From assembly GCF_913054185.1 (NCBI RefSeq), contig NZ_CAJXIV010000016.1, forward strand, positions 1 to 50,972: DNA of 50,972 nucleotides, in the 5' to 3' direction. The stretch comes from an uncultured Shimia sp. Lineage in GTDB: Bacteria; Pseudomonadota; Alphaproteobacteria; Rhodobacterales; Rhodobacteraceae. The notes under the pieces were generated by a model. It saw only the letters and a program-made list of their open reading frames with translations, was not told where the DNA came from and made no database searches. How positions within the stretch are numbered: position 1 is the first letter of the stretch; every line of letters starts with the position of its first letter. Position numbers and translations under genes: made by a program. Positions 1 to 50,972 of this stretch are shown one piece after another.

Positions 1-2
1 TG

Positions 3-788
3 GACGCCGATCCGGCGATCAACATGAACCTCTATCCGTCGACACGGATCATCTATTCGCCAATCAACACCCGTGAGACTCGTGCGGATGGCTCTGCCAA
101 CCCACTGAACGATGTGCGGGTGCGTCAGGCGGTCAACTATGCGACCAATAAAGACGCGTTGATTGGCCTGGTTCTGCAAGGCGCGGGTCAGCCAATGACC
201 GCACCGCTGATGTCCTCCTCTACACGTCTGGCCTCCAAGCTGGATCTGTATTCCTACGACATGGACAAAGCCATGGCGTTGGTGAAAGAGGCGGGGATTG
301 AAGCCGGAACCAAGGTCACATTGACCACGCTGGCGGGCTCGTCTGATGACGCAACCATCTTTGCCGCGCTGCAACAGATGTGGGCACCATTGGGCATCGA
401 GCTGGTGGTGGAGCAAGTGGATGGGGCCACCCGTGGCGCCAAGAACCGCTCTGGTGAGTTTGACATCCACACCTATGGCTGGGTGGACGATGTGAACGAT
501 CCAAGCCAGGTCACCGGCTGGTTGGGCTATTCTCCAGTGCGCAATGCGGTTGGCACCGGCTGGGAGAGCGACAAGTTCAACGCGCTCTTTGAGGCTTCCG
601 GCACGGAAATGGACCAAGCGGCTCGGGCGCAACAATATGCGGACATGCAGAAGATCTACGCCGATGCTGCGCCGCTGTTGTTCATGTATGAGACACCGTT
701 TGCGGTGGCGGTTTCCACAGAGGTCGACGGCTACGTTCAGACCCCTCTGGGTGCCAACATCTTCTCTCGTGCCACTGTGAGCAAGTAA
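3..788 (+). CDS. ABC transporter peptide-binding protein (SBP family 5), C-terminal part
   Basis: This is the C-terminal ~261 residues of a periplasmic solute-binding protein; the reading frame is open to the left edge, so the start and signal peptide lie outside the window. The visible part has family 5 (DppA/OppA) character: the stretch LNDVRVRQAVNYATNKDALI is typical of the region where these proteins re-enter domain I, and the ending with a met-x-Tyr-Glu hinge-like segment followed by a short C-terminus also fits. It would capture a peptide or similar oligomer in the periplasm and deliver it to the permeases encoded directly downstream. The gap to the first permease is 57 bp and contains a very strong hairpin. 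Substrate cannot be read from the fragment; the aminopeptidase at the operon end argues for peptides. Confidence 0.9.
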   Translation, partial: DADPAINMNLYPSTRIIYSPINTRETRADGSANPLNDVRVRQAVNYATNKDALIGLVLQGAGQPMTAPLMSSSTRLASKLDLYSYDMDKAMALVKEAGIEAGTKVTLTTLAGSSDDATIFAALQQMWAPLGIELVVEQVDGATRGAKNRSGEFDIHTYGWVDDVNDPSQVTGWLGYSPVRNAVGTGWESDKFNALFEASGTEMDQAARAQQYADMQKIYADAAPLLFMYETPFAVAVSTEVDGYVQTPLGANIFSRATVSK

Positions 789-795
789 GCGACCA

Positions 796-825
796 ACGCG
801 CCGCGGGCGAGGGCCCGCGGCGCGT
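796..825 (+). repeat. Perfect 13-bp inverted repeat (mRNA hairpin) after the SBP gene
   Basis: Arms at 796-808 and 813-825 are perfectly complementary and almost all G/C, with a GAGG loop. No T-run follows, so it is not a classical terminator. Hairpins at this place in binding-protein operons commonly protect the upstream SBP message from 3' decay and lower expression of the permease genes; that role here is inference. Confidence 0.75.
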
Positions 826-845
826 AACTTAACTGGAAAATACCC

Positions 846-1787
846 ATGGCCGGACTGCAATATGTTCTGAAGCGCCTCGCGCTGATGATCCCCACATTTG
901 TGCTTGTGATGATCATCATCTTTCTTTTGGTCCGGCTGCTGCCGGGCGACCCAGCCATCGCAATAGCAGGCGACAAAGCCTCGGACGCCGATTTGGCAGT
1001 GATCCGGGATAAGCTTGGCCTGAATGACCCGCTGCTGGTGCAGTTTTGGCTGTTCTTCACAAACACTTTGCAAGGCGACCTTGGGCAATCGATCATGATG
1101 CGCACGTCTGTGTCCGACGTGATCATTGATCGGCTGCCAACAACAGGGTTCCTTGCACTTTTTGCGGTGTCTCTGTCGCTGATGATTGCTGGGCCACTGG
1201 CCTTTGTCGCGGCGCTCAACCGGGGCAAGTGGCCTGACACAGTGATCCGCACCGTTTTTCAGGTCGGCTTGTCGATGCCAGTATTTTACATCGGTTTGAT
1301 CCTGCTGACCTTTCTCGCCGCGAAGCTGCGTTGGTTCCCTGTTGGGGGCAGTGGTGAAGGCTTTTGGGGGCAGATACACTACCTCTTCCTGCCTGCAATG
1401 ACGGTTGCGCTTTATACGTCTGCGATCATCATGCGGAACTTGCGCGCCGCCATTATCGAAGTGCTGGATGCGGAGTATGTGCAGTTTGCGCGGGCCAAAG
1501 GGCTGCCCAACCGGTTGATCCTGGGACGCCATGTGCTGCGCAATGCGCTGATTTCCACGATCACGCTTTTGGGCCTGTCGATTGGCAACCTGATGAGCGG
1601 CACCCTGGTGACCGAGACCGTGTTTGCGGTGCCGGGTTTGGGGCGGTTGATGCTGGAGGCAATTTTTGCCCGCGATTACCCGCTTATTCAGGGGCTGACG
1701 CTGACCTTTGCTGTTCTGGTGTCGATTGTGTTCCTGCTGACCGACCTGTTCCAAAGCCTGCTTGACCCAAGGATGCGCCTGACATGA
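846..1787 (+). CDS. ABC transporter permease, DppB/OppB type
   Basis: A 313-residue inner-membrane permease of the dipeptide/oligopeptide/nickel importer family. It starts with a basic N-terminus and a long hydrophobic first helix (PTFVLVMIIIFLLVRLLPGD), followed by the periplasmic linker LGLNDPLLVQFWLF typical of DppB proteins, then five further hydrophobic segments. The cytoplasmic coupling (EAA) loop is visible around residues 205-230 (YVQFARAKGLPNRLILGRHV), and the conserved VPGLGRLMLEAIFARDYPLI segment follows. It would form the channel with the DppC-type partner. Its stop overlaps the next start (ATGA), indicating translational coupling. Family assignment is secure; the peptide specificity is inferred from the operon. 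Confidence 0.93.
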   Translation: MAGLQYVLKRLALMIPTFVLVMIIIFLLVRLLPGDPAIAIAGDKASDADLAVIRDKLGLNDPLLVQFWLFFTNTLQGDLGQSIMMRTSVSDVIIDRLPTTGFLALFAVSLSLMIAGPLAFVAALNRGKWPDTVIRTVFQVGLSMPVFYIGLILLTFLAAKLRWFPVGGSGEGFWGQIHYLFLPAMTVALYTSAIIMRNLRAAIIEVLDAEYVQFARAKGLPNRLILGRHVLRNALISTITLLGLSIGNLMSGTLVTETVFAVPGLGRLMLEAIFARDYPLIQGLTLTFAVLVSIVFLLTDLFQSLLDPRMRLT

Positions 1788-2650
1788 GTGATGCTGCTGT
1801 GACGTCTGCAAAAACATCTGATGCGCCCCAGACACGGGTACAGATTGCCTTGCGCAAGCCGGGGTTCCTGATTGGGGCGGTGATCATTGGGTGCTCGGCG
1901 CTGCTGGCGCTGTTTCCAGGCCTTTTTTCACCGTATGACCCTAACTTCATTGACTATCTGGCGGTGCGTCAGCCGCCAAGCTGGGCCCATCCATTTGGCA
2001 CCGACATGCTGGGGCGGGATGCGCTGTCGCGTGTGATCCACGCCTATACGGTGAACATGCAGATGGCGATTTTGGCCACGGTGTTTGCGCTGACCATTGG
2101 TGTCACTGTTGGGGCCTTGGTGGGCTATTACCGCGGCGTGGCTGACATGATTTTTGGCCGGGTTGTGGATGCGGTTATCACCTTCCCGTTTCTGGTGCTG
2201 GTCATCGCGGTTGTGGCTGTGTTGGGGCCGGGGCTGATCAATATGTATATCGCGATCACTCTGGTCGGCTGGGTCTACTATGCGCGGCTGATGCGGGCGG
2301 AAGTGATTGCGCAGATGGGCAATGACTACGCCAGCGCCGGGATCGTCATGGGCTATTCCGACCGACGCATCATTTTTCGCCATCTGCTGCCCAATGCGAT
2401 CACACCGGTGATTGTCTATTGGATGACCGATATGGCGCTGGCGATCCTGTTGGGCTCGTCGCTGGGCTACCTCGGCTTGGGGGCACAACCGCCACAGGCC
2501 GAATGGGGCGTGCTGATTGCCGAGGGGCGCAACTTTATCACTACCGCGTGGTGGCTGAGCCTGATGCCGGGGATTGCGATTGTGATCACGGGACTGGGTT
2601 TCTCGCTGATTGGCGATGGCTTGGCTGACCTTTTGCGGCCACGTGGGTGA
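1784..2650 (+). CDS. ABC transporter permease, DppC/OppC type
   Basis: A 288-residue inner-membrane permease and the second half of the transport channel. The first hydrophobic segment (PGFLIGAVIIGCSALLALFP) is followed by the DppC hallmark PFGTDMLGRDALSRVIH around residues 69-85. The EAA coupling loop lies near residues 170-200 (EVIAQMGNDYASAGIVMGYS, then LLPNAITPVIVY). The C-terminus has the usual LGYLGLGAQPPQAEWGVLI block. The start codon overlaps the preceding stop by four bases, and its own stop region runs into the first ATPase gene. Confidence 0.93.
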   Translation: MSDAAVTSAKTSDAPQTRVQIALRKPGFLIGAVIIGCSALLALFPGLFSPYDPNFIDYLAVRQPPSWAHPFGTDMLGRDALSRVIHAYTVNMQMAILATVFALTIGVTVGALVGYYRGVADMIFGRVVDAVITFPFLVLVIAVVAVLGPGLINMYIAITLVGWVYYARLMRAEVIAQMGNDYASAGIVMGYSDRRIIFRHLLPNAITPVIVYWMTDMALAILLGSSLGYLGLGAQPPQAEWGVLIAEGRNFITTAWWLSLMPGIAIVITGLGFSLIGDGLADLLRPRG

Positions 2651-2661
2651 GGGAAAAGACA

Positions 2662-3651
2662 ATGACAGATCACCCAATTTTGGAAGTAGAGAACCTCTGC
2701 ACCACCTTTAGCCGAGGCGGCACCGCCCTCCCTGCGGTGCGCGATGTGAGCTTTGCGCTGGGCAAAGGTCAGGTGCAGGGGCTTGTGGGGGAAAGTGGCT
2801 CTGGCAAGAGTGTGACGCTGCGCTCTATCCTTGGCTTGGCGCGGCACTATGGCGAAGTGAGCGGCTCGGTGCGCTGGCAGGGGCAGGAGCTGACCACCAT
2901 GTCAGAGCGGCAATTGCGCAAGATCCGTGGTCGGGAGATCGCGATGATTTTTCAAGAGCCGATGACCTCGTTGAACCCCTTGCTGACCGTGGGCACGCAG
3001 ATCAAAGAAACGTTGACGGCGCATACGGATTTGGGGCGTCGGGCGCGGCGGGATCGGGCGATAGAGATGCTGGATCACGTCGGCATTCCGGCAGCGGCGA
3101 CGCGACTGGAAGAATATCCGCACCAGTTTTCCGGCGGCATGCGGCAACGGGTGATGATCGCGATTGCCCTCGCGGCGAGCCCAAAGCTGTTGCTGGCGGA
3201 CGAGCCAACCACGGCGCTGGACGTGACCATTCAGGCGCAGATCCTCGATTTGATTCTGAAGCTGGCGGATGAAATGTCGATGGGCGTTGTGCTGGTGACA
3301 CATGACCTTGGGGTTGTGGCGCAGACTTGTGACACGGTGTCGGTGATGTATGCGGGACGGGTGGTTGAGCAGGGCGCGGTGCGTCAGGTTTTGCGCACGC
3401 CGCGCCATCCCTATACCGAAGGCTTGATGCGTTCGGTGCCGCAAGATGTGCCGCCGCGTACGCAGCTCTATTCGGTGCCAGGCACGCCGCCCAGCCTGTT
3501 TTCCTTACCTGAAGGCTGCGCTTTTGCGCCGCGGTGTCAGGCGGCAGGCCCAGCCTGCCAGACCGCGCGGCCCACGTTGCAGGACATTGCTCCGGGGCGG
3601 CAGACGGCCTGTTTCCATCCACTTCCAGCCACACAAGAAGACGCCGCATGA
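2662..3651 (+). CDS. ABC transporter ATP-binding protein, DppD/OppD type
   Basis: A cytoplasmic ATPase of about 329 residues that energises the peptide importer. Walker A is GESGSGKS, the signature is SGGMRQR, and Walker B is [11 protein letters not shown], followed by the switch His in VTHDLG. The C-terminal oligopeptide domain with GCAFAPRCQ, the cysteine-containing tail found in DppD/OppD, is present. An in-frame GTG at 2647 would overlap the permease stop, but I prefer the ATG at 2662 because GAGGGA lies at a proper distance before it and the product begins like other family members. The stop overlaps the start of the partner ATPase. Confidence 0.93.
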
Positions 3652-4646
3652 CCCAGACCGTGATGAAAATCGACGACCTGCATTTGTCATTTCCAGTGTC
3701 GCGCAGCCTGCTGGATGTGGTGCAGCGTAAGCCGGGGAAATCTGTCAACGCGCTCAATGGGGTGAGCCTTGAGTTGAAACAAGGGGAGACCCTTGGTGTG
3801 GTTGGGGAATCCGGCTGTGGCAAGTCGACCTTGGCGCGCTGTATTGTGCGGCTGTATGCGCCCACAAGTGGCCAGATCCACTTTGAGGATGAGAACATTT
3901 TTGGCGCGGCGGCACGTAAAGATCGCAGCTACAATCGCCGTGTTCAGATGATGTTTCAGGACCCGTATTCGTCGCTGAATCCCCGCATGTCCACGGGGGA
4001 CATTCTGGCGGAAGCGCTGCGGGTGCATCAGATGCGACCTGAGAGCGAGATTGCCGCTCGGGTTGCGGAATTGTTGGAACTGGTGCGGCTGCCGCAGGAT
4101 GCGGCGGATAAACTGCCACATGAGTTTTCTGGCGGGCAACGGCAGCGGATTGCCATTGCGCGGGCCTTGGCGGTGGAGCCGGAAGTGTTGATCGCGGATG
4201 AGCTGGTTTCAGCCTTGGATGTGTCGGTGCAGGCGCAGGTGGTGAACCTGTTGTTGGAGCTGCAAGATCGGCTGAATTTGACAATCCTGTTTGTGGCGCA
4301 TGATCTGCGATTGGTGCGGCATGTGTCCAATCGCGTGGCGGTGATCTATCTGGGGCGGATTGTGGAGATTGGCGACAGTGAGACGTTGTTTTCGGCGCCG
4401 TCACACCCCTATTCGCAGGCTTTGTTGAGCGCGGCGCCCTCATTGGATCCGGACGACAAAGGCGCTGCAATCCAGCTGGAGGGGGAACTGCCCTCGCCGC
4501 TGAACGTGCCGTCTGGCTGTCCGTTCCATGTGCGGTGTCGTCATGTGACGGCGCAATGCCGGACGGTTGTGCCTGTGCTGCGGGTCTTGGAGGGGCGGGG
4601 CGAAGTGGCCTGTCACCTTGCCGAGGAGGTCAACCAGCATGCCTGA
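3648..4646 (+). CDS. ABC transporter ATP-binding protein, DppF/OppF type
   Basis: The second ATPase, 332 residues, expected to form a heterodimer with the DppD-type subunit on the inner face of the membrane. Walker A GESGCGKST, signature SGGQRQRIAIARAL, Walker B LIADELVSALD and the switch His in VAHDLR are all present, with the oligopeptide tail GCPFHVRCRH near the end. The Walker B neighbour is DEL rather than the commoner DEP. The start at 3648 overlaps the previous stop (ATGA); an upstream in-frame extension exists but lies inside the DppD reading frame and lacks family similarity. The 3' end overlaps the aminopeptidase start by 8 bases. Confidence 0.93.
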   Translation: MTQTVMKIDDLHLSFPVSRSLLDVVQRKPGKSVNALNGVSLELKQGETLGVVGESGCGKSTLARCIVRLYAPTSGQIHFEDENIFGAAARKDRSYNRRVQMMFQDPYSSLNPRMSTGDILAEALRVHQMRPESEIAARVAELLELVRLPQDAADKLPHEFSGGQRQRIAIARALAVEPEVLIADELVSALDVSVQAQVVNLLLELQDRLNLTILFVAHDLRLVRHVSNRVAVIYLGRIVEIGDSETLFSAPSHPYSQALLSAAPSLDPDDKGAAIQLEGELPSPLNVPSGCPFHVRCRHVTAQCRTVVPVLRVLEGRGEVACHLAEEVNQHA

Positions 4647-6438
4647 TTGTGTGATGGGGGGCGTTCCGCCGCAGGTGACGGCGTTGCGCGCAGAGATGCG
4701 TGTGCGTGGGTTGGATGCGTTCATTCTGCCAAGATATGACGCGCACCAGGGCGAGTATGTCGCGCCGCATGACGAGCGGTTGCAATATGTGACCGGATTT
4801 TCGGGCTCAGCTGGCATGGCGATTGTGACCATGGATGAGGTCGCGATGTTTGTGGATGGGCGGTACAGCGTTCAGGTGCGGGAAGAGTGCCTGGGCGCGG
4901 TGTTTTCTTTCCATCACCTGTTTGAGGAACCGCCGGAGGATTGGCTGGCAGATCATGCCGGAGACTGGTGGCGGATTGGGTTTGATGCGATGCATTTGCC
5001 GCCGAGCTGGTACGATCGGTTTGCCGATGCGTTGACTGAAAAAGGTGCGCAGCTGGCGGCGCAGAATGACAATCCGGTGGACTTCATTTGGGACGAACAG
5101 CCATCTTCGCCAATGGGACAAGTGACAGCCATGCCGCTGCAATTTGCCGGACGTGCCACGTTAGAAAAGGTTGCGGAACTGACGGCCTTTATGGCGCAAG
5201 AGCAGGCGCAGTTTCATGTGGAAACGCAGCCTGACAACATTGCCTGGTGTCTGAATGTGCGGGGCGACGATGTGCCGTTTTTGCCAATCCCGCAGTCCTT
5301 TATGCTGGTGTCGGACACTGGCGCGGTGACGTGGTTTGTCGAGCCAGAAAAATTGCCGGCAGATTTGGCGGCCACGCTGCCGGAAAACATCTGTGTGGTG
5401 CCGCCGCATGGCTTCCTCCCGTTTGTCCGCGCGTCGGTGAAAACCTGGCAGAAGGTCTTGGTGGACCCGGAGTTTTCGCCGGTTGCTGTGTGTTTGGCGC
5501 TGGAGAATATTGGCGCAAAAATTGACCGGCGCACCAGTCATCTGACCTACCTGAAAACACTGAAGAATGCAGTTGAGTTGGAAGGTATGCGCGCTTGTCA
5601 TATTCAGGATGGCGTGGCGGTGACGGAGTTTTCCGCCTGGTTGGCCGAGACGGTGCCGGCGCGAGCAGCGGCGGGTGATCCGCTGCGTGAAAGTGAGGCG
5701 GAAGCGGAAGTGCAGGCGTTGCGTCAGGCAAGCGGGAGTTTCCTGAGCGAGAGTTTCAACACAATCTCGGCGGCGGGCGGCAATGCCGCTATGTGCCATT
5801 ACGCCACCACGGAGATACGCGACGCGGAGATATTGCCGGAGGCACCGTATTTACTGGACAGCGGTGGGCAGTATGAAACCGGCACAACGGATATCACCCG
5901 CAGCTTTGCCTTTGGGCAGCGGCCCGCAGGCTACGATCAAGCCTATACGGCGGTGTTCAAAGCGTTTTACGCGCTGGCCACGTTGAAGTTTCCACGCGGC
6001 ACGCAGGGCCATCATATCGATGCAATTTGCCGTCGCCCATTGTGGGACTTAGGGTTGGATTATGACCACGGCACGGGCCACGGGATTGGCCATCGGCTGT
6101 CGGTGCATGAGCATCCGCAGCGAATTGGCAAGCCAGTCAGCGAAGTGGATCTGGTGCCCGGTATGGTGATGTCGATTGAGCCGGGGCATTATGTTGCGGG
6201 GCTCTATGGTATCCGGATTGAGAACTTGTTTGAGATCGTCGAAGAAGAAAATGGCTTCTTTGGGTTTCGCAATCTGACATGGGTGCCGATCATGACCGAA
6301 ATGTTGGATTTTGACGCGCTGACAGCGGCAGAGATTGATTGGTTGGCCACCTATCATCAGCACGTGGAGACCAAGTTGGCACCGTTGCTGAGTGGGCGAG
6401 CGCTGGCGTGGTGTCGGGCCAATGCGGCCAACAGGTAA
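4639..6438 (+). CDS. Aminopeptidase P family protein (peptidase M24)
   Basis: A 599-residue long-form aminopeptidase P-like enzyme that would release N-terminal residues ahead of proline from peptides in the cytoplasm. It has two N-terminal creatinase-like domains (VRGLDAFILPRYDAHQGEYV; then a second of similar fold) and a C-terminal pita-bread domain. Metal ligands are recognisable in LLDSGGQYETGTTDITRSF (two Asp), in GTGHGIGHRLSVHE (His), in SIEPGHYV (Glu) and in GIRIENLF (Glu). There is no signal peptide. The start is placed at ATG 4639, 8 bases before the ATPase stop, with GAGGAGGT in front. Being the last gene of the peptide transporter operon, it probably hydrolyses the imported peptides. 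Confidence 0.9.
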   Translation: MPDCVMGGVPPQVTALRAEMRVRGLDAFILPRYDAHQGEYVAPHDERLQYVTGFSGSAGMAIVTMDEVAMFVDGRYSVQVREECLGAVFSFHHLFEEPPEDWLADHAGDWWRIGFDAMHLPPSWYDRFADALTEKGAQLAAQNDNPVDFIWDEQPSSPMGQVTAMPLQFAGRATLEKVAELTAFMAQEQAQFHVETQPDNIAWCLNVRGDDVPFLPIPQSFMLVSDTGAVTWFVEPEKLPADLAATLPENICVVPPHGFLPFVRASVKTWQKVLVDPEFSPVAVCLALENIGAKIDRRTSHLTYLKTLKNAVELEGMRACHIQDGVAVTEFSAWLAETVPARAAAGDPLRESEAEAEVQALRQASGSFLSESFNTISAAGGNAAMCHYATTEIRDAEILPEAPYLLDSGGQYETGTTDITRSFAFGQRPAGYDQAYTAVFKAFYALATLKFPRGTQGHHIDAICRRPLWDLGLDYDHGTGHGIGHRLSVHEHPQRIGKPVSEVDLVPGMVMSIEPGHYVAGLYGIRIENLFEIVEEENGFFGFRNLTWVPIMTEMLDFDALTAAEIDWLATYHQHVETKLAPLLSGRALAWCRANAANR

Positions 6439-6480
6439 TTTGCAGTGATAGGTTGAGCGTCGTACGGACGGGCCGGGGCG

Positions 6481-6933
6481 TTAGACCGGCACGTCAGGTG
6501 TGTTTTTGATTTCGTTGAGCGCGAGGCTGGTGCGGATGGATCCAATGTGCGGCAGCTTGAGCAGGCGCTGTTTGATGGTTTCTTCATAATCCCGCACGCT
6601 GAGCGCCAATACCTTGAGGATGTAGTCCTGATCGCCGGTGGCGGAGTAGCATTCCACCACCTCAGGAAGAAACTCAACAGCAGTCTCAAACTCTTCCAAG
6701 GACTCCTGCGTGTGCAGTTGCAGTTTCACCAAACAGAACGCGACAATGTCAAAGCCAAGCTTCTGCGCGTCCAAAACATACCGTTTTTCAGTGATGTAGC
6801 CGTCTTCGCGCAGGCGTTTGAGGCGGCGCCAGCACGGGGTGTGGCTCAATCCGGTGACCTCGCCAAGCTCGCGCATTGTAAGCTCAGGTTGTTCCTGAAT
6901 GGCACGTAAAATGCGTTTGTCGGCGTCGTCCAA
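6481..6933 (-). CDS. Lrp/AsnC family transcriptional regulator
   Basis: A 150-residue feast/famine regulator. The N-terminal helix-turn-helix is clear (LDDADKRILRAIQEQPELTM, then LGEVTGLSHTPCWRRLKRL), followed by the ligand-binding RAM domain (ATGDQDYILKVLALSVRDYE). I place the start at TTG 6933: the upstream frame is open but has no family similarity, AAGGGA stands 8 bases before the TTG, and the resulting length is normal for the family. The gene sits tail-to-tail with the aminopeptidase (42 bp) and divergent to the TRAP operon, so either the peptide operon or the TRAP operon, responding to an amino acid, is a plausible target. Autoregulation is usual in the family. Confidence 0.88.
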   Translation of the reverse strand: MDDADKRILRAIQEQPELTMRELGEVTGLSHTPCWRRLKRLREDGYITEKRYVLDAQKLGFDIVAFCLVKLQLHTQESLEEFETAVEFLPEVVECYSATGDQDYILKVLALSVRDYEETIKQRLLKLPHIGSIRTSLALNEIKNTPDVPV

Positions 6934-7137
6934 TGTTGATCCCTTCCGTCGTTGTAACTGTATACAGCGAAAGCAAATTTCCTTGCAGTCCAAAAATTGA
7001 CCGTTTGGTCCTATTTCTTGACCAGAAAGCGAAACACTGTTGCGCGGGTGTTTCGGAACGTGTCTAAAAACGTGACCCGGTTTCCCGAGCGTCACCTAGG
7101 CTTGAATTGTATTTATAGAGATTTTTGGGAGGAAATC
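6934..7137. promoter_or_regulatory. Divergent promoter region between lrp-like gene and TRAP operon, with inverted repeats
   Basis: 204 bp between divergent genes. It contains an inverted repeat TGGTC / GACCA (about 7005-7024) and a second one GTGAC / GTCAC (7072-7076 and 7091-7095). A TTATAG element lies about 20-25 bp before the TRAP ribosome-binding site GGGAGGA. The dyads are candidate operators for the adjacent Lrp-type protein; exact promoter positions are uncertain. Confidence 0.4.
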
Positions 7138-8133
7138 ATGAAACATTGGATCGCAGCAGCCGCGACAGCTGCACTTGTGAGCGTTGCACCGGTTGCAAGC
7201 TTTGCGGAGACCATTCGGGTAACTTTGCAGCTGCCGGAAACCCATTCTTTGGGACAAAACTGGCAGGACTTTGCCAACATCGTCGAAGAGAAATCCGGCG
7301 GTGCGCTGGAAATCCAACTGTTCCCGTCCGCACAGCTTTTCAAAGACAAAGAAGTGCCGGGTGCCGTGGGCAGTGGTGCTGTTGAAGCAGGCTCTGCGTT
7401 CATTGGTCGTTTTGCGGGTTCCGTGCCTGCGGTGGACGTCGTGTCGATCCCGTTTATCTTTGCTGACGAAGCGCACATCCGTGCGGCCGTGGCGCCGGGG
7501 TCTGACATGCGCGCCACATTGGATGCGGCGATCCTGAAAGAGACCAACAACCGTATTCTGTGGTGGCAGGCGTTTGGGCGGAACGTGTATCTGACCAACG
7601 GCGACGCAATTGTGGAACCGGCTGACATCGCAGACAAAAAAGTCCGTACCTACGGCAAGGTTCATGGTTGGACCGTTCAGGAATTGGGCGGCGCGCCAAC
7701 GTTGATGTCTGGTTCCAAACAGTTCTTGGCCTACCAGCAGGGTGCTGTGGATGTGGGCATGACTGGCGCGTCGGCGGTGAAATCTCGCAAGTTGTTTGAA
7801 GTGATGGATCAGATGACCCTGACCTTTGACAGCGCGATCGAGTTTGTCGCGGTGATGAACAATGATGTCTATGAAGGCCTGTCTGACGAGCACAAAGCGA
7901 TCATCGACGCGGCTGCTGCGGAAGTGGAGCAGAAGCTTCGGGATCAGATTTATGCTGAGGAAGCCACAACAGTTGATGAGATGAAGGCCAACATGACCGT
8001 GACAGAGTTGACCGCTGAGCAGCGTGCGGCATGGGTGAGCGCGACGGCCAGCGTTGTGGATCGGTTTGTTGAAGAAACCGGTGACACCGGCGCGGCTGCT
8101 GTGTCCGCTGTGAAAGCCGCGATGACCAACTAA
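7138..8133 (+). CDS. TRAP transporter solute-binding protein, DctP type
   Basis: A 331-residue periplasmic binding protein with a clear signal peptide (basic start, hydrophobic core, cleavage after SFAE-like segment near residue 24). The family pattern ETHSLGQNWQDFANIVEEKS, the region QLFKDKEVPGAVGSGAVEAG, and the specificity segment IADKKVRTYGK containing the conserved Arg that binds the substrate carboxylate are all visible. It would bind an organic acid and pass it to the DctQM permease. The start has GGGAGGAAATC in front. A strong terminator-like hairpin directly follows, which would let the SBP be made in excess over the permeases. The substrate is not readable from sequence; the downstream lyase suggests a substituted malate or citramalate-like acid. 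Confidence 0.93.
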   Translation: MKHWIAAAATAALVSVAPVASFAETIRVTLQLPETHSLGQNWQDFANIVEEKSGGALEIQLFPSAQLFKDKEVPGAVGSGAVEAGSAFIGRFAGSVPAVDVVSIPFIFADEAHIRAAVAPGSDMRATLDAAILKETNNRILWWQAFGRNVYLTNGDAIVEPADIADKKVRTYGKVHGWTVQELGGAPTLMSGSKQFLAYQQGAVDVGMTGASAVKSRKLFEVMDQMTLTFDSAIEFVAVMNNDVYEGLSDEHKAIIDAAAAEVEQKLRDQIYAEEATTVDEMKANMTVTELTAEQRAAWVSATASVVDRFVEETGDTGAAAVSAVKAAMTN

Positions 8134-8139
8134 GACTTT

Positions 8140-8176
8140 GGGAAGGCTGCCAATAGCGGTGGCTTTCCCTTTTTTG
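8140..8176 (+). terminator. Intrinsic terminator/attenuator between TRAP SBP and permease genes
   Basis: Stem arms 8140-8151 and 8158-8169 pair over 12 positions (three G-U), with a 6-base loop, and are followed by six T residues (8170-8175). Placed inside the operon, it probably acts as a partial terminator that raises the SBP:permease ratio. Confidence 0.8.
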
Positions 8177-8210
8177 TTTCCCCGCGAAAATTCAAAGCAA
8201 GGAGTGGCCA

Positions 8211-8720
8211 ATGATCATCCGGATCATTGATGGTATCACTGAATTTACAGGCAAGCTATGTGCCTGGACTCTGTTTGCCGTCGGCTTTTTCATCACGTTT
8301 GAAGTGCTGATGCGTTACGTGTTTAACGCGCCCACCATTTGGGTGGATGAGATCAGCCGGGTGCTGCAGGTCTGGGTGGTGTATCTTGGCGCGGCTTATG
8401 TGCTGAAGCACCGTGAGATGGTCACGATTGATGTGCTGCTGAGCAATCCGAATACAGTCTGGCGCCGTTTGGCGGAGACTTTGGCCATCATAATTCTGTT
8501 CATTTTTGCGGGTACGGCTTGTTATTTTGGCTTTCAGCTTTGGTTGAAGGCGACAATGGCCGGGCACACAACAGATACTTATCTCGCGCCACCCAAGATG
8601 ATCACCCACGCTCCGGTTTGGGCGGGCAGTGCTTTGTTGATGTTGCAAGGCGCGGCGCAGCTTTATCGCGTTTGGGCGGAACCTTTGCCCAAGGATGACG
8701 TGATGGGGAGCGCACACTGA
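8211..8720 (+). CDS. TRAP transporter small permease, DctQ type
   Basis: A 169-residue integral membrane protein with four hydrophobic segments, the normal topology for a TRAP small subunit. The family features EVLMRYVFNAPTIWVDEISR and the following VWVVYLGAAYVLKHREMVTI are clear in the first half. It associates with the DctM large subunit in the inner membrane and is required for Na+-coupled uptake. AAGGAG lies well placed before the start. The stop overlaps the DctM start by one base (TGATG). Confidence 0.93.
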   Translation: MIIRIIDGITEFTGKLCAWTLFAVGFFITFEVLMRYVFNAPTIWVDEISRVLQVWVVYLGAAYVLKHREMVTIDVLLSNPNTVWRRLAETLAIIILFIFAGTACYFGFQLWLKATMAGHTTDTYLAPPKMITHAPVWAGSALLMLQGAAQLYRVWAEPLPKDDVMGSAH

Positions 8721-9997
8721 TGGAAGCGGTTTTTATTCTTGTGGCGTTGATGGCGCTTTTGTTGTTGCGCACGCCGGTGGCCTTTGCACTGGGCGGGCTG
8801 GGTGTGATCCTGTTGGGCCTCAAAGGCCTGCCGTTGGTGGCGGTGCCGCAGCGCCTGCATGGCTCGATGGACAGCTTTGAACTGCTGGCTGTGCCGATGT
8901 TTTTGTTGATGTCCAATGTTTTGCTGAAAGGTGGGGTGGGGCGCGATTTGTATGCGGCGGTGCAGAGCTGGGTCGGGCATTGGCCCGGTGGGTTGGGCGT
9001 CGCGACAATCTTGTCCTGCACCTTGTTCTCCGCGATTTCCGGCTCTTCGGTGGCGACGGCAGCGACCATTGGCACTGTGGCGATCCCGGAGATGTCCAAG
9101 CGTGGCTATGACAAACCGTTTGTCTACGGCATGTTGGCGGCGGGTGGCACCTTGGGCATTTTGATCCCGCCGTCGATCCCGCTGATCATTTATGGCGTGG
9201 TGACGGAAAGCTCGATCCCGACGCTGTTCCTCGCAGGCATTGGGCCGGGGTTGTTTTTGGCGGGCGCGTTCATTGTCTACGGGATGTTGTTTTCGCGTTT
9301 CTCTGGTGCCTATCAACCAATTGCCAAGACGGATTGGGGCACGCGTGGGCGGGCCTCGCTGATGGCGCTGCCAACCGTGGCGTTGGCGGTGGCGATTGTT
9401 GGCTCGATCTACACTGGGATTGCGACACCGTCAGAAAGCGCGGGGCTGGGCTTTGTGATTGCGCTGATCATGACGTTTGCCATGGGGCGCATGGATTGGG
9501 CCAAGCTGCGGGAGGCGGTGGAAGGCTCTCTGCGAACTTCGGTGATGGTGTTGATCATTGTGGCGGGGGCCAAGGTGTTTTCCTATGCGATCACGCTCTA
9601 TCTGATCCCACAGTCGATCAGCGCGTTTTTGACAGAGAACATCTCCAACCCAAGCCTGTTCATTCTCGCAGTCGGCCTAGTGCTGCTGTTCATGGGGTTC
9701 TTTTTGGAGAGCCTGTCGATGTTGCTCATTATGGTGCCGGTGCTTCTGCCGGCGGTGCTTAACATCGGGATTGATCCAATCTGGTTTGGCATTTTCTTTG
9801 TGGTGCTGATTGAGACCGCGCTGATTACGCCGCCCGTGGGGATGAACCTGTTTGTCATCCAAGCGGTGGCCAATGCGCGGTTGCAGGAGGTCGCGAAAGG
9901 CGCGTTGCCGTTTGCGGCGATCATGTTGGCGGTCGCGGTGCTGTTGTGGTTCTGGCCCGCGCTGGCGCTCTATATTCCCTATGAATTGGCCCGCTGA
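8720..9997 (+). CDS. TRAP transporter large permease, DctM type
   Basis: A 425-residue polytopic inner-membrane protein, the transport-catalysing subunit. Hallmarks include the N-terminal LLLLRTPVAFALGGLGVIL, the motif SGSSVATAATIGTVAIPEMS, the GGTLGILIPPSIPLIIYG stretch and the late TPPVGMNLFVIQ segment, which are conserved at the substrate and Na+ sites of DctM. The start overlaps the DctQ stop, so the two are probably translationally coupled. Length and hydrophobic profile are ordinary for the family. Confidence 0.94.
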   Translation: MEAVFILVALMALLLLRTPVAFALGGLGVILLGLKGLPLVAVPQRLHGSMDSFELLAVPMFLLMSNVLLKGGVGRDLYAAVQSWVGHWPGGLGVATILSCTLFSAISGSSVATAATIGTVAIPEMSKRGYDKPFVYGMLAAGGTLGILIPPSIPLIIYGVVTESSIPTLFLAGIGPGLFLAGAFIVYGMLFSRFSGAYQPIAKTDWGTRGRASLMALPTVALAVAIVGSIYTGIATPSESAGLGFVIALIMTFAMGRMDWAKLREAVEGSLRTSVMVLIIVAGAKVFSYAITLYLIPQSISAFLTENISNPSLFILAVGLVLLFMGFFLESLSMLLIMVPVLLPAVLNIGIDPIWFGIFFVVLIETALITPPVGMNLFVIQAVANARLQEVAKGALPFAAIMLAVAVLLWFWPALALYIPYELAR

Positions 9998-10014
9998 GCA
10001 AAAGGACAGTGACA

Positions 10015-10908
10015 ATGACAAATACAGTTCGCATTGCGCCCAACGAGGGGCGCAACCTGCGCGCGGCCCGTCTGCGCTCGCTTTTGGAGCAGAAAGAACT
10101 GGTGGTAGCGCCGTGTTGTTATGATGCGCTGTCTGCCAAGCTGATTGAGCAGGCGGGATTTGACATGACATTCATGTCGGGCTTTGCCGCCTCGGCCTCG
10201 CGCATTGGCATGCCGGATTTGGGGCTGATGAGCTATGGCGAGGTGGTGGACCATGTGCGCAACATTTCAGAGGCGACTAGCCTGCCGTTTGTGGCCGATG
10301 GCGACACGGGCTACGGCAATGCGATGAATGTGATCCGCACCGTGAAAGGTCTGGCGCGGGCCGGGGCGGCGGCGGTGATGATTGAGGATCAGGTGGCACC
10401 AAAACGCTGTGGCCATACGCCGGGCAAAGCGGTGGTGGAGCGTGAGGTGGCGTTTGATCGCATTAAGGCAGCGGTGGATGCGCGCGAAGAAGAGGATGTG
10501 CTGATCCTGGCCCGAACAGACGCGCGCAAGGCGCATGGGTTGGGCGAGGCGATTGACCGGGCGCAGCGGTTCTTTGAGCTGGGCGCGGACATCATTTTTG
10601 TCGAGGCACCGCAGAGCGTGGATGAGATGCGCTTGATTTGTGAGGAAACGCCAGGGCTGTTGATGGCCAACATGCTGGAAGGCGGCGATACGCCGATCCT
10701 GCCTCAGACCGAGCTGCGTGACATGGGGTTTAACATCGCGGCTTATCCGTTGACGTTGTTGTCTGCGGTGATGCAGCAGGTGGTGGAGACCCTGGCCGAG
10801 CTGAAGGCGGACAAGGTGCAGGACAGCGCGCTGATGTCGTTTGCAGAGGTGCGGGAGCGGATTGGGTTTGAGACGTATTATGAGGCGTCTGAGGGGTATA
10901 AGGCGTAA
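10015..10908 (+). CDS. Isocitrate lyase / PEP mutase family lyase
   Basis: A 297-residue TIM-barrel protein of the ICL/PEP-mutase superfamily. Visible features are the FMSGFAASASRIGMPDLG start of the barrel, the Mg-binding VADGDTGYGN (Asp 95/97), and the mobile-loop motif KRCGH at about 130-134, whose Cys is the catalytic residue of true C-C lyases (2-methylisocitrate and 2,3-dimethylmalate lyases) and is absent from PEP mutases. I chose ATG 10015 over the in-frame GTG 10009 because AAAGGA is 8 bases before it. It is 17 bp behind the TRAP large permease, so it probably cleaves the imported acid. Which substrate (dimethylmalate, methylisocitrate or another substituted malate) remains open. Confidence 0.85.
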   Translation: MTNTVRIAPNEGRNLRAARLRSLLEQKELVVAPCCYDALSAKLIEQAGFDMTFMSGFAASASRIGMPDLGLMSYGEVVDHVRNISEATSLPFVADGDTGYGNAMNVIRTVKGLARAGAAAVMIEDQVAPKRCGHTPGKAVVEREVAFDRIKAAVDAREEEDVLILARTDARKAHGLGEAIDRAQRFFELGADIIFVEAPQSVDEMRLICEETPGLLMANMLEGGDTPILPQTELRDMGFNIAAYPLTLLSAVMQQVVETLAELKADKVQDSALMSFAEVRERIGFETYYEASEGYKA

Positions 10909-10910
10909 AC

Positions 10911-11342
10911 CTAGCTGAGTTGCGCGGCGGCGCAGGTGCGGAATTTTTGCACCTCTGGCGCCGCGCCCTCGAGCGGGATGGTTACGGTTTGGGCTTCGGT
11001 GAAGGCCAGCGCCGCTGCGTTGAATTGCAGCCCGTCGAGCACATTGCCAAAGCCTCTGTCCGCGACGTTGAGCGTCTGATTGTTGTTTGAGAACGCGTGC
11101 TCAGGCGTGGAGATGGCGATTTCGTTGGGACCGATGAAGCGCATGGCGAACCATGGGGTGGGCTGCCATGGCGCGGATTTTTGGGTGATCGCGAGGGTGT
11201 AGAGCGGTTTGCCTGGGTCGTAAGTGAGGTGGGTGTGGGCCTCTTCGGTCTCATAGGTGAGGGTGCAGATGGGCAACGTTGTGGCTTCCCAAGCGGTGGC
11301 TGGCGAGGCGAGGAAGAGGGCAGGGATCAGGAGTGCGCGCAT
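10911..11342 (-). CDS. Exported hypothetical protein
   Basis: A 143-residue protein that I do not recognise. It begins with a textbook signal peptide (MRALLIPALFLASPATAWEA, cleavage after ATA or TAW), so the mature ~125 residues should be periplasmic. Two cysteines (in LPICTLTY and FRTCAAA) near the two ends could form a disulfide. The start is chosen at the signal peptide; the frame is open further upstream without coding character. It lies 2 bp after the stop of the membrane protein gene upstream, so the two are probably one transcript. Its stop is 2 bp from the lyase stop on the other strand. Confidence 0.75.
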   Translation of the reverse strand: MRALLIPALFLASPATAWEATTLPICTLTYETEEAHTHLTYDPGKPLYTLAITQKSAPWQPTPWFAMRFIGPNEIAISTPEHAFSNNNQTLNVADRGFGNVLDGLQFNAAALAFTEAQTVTIPLEGAAPEVQKFRTCAAAQLS

Positions 11343-11344
11343 GG

Positions 11345-11605
11345 TCAAAGCACGGTGGCGACCGTTGCTAAAGTGAAAAGCGCGGCAGGGCATAGTGCTA
11401 GGGTGAGCGCAGTTTTCGGGGCCCGGTCCTTCCAAGTCAGCAGCGTTGCTGGCACAAGAAATGCCGCTGTGATGGCTGCAAATATCAACACAAACTGAAG
11501 CATGAGGCCACGACCGTCCTCCGGCGCGAGGCTATGCGTGTCAAACCAAGCCCAGACAAAGAGGATCAGGTAGGCGACAATCAGGACGGTTGTGGCACGT
11601 TTCAC
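11345..11605 (-). CDS. Small integral membrane protein, unknown
   Basis: 86 residues with three predicted membrane segments: residues ~5-22 (TVLIVAYLILFVWAWF), ~33-55 (LMLQFVLIFAAITAAFLVPA) and ~65-85. A charged loop with WKDRAPK separates the second and third. No family is recognised. It lies 2 bp before the exported hypothetical gene and probably is co-transcribed and functionally linked with it. The compact hydrophobic pattern and tight spacing make a real gene likely. Confidence 0.7.
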   Translation of the reverse strand: MKRATTVLIVAYLILFVWAWFDTHSLAPEDGRGLMLQFVLIFAAITAAFLVPATLLTWKDRAPKTALTLALCPAALFTLATVATVL

Positions 11606-11646
11606 GAGGTCTCTCCGTTTTTTTTCCGGTCTTTCGCGGTGATGCC

Positions 11647-12360
11647 TTATCCAACATCAGGATGTGTCACGACAATAGCGGGACCACCGAATTCATATCC
11701 AGAGATTTCAGAGGCGTCCCCGCCTAGTCGTAGGTAGAGTTTGCCGTCCAGTTCGAAGAGGTTGGGTGATACACCTAGCAATAGAGCCAGCGTATCTGGG
11801 TAAAGACGGTCGAGTATGGGAACAGCGATGGCTTCTCTGGTGTGGCGCCAATTTATGAATTGCTGCCTTTGGCCTGATTGCTGCGGAGGCTTGTATTTGT
11901 GAAGAGACACGCTGTCCACAATCGAAAAGCTGGATCTCTCGAAATCAACCCACTGATCCGTGTTCTCAGAATGGAGCTTGGGTGCGCCAGCGAAATACTG
12001 CGCCTCCCATTTTGGTTTTTTGCCGCCGCCTTTCAGCAAGAATTCGATTGGCGCAAGCTCCAGTGCGTCTGCCAGAGGCGACTCGGCGGGCACTCCGTTG
12101 CTTTGAACAAAGATCAGTTCGCTGTTGATGATCACAACTGACGGCGGCGCTGGTGTCACACCCTCTAATTGCAGGATCGGGACCTCCGGCACAGGTTTGA
12201 GGATGGACCACGCAGCCCCTTCGAGTTGTTTGGCTTCGTTCCAATTCTCTAGCGCAAGCTTGGATTTATGTGTGAGCGGTCCAAATCCGTCAGCGCCATG
12301 AAGCGCAATATCGGAACTTATTATTTGATATTCAGCGTCCACGACGACCCGCAGTATCAT
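11647..12360 (-). CDS. Hypothetical protein, unrecognised
   Basis: A 237-residue soluble protein without signal peptide or membrane segment. I recognise no family with confidence; the alternation of short beta-like segments and the ending around LFELDGKLYLRLGGDASEIS loosely recall immunity-type or DUF1629-like proteins, but this is a weak impression. The base composition is lower in GC than the flanking genes (one 60-base line inside it is 50% GC against 68% for a line of uvrB), which fits a recently acquired gene. It stands alone between the small membrane gene (41 bp) and uvrB (112 bp). Confidence 0.6.
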   Translation of the reverse strand: MILRVVVDAEYQIISSDIALHGADGFGPLTHKSKLALENWNEAKQLEGAAWSILKPVPEVPILQLEGVTPAPPSVVIINSELIFVQSNGVPAESPLADALELAPIEFLLKGGGKKPKWEAQYFAGAPKLHSENTDQWVDFERSSFSIVDSVSLHKYKPPQQSGQRQQFINWRHTREAIAVPILDRLYPDTLALLLGVSPNLFELDGKLYLRLGGDASEISGYEFGGPAIVVTHPDVG

Positions 12361-12427
12361 TCAATTTATGCATGTAGGCACGCTAGCGCGCGCCTTGGCA
12401 GTCTGTCCAGAATTCAAAACGCTTTCG

Positions 12428-12445
12428 CCGGGCCGATTGGCCCGG
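12428..12445 (-). terminator. GC-rich hairpin after uvrB (possible terminator)
   Basis: A perfect 7-bp GC inverted repeat (12428-12434 / 12439-12445) with a 4-base loop lies 28 bp behind the uvrB stop. On the uvrB strand only a short, delayed T-run follows, so it is a weak or Rho-assisted terminator at best. Confidence 0.4.
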
Positions 12446-12472
12446 AACAAGGCGCGGGCCTTTCTGTTGCGT

Positions 12473-14656
<2,184 letters not shown>

Positions 14657-15192
14657 CGCGGCATCCCGTGTAAGAAAGAGTCGTTGGCGTGATTTTGGTC
14701 TCTTTTTGTTCTTATGCAAGGGCGAAAGCGCAGATGCGTGGGGCAGATGACAGATGGGTGATGCCGCTGTGCAGCATAGAGCGCTTCGCGGGCGCAGAAA
14801 AACTGACTGTTCATTCAGTCTGTCGGTGTGTGTAACGGGGTAAACTTACCTCTGGGTAGCGGTCGATGTGTGGGTTTTGGTAAGAAATTACCGGTCGGTT
14901 GGTAATTTTAGAACAAAATTCCACCAATTCTTGAAATTAAATATATGTTGCGCTTGCCAAATGATTGGCTTCCTCGCTATGGTTAACTCAGCAAGCAGCC
15001 CACTAAGGTCGCCAGTCCAAACTGCACCTACACCCCTCGCTCCCCGCGGAAAGGTCAGGCATCTGGGCTGCTTGCAAGCTTTCCCCACTGAAAATCACCA
15101 TTTTGTACAGACGTTGCGGCGGTTTGTCTGCGTTTGCGCCCTTGCTCGAAGGCTGAGAATCCGTGATAAAGCGGCAAGCCAAGGAGAGCATC
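14657..15192. promoter_or_regulatory. Intergenic region upstream of uvrB and complex I subunit gene, with operator-like repeats
   Basis: 536 bp without a convincing gene. A perfect dyad GACTG-TTCATT-CAGTC (14805-14820) resembles TetR-family operators. A second cluster has GGTAA-GAAA-TTACC (14879-14892) followed 8 bases later by another GGTAA (14901-14905). Near 14953-14975 there is a GCCAA / TTGGC dyad. An open frame at 14868-15299 runs into the next gene but has no coding character. These elements could control uvrB, the complex I gene, or both. Confidence 0.45.
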
Positions 15193-15504
15193 ATGATTGC
15201 GCGTATCTATCAGCCAGCCCGTACGGCAATGTCCTCGGGCGCCGCAAAAACCCACCTGTGGGTGTTGGACTACGGCCCGTCAGAAGCCAAAGACATTGAC
15301 CCGTTGATGGGGTGGACTGGTTCGGGCGATACCCAAAGCCAAGTGCGCCTGACGTTTGACAGCAAAGAAGCCGCTGTGAATTACGCGCGTGAGAACGGCA
15401 TCGAAGTGCAAGTGACCGAGCCGCACAAGCGCAAGGCCAACATCCGTCAGGGTGGCTATGGCGAGAACTTTGCCACTAACCGTCGGGGTGTTTGGACCCA
15501 CTGA
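15193..15504 (+). CDS. ETC complex I subunit, NDUFS4-like
   Basis: 103 residues, matching the family of alphaproteobacterial homologues of the mitochondrial complex I accessory subunit NDUFS4 (18 kDa). Typical features are [18 protein letters not shown] at the N-terminus, the central [20 protein letters not shown] with Gly-Trp, the [15 protein letters not shown] helix and the basic, aromatic end near [12 protein letters not shown]. In alphaproteobacteria it is encoded away from the nuo operon, as here, and binds the peripheral arm of NADH:quinone oxidoreductase. AAGGAGAG precedes the ATG. A 3' tetraloop terminator lies 120 bp downstream. Confidence 0.9.
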
Positions 15505-15622
15505 AGCTGGTGTGAAACCGGGGAACGATTGCACCGGATCTGGGCGAGCTCTACGACGGCATCGAAACGATCCATATTCTAAGGGGTCGGGGTGTTGCCG
15601 AGATACGTGCTATTGAAAAAGG

Positions 15623-15645
15623 GGCGCCTTCGGGCGCCTTTTGTT
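15623..15645 (+). terminator. Intrinsic terminator with UUCG tetraloop
   Basis: GGCGCC (15623-15628), TTCG loop, GGCGCC (15633-15638), then TTTT-G-TTT. It terminates the complex I subunit transcript; the A-run before the stem makes it weakly bidirectional. Confidence 0.85.
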
Positions 15646-15661
15646 TGTCTGGAGGGGGCTT

Positions 15662-16306
15662 ATGACTGAGATTGAATTTCTGATTGAGGGAGGGGAAGGG
15701 CCTGCGGCCCCGACGTTTCTGTTTGCCCATGGTGCCGGTGCCACGATGGACGCGCCTTTTATGACGATGGTTGCAGAAGGCCTGGCTGCGCGCGGCATTC
15801 GGGTGGCACGATTTGAATTTGCCTACATGGCGGCGCGGCGTAGCGGTGGGCCGAAGCGGCCGCCGCCAAAGATGGAGGTATTGCAGGAGGAATTCCGTGC
15901 GGCGGTTGAAGCGCTCGATTGCGTCGGGCCATTGGTGATTGGCGGAAAGTCGATGGGAGGGCGCGTTGCCAGCCTGATCGCTGATGATCTGTTTGCCTCG
16001 GGGGCTGTCTGTGGGCTGCTGTGCCTGGGCTATCCATTTCATCCGCAGGGCAAGCCGGGGAAGCTGCGCACGGAGCATTTGGCGAGCCTGAAAGTCCCGA
16101 CGTTGATCTGCCAAGGTAGTCGCGATGCTTTTGGCACGCGTGAGGAGGTGGCGGGATACAAATTGGCAGCCCAGGTCAATCTGTCTTGGATCGAAGATGG
16201 CGACCATGACCTAAAGCCCCGCAAACGGGTGACAGGGGGGGACCATGCGACACAGTTGGAACGGGTGTGTGATGCGGCAGCTGCGTGGATTAAGGCGCAA
16301 CACTAG
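15662..16306 (+). CDS. Alpha/beta hydrolase (KANL3/Tex30-like)
   Basis: A 214-residue cytoplasmic alpha/beta-fold hydrolase. The nucleophile elbow is GGKSMGGR (Ser about 97), the acid is Asp about 155 in QGSRDAFG and the His is about 182 in EDGDHDLKP, giving a complete triad. The FAHGAGATMDAPFM oxyanion-loop region and the CLGYPFHPQGKP segment are typical of the KANL3/Tex30 group. The substrate of these small hydrolases is not known in bacteria. The start is placed at ATG 15662, just after the preceding terminator, with GGAGGGG in front; an in-frame TTG upstream would lie in the terminator. Confidence 0.85.
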   Translation: MTEIEFLIEGGEGPAAPTFLFAHGAGATMDAPFMTMVAEGLAARGIRVARFEFAYMAARRSGGPKRPPPKMEVLQEEFRAAVEALDCVGPLVIGGKSMGGRVASLIADDLFASGAVCGLLCLGYPFHPQGKPGKLRTEHLASLKVPTLICQGSRDAFGTREEVAGYKLAAQVNLSWIEDGDHDLKPRKRVTGGDHATQLERVCDAAAAWIKAQH

Positions 16307-16507
16307 AACGACGTGGTGCGCGACGCTGACGCTCGACCCAAGGCGCAACCTCAGTCTCCGGTCGCAGGCCACCAGTCTTGCGCTGCAATGGTCATTCGGG
16401 CTGACTCAGCCGTGACCTTTCGGGGGCTCCAACAGAATTTGTGCATTCTGCAGAGCGCGAGATACAGCACCAATTTGTAACCTGAGGAAAGACCTGCCCT
16501 ACAATAA

Positions 16508-16537
16508 ATGGCCCCCACCACAACTGGCGAGGGCCAC
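16508..16537. terminator. Inverted repeat downstream of the symporter gene
   Basis: Arms 16508-16519 and 16526-16537 pair over most of 12 positions (core TGGCCC / GGGCCA). It lies 21 bp after the stop of the minus-strand symporter; T-richness is moderate on either side, so it is a possible (bidirectional) terminator. Confidence 0.45.
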
Positions 16538-16557
16538 TTCTTTTTATTGACGATGGA

Positions 16558-18060
16558 TCAGTGTTTAAACTTCTTGATCTCGCCGCTTTCCAGCTTGGCC
16601 ACATAAGCCTGCATTTCGCGTTTCACCACAGGTGCCAAGAAGTAGAGGCCCAGAATGTTCGGCACACAGATCAGGAAGACCAGCGCATCCGAAATATCCA
16701 AGATTGGACCAAGTTGCACGACGCAGCCCAGAGCCACAAACGCGCAGAAGATCAGTTTGTAGATGGTTTGCAGGGTCTGATCTTCGCCAAACAGATAGGT
16801 CCAACCTTTCAGGCCATAGTAGGACCAAGAGATCATGGTTGAGAAGGCAAAGAGAAGCGCGCCAAAGGCCAGCGGCACTGGGAACCAGCTGATCTGACGT
16901 TCAAACGCAGCTGAGGTCATGGCCACACCTGTCGCATCACCCGCAAAGTTGGGGTCGGCCACTTGGCTTGTGCCAATAACTAGCGCGGTGATGGTACAGA
17001 TGACAATCGTGTCGATGAAGGGTTCCAGCAAAGACACATACCCTTCGGTCACCGGCTCATCTGTACGCACAGCTGCGTGTGCAATCGATGCGGACCCAAT
17101 ACCTGCTTCGTTTGAGAACACAGCTCTCTGGAAACCAATGATCAACGCGCCCAAGGCACCGCCGGTCACACCCTCGCCGGTGAAAGCACCTGAGAAGATG
17201 TTGCCAATCGCCGCCGGGATCGAGGCAAAATTCATCAGGATCACGATGATGGCAAACACGCAGTAAAAGACAGCCATAAATGGCACAACTTTTTCCGTCA
17301 CGCGAGCGATGGACTTGATGCCGCCAATGATGACCGCAAAAACCACCGCTGCAAGGATCAGGCCAACCAGCCAGCCGTAGCCGTCCAAGGCGCCACCGGC
17401 GACTGTGTTCAGCTGCACATAAGCTTGGTTTGACTGGAACATGTTGCCGATGCCCAGGGCACCGATAAAGATACCGATGGCATAAAACGTGCCCATGAAC
17501 TTGCCAAAGCCCACCATGCCGCGTTCTTCAAAACCCTTTGTCAGGTAATACATGGGACCACCAGACACAGAGCCGTCTGGGTTCTCGTTCCGATATTTCA
17601 CGCCAAGCGTACATTCGACAAACTTGGTGGACATGCCCAGAAAACCCGCGACAATCAGCCAGAAGGTGGCGCCAGCGCCGCCGACGGTCACCGCAACCGC
17701 GACCCCGCCGATGTTACCGATGCCCACTGTGCCGGACACAGCTGTGGCCAGTGCTTGGAAGTGCGATACTTCGCCTGCGCTGTTTGGGTCTGCATAATCC
17801 CCGCGCACAAGCGCGATGGCGTGTTTGAAGCCACGCAGGTTGATGAAGCCCATGTAAAAAGTGAAAAACACCGCCCCAATGACCAGCCAGAGCACGACCA
17901 GGGGAAGATTTGCACCGGCGATCGGAACTTTGAAGAACACAACAGTGCCAATAAAGGACGCAATTGGCGCCGTGATGTTGTTGATGGTTTCGTCAATTCC
18001 AGCATGAGCTGGTCCGGCAATCGACAATGCCGTAAACAGAAAAAACAGGATGCGTTTCAT
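16558..18060 (-). CDS. Alanine/glycine:cation symporter (AGCS family)
   Basis: A 500-residue polytopic inner-membrane protein of the AGCS (sodium:alanine symporter) family, importing alanine and/or glycine with Na+ or H+. The family signature GSVSGGPMYYLTKGF is present, as are TVGIGNIGGVAVAVTVGGAGA and SNEAGIGSASIAHAA, which surround the amino-acid site. Unlike the shortest AlsT proteins it carries a cleavable-looking N-terminus (MKRILFFLFTALSIAGPAHAG), as seen in many marine relatives. The start at 18060 is chosen for this segment, with GGAGGTG before it; the upstream frame has no similarity. It follows the universal stress gene by 32 bp on the same strand, so they probably share a transcript. 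Confidence 0.92.
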   Translation of the reverse strand: MKRILFFLFTALSIAGPAHAGIDETINNITAPIASFIGTVVFFKVPIAGANLPLVVLWLVIGAVFFTFYMGFINLRGFKHAIALVRGDYADPNSAGEVSHFQALATAVSGTVGIGNIGGVAVAVTVGGAGATFWLIVAGFLGMSTKFVECTLGVKYRNENPDGSVSGGPMYYLTKGFEERGMVGFGKFMGTFYAIGIFIGALGIGNMFQSNQAYVQLNTVAGGALDGYGWLVGLILAAVVFAVIIGGIKSIARVTEKVVPFMAVFYCVFAIIVILMNFASIPAAIGNIFSGAFTGEGVTGGALGALIIGFQRAVFSNEAGIGSASIAHAAVRTDEPVTEGYVSLLEPFIDTIVICTITALVIGTSQVADPNFAGDATGVAMTSAAFERQISWFPVPLAFGALLFAFSTMISWSYYGLKGWTYLFGEDQTLQTIYKLIFCAFVALGCVVQLGPILDISDALVFLICVPNILGLYFLAPVVKREMQAYVAKLESGEIKKFKH

Positions 18061-18092
18061 AATGCACCTCCGGAAACTAAAGCTTCTATCAA

Positions 18093-18527
18093 TCAGGGAA
18101 CGACAACGACCGGCACAGGTGCGGTCTGGATCAAGTTTCCTGCAACGCTTCCGAACAGAAGTGATTTCAATCCGCTGTGCCCACGACGACCGATCAAAAT
18201 CTGCGCGGCGCCAAATTCTTTGGCGATCTCTATCAGCGTCTCCGCTGGATGACCGTGACGCACGACGCCGTCGCACTCCAGTCCCTGGCCTTGCAGCCTG
18301 GTAAGTGCTGGGGCAACGATCTCGGAATTGGCCCGTTCGATTTCAGTTTCCCGACGCTTGTGACGCGTCGCGTTTTCTTCCGGTGTGTTAAACGAATATG
18401 GCGACCATTCGATCACATAGGCAACGACCACTTTGGCCCCGCCTTGCTTCGCTCTGGCAATGGCATGGTCCAGTGCACGGTCAGAACCGTCACTCCCATC
18501 AACCGCCAAAAGTACAACATTTTCCAT
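18093..18527 (-). CDS. Universal stress protein, UspA family
   Basis: 144 residues, one Usp domain. The N-terminal VVLLAVDGSDGSDRALDHA and the C-terminal ATP-binding motif G-R-R-G-H-S-G-(8)-G-S-V (GRRGHSGLKSLLFGSVAGNL) place it in the ATP-binding, UspFG/MJ0577-like class, ending in the usual VPVVVVP strand. Linkage with the AGCS symporter is frequent in marine bacteria and suggests a modulating role in transport, but no mechanism is visible. AGGGA stands before the ATG, inside the end of a short upstream reading frame. Confidence 0.92.
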   Translation of the reverse strand: MENVVLLAVDGSDGSDRALDHAIARAKQGGAKVVVAYVIEWSPYSFNTPEENATRHKRRETEIERANSEIVAPALTRLQGQGLECDGVVRHGHPAETLIEIAKEFGAAQILIGRRGHSGLKSLLFGSVAGNLIQTAPVPVVVVP

Positions 18528-18530
18528 TAT

Positions 18531-18689
18531 TTAATCCCTAGTTGGCTTATCATTTAAGTGTAGCGATCTTGCGCCGCTCTCGCTTAAATTGAGTGACTCT
18601 AGGTCACTCACGGAATTCTCTATAGGGCCAGTTTCCTCAACAAATGAGTCCTGTTTGGAGATGGAGTCAAAAATTGCCCCGAAAAACAT
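18531..18689 (-). CDS. Possible small protein upstream of the usp gene
   Basis: A 52-codon frame (starts MFFGAIFDSISKQDSF, ends LNDKPTRD) whose stop lies 3 bp before the usp start. It is acidic and serine-rich and has no recognised relatives. The frame continues upstream of the ATG with a sequence lacking protein character, and no clear ribosome-binding site is seen, so it may be only leader DNA. A GAGTGAC / GTCACTC dyad (18591-18609) lies inside it. Confidence 0.25.
   Translation of the reverse strand: MFFGAIFDSISKQDSFVEETGPIENSVSDLESLNLSESGARSLHLNDKPTRD
18591..18609. repeat. GAGTGAC-N5-GTCACTC perfect dyad near the usp promoter
   Basis: Seven-base arms at 18591-18597 and 18603-18609, spacer TCTAG. 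It lies about 65-80 bp upstream of the usp start and is a candidate operator for the usp-symporter unit or for a rightward transcript. Confidence 0.4.
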
Positions 18690-18698
18690 GGCGGCGTC

Positions 18699-18999
18699 GG
18701 TGCCTTTGAGGGTGAATTGCGTCGTTTGCGAGAGTACGTCTGTGGTCCATCGGGAACACTGGAAAGTGAAAGGCGGGACAGGCGGCGGACTCCTGAAGTG
18801 CTCTGGCAAACCGCGACAGATCCGGCGCGTCTTGTGGGGGAAACATCCTCCGCGAAGTTTGTGCAGGAAAGCGGCCTCCTCCGAGGCACCAAAGCGTATT
18901 ATTGATCCTGCAACATATTCCTTGATCTGTGTGCATACGTTTGACAAACACCCCTAAATATCCCTCCAAGGGCGACCAAGCTGGTCGCCTTTTCCTTTT
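18699..18999 (+). ncRNA. Candidate structured RNA or leader upstream of the MYG1 gene
   Basis: The stretch 18528-19022 has no convincing gene, but it can form an ordered fold on the plus strand. Segments 18699-18712 and 18877-18890 pair over 14 positions with one mismatch, enclosing about 165 bases. Inside, 18725-18734 pairs with 18848-18856 and 18742-18746 with 18810-18814, and CACT-GGAA-AGTG (18757-18768) is a tetraloop hairpin. A strong intrinsic terminator follows at 18971-18999 although no plus-strand gene precedes it. The rod with a central bubble and about 190-base size recalls 6S RNA; a cis-acting leader of the MYG1 gene is the alternative. No conserved riboswitch core was recognised. 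Pairings were found by eye. Confidence 0.35.
18971..18999 (+). terminator. Intrinsic terminator 24 bp before the MYG1 start
   Basis: GGCGACCA (18971-18978), loop AGC, TGGTCGCC (18982-18989), then TTTT-CC-TTTT. It is a strong rightward terminator with no rightward protein gene in front of it, so it ends a noncoding transcript or works as an attenuator for the next gene. Confidence 0.8.
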
Positions 19000-19022
19000 G
19001 ACCAACCTTTTGGAACGCTGCC

Positions 19023-19940
19023 ATGACGATCACTCACCTTGTCACTCATTCTGGCGGCTTCCATGCCGACGAGCTGTTGTCCTCCGTGGTGCTTACGCGA
19101 CTGTTTCCTCAGGCGGAGTTGCTCCGCAGTCGGGATCGGAAATCGATCGCTCCGGCAGCCCACAAAATCATTTATGATGTCGGCGGGACCTACGACGGAG
19201 AGGCGCAAATCTTCGATCACCACCAACGGCCCGGTCCACTGCGTGGCGATGGTCAGCCGTTCAGCTCGTTTGGGCTTATATGGGCACATTACGGGCGGGC
19301 GTATCTGGCGGAAATGGACGTGTCTAAAGATGCCGTTGAAGCCATTCATGCTGAGTTTGACGCCAAATTTGTGCTGCCAATTGACCTCTTGGATAACGGC
19401 GCAATGGAGCCGTCCGTTGCGGGGCCATTGTCGATCCTGACGTTACCAGCCCTGTTGGGAAGCTTGAAGCCGGTGTTTGACGACCCATCGCCAACCGCAG
19501 ACGATGACGCATTCTTTGGGGCTTTGCCCATTGCCCGGAGTTTTGTCGAAGCCCAGATTCGCAATCTCGCAGCCAAAGTCCGGTCGCGAGATATTGTGAT
19601 CAAGGCAATCGCCAACGCAGGCACCTCGCCCATTCTTGAGCTGCCTATGGGCATGCCTTACCGCTCGGCCCTCGACCAGGCAGAAGCAGAGCATATGCTG
19701 TTTGTGATCCATCCACGCGGTGATGACTGGACGCTCAACGGGATCAAGCTGTCAAATGACACCTTTGAGCAACGCGCTGATCTGCCCGCCGCTTGGGCTG
19801 GCCTGACAGACAAGGAGCTTGAAGAGACGAGCGGTGTTCAAGGCGCCAAATTTTGCCACAACGCCCGTTTTATCGCTGTTGCCAACTCCCGTGAGGCAAT
19901 CCTGAAAATGGCCAAAATTGCAGTGCAAAACGTCCACTAA
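19023..19940 (+). CDS. MYG1 family protein
   Basis: A 305-residue member of the MYG1 (UPF0160) family, related to DHH phosphoesterases; eukaryotic MYG1 has been described as a 3'-5' RNA exonuclease. The N-terminal metal-site signature THSGGFHADELLSSVVL, then LLRSRD, the YDVGGTYD strand and the DHH-type motif IFDHHQ are all present, as is the C-terminal half with GMPYRSAL and FVIHPRGDDWTL. Length is as expected. The role in bacteria is not settled. It starts 23 bp behind a strong terminator, which suggests either an independent promoter within about 20 bp (not seen) or transcription through an attenuator. Confidence 0.9.
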   Translation: MTITHLVTHSGGFHADELLSSVVLTRLFPQAELLRSRDRKSIAPAAHKIIYDVGGTYDGEAQIFDHHQRPGPLRGDGQPFSSFGLIWAHYGRAYLAEMDVSKDAVEAIHAEFDAKFVLPIDLLDNGAMEPSVAGPLSILTLPALLGSLKPVFDDPSPTADDDAFFGALPIARSFVEAQIRNLAAKVRSRDIVIKAIANAGTSPILELPMGMPYRSALDQAEAEHMLFVIHPRGDDWTLNGIKLSNDTFEQRADLPAAWAGLTDKELEETSGVQGAKFCHNARFIAVANSREAILKMAKIAVQNVH

Positions 19941-20049
19941 GGTTTTGGGTGTCGACAGCGTTCTTGCCCGCGCGAGGCTTGTTATCTGCTTTCACAATTG
20001 CAGCAGGCGGATTAGTCACCCTTATCTGTAGTTTCCCAGGAATAAGTTC

Positions 20050-20598
20050 ATGGCGCAAAAATCCACTATTTATAAAGTTGAACTTTCCGTGTCGGATATG
20101 GATCGTCACTACTATGCCACCCACAAACTGACTGTCGCCAAACATCCGTCAGAGACGGATGAAAGAATGATGGTACGGCTGGTTGCTTTTGCCCTGAACG
20201 CCGATGAACAACTGGAACTGACCAAAGGGCTGTCGACTGACGATGAGCCGGATATCTGGCAGAAAAGCCTAAGCAATGAGCTCGAGTTGTGGGTCACATT
20301 GGGGCTTCCGAGTGAGAAGATCGTACGTCAGTCTTGCGGCAAAGCTGATGCGGTCATTGTTTACAGTTACGGTGGCACAACCGCCGAAAATTGGTGGAAC
20401 AAAATCAACACCAGCACCACCCGGTTTGGCAATCTTCAGGTGATCAATTTTTCCGAGACAGACACCCAAGCGTTGGAAAAACTGGCAAGCCGCACGATGA
20501 AGCTTCAGGTGAATATTCAAGATGGCGACGTGATGGTCAGCGCTGAGGACAACATTGTCTATTTGACACCCATCACATGGAAAGATGCCGCGCGTTGA
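20050..20598 (+). CDS. yaeQ: YaeQ family protein
   Basis: 182 residues throughout matching the YaeQ family (PD-(D/E)XK nuclease-like fold). Recognisable elements are the start STIYKVELSVSDMDRHYYAT, HPSETDERMMVRLVAFAL with the conserved Glu/Arg, the DEPDIWQKSLSNELELWVTLGLP stretch, and the ACs-like KADAVIVYSYG. The biochemical function is not established; E. coli YaeQ was proposed to affect RfaH-dependent haemolysin expression. It is followed after 24 bp by a small gene and probably co-transcribed with it; the MYG1 gene ends 109 bp before it on the same strand. Confidence 0.88.
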   Translation: MAQKSTIYKVELSVSDMDRHYYATHKLTVAKHPSETDERMMVRLVAFALNADEQLELTKGLSTDDEPDIWQKSLSNELELWVTLGLPSEKIVRQSCGKADAVIVYSYGGTTAENWWNKINTSTTRFGNLQVINFSETDTQALEKLASRTMKLQVNIQDGDVMVSAEDNIVYLTPITWKDAAR

Positions 20599-20622
20599 GC
20601 GGTTGATAAGAGGAAGAATGGT

Positions 20623-21003
20623 ATGGGAACGCCTGAATCCGAAAACACGGCTGCGCGCCCAGAGAACCGGCTGGCACCTCGTGTCCGGGCGTATCTGTGC
20701 GACCTTTTGGCGGGGGACCGGCCAATCACATATCAAGCGCTTGCCAAAGACCTTCAGTTGTCACCGCCAAACACGATCCAACAACTCACAGAGGCGTTGG
20801 AATGTCTGATCGAAGAGGACGCTGCTGCGGGTCATCCGCTGATCGCGGCGTTGGTTGTCAGTCGGGCGCGCGATGGCCTGCCTGCGCCAGGGTTCTTTGA
20901 GCGCGCATACGGCGCGGGACGCCTTCACAGTGATCCCGCAGCCTTCTATGCCGCAGAGTTTGCAGATGCAGCCACATTTTGGTGCAGGTCCACTTCACCT
21001 TGA
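20623..21003 (+). CDS. Small hypothetical protein with possible winged-helix fold
   Basis: 126 residues, no signal peptide. The segment LAPRVRAYLCDLLAGDRPITYQALAKDL reads like a winged helix-turn-helix (the ITYQALAKDLQLSPPNTIQQLTEALE part being the helix-turn-helix). It is followed by the sequence LVVSRARDGLPAPGFFERA, which I have the impression recurs in otherwise uncharacterised alphaproteobacterial proteins. A DNA- or nucleotide-related role is possible but unproven. It lies 24 bp behind yaeQ and is probably in the same operon. Confidence 0.7.
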   Translation: MGTPESENTAARPENRLAPRVRAYLCDLLAGDRPITYQALAKDLQLSPPNTIQQLTEALECLIEEDAAAGHPLIAALVVSRARDGLPAPGFFERAYGAGRLHSDPAAFYAAEFADAATFWCRSTSP

Positions 21004-21241
21004 TTGGATGAGCCAAGTCATCAGCCACATATGATGTGAACTCTGGCCCGACCGATCAGGGTTGTGTGCGTCCGTTTTGAAGTGTGGATTGATGCCGTTT
21101 TCAAAGCTGGCGGAATGTGTTGGCTTTTTTTTGCGAGGGCGATGACGTGGCTGTCCCTTTGCAGTTCATTTCCCCTCTCGCTCCTCTGGTGTATCTCTGT
21201 CAAACTCTCCTCAACAATCTTGGCAAACGAGGGCCGTCGTA

Positions 21242-22393
21242 ATGAGTATGTCGCGTCGTAATTTTTCTCTCGGGCTCTCGGCCCTGACCCTAACAGCCTG
21301 TCAAAGCACGCCGGGTACATCCTCAAGTTCTTCTGTCTCGAAACCGCAAGGACTCCCGGCTGATTTACGTCCGCAACCCAACCGTGACTATGCCGCATGG
21401 GTTGCCAGTTTTCGTGCGCGCGCCTTGGCCAAAGGCATCACAGAAACAAGTCTTAACGCGGCATTTCGCGACACGGGCTATTTGCCCGGCGTCGTTAAGC
21501 GGGACCGCAACCAGACGGAGTTCACCCGCACGCTTGAAGATTACCTGTCGATCGCCGCGTCCGAGGAACGCATCTCCAAAGGCCGCGCCGCTTTTGCGCG
21601 GCATAGCAGCACGCTAAAAAACCTTGAGCAAAGCTATGGTGTGGATGCGGAAATCATCTGTGCCATCTGGGGGCTGGAAAGCTACTACGGCGAGCGCACA
21701 GGCGACATTCCAGTGATCTCTGCCACTTCCACTTTGGCCTTTGATGGACGACGGGGCAGTTTCTATGAAAAACAGCTGATCGCGGCGCTCAAGATCATTC
21801 AAAGTGGTGATATCGCGGCGCACCGAATGACGGGAAGTTGGGCCGGTGCCATGGGGCACACGCAGTTTATTCCAACCAGCTATTTGTCTTTTGCGGTGGA
21901 TTATACCGGCGATGGTCGTCGTGACATTTGGTCAGATGATCCGTCTGACGCATTGGCTTCCACCGCTGCGTATCTGCAAAAGAACGGCTGGTCCCGCGGC
22001 ACCAAATGGGGCTGGGAGTTGCGCTCAGGTGAAATCGCGTCGCGGGTGATCCGACCACAGGCTGGCGGCCCACGGTTTGCGGTGACCGGAAACTTCAACG
22101 CCATTAAGCGCTACAACAACTCTGACAGCTACGCGATTGGAGTGGGCCATTTGGCGGATCGCATTGGCGGCGCCGGCCCGCTGCGCACTCCGTTCCCGCC
22201 GGATCAATACGGGCTCACCAAAGACGACCGCATCGCCTTGCAAACTCGCCTGACAGTGCGGGGGTTTGATACCGGGGGGGCGGACGGTGTGTTGGGTCCC
22301 AAATCTCGCGCGGCAATTGCCGATTACCAGCGCAGTGTCGGGATTGAGCCAAGTGGAAACCCATCGCAGGCGTTGCTGACGTCATTGGGTTGA
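21242..22393 (+). CDS. Lytic murein transglycosylase, MltB family lipoprotein
   Basis: A 383-residue peptidoglycan-cleaving lipoprotein. The N-terminus has twin arginines (MSMSRRNFSL) and a lipobox LTAC with Cys about 20. The SLT_2 catalytic domain follows (residues ~45-310) with the catalytic Glu about 146 in IWGLESYYGERTGD and the ligand-binding motifs AMGHTQFIPTSYL and DGRRDIW. A C-terminal peptidoglycan-binding domain spans ~325-380 (RGFDTGGADGVLGPKSRAAI). It would form anhydromuropeptides at the inner side of the outer membrane or in the periplasm. A second ATG six bases downstream is an equally possible start. Confidence 0.93.
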   Translation: MSMSRRNFSLGLSALTLTACQSTPGTSSSSSVSKPQGLPADLRPQPNRDYAAWVASFRARALAKGITETSLNAAFRDTGYLPGVVKRDRNQTEFTRTLEDYLSIAASEERISKGRAAFARHSSTLKNLEQSYGVDAEIICAIWGLESYYGERTGDIPVISATSTLAFDGRRGSFYEKQLIAALKIIQSGDIAAHRMTGSWAGAMGHTQFIPTSYLSFAVDYTGDGRRDIWSDDPSDALASTAAYLQKNGWSRGTKWGWELRSGEIASRVIRPQAGGPRFAVTGNFNAIKRYNNSDSYAIGVGHLADRIGGAGPLRTPFPPDQYGLTKDDRIALQTRLTVRGFDTGGADGVLGPKSRAAIADYQRSVGIEPSGNPSQALLTSLG

Positions 22394-22511
22394 AGGTAGC
22401 GCACGCATTGGAAGATTGAACGCTCAATTCACAATTCTATCGTAGGTCGAGGATTTTTAGTGTTTTCCCGTCAGGCGGGTTTGAAGCCTTGCGCCTTGTT
22501 TTTGGGCGATT

Positions 22512-22548
22512 TTTACGAAGATGCAAATTTGCGTAAATTGGCTATACT
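22512..22548 (+). promoter_or_regulatory. Promoter with overlapping dyads before the cyclase gene
   Basis: A TATACT -10 element lies at 22543-22548. Directly upstream are a perfect palindrome GCAAATTTGC (22523-22532) and an outer dyad TTTACG / CGTAAA (22512-22517 and 22532-22537). No good -35 is seen, which fits an activated or tightly repressed promoter for the three-gene unit that follows. Confidence 0.45.
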
Positions 22549-22579
22549 TGGGGTTTAACCTATTGGTGGAGTGCTTCGC

Positions 22580-24376
22580 ATGGCGGGCACACGCGCGACC
22601 TTTGTTGATGAGGTCGAGGGACTTCAAACATTGCAACGCGCATCCGAAACGGTCGTTTTCGCAGATGTCGTGGATTCCGTGCGCCTGATAGACAAAGACG
22701 AAGAAGGCACCATTCAAAGATGGCTCAGCTTTGTCGACGACATTGAAAGCGATCTCAAAACCCGAAAGTCCGGACGAATTGTCAAACGCCTTGGCGATGG
22801 AATTATGCTGGAATTTGATGACCCTTCGGAAGCTGTGCATGTGGCGCTGAGAATGCGCAAGACGCTGGCCACACAGAACCAGCGCACACCGGCCATGCAG
22901 CATATTGGCATTCGCATTGGCATGCATTCTGGTCAGGTACTGCGTACACCAGATTCCGATTTGTACGGGCGCCACGTGAATATTGCTGCCCGATTGGCCG
23001 CTGCCGCCCAGCCCGGAGAGGTAATGGCGTCAGTTGAGGTGAGAGATACCTTGGCCAATAGCATGGATGCAGAATTTGAGGACATCGGCCAAATTTATCT
23101 GAAAAACGTCCCTGACCCGGTTCATGCCTTTCGTGTTGTTGGCACTGATGAGGTTTCTCCGGTTGCGCCATTGATGTCGCCTGAGGATTTGCTGCCCACA
23201 ATTGCTGTGCTTCCGCTGATGATGCGCAACAGCGCGGAGGCATCTGTTTGGGGAGGCATGTTGGCGGACGACTTGACGGTTGCCCTATCCCGCTCTCATC
23301 GGATGAATGTTATCTCGCACTTGTCAACGCTCGCAATTTCGGTCGAGAGAAACACGCCGGCTGAACTTTCCAAAAAACTGGGGGCCGATTTCTTATTGTC
23401 TGGGTCGTGTTCCGTGGGGCAAGACCGGCATATCCTAGATCTCAGCCTGTCTCGGCCACGCTCAGGGCATGTTATTTGGTCTGATCGGATTGAGGTTGAT
23501 GCCGCTGAGGTGCTGCAAAAGAACCTGATATTCTCAGAGGTGGCCAACGAAGTTCACCTGGCCATTCTGGATTTGGAAACGCGGCGGGCGATGAGCTTCC
23601 CGGTGCCAACCTTGGATGGGTACGAAATTCTGATGGCGGCGGTTGCGTTGATGCACCGCCTGTCCCCAACAGATTTTGCCCGTGCGGGTGAGCTGCTTGA
23701 TGCCTTGATAGATCGGATGCCATTCAACCCTGTGCCGTTGGCTTGGAAGTCGCGCTGGCATGTGCTGAAGGTTGTGCAGGGATGGTCCACAGATTTGCAG
23801 GCGGAGGCCGCATCCGCGCTCAATCATACGCGCCGCGCGCTTGATCTTGATCCGACAAACACCGGCGCGCTGATTGCGGAAGGGTTTGTCCAAACCAATC
23901 TGTTGCATGATTTGTACGAGGCGGAGGAGCTTTATAACAGCGCGTTGGAGTACGCCCCAAATGAGGCCACAGGCCGCGCGCTGCGAGGCACGCTTTACGC
24001 GTTTCGCGGCGAAGGCCGGAAAGCCGTGCGTGATGCGGAACGGTCGTTGCACCTTGCGCCACGCGACCCGCACCGGTTCTTTTTTCAGTGTCTGGCGGGC
24101 AGTGCCAGCATGGTCGCCGAGGATTACCCGCGCGCGCATGAATTGATCAAAAGCTCACTGCGTCTCAATCGCTTGCATATGTCGTCACTGCGCATGCTGG
24201 CGGTCATTGAGTGGCGGATGGGCAATCATGAGGCCGCGCGCAACACTGCGCAAAAGATCGGTCGGTTGGATCCGGCATTTACCATCAGTAGATGGAAACG
24301 CAGCACGCCAAGCGCCGAATTCCCGGTGGGTGTCGCGTTTGCCCAAACCTTAAAAGAGATCGGAATTCCAGACTGA
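22580..24376 (+). CDS. Class III adenylate cyclase with TolB-like and TPR regions
   Basis: 598 residues, no signal peptide or membrane segment. Residues ~20-190 form a class III cyclase domain with all six key positions: metal Asp 29 (VVFADVVDS) and Asp 73 (LGDGIMLEF), Lys 69 and Asp 127 as adenine selectors, and Asn 134 and Arg 138 (GRHVNIAARL) for the transition state. The spacings equal those of active mycobacterial enzymes, so ATP to cAMP is expected. Residues ~210-330 resemble the TolB-like domain that often follows such cyclases (IAVLPL to GADFLLSGS). The last ~250 residues are TPR-like helical pairs (NHTRRALDLDPTNTGALIAE). ATG 22580 is preferred over GTG 22571 since GGTGGA precedes it. 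It is the first gene of the unit with the next two. Confidence 0.88.
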   Translation: MAGTRATFVDEVEGLQTLQRASETVVFADVVDSVRLIDKDEEGTIQRWLSFVDDIESDLKTRKSGRIVKRLGDGIMLEFDDPSEAVHVALRMRKTLATQNQRTPAMQHIGIRIGMHSGQVLRTPDSDLYGRHVNIAARLAAAAQPGEVMASVEVRDTLANSMDAEFEDIGQIYLKNVPDPVHAFRVVGTDEVSPVAPLMSPEDLLPTIAVLPLMMRNSAEASVWGGMLADDLTVALSRSHRMNVISHLSTLAISVERNTPAELSKKLGADFLLSGSCSVGQDRHILDLSLSRPRSGHVIWSDRIEVDAAEVLQKNLIFSEVANEVHLAILDLETRRAMSFPVPTLDGYEILMAAVALMHRLSPTDFARAGELLDALIDRMPFNPVPLAWKSRWHVLKVVQGWSTDLQAEAASALNHTRRALDLDPTNTGALIAEGFVQTNLLHDLYEAEELYNSALEYAPNEATGRALRGTLYAFRGEGRKAVRDAERSLHLAPRDPHRFFFQCLAGSASMVAEDYPRAHELIKSSLRLNRLHMSSLRMLAVIEWRMGNHEAARNTAQKIGRLDPAFTISRWKRSTPSAEFPVGVAFAQTLKEIGIPD

Positions 24377-24414
24377 CAAGGCATTGAAACTGAACATATA
24401 TGGAGGATTTTCTC

Positions 24415-25707
24415 ATGAGCAACGCATCCAACGTGGCACCGGAAGGTGCCTTTGGCGCATTTGGAGCCTTTGGGGCTTTTTCTGGCAGCGGCGCCTTTGG
24501 TGCTTTTGGGGCGTTTGGCGCACCCGGACCAGCCGATCCACCGCTGATTTCGCAGGCCTTGATCACCAATCATGATGGAATTTCCGGCACATGGGCACCG
24601 GTCACTGGGGCTTCGGTGCTTCCAAATTCAGAAGAAACAACCGCCTATTTATCGAAACTGTCAGTCCCTGTGCGGGCCAGCATATTTGCATTTGAACTGG
24701 GAAGCCGCATTGGTTTTGGCTTTGAACAATCCTCATCCGCCAGTGCCTCCAATTGGGCGCAGGTGTACCATTTGGAAACGGTTGCGCCCCCGAGCGCCAC
24801 CACTGCGGTGCCGCATCCCGTTCCCGGCACCAAGTATCAACATCTCATCGCCATGAGGCGTCCCACACAGGAGATATTTGCCAAGCAGCTGACGCTGGTC
24901 GCAAATTACGCGGACTTGCGCCAAGACCGTATGGCCGAGATTTTGGCGCAGCTGGGCACACCAACAGAGTTTTTGCGCGCAATCGCCTACATTGAGCCAG
25001 CGCGAACGCCGTTCACCATTGAGCTTTTGGCAACCGCACATTGGCTGGCGAATTTTGTGGAAATGCGGCTCAAATACGCGCTTGCCTGCAAACGGCCGAA
25101 TGAGTTTTCGCCACAAATTCAGCCGATGATCTGGACCCCGTCCCACGGCAGCCTGCCAAGTGGTCATGCTACCGAGGCGTTTACAATGGCGCGGGTTCTT
25201 TGGGCGTTGCTGCGCACCTTAGGTGTTAAACCTTATTCGGAGGGCATCTGGGGCGAAATGTTGATGCGCCAAGCGGCGCGGATTGCCATCAATCGTACGG
25301 TCGCTGGTGTGCACTTCCCTGTCGATAGTGCCGCTGGTGCCGTTCTGGGGCTCACGCTTGGGAAATACTTCGTGGACCGATGCACGCAAGTTGCGCCACA
25401 TACCAGTTGGTCCTTTGATGGGCGCCATTACCCGGACACTTTGGACTTTGACTGGCGGGCGTATTTTGACCCAAGAAATCCTGCAATTGGTCACGATCCT
25501 GAACAGAAAGCGCCGCCGTCAGACGGACAAGCTGCGCCTTATGTGAGCAAGACCAATATTGCAAACCCAGAGCAAAACCAGATCCGATCGCGGCCGTTGG
25601 AGTGGCTCTGGCGCATGGCGGCGGCGGAATGGGCGGATCTGGCCGCGGACACTGAGACGGCGGCGGTGACCGGGCCAGGAGGCGTATCGGGTGGGGGCGC
25701 AAGCCAA
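24415..25707 (+). CDS. Vanadium haloperoxidase / PAP2 phosphatase-like protein with GAF-tripeptide N-terminus
   Basis: About 431 residues; the stop codon ends at 25710. After a short leader, residues 11-37 are seven Gly-Ala-Phe repeats broken by Ser-Gly-Ser and closed by Gly-Ala-Pro. The C-terminal half has the vanadate/phosphate pocket of the PAP2-haloperoxidase superfamily: Lys 220 and Arg 227-Pro 228 (KYALACKRP), His 244, Ser 249-Gly-His 251 (LPSGH), and Arg 294-His 300-Asp 304 (NRTVAGVHFPVD). This fits vanadium-dependent haloperoxidases or soluble acid phosphatases; there is no signal peptide and no membrane segment. ATG 24415 is chosen because GGAGGA lies 7 bases before it. It is 38 bp after the cyclase gene and overlaps the protease gene (ATGA). 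Substrate unknown. Confidence 0.82.
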
Positions 25708-27851
25708 TGACCATCACATGGACAGACCTTTCCCGAAGCCAACAACCGCGGGACCTGTTGACCTACTTTGCGCTCAACGCGATGCAGCGGTTTTTTGAGG
25801 CAGATCGTGATTTTGTCAATGAAACCCCAGTTGGTCTCGATCCTGTGGATTATGAGGATCAAATGTGGCTGGCGCTGGTTTCTGTGGCAAAAACCGCCAA
25901 CAATGAACGGAGCTGGTCGCTCCAGGATCTGCTGAACAAAGCTGGTGATTACGATCCGCCACTTCCAGAGGGAGCGGTGATCATTCCCGGAGAATACGAC
26001 CTTTCTTACAGAGAACGGACCGATCTTGATGTTGTCAGCATTTATGCAAAGCGGGCCTACCTCAACGCGGCCAACGCAGCGGACGGCGAGCGCAGGCTGG
26101 GCATTGCGTCCATAACTACCTGTGCGCCGCTTGATCGGCGGTCGCTGCATCTTTCATCAGACCCGTTTGCCCCGCGAACTGTGACCCAATCAATCTCGTC
26201 CGAAGCTGTAGTGACTGCCGTGATTGATCATGGAATTGCGATAGCCCATGATCTTTTCCGCCGCGAGGAAAATGGAAAGCTGGCCCTGAGCCGCGTCGAC
26301 TTTTTCCTCAACATGGATGATGTCTCTCAAACATCTGGGCTTCTGCAAGCATCACTTGGGCGGGTCTGGACGCGATCTGAAATCGAAACTGTCCTGGAAA
26401 AGCACCTTCACAATGGCTTGCTTGATGAGGCCGAAGTGTATCGCGAACTGGGGCTGATCAATTGGCAAGATCGCCCCTTTAACTCCTGCGCGCATCGGGT
26501 GTCTCATGGCACACATGTGGCCGGTTTGGCGGCTGGGTATGATGCTGATGAACCTGTTGGCGATGATCGGCGCATCATTGCGATCCAATTGCCCACCAGT
26601 GTCGTCCGCAACACGATGGGATTTGGTATTGAAACAACAATTGAAAAGGCGCTTGAGTTTGTTGCTGAACACATTCAAAACTATGAGCAGGACGGAGAGC
26701 CGGTCACCCCACCTCTGGTGATTAATTTCAGTTTCGGGAATTTTTTGGGTCCACATGACGGCACTGGTGTGGTGTCCCGTGCCATTCATGCGGCTTTGGC
26801 TGATATGTCTCAAGCGACAAACCGGCCGCGGCTACTGTTACTGCCGTCTGGCAACGGCAACCTGTCCCGCTGTCATGCTGTGATTGAGCTGACGGAGCAA
26901 GCGCCTGAAAAGGAAATTGATTGGGAGCTGCAGCCGTCAGATCGAAGCGCATCAGTACTGAGCATTTGGCTGCCGTTGATGCCAGATATTCCGGATGCGG
27001 CTTTGTCCTTAAGCATTACCTTACCCGGTGAGAGTGAGGCTCATACCATCACTGTGGGCATGGTCCCTCGGTTCACCTTGATAAACCGAACTGCTCCGGG
27101 CGGGGGGGAGGTTGTGATTGGAATTGTGATCTATTGTCCGCCACAAGCCCCGACGTTTCGCGGGCAGATCATGATTGTGGCGCTTCCCACTGACAATCCG
27201 AAAGATGTGCGTCCTGTGGCGCCCTTTGGCAATTGGACATTGCGCTTTGCCAAAAGGGAAGGCGTGGGGCCCCTAAAGTTAAATGCTTGGGTGCAACGGG
27301 ATGAAACTTTGCCTGGATTTCCCGAGTTTGGGCGCCAGTCCCGCCTCAGTGACCAAAACTATCCCAGGTTTAAGTTACCCAGTGGCAAAACGCTTGATGA
27401 AGACCTTTCGAGCCGGCCAAGTTTGGTGCGGAGAGCGGGTATGATCAATGGCATTGGCTGTGGCACCTTGCCTGCTGTCATCGCCGGCTATGTGAATTCA
27501 GATGGCAAAATGGCGACATATTCTGCAGGCGGGCCGACCTTAAACATCAGCAGACTGTTTGGGCCAGATGCCTCCGCGGTCAGCGACGACAGCGTGGCTC
27601 TGCATGGTGTTTTAAGTGCGGGTTCAAGCAGCGGCTCGCGCGTTAGTATGAATGGCACCAGCGTGTCGACACCCCAAGTGGCCCGGTGGGCGGCGGATAA
27701 AATGGCTGCCGCGCCCAATGTGTCGTTTGGGCGCGCGGATGTGTTCGCGCAAGCACTGACAGACGATCCGTATCAACCGGACAAACCGGCACCCACGCGC
27801 ACTGGCGGGGGACGTTTAAGACTGCCTTCGGTCTTTGGTGGACTGCGGTAG
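25707..27851 (+). CDS. Subtilisin-like serine peptidase (S8 family), without signal peptide
   Basis: 714 residues. The triad is complete: Asp 174 (TAVIDHGIAI), His 267 (RVSHGTHVAG) and Ser 652 (NGTSVSTPQVA), with oxyanion Asn 383 (LPSGNGN). About 165 residues precede the first catalytic residue and may be a prodomain or a recognition domain. Between Asn 383 and Ser 652 there is an insert of roughly 250 residues, rich in beta strands (SVLSIWLPLMP, TLRFAKREG), far longer than in simple subtilisins. No signal peptide is present, which is unusual for a subtilase and suggests action in the cytoplasm or another export route. The start overlaps the previous stop by ATGA, so both proteins are translationally coupled. 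Confidence 0.88.
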   Translation: MTITWTDLSRSQQPRDLLTYFALNAMQRFFEADRDFVNETPVGLDPVDYEDQMWLALVSVAKTANNERSWSLQDLLNKAGDYDPPLPEGAVIIPGEYDLSYRERTDLDVVSIYAKRAYLNAANAADGERRLGIASITTCAPLDRRSLHLSSDPFAPRTVTQSISSEAVVTAVIDHGIAIAHDLFRREENGKLALSRVDFFLNMDDVSQTSGLLQASLGRVWTRSEIETVLEKHLHNGLLDEAEVYRELGLINWQDRPFNSCAHRVSHGTHVAGLAAGYDADEPVGDDRRIIAIQLPTSVVRNTMGFGIETTIEKALEFVAEHIQNYEQDGEPVTPPLVINFSFGNFLGPHDGTGVVSRAIHAALADMSQATNRPRLLLLPSGNGNLSRCHAVIELTEQAPEKEIDWELQPSDRSASVLSIWLPLMPDIPDAALSLSITLPGESEAHTITVGMVPRFTLINRTAPGGGEVVIGIVIYCPPQAPTFRGQIMIVALPTDNPKDVRPVAPFGNWTLRFAKREGVGPLKLNAWVQRDETLPGFPEFGRQSRLSDQNYPRFKLPSGKTLDEDLSSRPSLVRRAGMINGIGCGTLPAVIAGYVNSDGKMATYSAGGPTLNISRLFGPDASAVSDDSVALHGVLSAGSSSGSRVSMNGTSVSTPQVARWAADKMAAAPNVSFGRADVFAQALTDDPYQPDKPAPTRTGGGRLRLPSVFGGLR

Positions 27852-27858
27852 CTAAGCG

Positions 27859-28425
27859 TTATAACTGCACCCACTCTGCAGGTGGCTTTCCTTTGCCAGG
27901 GTGCAGTTCCCCACACTTGGGGCAGGTGCGTGCCTCGGTGCTGTTGTGGAAGGCGTCATAGATTTTGGGCAAAGCGGTGACGATGCCTTCGGGATCCTCC
28001 AGCGATACTTCTTCGCGATGCACAAGAGCTTCGCAGTTAAAGCAGAACCACTCAAACCCCTCTTTCATGCCGGGTTGCCGAGGGGCCTCGACCACGATCC
28101 CGATGGAGCCTTCCTGTGGCCGCTGCGGGGCATGCCGGGTGTGTGGTGGCAGCATAAAAACTTCACCTTCCCGCACCGGGACGTCATAGATTTTCCCGCC
28201 TTCAGCGATTTTGAGCATCATGTCGCCTTTTTGCTGAAAGAACCATTCCTCAACCGGATCGTCATGGAAATCGACCCGTGTGTTGGGGCCGCCGACCACC
28301 ATCACAATCATGCCATCGCCATCTTTATGAAGTAGCTGGTTGCCAACGGGCGGGCGCAGCTTGTCCTCGTTTTCGGCAACCCATTTATTGAAGTTGAAGG
28401 GCTTTAACGTTGGATGGCTGCTCAT
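27859..28425 (-). CDS. 3-hydroxyanthranilate 3,4-dioxygenase
   Basis: 188 residues of the cupin-fold enzyme that opens 3-hydroxyanthranilate to 2-amino-3-carboxymuconate semialdehyde, which cyclises to quinolinate or is degraded further. Iron ligands are seen in VDFHDDPVEEWFFQ (His, Glu) and PPHTRHAPQRP (His). The C-terminal rubredoxin-like metal site of the bacterial enzymes is intact (FNCEALVH and CPKCGELHPG). The start at 28425 follows GGGAG at 8 bases; an in-frame ATG 21 bases upstream is less well placed. Kynureninase, the enzyme making its substrate from 3-hydroxykynurenine, is encoded 5.4 kb away in the same cluster. It has its own upstream region with a TATTCAA dyad. Symbols nbaC and haaO are both used for this enzyme. 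Confidence 0.92.
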   Translation of the reverse strand: MSSHPTLKPFNFNKWVAENEDKLRPPVGNQLLHKDGDGMIVMVVGGPNTRVDFHDDPVEEWFFQQKGDMMLKIAEGGKIYDVPVREGEVFMLPPHTRHAPQRPQEGSIGIVVEAPRQPGMKEGFEWFCFNCEALVHREEVSLEDPEGIVTALPKIYDAFHNSTEARTCPKCGELHPGKGKPPAEWVQL

Positions 28426-28492
28426 TTGTTTTCTCCCGGTGGACACATCTGCTCTCTCAAAGCCTAAGACAAATGGCGCTCCGAAAATAAGG

Positions 28493-28526
28493 TATTCAAG
28501 GAATTTTGCTATCGGAATTTTGAATA
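28493..28526. promoter_or_regulatory. TATTCAA / TTGAATA dyad upstream of the dioxygenase gene
   Basis: Perfect 7-base arms at 28493-28499 and 28520-28526, enclosing two direct copies of GGAATTTT (28500-28507 and 28514-28521). The element fills the gap between the exporter stop and the dioxygenase start. A similar TATTCAA-N4-TTGATA element occurs in the divergent promoter at 30460, so a common regulator, probably the LysR protein of the cluster, is inferred. Confidence 0.5.
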
Positions 28527-29426
28527 TCAGATGGGCACTGCCAGCATCATTGTGATCCCCATGACGGCAAGTAAAGCCGCGACAAACAGGCGGCCAACGG
28601 CGATTGGCTCACCGCTGCGGAGCAAAACAATGAGGGCTGCTGAAAAAAGCACATCAAGCGATCCAATTACGGAAACCGCCAAAACGGACGTAGATTGAAG
28701 CGCCAGGAACTGAAGCACCTGCCCGAAACTCAGCGCAAGGGCCGTGATCCAATGCCAAGGCCCACGATCGATCAAAAGTGTGCGTGGCCCCCGAGATGTG
28801 TTGGCATGCATCGCGGCTACAACGGGGAACCAGATGCAGCCTATCAATGCGCCTATGAGGGCTCCGAGGGTCGGATCGGGCAATCTCTGCAGCCCCCAAG
28901 ATCTGAGGGCATAAGAAAGGGCGTAGAAAAAGGCAGAGGCGACCCCGAGCGCCAATCCAGTTGAGACCGAAGCGGGGAGGTACCAACTGGGGGTGCGGAG
29001 GTAGAAAACGATGCCTAGCAGCACAACAAGGCCACCAAGAACTTCCCTTGAATGCGGCACTTGGCCAACCACCACAAAAGCAAGCGGCAGCGCAAAAACT
29101 GGTGTTAATCGGCGCAACAAACCTGTGGTGACCGCACCGACCTGTTCGGCGGCGCGATACATGGTGATGCGCCCAAGAACGGTTGAAAACAGGCCCGCCG
29201 CCGCAAAAGCAGCCACGGCGATGAGTGCGCTTTCAGACTTCAGATGAGTGAGGGAAGACCTGCCCCAGACCAGCCAAAGTGCTGCCGACAGGCAGGCCGT
29301 TGTGACAACCGCGAGGAACACGCCTTTGTCGCCTTGTGCTGTGGCCTTGCCTTTTACTATGGAGACGCCCGCAAGCCCGTAAGCAAACGCGGCCAATAGG
29401 GCATAGACCTCACCCGTGGCAGGCAA
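28527..29426 (-). CDS. DMT family transporter (EamA)
   Basis: A 299-residue inner-membrane protein with about ten hydrophobic helices arranged as two EamA repeats (the first from LLAAFAYGLAGVSIV, the second from GLALGVASAFFYALSYALRS). Members of this superfamily export or exchange metabolites; the substrate here is unknown but a metabolite of the aromatic amino acid pathway is plausible from its neighbours. The only fitting start is TTG 29426, two bases after the stop of the DapA-like gene, so translation may depend on coupling. Confidence 0.85.
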   Translation of the reverse strand: MPATGEVYALLAAFAYGLAGVSIVKGKATAQGDKGVFLAVVTTACLSAALWLVWGRSSLTHLKSESALIAVAAFAAAGLFSTVLGRITMYRAAEQVGAVTTGLLRRLTPVFALPLAFVVVGQVPHSREVLGGLVVLLGIVFYLRTPSWYLPASVSTGLALGVASAFFYALSYALRSWGLQRLPDPTLGALIGALIGCIWFPVVAAMHANTSRGPRTLLIDRGPWHWITALALSFGQVLQFLALQSTSVLAVSVIGSLDVLFSAALIVLLRSGEPIAVGRLFVAALLAVMGITMMLAVPI

Positions 29427-29428
29427 AA

Positions 29429-30382
29429 TCAGAGCCTGAGGCCGCAGGATTGAAACGCAGCTGCGGTGGCGGATTTTTCGGCGTCGGTCAATTCCAGCAT
29501 TGGATGCCGCACGTGGCCGCCCACTTGGCCAAGAAGCTCTTGCCAGTATTTGCCATGTGCCGTTGGTTTGCCGGCCGGTTTGGTGGATTTGATCGCCTCG
29601 CGCACAGGATCAAGGCTGTCGCGAACACGCCGCGCCTCGTCAAACTTACCGGCAAAGGCCAATTCGGTGTATTCATGCATCCGCAGATCGTTTTTGCTCT
29701 GCAATTGATAGGGGGGCGATGAGCACAGATAGAGTTGCCATTTCAACTCTTCGATATTGTCCAACCAATCGTCTTCGAGGGAGGTTGAGACCAGGATTTT
29801 GTGGCCAACCATCTTTGTCAGCCGCGCATACATCTCCCGTGGGACGGAGTATTTGATCGCCATTATGTTGGGCAGGTCGGCAATGCGCGCACAGGTTTCA
29901 GGCGCCATGAGATAGCCGCTGTCAGGGTGGCTCCACATCGCGATGCCAATGTCGAGGCGGTCACACAGGTATTTGTAATAGTTATACAAAACCTCATCTC
30001 GATCGTGGCAGAAACTCAACATCGGGGCGTGAACCACCACGTAGTCAGCACCACAGTTCTGCGCGTGTCGTCCCAATTCAAGAACCATGTCGACGCTTTG
30101 ATCGGAGATCGACATGATTGTCCCAGCCTTGCCTGCGCATTCTTCGGCCGCGACGGTCATGTTCCGTTTGCGCTCTTCCAGAGACATCGACCAGAATTCG
30201 CCTTGTTTGCCCGCAATAAACAGCCCTTGGATATGAAGGTCATCAATCCAATGGCGAATGTTGCTGCGCAGGCCGGCTTCATTCATCGCGCCATCGGCAT
30301 CGAAGGGATTCAGGGCGGCGGCCCAAATGCCACGCATGGTTTCGCGGGCATAGGCTTTTGCCTCGTGTTTTTTGTATTGCAT
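29429..30382 (-). CDS. DapA (DHDPS/NAL) superfamily protein, atypical active site
   Basis: A 317-residue TIM-barrel protein of the dihydrodipicolinate synthase / N-acetylneuraminate lyase superfamily, which joins or cleaves alpha-keto acids through a Schiff base. The Schiff-base Lys is about 177 (NIMAIKYSV). The usual Gly-Thr-Thr-Gly-Glu loop is replaced by AGKQGEF, and where the proton-relay Tyr of the YNxP motif should stand it has Trp 150 (MWSHP). It is therefore not a true DapA and its reaction is likely different. The start at 30382 has GGAGAG in front; longer in-frame starts lack support. It is divergent from the aspartate dehydrogenase and co-oriented with the exporter and dioxygenase. 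Confidence 0.8.
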   Translation of the reverse strand: MQYKKHEAKAYARETMRGIWAAALNPFDADGAMNEAGLRSNIRHWIDDLHIQGLFIAGKQGEFWSMSLEERKRNMTVAAEECAGKAGTIMSISDQSVDMVLELGRHAQNCGADYVVVHAPMLSFCHDRDEVLYNYYKYLCDRLDIGIAMWSHPDSGYLMAPETCARIADLPNIMAIKYSVPREMYARLTKMVGHKILVSTSLEDDWLDNIEELKWQLYLCSSPPYQLQSKNDLRMHEYTELAFAGKFDEARRVRDSLDPVREAIKSTKPAGKPTAHGKYWQELLGQVGGHVRHPMLELTDAEKSATAAAFQSCGLRL

Positions 30383-30523
30383 GGGACGCTCTCCGAATTC
30401 GATCTGTGTCATAGAGACCAGAATTCTCATAGTTGGCCACGTCTTTGCGTTTATGCGGGTATTCAATATTTTGATAGCTGGCGCCCTGGGAATTCGTGTA
30501 GGGGGTGGGCAAAGGAGCTGACA
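30383..30523. promoter_or_regulatory. Divergent promoter of DapA-like and aspartate dehydrogenase genes
   Basis: 141 bp. It contains TATTCAA-TATT-TTGATA at 30460-30476, matching the half-site of the dyad before the dioxygenase gene, and two copies of GAATTC-N3-4-TAG (near 30421 and 30490). AAAGGAG precedes the aspartate dehydrogenase start. These are candidate sites for the LysR regulator encoded just downstream. Confidence 0.45.
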
Positions 30524-31297
30524 ATGAAAATTGGTATTATTGGCGACGGTGCAATTGCACGGTATGTGCGGAGCCATCTGGACGACACACATGTTTGCAT
30601 TGTGCGGCCCAACAAGATCCGTGGCGTGCAGGCCAGCGATACAACTTTGCGCGTCGCGGACGCATCGCAAATCCCTGACGATACGGGCCTGATGATTGAT
30701 TGCGCAGGCCATTCAGCTTTGGCGCAGCACGGTCCCTTGATCCTGCAGCGTGGGATCAGCTTGGTGACCGTGTCGCTTGGGGCGCTTGCGGATGCGCAGT
30801 TGTACAGTGAGCTGAAATCGGCGGCCCGCCAGGGAGCGTCTCAGCTGCACCTCGCCAGTGGGGCGATTGGTGCCTTGGATTGCTTGCGCGCCGCCAAGGT
30901 TGGGGGGCTGGACACGGTCACCTATTTGGGTCGAAAACCGCCACAAGGGTGGATTGGATCCCCAGCGGAAACCACATTGGATTTGGAGACGCTGAAGATT
31001 CCAAGTGTGCATTTTGACGGAAATGCGCGTGAGGCGGCGACCGCATACCCCAAAAACGCCAATGTCGCCGCCGCCGTGGCTTTGGCGGGTGTTGGTTTTG
31101 ATCAGACACAGGTCAGGCTGATTGCGGATCCAAGCATTGATGCAAACATCCACGAGCTGAGTGCGACAGGCGAATTTGGCTCTTTCACGTTTCGGATCGA
31201 AGGCAAAGCCTTGCCGGACAATCCCAAAAGTTCCGCACTTGCGGCCATGAGTGTTGTGGCGGCGATTGACCGGATGCAAGCTGCAATCACAAGTTAG
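30524..31297 (+). CDS. nadX: L-aspartate dehydrogenase
   Basis: A 257-residue NAD(P)-dependent aspartate dehydrogenase (L-aspartate to iminoaspartate/oxaloacetate and ammonia), a Rossmann-fold protein with the DUF108 domain. The nucleotide motif is IGIIGDGAIARYV; LASGAIGALDCLRAA, NANVAAAVALAGVGFDQTQV and ADPSIDANIHELSATGEFG (with the catalytic His) match the family closely. The start at 30524 has AAAGGAG; the frame is open further upstream but runs across the DapA-like gene. In the NAD pathway it can replace NadB, but here it sits among kynurenine genes rather than nadA/nadC. It ends 7 bp before the LysR gene. Confidence 0.88.
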   Translation: MKIGIIGDGAIARYVRSHLDDTHVCIVRPNKIRGVQASDTTLRVADASQIPDDTGLMIDCAGHSALAQHGPLILQRGISLVTVSLGALADAQLYSELKSAARQGASQLHLASGAIGALDCLRAAKVGGLDTVTYLGRKPPQGWIGSPAETTLDLETLKIPSVHFDGNAREAATAYPKNANVAAAVALAGVGFDQTQVRLIADPSIDANIHELSATGEFGSFTFRIEGKALPDNPKSSALAAMSVVAAIDRMQAAITS

Positions 31298-31304
31298 GAA
31301 AACC

Positions 31305-32249
31305 ATGGCTGCGAAACATACGCGCATACTTGATCGGGCTCTCACCCGGCTCAAACTGCGTCAGCTCCGCTTATTGATCGCCGTGAGTGAACAGGGCAGC
31401 ATTCAGAATGCGGCGCGTGGGCTTGGCATCTCTCAGCCGGCGGCCAGCAAAATGATCCAAGATCTGGAGGTGGATTTTGAGGTCAAACTGTTTGAGCGCA
31501 CCAATCGCGGGGTTGTGCCAACCCTGTTTGGGGAAGTCCTGATCCGCCACGGCAAGTTGATTTTTGCACAAGTGTCAAACGCGGCTCAGGAGCTCGATGA
31601 CCTGAACGAAGGCAATTCAGGGCGTGTTGTTATAGGAACGCTGCTGGCGGCTTCTCCCGAGTTGTTGCCAAATGCCGTGGCGCTCCTGTTGGAGGAACGC
31701 CCCAATGTCGCTGTGAAGATTGTTGAGGGAACAAACGACATCTTGATGCCCGCTTTGTCCGCGGGTGAAATTGATTTGGTGGTTGGGCGCCTGCCAAGCC
31801 ATCGGCATCGTGCGGAAACGGTCCAGGAAAAGCTCTATGATGAGCAAATAAGAGCCGTGGTCGGGCCGCGACATCCGCTTTGCAATTCAAAGGATCTGCA
31901 GTTTTCTGATCTCACGCACTTCCCGTGGATACTGCCACCGATTGAAACCACCCTGCGCCGCCAAATTGACCGCTTCTTTGTCCAAAATGGTCCTTATCAG
32001 CCAGAAACCTGCATTGAATCCGTGTCGTATCTAGCAAACCGTGCGCTTTTGCAGTCCCGCGACTTTGTGTGCCTCATGCCCTCTCATGTCGCGGCGCTGG
32101 ACATCCAACAGGGGATTTTGTGCAAGTTGGATTGGGGCCCGCCGTTTGGGGCTGGGTCTGTCGGGGTTTCTTATCGCAACAGCAATGCGCTGTCTCCGGC
32201 AAGTGCGGCTTTCCTGTCAATCCTTAAGCGGGTTGCTCGCGACGGGTGA
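31305..32249 (+). CDS. LysR family transcriptional regulator
   Basis: 314 residues. The N-terminal winged helix-turn-helix is plain (LKLRQLRLLIAVSEQGSIQN, then ARGLGISQPAASKMIQDLE, FERTNRGVVPT), followed by a periplasmic-binding-like effector domain (GRVVIGTLLAASPELLPNAV onward). It is most likely the regulator of the surrounding kynurenine/aspartate genes, with a pathway metabolite as coinducer, and TATTCAA elements as binding sites; this is inference from position. It is co-directional with and 7 bp behind the aspartate dehydrogenase gene, which is unusual for a LysR gene, usually divergent from its target. Confidence 0.9.
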   Translation: MAAKHTRILDRALTRLKLRQLRLLIAVSEQGSIQNAARGLGISQPAASKMIQDLEVDFEVKLFERTNRGVVPTLFGEVLIRHGKLIFAQVSNAAQELDDLNEGNSGRVVIGTLLAASPELLPNAVALLLEERPNVAVKIVEGTNDILMPALSAGEIDLVVGRLPSHRHRAETVQEKLYDEQIRAVVGPRHPLCNSKDLQFSDLTHFPWILPPIETTLRRQIDRFFVQNGPYQPETCIESVSYLANRALLQSRDFVCLMPSHVAALDIQQGILCKLDWGPPFGAGSVGVSYRNSNALSPASAAFLSILKRVARDG

Positions 32250-32268
32250 GGCACACCTCAGACCAAGT

Positions 32269-32289
32269 GATATCAAAAAAGCTGATATC
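32269..32289. repeat. Paired GATATC palindromes before the aldehyde dehydrogenase gene
   Basis: Two GATATC copies (32269-32274 and 32284-32289) 15 bp apart, in the 120-bp gap between the LysR gene and the aldehyde dehydrogenase gene. They may be part of the control region of the latter; no clear promoter was found. Confidence 0.3.
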
Positions 32290-32369
32290 CACATCGCCTC
32301 AATGCGGTTGAGCTGATGCCGGTGTGGGTGAGACACTACAGCAAAGCAACCGATATTCGTGAGGCCCGC

Positions 32370-33806
32370 ATGGCGACCTATCCAAAGTTAGGACTATTTA
32401 TTGGCGGCAAATGGCGCAAAGCCAAAAGGGACATGCCGGTCATCAATCCGGCAACCGAAGAGGAGCTTGGCCGCCTTCCTTGCGCCAGTCAGTCCGATCT
32501 GCAGGATGCGATTGATGCCGCTGAAGCAGGGTTGCAGATTTGGAGCAGAACCGCCCCACGTGAACGCGCTGACACAATTTTGCGCGCCGCAAGCATTATG
32601 CGGGATCGCCAAGAAGAGATTGCTCAGGCGATCACCGCCGAACACGGCAAACCTTTGGCGCAAGCTCGCCTCGAAGTCATTCGAGGTGTTGAATTTTTTG
32701 AATGGGACGCTGGTGAGGCGATGCGGATGTACGGGCGGGTGATCCCCGCCGCCAGAGGATCCAAGCTGTCGGTGCATCATCACCCGGTTGGTGTGGTGGC
32801 CGCGTTTTCCCCTTGGAATTTCCCGATGAGCCAACCCGCGCGCAAGATTGCAGGGGCGCTGGCCTCCGGGTGTTCCATTGTTCTGAAAGCGGCAGAAGAA
32901 ACCCCTGCTGGTGCCATCCATATTGTGCGCGCTTTTGAAGACGCCGGCTTGCCTCCAGGTGTTCTAAATCTTGTGTTTGGCGTGCCTTCAGTAATTTCTG
33001 AATTCATGATCCCCCAGCCTTCGGTGGGCCTCGTTGCGCTCACAGGATCCACGGTGGTTGGGCGGCATCTCACGGCCCTTGCGGCCCGGCATGACACGCG
33101 GGCGTTGATGGAACTTGGGGGGCATGCGCCGGTTATTGTGTGCGAAGACACCGACGTCGAGAAAGCGGCCCTGAGCGGTGCCGTGCGAAAAATGCGGAAC
33201 GCGGGGCAGGTCTGCACCTCGCCGACGCGCTTCTTCATTCACGAGAGTATTTTTGATCGGTTCGTTGAGACATTTGTAAAACGCGCCTCGGAGACGGTTG
33301 TGGGCAATGGCATCACCGAGGGTGTTGAAATGGGTCCAACGGCCAATGAACGGCGTGTTCCCGTTCTGACGGCCCTTGTCGAAGATGCCGTCAGCAAAGG
33401 TTCAATCTTGCGCACAGGTGGGGCGCGTCATGGCGCTGTTGGGTATTTCTTCCAACCCACGGTGCTGACAAATGTGCCGCCTGATGCTGCGATCATGCAA
33501 GAAGAGCCCTTTGGCCCCATCGCGGTTCTGAACCCTGTGGCCAATCTTGACGATGCCATCGCGGCGGCAAACGCCGTACCATACGGATTGGCCGGGTATG
33601 GGTTCACCAATCGGGCGGATTACATCGATCGCATGATTGACGACGTGCAAGTTGGCAACCTGTCGATCAACACGCTCGAAGCCTCTTTGCCCGAAACACC
33701 TTTCGGCGGCATCAAATCTAGTGGCTACGGCCGCGAAGGTGGGGCCGAGGGTTTGGACAACTACCTCACAATCAAGAATGTTTGGCATTCCGCCCAAATT
33801 GCTTGA
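32370..33806 (+). CDS. NAD(P)-dependent aldehyde dehydrogenase
   Basis: A 478-residue aldehyde dehydrogenase of the succinate-semialdehyde dehydrogenase-like group. Catalytic Cys is about 282 (NAGQVCTSPTRFF), general base Glu about 248 (LMELGGHAP), the oxyanion Asn is in SPWNFPM (about 150) and the C-terminal ETPFGGIKSSGYGREGG is typical. In this cluster the natural guess is 2-aminomuconate-6-semialdehyde, one step (after decarboxylation) beyond the dioxygenase product, but no decarboxylase (ACMSD) is seen in the window. The start ATG 32370 gives a normal N-terminus; an in-frame ATG at 32316 would add 18 residues without similarity. It precedes the kynureninase gene by 42 bp. Confidence 0.88.
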   Translation: MATYPKLGLFIGGKWRKAKRDMPVINPATEEELGRLPCASQSDLQDAIDAAEAGLQIWSRTAPRERADTILRAASIMRDRQEEIAQAITAEHGKPLAQARLEVIRGVEFFEWDAGEAMRMYGRVIPAARGSKLSVHHHPVGVVAAFSPWNFPMSQPARKIAGALASGCSIVLKAAEETPAGAIHIVRAFEDAGLPPGVLNLVFGVPSVISEFMIPQPSVGLVALTGSTVVGRHLTALAARHDTRALMELGGHAPVIVCEDTDVEKAALSGAVRKMRNAGQVCTSPTRFFIHESIFDRFVETFVKRASETVVGNGITEGVEMGPTANERRVPVLTALVEDAVSKGSILRTGGARHGAVGYFFQPTVLTNVPPDAAIMQEEPFGPIAVLNPVANLDDAIAAANAVPYGLAGYGFTNRADYIDRMIDDVQVGNLSINTLEASLPETPFGGIKSSGYGREGGAEGLDNYLTIKNVWHSAQIA

Positions 33807-33848
33807 TCCAAACACCAACCTGATAACCATCTGCCACTAGGTGAAAAA

Positions 33849-35045
33849 ATGACTGATTTCAACAAAACCCGGGCCATGTTCGACATACCTGAGGGCATGA
33901 TCTACCTCAACGGCAACTCGCTGGGCCCAATGCCCAAAGCGGCGCCCGAGGCGATCAATAACTTCCTTCAGGACGAGTGGAAAACCGAGCTTATCAAAGG
34001 CTGGAACACCAAAGGTTGGTGGATGCAGACCAACACGCTTGGAGATCGCGTTGGGCGTCTGATTGGGGCGCCTGAAGGCACCACGGTTGTCAGCGACACG
34101 CTGTCGATCAAAGTGTTTCAGGCGGTCTCCGCCGGGTTGGCTCTGGTGCCTGACCGCAAGGTGATCCTCTCAGACAACGGCAATTTCCCGACTGACCTGT
34201 ATATCGCGGAAGGTCTGATAAAGCTCAAGGACGCGGGCTACGAGTTGCGTATCCCGGATCCTGAAAACGTGATCGATAACATCACGGACGAAGTAGCGGT
34301 GGTTATGGTCACCGAAGTTGATTACCGCACGGGCCGCAAACACGACATGTCGGCCCTGATCGAAAAGGCTCATGCTGTTGGCGCGGTTGTTGTCTGGGAT
34401 CTGGCCCACTCCTGTGGGGCAATCCCGGTGGATGTGATGGCGACGGATGTGGATTTTGCCATTGGCTGTACCTACAAATATGTCAATGGCGGCCCTGGTG
34501 CGCCCGCGTTCATCTACGTTGCGCCTCGATTGTTGGACAGCGTGGAGCCTTACCTGTCTGGTTGGTACGGACATGAAAGCCCCTTTGCGTTTGACACCGA
34601 TTACCGCCCAATGCCTGGAAAGATCGACCGGATGCGCATTGGCACACCATCGATTGCTGCGTTTTCGCTGCTGAGCGCGGCTTTAGACGTCTGGGAAGAT
34701 GTTGACATGACCGATCTGCTTCAGCGGTCGATAGACCTCAGCGAGTTGTTCATCAAAGAGGTCGAAGCCCGGTGTCCGGGGGTGACCTTTGCTGGGCCGC
34801 GCGACCCAATGCAACGTGGCAGCCATGTACCTTTTACGTTTGAGCACGGCTATGCCTGTATGCAGGCACTGATTGCAAACAATGTGATTGGCGATTTCCG
34901 TGCGCCAAACGTCATGCGGTTTGGCATCACACCGCTGTTTATAAACGAAGAGGACATTATGAAGGCGGTCGATACGCTTGCCGACATTTTGGCCAAAGAA
35001 ACATGGAAAGAAGAGCGCTTTCAGGTGCGGGCCAAAGTGACCTAA
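33849..35045 (+). CDS. kynU: Kynureninase
   Basis: 398 residues of the PLP-dependent hydrolase that splits kynurenine to anthranilate and alanine, or 3-hydroxykynurenine to 3-hydroxyanthranilate. The N-terminal IYLNGNSLGPMP, the cofactor-binding VVWDLAHSCGAIPVD and the PLP Lys about 210 in GCTYKYVNGGPG are all present. The C-terminal VIGDFRAPNVMRFGITPLF, which covers the substrate-binding Arg region, is intact. Together with the dioxygenase it gives a path from 3-hydroxykynurenine; tryptophan dioxygenase and formamidase genes are not in this window. A strong terminator follows 35 bp downstream. Confidence 0.95.
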   Translation: MTDFNKTRAMFDIPEGMIYLNGNSLGPMPKAAPEAINNFLQDEWKTELIKGWNTKGWWMQTNTLGDRVGRLIGAPEGTTVVSDTLSIKVFQAVSAGLALVPDRKVILSDNGNFPTDLYIAEGLIKLKDAGYELRIPDPENVIDNITDEVAVVMVTEVDYRTGRKHDMSALIEKAHAVGAVVVWDLAHSCGAIPVDVMATDVDFAIGCTYKYVNGGPGAPAFIYVAPRLLDSVEPYLSGWYGHESPFAFDTDYRPMPGKIDRMRIGTPSIAAFSLLSAALDVWEDVDMTDLLQRSIDLSELFIKEVEARCPGVTFAGPRDPMQRGSHVPFTFEHGYACMQALIANNVIGDFRAPNVMRFGITPLFINEEDIMKAVDTLADILAKETWKEERFQVRAKVT

Positions 35046-35080
35046 GCGTCGTCATTGCTATGATGCCTTCCAAGTGAAAG

Positions 35081-35114
35081 GCCCCAATCTTGCAAACGAG
35101 GTTGGGGCTTTTTT
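35081..35114 (+). terminator. Intrinsic terminator after kynU
   Basis: Stem GCCCCAATC (35081-35089) with GGTTGGGGC (35100-35108, one G-U pair), a 10-base loop and six T residues (35109-35114). It closes the aldehyde dehydrogenase-kynU transcript. Confidence 0.9.
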
Positions 35115-35191
35115 GTTGCCAACAACAAATATGCGCGGCACGAGGGTGATGTTCTCAATCATGTGCAACCAATAAAATCAGTTTAACTTTG

Positions 35192-35207
35192 TTATGTACG
35201 CACTAAA
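35192..35207. promoter_or_regulatory. HutC half-site-like element upstream of hutC
   Basis: TTATGT-ACGC-ACTAAA at 35192-35207 has the same half-site and spacer length as the perfect TTATGT-GCAG-ACATAA palindrome before hutI, with two changes in the second half. It lies about 35 bp before the hutC start and suggests autoregulation. Confidence 0.4.
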
Positions 35208-35239
35208 GTGAGTGTTCGACGCAAAGAGGATGCGAGCTG

Positions 35240-35929
35240 ATGAAAACCGCCTTTCGGGATGTGAAAGAAGACATTCGGCGCCGGATTGTGCGAGGCGTTT
35301 GGGGGGCAGGGGATCTTTTGCCCAATGAGGTGGATCTGGCCCAGGAGTTCCAATGCGCGCGCGCCACGGTCAATCGCGCCATGCGTGAGTTGGCGGATGA
35401 GGGGTTGGTTGAGCGGAAGCGCAAAGCGGGCACACGCGTGTTGTCGTCACCGGTGCGTCAGGCTCGGTTTCACATTCCTATTGTGCGCAAGGAGATTGAG
35501 GGCCGTGGCGCGATGTATCGCTATGCATTGGTCAATCGTGAAATTATCGACACGCCGGATTGGCTGCGGGCGCGTCTTGGTCTGGAACAAGGTAAACAGG
35601 TGCTGCATCTAACCTGTATGCATTACGGAGATAGCAGCCCTTATCAGTATGAAGATCGTTGGATCAATTTGGCGGCGCTTCCGCAGGCGGCAGATGCGGA
35701 TTTTGAGACAGTTGGACCCAACGAGTGGCTGATCGCTGAGGTGCCTTATTCTGACGCTGAGATTAGCTTCTCTGCGCTCACGGCGGAAGCGGAGGTTGCC
35801 AAACATCTGGGCTGCGCTGAGGGGGATCCGCTTTTTCTAGCGGAGCGCTCAACCTGGTTTGAGACCCGTGCGATCACCTATGTGAGATTGGTGTTTCACC
35901 GTGGGTATCGCATGACAACGCGGTATTGA
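35240..35929 (+). CDS. hutC: Histidine utilisation repressor HutC (GntR family)
   Basis: 229 residues. The N-terminal GntR winged helix is clear (VKEDIRRRIVRGVWGAGDLLP, then EVDLAQEFQCARATVNRAMR, LADEGLVERKRKAGTRV) and the C-terminal UTRA effector domain follows (QVLHLTCMHYGDSSPYQYED through ERSTWFETRAITYVRLVF). HutC proteins repress the hut genes and are released by urocanate. The location beside hutF and the hutIHGU operon supports the specific name. Tail-to-tail with hutF (2 bp). The 193 bp upstream hold the kynU terminator and a half-site of the hut palindrome. Confidence 0.92.
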   Translation: MKTAFRDVKEDIRRRIVRGVWGAGDLLPNEVDLAQEFQCARATVNRAMRELADEGLVERKRKAGTRVLSSPVRQARFHIPIVRKEIEGRGAMYRYALVNREIIDTPDWLRARLGLEQGKQVLHLTCMHYGDSSPYQYEDRWINLAALPQAADADFETVGPNEWLIAEVPYSDAEISFSALTAEAEVAKHLGCAEGDPLFLAERSTWFETRAITYVRLVFHRGYRMTTRY

Positions 35930-35931
35930 GG

Positions 35932-37296
35932 TCAGAGTCCGTCGCGCAGCGGTTTGACCGCTTTGCGATAGGCGGCAGCGATTTTGTCGCGGTGGATGTG
36001 GCGGCCGTGCTGAACCATGTGGCGTCCGGCGGACCAGACATCCGTGACCATGCGATTGTCGCCGGTAAAGACAAAACTGTCGAGGAGGGTGTCGCCTTGT
36101 AAGCCAGTGAGGTCGAGATGGTCTGTGTCCAGCGCCAGAAGATCGGCCCAAGCGCCAACCTCCACCTTGCCGGCCCCTCTTCCAGCGGCTTGTGCTCCGC
36201 CCGCAGAGATGGCGTCAATCATGCGACGCCCGGTTGAATGCTCTGTTGAGGCAAGAGCGGCGCGGCTGTGGTCGCGCAGGCGTTGGCTGGTGTCGAGTTG
36301 GCGCAGTTCTTCGGCTAGGGAAATCCGAATGTTGCTGTCTGATCCAATCGAGATGCGGCCGCCCGCGTCCATCCAACGCACGGCGCGGAAAATTCCGTCC
36401 CCCAGAGAAGCTTCGGTCAGAGGGCATAGCCCGGCGACGGCACCGGTTTTGGCCAGCGTCTCGGTTTCATATGGCAACATTTGTGTAAGATGGATCAGGC
36501 ACCAACGGTCATCCAATGGCAGGTTGTCCAGCGCCCATTCGACAGGGCGGGCATGCCAGCTGGCTTGGATCTCTTCAACCTCAGGAATTTGCTCCGCAAG
36601 ATGCAGATGCACGGGCCCATCAGGTACCAATTCCGCAGCTCTGCGCAGAGCGCTTTGCCCAACGGCCCGTAGGGAATGGGGCGCAACACCCAAGTTGGCA
36701 TCATCCGGCAGGACAGTGAGCGCGGCGCGGGAGGCTTCAATCATGCGCGCAAAGCGGTCTGGGTCATTGCCAAACCGCACCTGCCCAGGAGCCAGAGGGC
36801 GTTGGTCACAGCCGCCAAATTGATAGTGCACCGGCAGGAGTGTCAGTCCAATTCCGGAGGTTTCCGCGGCAGCGACGATCCGCTCTGCCATTTCACCAAT
36901 CTGATCATAAGGAACGCCTCCGGGTTGGTGATGCAGGTAGTGGAACTCCACATTGGTGGCAAAACCCGCCTCAAGCATTTCCATCTGCACCAGTGCGGCG
37001 ATGGCCTGCACTTGCTCCGGGGTGAGGGCGTCAAGAAAGCGGAACATGAGGTGCCGCCAGGTCCAGAAGCTGTCGGTCTTGTTTTCGCCCCGCCGTTCCG
37101 TGAGGCCTGCCATGGCCCGTTGAAAGGCGTGGCTGTGGCTGTTGGCCGGGGCCGGCATCAAGGCGCCAACCCTAAGACCTTCTGGGGTTCTGTTCGCCTT
37201 GATGTCGGAAATGCGGCCATCCGCGCCAATTTTTATCCGAACATCCTTGGCCCATCCATTGGAGGTCAGTGCCTGCTCTGCCCAAATGATGCTCAT
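35932..37296 (-). CDS. hutF: Formimidoylglutamate deiminase HutF
   Basis: A 454-residue amidohydrolase-superfamily enzyme converting N-formimidoyl-L-glutamate to N-formyl-L-glutamate and ammonia, the four-step-plus-one variant of histidine degradation. Metal and catalytic residues appear in PANSHSHAFQRAMAGL (metal His pair), PVHLHLAEQIPEV (His/Glu), WCLIHLTQM (His) and ISIGSDSNI (Asp). C-terminal GAWADLLALDTDHLDLTG is typical of the superfamily. It is divergent from hutI across a 76-bp control region with the hut palindrome, and its product is the substrate of HutG in this same locus, so the set is coherent. Confidence 0.94.
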   Translation of the reverse strand: MSIIWAEQALTSNGWAKDVRIKIGADGRISDIKANRTPEGLRVGALMPAPANSHSHAFQRAMAGLTERRGENKTDSFWTWRHLMFRFLDALTPEQVQAIAALVQMEMLEAGFATNVEFHYLHHQPGGVPYDQIGEMAERIVAAAETSGIGLTLLPVHYQFGGCDQRPLAPGQVRFGNDPDRFARMIEASRAALTVLPDDANLGVAPHSLRAVGQSALRRAAELVPDGPVHLHLAEQIPEVEEIQASWHARPVEWALDNLPLDDRWCLIHLTQMLPYETETLAKTGAVAGLCPLTEASLGDGIFRAVRWMDAGGRISIGSDSNIRISLAEELRQLDTSQRLRDHSRAALASTEHSTGRRMIDAISAGGAQAAGRGAGKVEVGAWADLLALDTDHLDLTGLQGDTLLDSFVFTGDNRMVTDVWSAGRHMVQHGRHIHRDKIAAAYRKAVKPLRDGL

Positions 37297-37319
37297 GACG
37301 GTTCCCTGCTTGACTGAAT

Positions 37320-37337
37320 ATTATGTGCAGACATAAT
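37320..37337. promoter_or_regulatory. Perfect palindrome ATTATGT-GCAG-ACATAAT, candidate HutC operator
   Basis: Seven-base perfect arms (37320-37326 and 37331-37337) in the 76-bp gap between the divergent hutF and hutI genes, placed to control both promoters. A degenerate copy precedes hutC. The match of position, symmetry and regulator makes a HutC operator likely. Confidence 0.7.
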
Positions 37338-37372
37338 GCAAATTAATCTGACTCGGCAAGGGATTCGTCGTC

Positions 37373-38566
37373 ATGCTCCTAACAAACGCCACTTTGGCCA
37401 CCATGACCGGGGGAGAAGCCTACGGGCTGATCGCCGAGGGTGCGATCGCGATTGAGGGGGAGCGCATTGTTTGGGTGGGGGCGCAGGCCGATTTGCCCGC
37501 TAACTATGCGGAGTTGCATTCGCAGGATTTGGGCGGGCGGCTGGTGACGCCGGCGCTGATTGATTGTCACACACATATTGTGGCTGGCGGCAATCGGGCA
37601 CGTGAGTTTGAGATGCGGTTGCATGGCGCAAGCTATGAAGAGATTGCGCGGGCAGGGGGCGGGATTGTCTCGACCGTGAAAGCCACGCGGGCGGCGTCTG
37701 AAGGCGAGTTGCTGGCGGATGCGCTGCCGAAGGTCGACGCGTTGATTGCTGAAGGCACAACGCTCATTGAGGTCAAGTCCGGTTACGGGTTGGACTTGGA
37801 AACGGAACTGAAGATGTTGCGTGTCGCGCGTCGGATCGAAACCGTGCGCCCGATCCGGGTCGTGACAACCTTCCTTGGGGCGCATGCGGTGCCGCCGGAG
37901 TTTGCCGGACAAGGCGACGCCTACATCGACACAGTGTGCATTCCGGCGCTGCGGGCTGCTCATGAAGAGGGGCTGGTGGATGCGGTGGACGGATTTTGCG
38001 AGGGGATCGCGTTTCAGCCCGCGCAGATCGCACGCGTGTTTGAAGTGGCGCGTGAATTGGGCCTGCCGATCAAGTTACACGCGGAGCAGCTATCCAATCT
38101 TGGAGGGGCAAAACTGGCCGCCAGCTATGGCGCGTTGAGCGCGGATCATATCGAGTATCTGGATGAAGACGGCGTCGCGGCGATGGCCTCGGCGGGAACG
38201 ACGGCTGTGATTTTGCCCGGGGCGTTTTATACTTTGCGCGAAACTCAGGTGCCGCCAATTGAGGCGTTGCGCAAACACGGCGTGCCAATGGCGCTGGCGA
38301 CGGATGCCAATCCTGGCTCCTCACCGCTGACCTCGCTTTTGTTGACGATGAACATGGGCTGTACGCTGTTTCGCATGACGCCTGAGGAAGCTTTGGCCGG
38401 GGTTACTCGCAATGCAGCGCTGGCGCTTGGCGCTGCGGATTGCGGCACAATTGAAGAGAACAAACGGGCCGATTTGGCCGTGTGGGATGTCAGCCACCCG
38501 GCTGAGCTTGCTTATCGCATCGGGTTCAACCCGTTGCATCACCGTATCTTTGGAGGTCGCGCATGA
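37373..38566 (+). CDS. hutI: Imidazolonepropionase
   Basis: 397 residues of the amidohydrolase that opens 4-imidazolone-5-propanoate to N-formimidoyl-L-glutamate. The metal-binding [20 protein letters not shown], the substrate loop [41 protein letters not shown] and [10 protein letters not shown] are all characteristic of HutI. It is the first gene of the plus-strand hut operon and overlaps hutH by four bases (ATGA). The hut palindrome is 36 bp before its start. No strong Shine-Dalgarno sequence is seen. Confidence 0.95.
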
Positions 38567-40101
38567 GCGTGTTTGAACTCACCCCTGGCGTTGTGACGCT
38601 GGAACAACTGGCGGATGTGTATTGGAATGAGCGTGCTGTCACGTTGAACCCGGTCTGCAAACCTGCGGTGGATAATGCGGCGAGGCGTATTGATGCGGCC
38701 GCGGCAGGAGATGTGGCAGTTTATGGCGTGAACACAGGGTTTGGCAAATTGGCCAGCCTTAAGATCGCACCGGAAGACACGGCCACGTTGCAGCGCAATT
38801 TGATCCTGAGCCATTGCTGCGGCGTGGGTGGGGCGGTGCCTCGGCGGATGGCCCGGTTGATGATAACTCTCAAGCTGTTGAGCTTTGGGCGTGGGGCCAG
38901 CGGGGTGCGCTGGGACTACGTCGAGCTGCTGCAAGACATGCTGGCCAAAGGCGTGACACCGGTGATCCCGGCGCAGGGCTCGGTGGGGGCTTCCGGCGAT
39001 TTGGCACCACTCTCGCACATGACCGCTGTGGTGATTGGAGAAGGGGAGGCGGAATACGCGGGGGAAGTCTTGCCTGGAGCCGAGGCGCTGGCGAAGGCCG
39101 GACTGTCACCCATTCAGCTGGGCCCCAAAGAAGGGTTGGCCTTTATCAATGGCACGCAGTTTTCGACGGCTTTTGCACTGGCGGGGCTATTTGAGGCCTG
39201 GCAGTCGGCGCAAAACGCACTGGTGATTTCTGCCATGTCGACAGATGCGATCATGGGCTCAACCGCGCCGTTGCAGCCAGAAATTCATCAGTTGCGCGGT
39301 CAACGTGGGCAAATAGAGGCGGCAGCAACCATGCGTGCCATCCTCGCAGGCAGCGAAATCCGAGAGAGCCACCGGGATGACGACAGCCGTGTGCAGGACC
39401 CGTATTGTATTCGGTGCCAACCACAAGTGACCGGCGCGGCAATGGACGTGATCCGACAGGCAGCCACCACGCTTGAGATTGAGGCCAACGCAGCCACCGA
39501 CAACCCGTTGGTGCTGACTGAGGCGGGATTGATTGTGTCTGGTGGCAATTTCCATGCGGAGCCTGTGGGCTTTGCCGCAGATATGATTGCCTTGGCGGTG
39601 TCAGAGATTGGCGCAATTGCCCAGCGGCGCATTGCGTTGATGGTCGATCCAACGCTGAGCCATGATTTGCCGCCGTTTTTGACGCCGGAGCCGGGACTAA
39701 ATTCTGGCTTGATGATTGCCGAGGTCACGACGGCTGCGTTGATGAGCGAAAACAAACATTTGGCCAATCCCTGTGTGACGGATTCGACGCCTACGTCTGC
39801 CAATCAAGAAGACCATGTGTCCATGGCGGCGCATGGTGCGCGCCGGCTGATACCGATGGTGACCAACCTGAACCGAATTCTCGGGGTAGAGCTGCTCTGT
39901 GCCGGGCAGGGTGTTGAATTCCGCACTCCTTTGGTGACGTCTGAGCCGTTGCAATCCGTGCTGATGCGATTGCGACAGGACGTTGCGACGCTTGGGGCTG
40001 ACCGTTACATGGCGCCGGATCTGGAGGCAGCGGCAAACTTGGTTGCGGCGGGGGCGCTTACAAAAGCTTGTGGCGCAGCCTTGCCGGAGCTGAGCGCATG
40101 A
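38563..40101 (+). CDS. hutH: Histidine ammonia-lyase
   Basis: 512 residues; first step of histidine degradation, histidine to trans-urocanate and ammonia. The Ala-Ser-Gly triad that cyclises to the MIO cofactor is at about 143-145 in [15 protein letters not shown]. The N-terminal [12 protein letters not shown] loop with the catalytic Tyr, the [15 protein letters not shown] stretch and [10 protein letters not shown] near the C-terminal third are intact. Start and stop both overlap neighbours by ATGA, showing tight coupling in the order I-H-G. Length is as in other bacteria. Confidence 0.96.
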
Positions 40102-40901
40102 ACACCGTTGACGTGATCCATGGTGACAGCCCCATCATTTTGGGACAGCCGCATGGTGGTACCTTTGTGCCAGAGGAGGTTTTTGCTCGGCTCAATGCCA
40201 AAGGACAGGAATTGGCGGATACCGACTGGCACATCACGCAGCTCTACGACGGGCTGCTGGATGGGGCGACGGTGGTGACATCAAACATCCACCGCTATGT
40301 GATTGATGCCAATCGCGATCCCGCAGGCGTTTCACTTTATCCTGGTCAAAACACCACGACGCTGGTGCCGCTCACCGACTTCGACGGGCAAGCGATTTGG
40401 CACGGCGGACAAGAGCCATCTGCGGATGAAATTGAAAGCCGACGCGAGGCTTATCATGCGCCGTATCATGCTGCATTGGCGGAACAGATTGCCCGTATGA
40501 AAGCCCGCCATGGTGTGGCGATCTTGTATGATTGCCACTCGATCCGATCAGACATTCCCTTTCTTTTTGAGGGGCAACTGCCAGCTTTTTCTATTGGCAC
40601 CAACATGGGGGCAACCTGCGACGACAGGATTGAGACCGCTGTGAATGAGGCCGCTTTTGCGGCCGACGGCTTTGATGCTGTGTCCAATGGGCGTTTCAAA
40701 GGCGGTTGGACCACGCGTCACTATGGCCAGCCGGATCGCAATGAACATGCCATCCAGATGGAGCTGGCGCAGCACACCTATATGCGTGAAGCGGCACCCT
40801 GGACCTACCTGCCGGAGCGTGCGGAGACACTGCGCACGCATCTCAAAACCATTCTTCAGACACTCAATGATCTCGCCTTGTCAGGCGTGCTGACCCGATA
40901 A
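40098..40901 (+). CDS. hutG: N-formylglutamate deformylase
   Basis: 267 residues of the FGase family, hydrolysing N-formyl-L-glutamate to glutamate and formate, the step after HutF. Recognisable are [19 protein letters not shown] at the N-terminus, [14 protein letters not shown] with the conserved Arg-Asp, the metal/catalytic [18 protein letters not shown] and [13 protein letters not shown]. The start at 40098 overlaps the hutH stop; ten extra in-frame codons upstream lie in hutH and are not needed. The type (deformylase, not the arginase-like HutG of other organisms) agrees with the presence of HutF. Confidence 0.94.
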
Positions 40902-40911
40902 GGAGACCGAT

Positions 40912-42585
40912 ATGACCGATCCACGCAAGAACACCCGTGATGTTTTCCCGCCTACAGGCACTGAGCTGAATGCCAAAAGTTGGATGACCGAAGCGCCGTT
41001 GCGGATGATGATGAACAACCTGCATCCAGATGTGGCAGAGAACCCGCATGAATTGGTGGTGTATGGCGGCATTGGTCGCGCGGCGCGCACTTGGAAAGAC
41101 TTCGATCTGATTGTCGACACGTTGAAGGACCTTGAGGGCGACGAGACCCTCATTGTGCAATCTGGCAAGCCTGTGGCGGTTGTCAGAACCCACGCAGATG
41201 CGCCGCGTGTACTGATTGCCAATTCCAACCTTGTGCCGCATTGGGCCAATTGGGACCACTTCAATGAGCTCGATAAAAAGGGCCTGATGATGTACGGTCA
41301 GATGACCGCCGGGTCGTGGATATACATTGGCACACAGGGCATTGTGCAGGGCACTTATGAGACCTTTGCTGAGGCTGGGCGTCAGCATTACGGTGGTGAC
41401 TTGACCGGCAAATGGGTGCTGACCGGTGGCCTTGGCGGCATGGGCGGGGCGCAGCCTTTGGCGGCGGTCATGGCCGGCGCCTGCTGCCTCGCGGTGGAAT
41501 GTGACGAGACCCGTGCCGACTTCCGTCTGCGCACCCGCTATGTCGATGAGAAGACTGATAATCTTGATGAGGCGCTGGAGATAATTGGCCGTTGGACCAA
41601 GGCGGGCGAGGCCAAATCTGTGGCGCTGATTGGCAACGCGGCTGACATCTTCCCGGAAATCCACAAGCGTGGCATCCGACCGGATATTGTGACGGATCAG
41701 ACCTCAGCCCATGACCCGGTCAACGGGTATCTGCCGCAGGGCTGGACCGTGGCTGAATGGCGCACAAAGGCAGAGACTGCACCTAAAGAAGTGGAGAAGG
41801 CCGCACGCGCAAGCATGAAGGTGCAGGTTGCGGCGATGGTGGCCTTCCATGAAGACGGCGTGCCGACGGTCGATTATGGCAACAATATCCGCCAGATGGC
41901 TTTGGAAGAAGGCTTGGAAAATGCCTTTGCGTTCCCGGGGTTCGTGCCAGCCTACATCCGCCCGCTGTTCTGCAAAGGGGTTGGGCCGTTCCGTTGGGCC
42001 GCGTTGTCTGGTGATCCTGAGGACATCTACAAAACTGACGCGGCAATGAAGAAGCTGTTTCCTGAGAACACACATCTGCACAATTGGCTCGACATGGCGC
42101 GCGATCGGATTGCATTTCAAGGCCTGCCGGCGCGGATTTGCTGGATTGGCTTGGGGGACCGTCACCGCGCAGGGCTGATGTTCAACGAGATGGTCGCGTC
42201 TGGCGAGTTGAAGGCACCGGTTGTGATTGGTCGGGATCATCTTGACAGCGGGTCAGTGGCGTCGCCAAACCGCGAAACTGAATCCATGAAAGATGGGTCT
42301 GATGCGGTGTCTGACTGGCCATTGCTCAATGCGCTAATCAACACAGCGTCCGGAGCCACTTGGGTCAGTCTGCATCATGGTGGCGGGGTTGGCATGGGAT
42401 TCAGCCAGCATTCCGGCGTGGTGATTTGTGCCGATGGCACGCCTGAGGCCGCAAAACGCCTAGAACGTGTGCTGTGGAATGATCCGGCCTCTGGTGTTTG
42501 GCGTCATGCGGATGCGGGTTATGACAGCGCAGTAGAGTGCGCCCGTGACCATGGATTGCGCCTGCCTGGTATTTTGGGGAAGTGA
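40912..42585 (+). CDS. hutU: Urocanate hydratase
   Basis: 557 residues; converts urocanate to 4-imidazolone-5-propanoate with a tightly bound NAD as electrophile. Family sequence runs from the start ([20 protein letters not shown]) to the end. The NAD site [14 protein letters not shown], the substrate-binding YGNNIRQMA, the Cys-containing [18 protein letters not shown] and [17 protein letters not shown] are conserved. It is the last gene of the hut operon, 10 bp after hutG with AAGGAGA before the ATG. Confidence 0.97.
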
Positions 42586-42619
42586 AGTCTCTTTCACCTG
42601 CCTTGGAACGCTAAACCAC

Positions 42620-42649
42620 TTGCCAGTTTTATTTCGGCAAAACTGGCAA
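42620..42649. repeat. 11-bp perfect inverted repeat after hutU
   Basis: TTGCCAGTTTT (42620-42630) and AAAACTGGCAA (42639-42649) with an 8-base loop. It can close the hut transcript as an mRNA 3' hairpin although no T-run follows; a second short dyad CTCCATGG / CCGTGGAG lies at about 42660-42675. Confidence 0.6.
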
Positions 42650-42720
42650 AATCGCATAGCTCCATGGCCGTGGAGTTAGTGATACTCGAGGTAGAGTGAA
42701 ATTGGCTGGACGTCTTCAGT

Positions 42721-43224
42721 TCAGCGACAGGCTGAAAAGGTAGGACGGCGGGCGGCGGCGTTCAGGCTTTTGCGCGTTTGTTCAAAAACTGCGCAAGCGG
42801 CGTCAATTAAGCGTTGTTCCTGTGGGCTGCGAAAGGCGCGGCGTTTGGGTGTGGTTTCGCGAGTTGCGGTCTGTTCTCGCTTCGGCTCTTGTTTGGCTTT
42901 GCTCGTGCTATGAGTGTCATGCGCGTTGGTTGTGCGGGGGCGTTGCGTCTGCTTCGTGGTGCGTGCTGTGCGTTTTGCCTGCGCCTTGGGTTTCTGACGC
43001 TTGTTGGGCGTTGGCTGCATGCCTTTTTGCAGGCGATGATGCGCCACAGCGTCATATGCTGCGTTGATCTCGCCCATGCGGTGGGTGGCTTCTTCTGGGT
43101 CGGTCCGGGCGAGGTCCGGATGGTAGCTCCGCACCAGCTTGCGCCAAGCGGAGCGCATTTCTTTGTCGCTGACCTCAGGTGTCACGCCCAAAATCTGGTA
43201 TGCTTTTGCAATCTTGTCTTTCAT
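42721..43224 (-). CDS. J-domain (DnaJ-like) protein with basic low-complexity tail
   Basis: About 167 residues. Residues ~1-65 are a J domain with the essential HPD in RSYHPDLAR, which would stimulate an Hsp70. After it, residues ~70-130 are strongly basic and poor in hydrophobics (repeated Lys, Arg, Thr, Gln), like a disordered or nucleic-acid-binding linker, and the end is a short helix (SPQEQRLIDAACAVFEQTRK). The start at 43224 matches the J-domain beginning; a Met 13 codons upstream is possible. There is no zinc or C-terminal substrate domain, so it is a specialised J-protein rather than DnaJ. Confidence 0.8.
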   Translation of the reverse strand: MKDKIAKAYQILGVTPEVSDKEMRSAWRKLVRSYHPDLARTDPEEATHRMGEINAAYDAVAHHRLQKGMQPTPNKRQKPKAQAKRTARTTKQTQRPRTTNAHDTHSTSKAKQEPKREQTATRETTPKRRAFRSPQEQRLIDAACAVFEQTRKSLNAAARRPTFSACR

Positions 43225-43394
43225 ACCGGGGGCCTCGCTTCGCTGGATGCGGTCGTTAATCATTTGGTAATAATTTGAACTACCTTTTCTGCGAGATGTC
43301 CGGAAGCCGGGTCTAGAGTGCGTGGTTAACACATCTAAAGATTAACCTTGATCTGGATTGCGAGAGTTCGAGTTGAGGTAAGGCGCTGCCGAAA

Positions 43395-43432
43395 AAGCAA
43401 AAAGCCCCGGCGCGGGGGCGTCGAGGCTTTCG
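43395..43432 (-). terminator. Intrinsic terminator after the FabMG-like gene
   Basis: On the minus strand AAAGCCTCG pairs with CGGGGCTTT (one G-U) around a C-rich loop and is followed by T-rich sequence. It is 21 bp beyond the stop of the minus-strand gene. Confidence 0.8.
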
Positions 43433-43452
43433 GTCTTTTGATGTGTTGGTGA

Positions 43453-44766
43453 TCAGTTTGTTTTGATCAGGTGTTGGGCAACCATGTCGTGGTCGAGCCA
43501 CAGAACGGGGCCGTCAGGATTTCCAGCGGACCCAAAGATCAGCGCACCGGTGGCGTTCACCACGTGCTGGCTGAGCACGTCACTGACCAGCTCCTTACGG
43601 TTGCTGTGCAGGGCCACGATGTCCTGAGAGGTGCCGACGGTCATGTCGACCTGATCGGCGGAGTTGTTCATCGGCCATGCGGTGAAGTTGTAGAACGGCT
43701 GCATCGCGTCGCTTTGCTGGTAGTCCTGTACGGTCTTCAGCACGCTTTCGAGGGTCACATCTTCTTTCAGCAGGCCTTGGCATTCCGCCCAAAGTGCATC
43801 AACCCATGCCCCGCCCCCTTCGAGGCGCAGCGCTTCCAGTAGCGGCAACAAGGACAGCTCGATGCCAGCAAAGACGTCAGACGAGTTGGTGCGGATTTCC
43901 GGGCAGTTGAAGACGGTGGCTTTAACGCCATTGTCCCAAGCTTTTTGCGCAAACTGCTCCAGGTTCATTTTGGCGAAGCCTTGGGTGTAGCTGGTGTAGG
44001 TTTGCCAACGGTACTCGCCACCGATCAGCACGCGGGTGCCGTGGTATCCGTAGGCAGAATAGCGCACCTGGCCGCCGTCAGCTTCGATCTTGCCGCGCAG
44101 CTCGGCGCTGTGCTCGAGCAAGTGGCCAAAGCTGTTGGCGGTCACTTCATCAAAGTTCTGCAGGATCAATTTGCCCAGGTCGGCGTCCAGAAGGGCTTGG
44201 GAAGACATGTGACGTGCGCCGCGGCCTTTGTAGATGCGGTTGGCAATTGCCAGGAAGGCTTTCGCGCGAGGAATGCCGCCTGCCATGGTGTGGGCAAAGT
44301 GCACGTTTTTGCCAGCAGGAATGTGATCAGCAAGTGCGCCCATGACCTCTTTCAATGCGCCGGTGAAGCGGGCAGTGCCTGTCTCGCGGCAGGCGTCAAC
44401 CTTGTCCCAATCGAGCTTGAACTCTTGCCAGTTGTCCAGCGTCATCGCTTTGAGCATGTCGGTTGGGGTGTCGCCACCTTCGGGCGCGTCCATGTCAAAG
44501 CCAGCCATCAACGGGATGTTGATGATCTTACCGCCGAGGTTTTCTTCGGCTTGGGCCAGCTCCTCGTCGGTCAGGGCGCGCAGGGAGCCATCGTCTTCGC
44601 GGCGACCCACGGTGATGCCAACAATGGTCATTCCGGCCGCTTTGGCGGCGTCGATCAGGCCTGTGGCGTAGCCGCGTCCAAACAGCTCACCAAAGAGGAC
44701 AAACACGTCACCCTCACCATAAAGCGTGTTGTTGGGGAGATGTGTCAGAGGGATAGACTGTTCCAT
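43453..44766 (-). CDS. FabMG-like protein (putative enoyl-ACP reductase FabMG family)
   Basis: 437 residues, cytoplasmic. The N-terminal GDVFVLFGELFGRGYATGLI and AAGMTIVGITVGRRE read as a Rossmann-type dinucleotide fold, and the overall sequence agrees with what I remember as the FabMG family, annotated as enoyl-ACP reductase. My recognition is moderate and the reaction should be seen as provisional. No signal peptide; the C-terminal end has SQHVVNATGALIFGSAGNPD. The start 44766 is chosen because the upstream frame has no similarity. It lies 179 bp downstream of the AraC gene on the same strand, with its own terminator. Confidence 0.6.
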   Translation of the reverse strand: MEQSIPLTHLPNNTLYGEGDVFVLFGELFGRGYATGLIDAAKAAGMTIVGITVGRREDDGSLRALTDEELAQAEENLGGKIINIPLMAGFDMDAPEGGDTPTDMLKAMTLDNWQEFKLDWDKVDACRETGTARFTGALKEVMGALADHIPAGKNVHFAHTMAGGIPRAKAFLAIANRIYKGRGARHMSSQALLDADLGKLILQNFDEVTANSFGHLLEHSAELRGKIEADGGQVRYSAYGYHGTRVLIGGEYRWQTYTSYTQGFAKMNLEQFAQKAWDNGVKATVFNCPEIRTNSSDVFAGIELSLLPLLEALRLEGGGAWVDALWAECQGLLKEDVTLESVLKTVQDYQQSDAMQPFYNFTAWPMNNSADQVDMTVGTSQDIVALHSNRKELVSDVLSQHVVNATGALIFGSAGNPDGPVLWLDHDMVAQHLIKTN

Positions 44767-44945
44767 TGTGTCTTTCTGTCTTGTGTAGGTGGTGCGGCGG
44801 TCGTCAGCCTGCACAAAAATGCGATTTATGTTTAATTGCCTGAGTGGCGCGTAATGGTCAAATCCAGAAACCATTTGAGGGGCAATTGCAACTGGATGTG
44901 GGGTTGCCGGAGCACGGTTTGCGACAGGATTTGAGATTCCGTCAG

Positions 44946-45950
44946 TTAGTTTTGGTTCAGGGTTGCTCGGTATTCACGCGGGGATTGGCCCGTTTGAGAG
45001 CGAAAAAAGCGGGAGAAATGGGACTGATCTGAATATCCTAACGCCTGTGCGACGGTGGCGACCGTCTGGGTCGCGTCTGAAAACATCTCTTTGGCAACAT
45101 CAATACGGAGGCGCTTCAGTTCCCGAGGCAGGGTTGTGTTTTGCAGTCGCAGCGAGGCCTTGAGACGCGCCAGAGAAATGCCCAAGGCGTCGGCAAAATC
45201 TTGTTCGCTTAGGGTGCGGTCTTCCAATAGGGGGCGTGCCGCAGTGCGCAGGGTGCTGATGATGGAGATATTTTGGGGAGTGGGTGGCACAGAGGTGCCT
45301 AGGTGATTGGACCGACTGTCTTGAGGGTGAACGGGCAGGGTAAGCCAGCTGCTTGGGAAAGTGAGTGAGAGGCCTGAAACATTCGAGCGTTTGATGCCGA
45401 CGCCCGTTGGCATTTGGGGAAGCGCCTCCGGGAAAGGGGTTTCCAAACGCACCAGCTTCGGTTGCCAATGCGCGTGAGACAAATGGCGCAAAGTACGGAT
45501 GTGCAACCCCATGCCAAACCCCTCAACCTGAACAGGCATTTGATGCGTCTGCACGGAGCGCGTAACCGCATAGGTGGCGTGAGGAGCCGTGACCGTCAAT
45601 GTGTGGCGAACAGAGCTTGCCTGCTGCGGGACGCTCAACAGAAACCGGGTGTAGTAGTCACCAATAGTACAGGCATTTTCAAATGCGTCCTGGGTAGGAA
45701 GCCATGTTTTTATGTCAAAAGTGTCCGCAACATTGTAGCCGAGATGCGGGTCTTTGGCCTTTTCCGCAAGCGTGTTGGTGAGGCCGTAAATGATTTCGGC
45801 GTGCACGGCTTTTTGCGGATTACGCAAGTCGGTTTTGGTCAACCCATAGAGCTTTAAGGCGGCGTCGACATTGCAGCCCCGCGCCATCGCGAGATCCACA
45901 AAAGGGAGTAGAAGCTGGGCTTTGATAAAACCGTCATGTTTGGTGGGCAT
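44946..45950 (-). CDS. AraC family transcriptional regulator
   Basis: 334 residues. The N-terminal ~220 residues form the Arabinose-binding-like (PF12625-type) sensor domain found in regulators of lipid and amino acid genes, and the C-terminal ~100 residues contain two helix-turn-helix units (LSEQDFADALGISLARLKAS and QTVATVAQALGYSDQSHFSR, then FRSQTGQSPREYR). It is divergent from an exported amidohydrolase with 158 bp between the starts. Four evenly spaced GGCC-centred sites in that gap are candidate binding sites. The FabMG-like gene behind it is another possible target. Confidence 0.9.
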   Translation of the reverse strand: MPTKHDGFIKAQLLLPFVDLAMARGCNVDAALKLYGLTKTDLRNPQKAVHAEIIYGLTNTLAEKAKDPHLGYNVADTFDIKTWLPTQDAFENACTIGDYYTRFLLSVPQQASSVRHTLTVTAPHATYAVTRSVQTHQMPVQVEGFGMGLHIRTLRHLSHAHWQPKLVRLETPFPEALPQMPTGVGIKRSNVSGLSLTFPSSWLTLPVHPQDSRSNHLGTSVPPTPQNISIISTLRTAARPLLEDRTLSEQDFADALGISLARLKASLRLQNTTLPRELKRLRIDVAKEMFSDATQTVATVAQALGYSDQSHFSRFFRSQTGQSPREYRATLNQN

Positions 45951-45985
45951 TGGCCGAGGTCCAGGTTGTTACACTGTCACTTTTA

Positions 45986-46052
45986 GGCCAGTTTTGGCGC
46001 AGTTGTCGGCCATTTTTTTTGACTGTTTGGCCAAAAGAGATCGAAAGTGGCC
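45986..46052. promoter_or_regulatory. Four GGCC-centred direct repeats in the AraC/amidohydrolase divergent promoter
   Basis: GGCC cores at 45986, 46008, 46029 and 46049 are separated by 22, 21 and 20 bp, i.e. two helical turns each, on the same DNA face. Three of them share a following T-rich tract. This arrangement is typical of sites bound by AraC-type dimers; the divergent AraC protein is the obvious candidate. Confidence 0.45.
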
Positions 46053-46108
46053 TGTTTCTTGCGACACGTAGAAGTAGAATTGAAGAAATTTCTTTAGGGA
46101 GCGCGATT

Positions 46109-47494
46109 ATGTCTAACCGGATTTTCTCAGGACTCATGTCTGCTGTTGTCGGGGTTTTTGGTACCTCTCTTGCGGCGCAAGATGCTGTGCCACAGACACT
46201 TTTCACCAATGTGCATGTCTTTGATGGCGTGAACGAGGCGCGGATTGAAAACGCGTCGGTACTGGTTGAAGGCAATCTCATTAAAACCGTGAGCACGGAT
46301 TCGATTGATGCACCGGATGCCACAGTGATTGATGGTGGTGGGCGCACGTTGACGCCGGGGTTCGTGGAAGCCCACGCGCACTTGATGCTGATGGGGCCAA
46401 GTCTACCTTCGATGGAAGCGAATACCACGTGGGAAGATTTTGCCATCCACGGGACACTGATGGCAGAGATGTATCTGATGCAGGGGTTTACCACAGTGCG
46501 TGATGCGGGTGGGGGCAATGCTGGCTTGCGGCGTGCGATTGACAGCGGGCAAATCCTTGGCCCTAGATATTATCCTTCGGCGGCGTTTATTGGCACCCGT
46601 GGCGGCCATGCGGATTTTGCGAACTTCACAGCCCCCCCAGGATCGTCGACCAATATGGGACGCTTGAATATGGCGCAGGAAGCGGACAGCGCAGCGGATG
46701 TTCAAAAGTTTGGCCGCAATAACTTTCGCATGGGGGCAACTCAACTCAAATACATGCAATCAGGCGGCGTAGTCTCGGCGTTTGACCCCTGGCAGCTGCT
46801 GGCTGGGTCAACCGAGGAGATAGAAGCGGCCGTGCAGGTGGCAGAGGAATACGGCAGCTACGTCATGGCACATTCCTATCGCAAAGAGGCGATCTTGAGT
46901 GCATTGGAAGCTGGCGTGATGTCGATTGAGCACGGGTTCTCCTTTGACTGCGAGATTGCCGAAGTGATGAATGCCAAAGGCGCGTTTATCACCACCAACC
47001 TGACGGCTTTTGATCCAGGTCTGTTGGAGATTCCGGCTGTTGCCAGCGTGCCAAGTAGCCTGGCCAAGGCAAAGTCGGCCTCTGCCACCTTTGCCAACTA
47101 CATTCCCAACATGCAGGAATGTCCCGTTAAGCGTGCGTTCCAAACCGATTGTGTGGGCTCGGTGGCCGCCTGTAACATTCAAATTGCTTATGAGAAGAAT
47201 CTGAACAACGACTTCTTTGGACCTTATGCGTCACTGGTAACGCTGACTTCGGTTGGTGGCGAATTGGTTGGACTGTCTGGTGATTTCACCAACCCTTACA
47301 CTGCCGGCAAGCTGGGCGTGATCGAGGAGGGCGCCTATGCAGATATCCTGCTGATTGACGGTAATCCTTTGGAAGACTTCTCTGTGGTTGGGACCGGCGA
47401 CAAGTGGTTTGGCGCGGACCCGCGACCAGACAGCCCAGAAACATTGCGCATTATCATGAAAGACGGCGTGATCTATAAAAACACGCTGAATTAA
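46109..47494 (+). CDS. Exported amidohydrolase
   Basis: A 461-residue amidohydrolase-superfamily protein with an N-terminal signal peptide (hydrophobic core GLMSAVVGVFGTSLAAQ), so periplasmic. Metal-site elements are seen: HxH in VEAHAHLMLM, the carbamylated Lys in LKYMQSGGV, His in YVMAHSYRKEA and in MSIEHGFSFD, and the Asp in FQTDCVGS. The C-terminal KLGVIEEGAYADILLIDGNP is standard for the imidazolonepropionase/prolidase-like group. Substrate is unknown: dipeptides with C-terminal proline, or cyclic amides, are typical for relatives. AGGGAG precedes the ATG. Two outer-membrane protein genes follow, with a hairpin between. Confidence 0.88.
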   Translation: MSNRIFSGLMSAVVGVFGTSLAAQDAVPQTLFTNVHVFDGVNEARIENASVLVEGNLIKTVSTDSIDAPDATVIDGGGRTLTPGFVEAHAHLMLMGPSLPSMEANTTWEDFAIHGTLMAEMYLMQGFTTVRDAGGGNAGLRRAIDSGQILGPRYYPSAAFIGTRGGHADFANFTAPPGSSTNMGRLNMAQEADSAADVQKFGRNNFRMGATQLKYMQSGGVVSAFDPWQLLAGSTEEIEAAVQVAEEYGSYVMAHSYRKEAILSALEAGVMSIEHGFSFDCEIAEVMNAKGAFITTNLTAFDPGLLEIPAVASVPSSLAKAKSASATFANYIPNMQECPVKRAFQTDCVGSVAACNIQIAYEKNLNNDFFGPYASLVTLTSVGGELVGLSGDFTNPYTAGKLGVIEEGAYADILLIDGNPLEDFSVVGTGDKWFGADPRPDSPETLRIIMKDGVIYKNTLN

Positions 47495-47498
47495 ACCT

Positions 47499-47530
47499 GT
47501 TAGGGCGGTGTCTGTTGGCTCCGTCCTAAC
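47499..47530 (+). terminator. Hairpin between amidohydrolase and outer-membrane protein genes
   Basis: GTTAGGGCGG (47499-47508) pairs with CCGTCCTAAC (47521-47530), one G-U, loop of 12. The T-run behind it is poor, so it is a partial terminator or RNA-processing hairpin inside the operon. Confidence 0.55.
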
Positions 47531-47569
47531 GGTTTATCCTCGCAACCCTCTGGACGTGGAGCACAGCAT

Positions 47570-48442
47570 ATGCGGTTTCCAATTCTGGCTTTGATCGGGT
47601 GTTTTGCAGGCGCGCCTCTGATGGCGCAGGTCGGGCCAAATATCGACGATCTTGCCAAGGAGCTTTCCAATCCTGGAGCCGCAAATGCGACTTTGAATTT
47701 CAAACTGGAGTATCGCAGTTTTGATGGATCCTTGGCAGGGGCGGGTAATCAGAACAGCACGACCTTGACGTTTCAGCCCGTGTTGCCGTTTGTTCTGCCA
47801 AACGGCAACAACCTGATCTTCCGACCAGCTTTCAGCTATGCATGGGATCAACCAAGCGTGAGTGGTGGCGGCATATCGCAACGGAATTCTTGGGGCGATA
47901 TCCCCTATGATCTGCTTTATTCTTGGAGTGGTGATGGGTGGACATTTGGAGCCGGTGTCGTCGGGTCGATGCCGACGGGAAGCGCGGCTTCATCTGACAA
48001 TTGGTTGCTGGGGCCGAGTGCCTTGGCTGTGCGAACGGCCGATTGGGGGGTTTGGGGTCTGTTTCCATTTCACAATGAGAAAGTAGGCGGCAGCGGCCCC
48101 GATACCTCGATCACGTCGCTGCAGTATTTCTTGTTCTATAGCCTTGGCCAAGGCTGGTTGATCGGTACAGGACCAACCATGAGTTACGATTGGAATGCCC
48201 CAGATGGCGATGCCTGGACCGTGCCGGTGCAGCTGTCCCTTTCAAAAACGACTGCGATTGGTGAGCAACTGGTGAAGTTAAATTTTTCGGCTGAGTACAA
48301 TGCGGTACGACCAGACGTTTTTGCCGAAGAATGGACTTACACCTTTACCTTTAGTCCAGTTGTGAAAAATCCGTTCCAGAGAACGCCGCCTGCGCCGGTG
48401 GACGCCGCGACACGCGCCGCTATCCTTGCGCCTATACGCTAA
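47570..48442 (+). CDS. Outer-membrane beta-barrel protein, putative
   Basis: 290 residues, signal peptide at residues 1-20 (MRFPILALIGCFAGAPLMAQ). The mature chain alternates hydrophobic and polar residues with many aromatic ends, as in amphipathic beta strands (TLTFQPVLPFVLPNG, WLIGTGPTMSYDWN), which fits an outer-membrane channel of the neuromedin U/transporter-like group. It has no identified ligand. It is 75 bp behind the amidohydrolase gene and 18 bp before the porin gene, so all three are probably one unit: uptake through the outer membrane and hydrolysis in the periplasm. Confidence 0.75.
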   Translation: MRFPILALIGCFAGAPLMAQVGPNIDDLAKELSNPGAANATLNFKLEYRSFDGSLAGAGNQNSTTLTFQPVLPFVLPNGNNLIFRPAFSYAWDQPSVSGGGISQRNSWGDIPYDLLYSWSGDGWTFGAGVVGSMPTGSAASSDNWLLGPSALAVRTADWGVWGLFPFHNEKVGGSGPDTSITSLQYFLFYSLGQGWLIGTGPTMSYDWNAPDGDAWTVPVQLSLSKTTAIGEQLVKLNFSAEYNAVRPDVFAEEWTYTFTFSPVVKNPFQRTPPAPVDAATRAAILAPIR

Positions 48443-48460
48443 TCCATTCCGGAGGTCAGT

Positions 48461-49657
48461 ATGACGATCTATAAGTATATATTGATGGGGTTGATGAGTG
48501 CGGCGGCGTTTGGCGGTTACGCCAAGGCTCAATCAGGTGGTCTGTCTGGACCTTCTTCCGTGGCAGCAGATTTGCAGCCGGGTGACGGGCTGACCGATCC
48601 ACAGTTGCGGTCAGACTTCCCTCGCAATGTGGCACCTGGGTGGTTTGCCTGGAAAGATGGGCTTGCGGAGAGTGGCTTCAAGTTCAACTTTGACTATCTC
48701 GCGCTGGGCCAATGGAGCAACATGGATGTGGCCGAGGACAGCGCCGCCGGTGGCATGTTCCGGTTTTATGGCAATTGGGCGGCCACAGAGAATGGCAGCC
48801 TGACGTTCAAACTGGAGCACCGGCATGCCTATACTGATGTGGCGCCGCAAAATCTCGGCTTTGCGGCCGGGGCGACGTTTATGCCGGGCACGGCCTTTAA
48901 CGACAATGGCACGCTTTTGACCAACCTGTTCTGGACACAGCGTGCGCCCGAAGGCGGCTGGAGTATTCAGGCTGGACAAATTGATGTGACAGACTTCCTG
49001 GATATCTACGGCGCGGTGAGCCCTTACTCGGCGTTCCAGAACCTGTCGTTTAACACCAACCCAACAATCAACGCGCCAAACCCGGGATTGGGCTTGGCGG
49101 GCGGTGTGTGGCTTGGCGATACCGTTTACGCAGTGGGCAGCGTGGCTGATGCCAACGCAGATCCGTCTGATCCGGGGTTTGACGTGTTTGACCATGGCAA
49201 GCTGTTCAAGAGCTTGGAGGTCGGCCTCACCAGTGCGCGAGACCGGATCTATTTTGACAATGTGCATTTGGCACTTTGGCATATTGACGGTGACGCCAAT
49301 AAGGCCCGCGCCGAAGACTATGGCGCGAGTTTTTCAGCAGCTTGGTTTGTGGACAATAAATGGCTTCCGTTTGTGCGTGCCGGCGTCGCCGACAAGGGGA
49401 CGGGGCTTTACAAGCGCTCACTGTCCACTGGTTTGGCCTACTACGGGCGTAACACGGATGCGGCGGGCCTTGGTTTGAATTGGGCGGAGAGTGCGACCTC
49501 GACCCAAACGCAATTCACGGCCGAACTGTTTTATCGCTTCTCGATTTCGCCAGGGCTACAGATCACGCCGTCTATTCAAGTGATTGACAACCCGCTGGAC
49601 AACTCGGGCTTGGGCACAGTCACGGTACTGGGGCTGCGGACACGCCTGGTTTTCTGA
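48461..49657 (+). CDS. Carbohydrate porin, OprB family
   Basis: 398 residues with a signal peptide (cleavage after YAKAQ, about residue 24) and an OprB-like barrel. The start of the mature chain with FAWKDGLAESGFKFNFDYLALGQW is the usual OprB opening, and the segment WSIQAGQIDVTDFLDIYGAV followed by SAFQNLSFNTNPTI and the final VLGLRTRLVF with aromatic C-terminal residue are typical. The protein would allow sugar or other small solute diffusion across the outer membrane. GGAGGT precedes its ATG. It ends the amidohydrolase operon; no clear terminator is seen behind it. Confidence 0.85.
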   Translation: MTIYKYILMGLMSAAAFGGYAKAQSGGLSGPSSVAADLQPGDGLTDPQLRSDFPRNVAPGWFAWKDGLAESGFKFNFDYLALGQWSNMDVAEDSAAGGMFRFYGNWAATENGSLTFKLEHRHAYTDVAPQNLGFAAGATFMPGTAFNDNGTLLTNLFWTQRAPEGGWSIQAGQIDVTDFLDIYGAVSPYSAFQNLSFNTNPTINAPNPGLGLAGGVWLGDTVYAVGSVADANADPSDPGFDVFDHGKLFKSLEVGLTSARDRIYFDNVHLALWHIDGDANKARAEDYGASFSAAWFVDNKWLPFVRAGVADKGTGLYKRSLSTGLAYYGRNTDAAGLGLNWAESATSTQTQFTAELFYRFSISPGLQITPSIQVIDNPLDNSGLGTVTVLGLRTRLVF

Positions 49658-50026
49658 TCTGATTGTCTCCATCGTGAGTCGGTGTTTTGAGTTCACGGCC
49701 TGTTACCGGGGATATTGACCGGAACAAAATGTCACACCTTCGAAAAGTGAATGTTAGCGCTCGCAGTTGAAGTGGGTGCCGATTTACAGGTGTTTCAAGA
49801 CATTAACGAAACATAAACAAGCCCATAAAAATAGGGGATTTCTTGTGCCGGACACAAAGTAATTTACAAGAAGGCTGGAGTGATCGGAAATATCTTTACA
49901 GGTTTTCTGTTTTATTTCCGTACTTTGTTCCCTTGTTTTCACAAAGCCCTATTCTGTCCTCGGGGTCTTGAGCCAATTGGCTTGAGTGAGGAGTTTTGAA
50001 AGTTATTGACCGAGGGAGGAGCCTTC
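49658..50026. promoter_or_regulatory. 369-bp intergenic region before acs
   Basis: No gene seen. It holds a TTGTG-CCGGA-CACAA dyad (49843-49857), then a perfect 12-bp palindrome AGCCAATTGGCT (49971-49982) flanked by CTTGAG direct repeats, 45 bp before the acs start. GAGGGAGGAG lies before the ATG. A long regulated leader is usual for acs, which responds to acetate and carbon state; the binding proteins cannot be named from sequence. Confidence 0.4.
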
Positions 50027-50972
50027 ATGTCGTTGGACACCAATGTATCCGCCAGCTCGTTGCCATCCGCAGAGCTAACCAAAGACGCACATATTGATGC
50101 CGCCACTTACACTGAGATGTACGCGGCCTCTATGTCTGATCCTGAGGCGTTTTGGCGCGAGCATGGTCAGCGTGTCGATTGGATCAAGCCCTACACCAAG
50201 GTGAAGAACACCTCCTTTGCGCCAGGTGCAGTGGACATCAAATGGTTTGAGGACGGCACGCTCAACGTCTCCGCCAACTGTATTGACCGCCATCTGGAAA
50301 CCCGGGGCAATCAGGCCGCGATTATCTTTGAACCGGATGATCCCAACGAGCCGGCGCAGTCGATCACCTATGCGGACCTGCACCGCCGCGTCTGCCGCTT
50401 TGCCAATGTGCTCGAAGAGCTGGGTGTGCGCAAAGGGGACCGCGTGGTGATTTATCTGCCGATGATCCCGGAGGCGGCGTATGCCATGCTGGCCTGTGCC
50501 CGCATCGGCGCAATCCACTCAATTGTCTTTGCCGGCTTCAGCCCCGATGCGCTTGCCGCTCGGATCAACGGCTGTGACGCCAAAGTGGTGATCACTGCGG
50601 ACTCCGCGCCCCGTGGCGGCCGCAAAACCGCGCTCAAATCCAACGCCGACGCGGCGCTGTTGCACACCAAAGACACCGTGAAGTGCCTGGTGGTGAAGCG
50701 CACCGGCGATCAGACCACCTGGATTGACGGCCGGGATTATGACTACAATGAGATGGTCATGGAGGTGGGTGACTATTGCAAACCCGCCGAGATGAACGCT
50801 GAAGATCCGCTGTTTGTGCTTTATACTTCCGGCTCCACCGGCCAGCCCAAAGGTGTGGTGCACACCACCGGCGGCTATCTGGTCTACGCGTCGATGACGC
50901 ATCAATACACCTTTGACTACAAAGACGGCGACATCTTCTGGTGCACCGCCGATGTGGGCTGGGTCACGGGCC
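50027..50972 (+). CDS. acs: Acetyl-CoA synthetase, N-terminal part
   Basis: The first 315 codons of an AMP-forming acetyl-CoA synthetase; the gene is cut by the window end. Acetate, ATP and CoA are converted to acetyl-CoA through acetyl-AMP. The ACAS N-terminal motif [20 protein letters not shown], then [20 protein letters not shown]-like segment, [18 protein letters not shown], the [11 protein letters not shown] loop for CoA and the P-loop [11 protein letters not shown] are all present, followed by [12 protein letters not shown]. The gene is solitary on the visible side, as acs commonly is, with a strong Shine-Dalgarno sequence and a long upstream region. Confidence 0.95.

Follow-up and report, generated by a model that had tools for sequence, protein, structure and literature searches.

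A conserved three-gene module in which a PAP2-fold enzyme carries a tandem peptide array that differs between lineages

Gene organization of the locus

The window, a 50,972-nt stretch of DNA from an uncultured Shimia sp. (Rhodobacteraceae; contig NZ_CAJXIV010000016.1), contains three ORFs on the same strand (Table 1), each beginning with ATG (22580, 24415 and 25707) and spaced as a preliminary description had reported, with a 38-bp gap between the first two and an ATGA overlap between the last two. The protein families proposed there were borne out by Pfam, which identified a class III cyclase plus TPR in gene 1 (Guanylate_cyc, E = 3e-14; TPR_2, E = 1e-7), PAP2 in gene 2 (E = 2e-14) and Peptidase_S8 in gene 3 (E = 5e-13), and 17 of 17 catalytic residues were found where it had placed them, including D174/H267/N383/S652 of the subtilase. 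A Kyte-Doolittle scan of the three window proteins agreed that none has a signal peptide-like N-terminus and revealed no membrane-like segment (best 19-residue mean 1.29). The sequence GGTGGAG was read directly at 22564-22570, ahead of gene 1. The claim of a single promoter-like region in front of the genes was not supported: a scan, in itself uninformative, placed no sigma-70-like site ahead of gene 1, and two in the whole scanned region against 2.8 expected. By eye alone, a TATACT can be seen at 22543-22548. Within 20000-30000 no RNA element reached the gathering score.

Table 1. Positions of the genes, domains and array elements in the window
Feature	Position	Strand	Basis or remark
Gene 1, regulator: class III nucleotide cyclase head, middle region and C-terminal TPR, 598 aa	22580..24376	+	ORF, Pfam
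Cyclase domain of gene 1	22649..23107	+	Pfam PF00211, residues 27-179 of GTG-started ORF
TPR region of gene 1, proposed array reader	23765..24289	+	TPR matches within residues 399-573
Shine-Dalgarno GGAGG of gene 2	24402..24406	+	Read directly
Gene 2, soluble PAP2/acid-phosphatase-fold enzyme with N-terminal tandem array, 431 aa	24415..25710	+	ORF, Pfam, model
Array part 1: GAF x4, four different codon versions	24445..24480	+
SGS spacer inside array	24481..24489	+	SGS, TGS or NGS in four close relatives (L074-L077)
Array part 2: GAFGAFGAFGA	24490..24522	+
Gene 3, CspB-like subtilase without signal peptide, 714 aa	25707..27851	+	ORF, Pfam, model
Beta-rich insert between catalytic N383 and S652	26904..27476 (boundaries approximate)	+	DSSP of model, Csp match

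Conservation and spread of the module

In the family to which the window belongs, 248 genomes were examined: a matching subtilase occurs within 3 kb of 68 of 71 close PAP2 relatives and of none of 20 weaker PAP2 matches, and the module is present in 59 of these genomes, about a quarter. A scan of public genomes for PAP2 relatives returned at least 395, and the PAP2-subtilase pair was found in 80/80 loci among the matches listed, which come mostly from Alpha- and Betaproteobacteria. Across 119 loci the two genes are less than 500 bp apart in 118 and 1930 bp apart in the other, and the regulator is co-directional with the PAP2 gene in 88 and divergent in 28, with no regulator in reach in three. 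The neighbourhood search that the preliminary description had called for thus showed both pair and triad to be conserved in other genomes, contrary to the outcome named there as refuting it. The regulator, the PAP2-fold enzyme and the CspB-like subtilase form a self-contained conserved gene module, with no fourth gene family of at least 150 aa recurring in more than five of the loci. The module also sits on some conjugative plasmids. The sole genome of the same genus that was compared lacks it and gave no 3-HAO match; near the transglycosylase that gene alone matches the window well, so the edges of an insertion are not defined.

A role as a defence unit, suggested previously, gained no support from PADLOC, phage records or recurring neighbour genes. 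PADLOC (E of 0.01 or better) returned only weak generic cyclase and subtilase matches for the three proteins, and relatives of the PAP2 domain were absent from phage records at 1e-6. The likeness to Pycsar is confined to the cyclase domain, which PADLOC matched weakly (E = 8e-6), whereas the module has a TPR architecture, most relatives lack the cyclase head, and no Pycsar effector was found either by PADLOC among the three proteins or as a recurring fourth gene of at least 150 aa. A search of the open-access PMC literature, with 6 of the 66 repeat units among the words tried, returned no description of the array or the module, and none of the searches pointed to a function for the module.

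The three proteins

The C-terminal part is what the regulators have in common, while their heads vary. A cyclase head is present in 43 of the 119 loci and not in 45 + 28 others, which makes it missing from 73 of the 116 loci with a regulator in reach (the window's locus counted). Nine non-cyclase regulators analysed by Pfam comprised four with a Trans_reg_C head, one of these with BTAD, and five with no recognised head. Within the 43 cyclase-type loci the catalytic residues are mostly kept (D29 in 42, K69 in 38, D73 in 42, D127 in 43, N134 in 37 and R138 in 43). Control by cAMP, proposed earlier for the window, is therefore not a common theme of the module, given a cyclase head in only 43 of 119 loci.

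The motif K-x6-RP / PSGH / R-x5-H-x3-D is the catalytic type of the PAP2 superfamily, and its K/R/H/H residues are conserved in 119/119 relatives and R/H/D in 118/119, with one gap. The vanadate-binding set K/R/H/R/H is present in the window protein; this motif also belongs to acid phosphatases and does not discriminate haloperoxidase from phosphatase. In Foldseek, the AlphaFold2 model (pLDDT 83) matched class A acid phosphatases first (E = 2e-6) and vanadium haloperoxidases at E = 4e-3, and the name haloperoxidase used in the preliminary description is accordingly unproven, the model fold being nearer the phosphatases. The protein shares catalytic residue type and core fold with both groups but differs from them in its N-terminal array, its extra N- and C-terminal regions and its lack of a signal peptide.

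The subtilase model (pLDDT 89.6) matched CspB (4i0w) with E = 2.6e-25, and its residues D/H/N are conserved in 118/118 aligned relatives and S in 115/118, with three gaps. The giant insert noted earlier is present, beta-rich in the model, and probably corresponds to the insertion of the Clostridium Csp proteases (CspB/CspA/CspC), with which the protein shares a subtilase fold interrupted by a beta-rich insertion. In the Csp proteases a jellyroll insertion interrupts the protease domain (PMC3567191), and the prodomain stays bound after autoprocessing. By its beta content and the whole-length Foldseek match, the modelled insert may be likened to this jellyroll, although it exceeds the ~130 aa reported for CspB (PMC3567191), identity in the Foldseek alignments is ~15%, and the module has no spores and other gene partners.

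A tandem array with a different unit in each lineage

The N-terminus of the window enzyme carries a GAF repeat whose residues have pLDDT under 50 in the AlphaFold2 model, consistent with disorder. The repeat itself had been reported, but its most unusual trait, that nearly every lineage has a unit of its own, had gone unremarked. In 116 of the 119 PAP2 proteins the N-terminus repeats one unit of 2-6 residues in tandem; 66 distinct units occur (GAF, SAY, GGV, TGW, EAV and GQ among them), with periods of 2, 3, 4 and 6. The unit is homogeneous within a gene, with 28 embedded odd units against 1063 perfect copies, and different between lineages.

Homogeneity of the peptide is not accompanied by homogeneity of the DNA. 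Where neighbouring copies could be compared at synonymous codons, these were identical in 794 of 2863 cases against 1037 +- 21 after permutation (none of 1000 permutations was as low), so that codons differ in 72% of such comparisons within arrays. Adjacent whole units were identical in DNA in 41 of 939 cases (53 +- 6 permuted), and 800 of 1055 units are distinct in DNA within their own array. The peptide unit is kept even as its codons are scrambled. At a distance of two copies, codon identity (1021/2515) exceeded the permuted value of 908, which indicates some block duplication at the DNA level.

The unit of the whole array differs in 11 of 27 pairs of enzymes that are 80-90% identical, and between some close relatives it differs in every copy. 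On the enzyme tree there are at least 75 unit changes, compared with five for regulator class. The evolutionary puzzle is that all copies switch together while neighbouring copies stay unlike in DNA. Import of arrays by recombination was considered and not accepted as proven: the lack of codon homology between the GGV and GGI arrays of loci L099 and L094 is only suggestive, since 4 of 11 pairs that share a unit lack such homology as well, two of these with flanks diverged to a similar degree. The idea that paralogues choose different units was also set aside; the unit differs in all eight within-genome paralogue pairs read, which is uninformative since random locus pairs rarely share a unit (128/6455).

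Association of the unit with the regulator

Loci with a shared unit have more similar TPR regions than enzyme distance predicts (0.053 vs 0.007 +- 0.020 under a tree-based null, P = 0.005; the 28 loci with divergent regulators were left out). An even larger effect was seen for the middle region of gene 1 (0.077, P = 0.026; P = 0.056 under a different cut), so the unit is linked to the part that the regulators share and not provably to the TPRs. As the end of gene 1 adjoins the array, and synonymous sites of the TPR part are more diverged in unit-switch pairs (p = 0.046), part of the association could be physical linkage. In favour of a tag read by the regulator, a single diverged tract between conserved ends spans the TPR half, the array and the beginning of PAP2 in two of seven such pairs. 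The first 70 PAP2 residues beside the array showed no significant association with the unit (P = 0.23), which argues against pure linkage, though the stretch is short. Subtilase similarity does not follow the shared unit under the tree-based null (P = 0.90). A pseudosubstrate relationship, with the unit echoed in the subtilase or the regulator, was rejected, as 102 loci whose units have three residues showed no significant excess; for unit 4-mers in the subtilase there were 11 matches against 6.8 +- 2.7 permuted (P = 0.09).

Interpretation of the array

With a unit that changes between lineages, the array resembles a private recognition tag. Our tentative preference is for the array as a lineage-private tag bound by the TPR regulator and acted upon by the CspB-like subtilase. 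The TPR part of the regulator would bind the repeated peptide of its own partner enzyme, and upon some trigger the subtilase would cut or release the array. Release or binding could then alter the output of the regulator head, be it a cyclic nucleotide or transcription, and might also change the state or location of the enzyme. Against this stand the failure of the unit to be mirrored in regulator or subtilase, and the fact that the proposal gives no reason for a tag on a phosphatase-like enzyme.

The RRNPP systems have output heads that vary and peptides that are lineage-variable, and the proposed logic would resemble that of these Gram-positive TPR-receptor peptide systems, except that it would operate inside a single cell and its peptide would be part of an enzyme. 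The likeness to RRNPP(A) (Rap-Phr, Rgg-SHP, PlcR-PapR, AimR-AimP) consists of a TPR protein, an adjoining peptide-bearing gene and a protease. According to excerpts of the source, the defining features are a TPR receptor of 250-500 aa with an adjacent peptide gene, and a secreted small propeptide of 10-100 aa whose mature peptide is bound by the TPR (PMC10075063). Some of these systems have duplicated peptide copies, and proteases mature the peptides (PMC11343458, PMC10075063); subtilisin, Epr and Vpr are named for one system in the title of a cited work. Adjacency holds in the window, and the regulator is near and co-directional in 88 of 119 loci. The window regulator, in contrast, has 598 aa, and the array lies inside a 431-aa enzyme. 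The Kyte-Doolittle scan gave that enzyme no hydrophobic N-terminus. The module is also unlike RRNPP in occurring in Gram-negatives, in having the protease, which looks cytoplasmic, in the operon and in using 2-6-residue units without spacers; it is not a member of the RRNPP systems.

A doubtful alternative to a tag read by the regulator is a homotypic assembly tag, in which only like units stack or condense together, concentrating the enzyme in a private filament or condensate until the subtilase dissolves it. Disorder of the array in the model and low complexity of the units fit this (G occurs in 52 of 66, and G, A, S, T or N in all), as do the many small-small-aromatic units and the identity of copies inside each array, for which register-tolerant stacking would select. 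Units ranging from aromatic (GAF, TGW) to charged (SGD, EGH, GKM, RAQ), with periods of 2, 3, 4 and 6, are however hardly one chemistry. A codon-pattern search of the window genome (93.85% complete) for a second GAFGAF protein gave six matches, five in the array and one in a short frame that looks spurious (a reversed control pattern gave two), which also counts against assembly, and the association between regulator and unit is left unaccounted for.

The array is unlikely to be chiefly a protease substrate, whose removal by the subtilase activates the enzyme or frees identical short peptides while the TPR protein only regulates expression. The presence of a subtilase within 2 kb of PAP2 in 119/119 loci and the conservation of its catalytic triad suit this reading, and the literature offers precedents in CspB, a processing protease needed in cortex-hydrolase activation (PMC3567191), and in Bacillus phages with tandem propeptides cut by extracellular proteases (PMC11343458). 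Unit-matched specificity would be expected, yet subtilase similarity ignores the unit and the echo of the unit in the subtilase is not significant.

That the array is a mere spacer, its unit changing neutrally through repeat slippage, seems quite improbable. The array is low-complexity, disordered and N-terminal, copy number shifts by one unit within Phaeobacter (six or seven NSF copies in six plasmid records), and the excess codon identity two copies apart reflects some block duplication, but nothing lies in front of the array to be spaced. A neutral array should also degenerate, whereas odd units are few and codons mostly differ, and recent slippage would leave identical DNA copies where most units are distinct. 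The earlier proposal, in which cAMP controls a stress or defence unit that includes a haloperoxidase and a protease inside the cell, is very improbable: cyclase residues are complete in the window and mostly kept in the cyclase-type loci, but most loci have a non-cyclase regulator, the PAP2 model is nearer acid phosphatases and a defence-system match is absent.

Extending the reading of the array as a tag bound by the TPR regulator, a rather speculative proposal is a Gram-negative peptide code, in which each lineage would have its own tandem barcode on the phosphatase-like enzyme, specifically read by the TPRs of the regulator in the same module and processed by a dedicated CspB-like protease inside the cell, and barcode and reader might be swapped between strains as a specificity cassette that insulates modules or lets them compete. 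Should the array prove to be a recognition code, it would represent a class of bacterial tag based on the identity of its repeats instead of a fixed motif, and sequence databases would already contain dozens of its natural alleles together with their candidate readers.

Conservation and distribution of the module

The families, catalytic residues, 38-bp gap and ATGA overlap reported for the three genes in the preliminary description all match what stands in the window; the single promoter-like region proposed in front of them found no support in a promoter scan. A single-sequence PAP2 search of 248 genomes of the window's family, its own genome included, returned 74 matches at 1e-10, and a subtilase lay within 2 kb of the PAP2 gene in all 40 surroundings retrieved for the 43 best matches outside the window. 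When PAP2 and subtilase profile matches in these 248 genomes were paired by position, a subtilase match was present within 3 kb for 68 of 71 PAP2 matches of at least 135 bits and for 0 of 20 below, a sharp split of paired from unpaired matches at a limit chosen post hoc with the scores already seen. In the reverse direction, 68 of 76 subtilases were paired with PAP2. The pair was present in 59 of the 248 genomes, nine of which contain at least two.

The best 80 of 395 relatives from a GTDB genome scan with the PAP2 alignment came from Rhodobacteraceae, Microvirga, Rhizobium, Bradyrhizobium, Tardiphaga, Paraburkholderia, Polaromonas, Variovorax, Kiloniella, a Chromatiales symbiont and a few records with other labels, and all 80 carry the subtilase, truncated by the contig end in one (L135). 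Together with 35 loci from other genomes, three from plasmids and the window, these form 119 non-redundant loci (125 PAP2 ORFs minus six duplicates at ≥99%; relatives below 99% were retained), read as stop-to-stop frames with putative start codons. PAP2 and subtilase are separated by no more than 500 bp in 118 of the 119; in the remaining one the gap is 1930 bp. No further gene family of ≥150 aa recurs in more than five loci. Module copies on plasmids were found in 35 records, 21 of them Phaeobacter, and 11 of the 35 were typed conjugative.

Several neighbouring features were also observed (table below). The dioxygenase gene adjoining the module in the window is 86% identical to its counterpart beside the module of Phaeobacter plasmid pP66_c (L031), and none was present in any other retrieved stretch. 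The lytic transglycosylase is 84% identical in the sole same-genus genome, which does not carry the module and whose strong similarity to the window stops at this gene on either side. On plasmid pW43B the array (NSF ×7) and the regulator ORF are still open.

Coordinates of the module genes and of features in or beside related modules
Feature	Record	Position	Strand	Remark
Regulator	Window	22580-24376	Same as other two module genes	ORF
PAP2 protein	Window	24415-25710	Same as other two module genes	ORF
Subtilase	Window	25707-27851	Same as other two module genes	ORF
Lytic transglycosylase	Window	21242-22393
3-hydroxyanthranilate 3,4-dioxygenase	Window	27859-28446	-	Adjoins module
3-hydroxyanthranilate 3,4-dioxygenase	L031, pP66_c	3814-4380		Adjoins module
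Module	L032, Parasedimentitalea plasmid pW43B	7881-11143		PAP2 and subtilase split into several frames
DNA minisatellite	L137, Paraburkholderia sp. BCC1884	8307-8944		In subtilase region; readable in several frames
Small protein	L098	2427-3089		Directly upstream of module; relatives in L102, L114, L125, L128

A tandem peptide array at the N-terminus of the PAP2 protein

A single unit, repeated perfectly in tandem, forms an array at the N-terminus of 116 of the 119 PAP2 ORFs, a frequency that applies to this PAP2 clade since every locus was found via PAP2. Among the exceptions, one gene is cut by the contig start (L144), one repeat enters a stretch of N (L134), and no array was found in L072. 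With rotations merged there are 66 distinct units, of three residues in 104 arrays, four in eight, two in three and six in one, and perfect runs span 9–57 aa (median 28). The six-residue unit, YGGQGA of Primorskyibacter sedentarius (L095), is possibly an intermediate or higher-order unit; its nearest relatives (L036, L090, L096, L112) have GAY. The window array consists of GAF ×4, then SGS, then GAFGAFGAFGA. In the 112 arrays with three- or four-residue units, 28 odd units, counted where embedded and not at array ends, stand against 1063 perfect copies, and about a third of them are SGS-like spacers. The same loci contain 3730 further stop-to-stop ORFs of ≥120 aa, and 24 of these have an array-like run: 19 overlap the PAP2 ORF as other frames of its DNA, and the remaining five include one duplicate PAP2 and three from one minisatellite. 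AlphaFold2 placed residues 1–37 of the PAP2 protein at pLDDT <50.

Unit switching and codon usage

Units were shared in 16 of 27 pairs with PAP2 domains 80–90% identical and in 25 of 4312 at 30–40%, the pairs being non-independent. Every copy is switched between GGV and GGI in Microvirga (91%) and among GGF, GGL, SGF and SGL in roseobacters, and the PAP2 tree requires no fewer than 75 changes of unit (floor 65 for 66 states) versus five changes of regulator class. In all six of the 21 Phaeobacter plasmid records that were examined the unit is constant, in six or seven copies, and GGH occurs five or six times in four Rhizobium loci.

Arrays of 23 close pairs were compared codon by codon. Five of 11 same-unit pairs were clearly homologous (≤3 of 300 shuffles as good), two lay near 5%, and homology was not detectable in four; none was detected in the 12 different-unit pairs (≥72 of 300 shuffles as good), including L099/L094, though their flanking codons are 75% identical. 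This fits recombinational arrival of an already scrambled array. However, such arrival is unproven, because the same-unit pairs L091/L088 and L128/L104 (66–68% flank identity) also lacked detectable homology and different-unit pairs offer fewer comparable positions.

Within arrays, 800 of 1055 DNA units are distinct, and TCN and AGY codons are mixed in 10 of 31 arrays with serine. Of 2863 comparable positions in neighbouring copies, 794 carried an identical codon, versus 1037 ± 21 when codons were permuted within arrays (0 of 1000 permutations as low); the effect was weaker for adjacent whole units (41 of 939 identical versus 53 ± 6). Between copies two apart, identity exceeded that under permutation (1021 of 2515 versus 908), and therefore two-unit blocks are sometimes duplicated. 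Exact tandem DNA matches of ≥18 nt occur in five of 116 arrays. The peptide is thus kept while the DNA of neighbouring copies tends to differ, through either selection against slippage or loss of identical neighbours.

Covariation of the unit with the regulator

The C-terminal part of the regulator is common to relatives and the head is not. By classes defined on profile scores, a cyclase head is present in 43 of the 119 loci, a co-directional regulator lacking it in 45 and a regulator transcribed divergently, weakly matched by the profile and labelled BTAD-like by eye, in 28; none was in reach in three. A Pfam scan of ten regulators comprised one of cyclase type and nine others, four with Trans_reg_C (one also BTAD) and five with no head match.

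Between seven unit-switch and 14 same-unit close pairs, picked by eye, the TPR part was more diverged relative to PAP2 in switch pairs (uncorrected p=0.025 for amino acids, 0.046 synonymous), as was the middle part (0.025 and 0.25); the same 7 versus 14 pairs gave no excess for the head (p=0.25), PAP2 start (p=0.54) or subtilase (p=0.49), also uncorrected. In two switch pairs, Kiloniella L147/L152 and Polaromonas L145/L150 (the latter from one MAG), nucleotide identity falls from ~0.9 at the regulator head to ~0.5 at the array and returns to ~0.9 beyond. A stricter test simulated unit histories on the PAP2 tree for 266 pairs of 86 tips, 60 sharing a unit. The last 290 residues of the regulator gave 0.053 versus 0.007 ± 0.020 (P=0.005), and this TPR-region association holds after Bonferroni for four regions (0.02). 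The middle region gave 0.077 versus 0.007 ± 0.036 (P=0.026; P=0.056 when cut differently), and no association was found among these pairs for PAP2 start (P=0.23) or subtilase (P=0.90).

Possible role of the array and comparison with known systems

On the favoured but tentative reading, the array may be a peptide tag that the TPR protein would read and on which the subtilase would act, a function proposed by inference. That the array instead mediates self-assembly is somewhat less likely, and that it serves purely as a protease substrate is less probable again. A neutral spacer is less plausible still and is hard to reconcile with homogeneity of the peptide and scrambling of the DNA.

The association of the unit with the regulator recalls RRNPP systems, as do heads that can be swapped and a protease encoded in the operon. 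Against the criteria in the section of PMC10075063 cited here, the module has the TPR protein and the adjacency; it is not an RRNPP member, because propeptide size and receptor length differ; secretion, judging from sequence, appears absent. RRNPP systems include cases in which extracellular proteases mature tandem pheromones, according to the cited section of PMC11343458. For the subtilase model (pLDDT 89.6), Clostridium CspB is the closest structure (E 2.6e-25, TM 0.78 by target length), with CspA/CspC also near; in CspB a jellyroll of ~130 aa is inserted and the prodomain remains bound, as stated in the portion of PMC3567191 cited. The PAP2 model is nearest to class A acid phosphatases, with a vanadium iodoperoxidase at E 4e-3.
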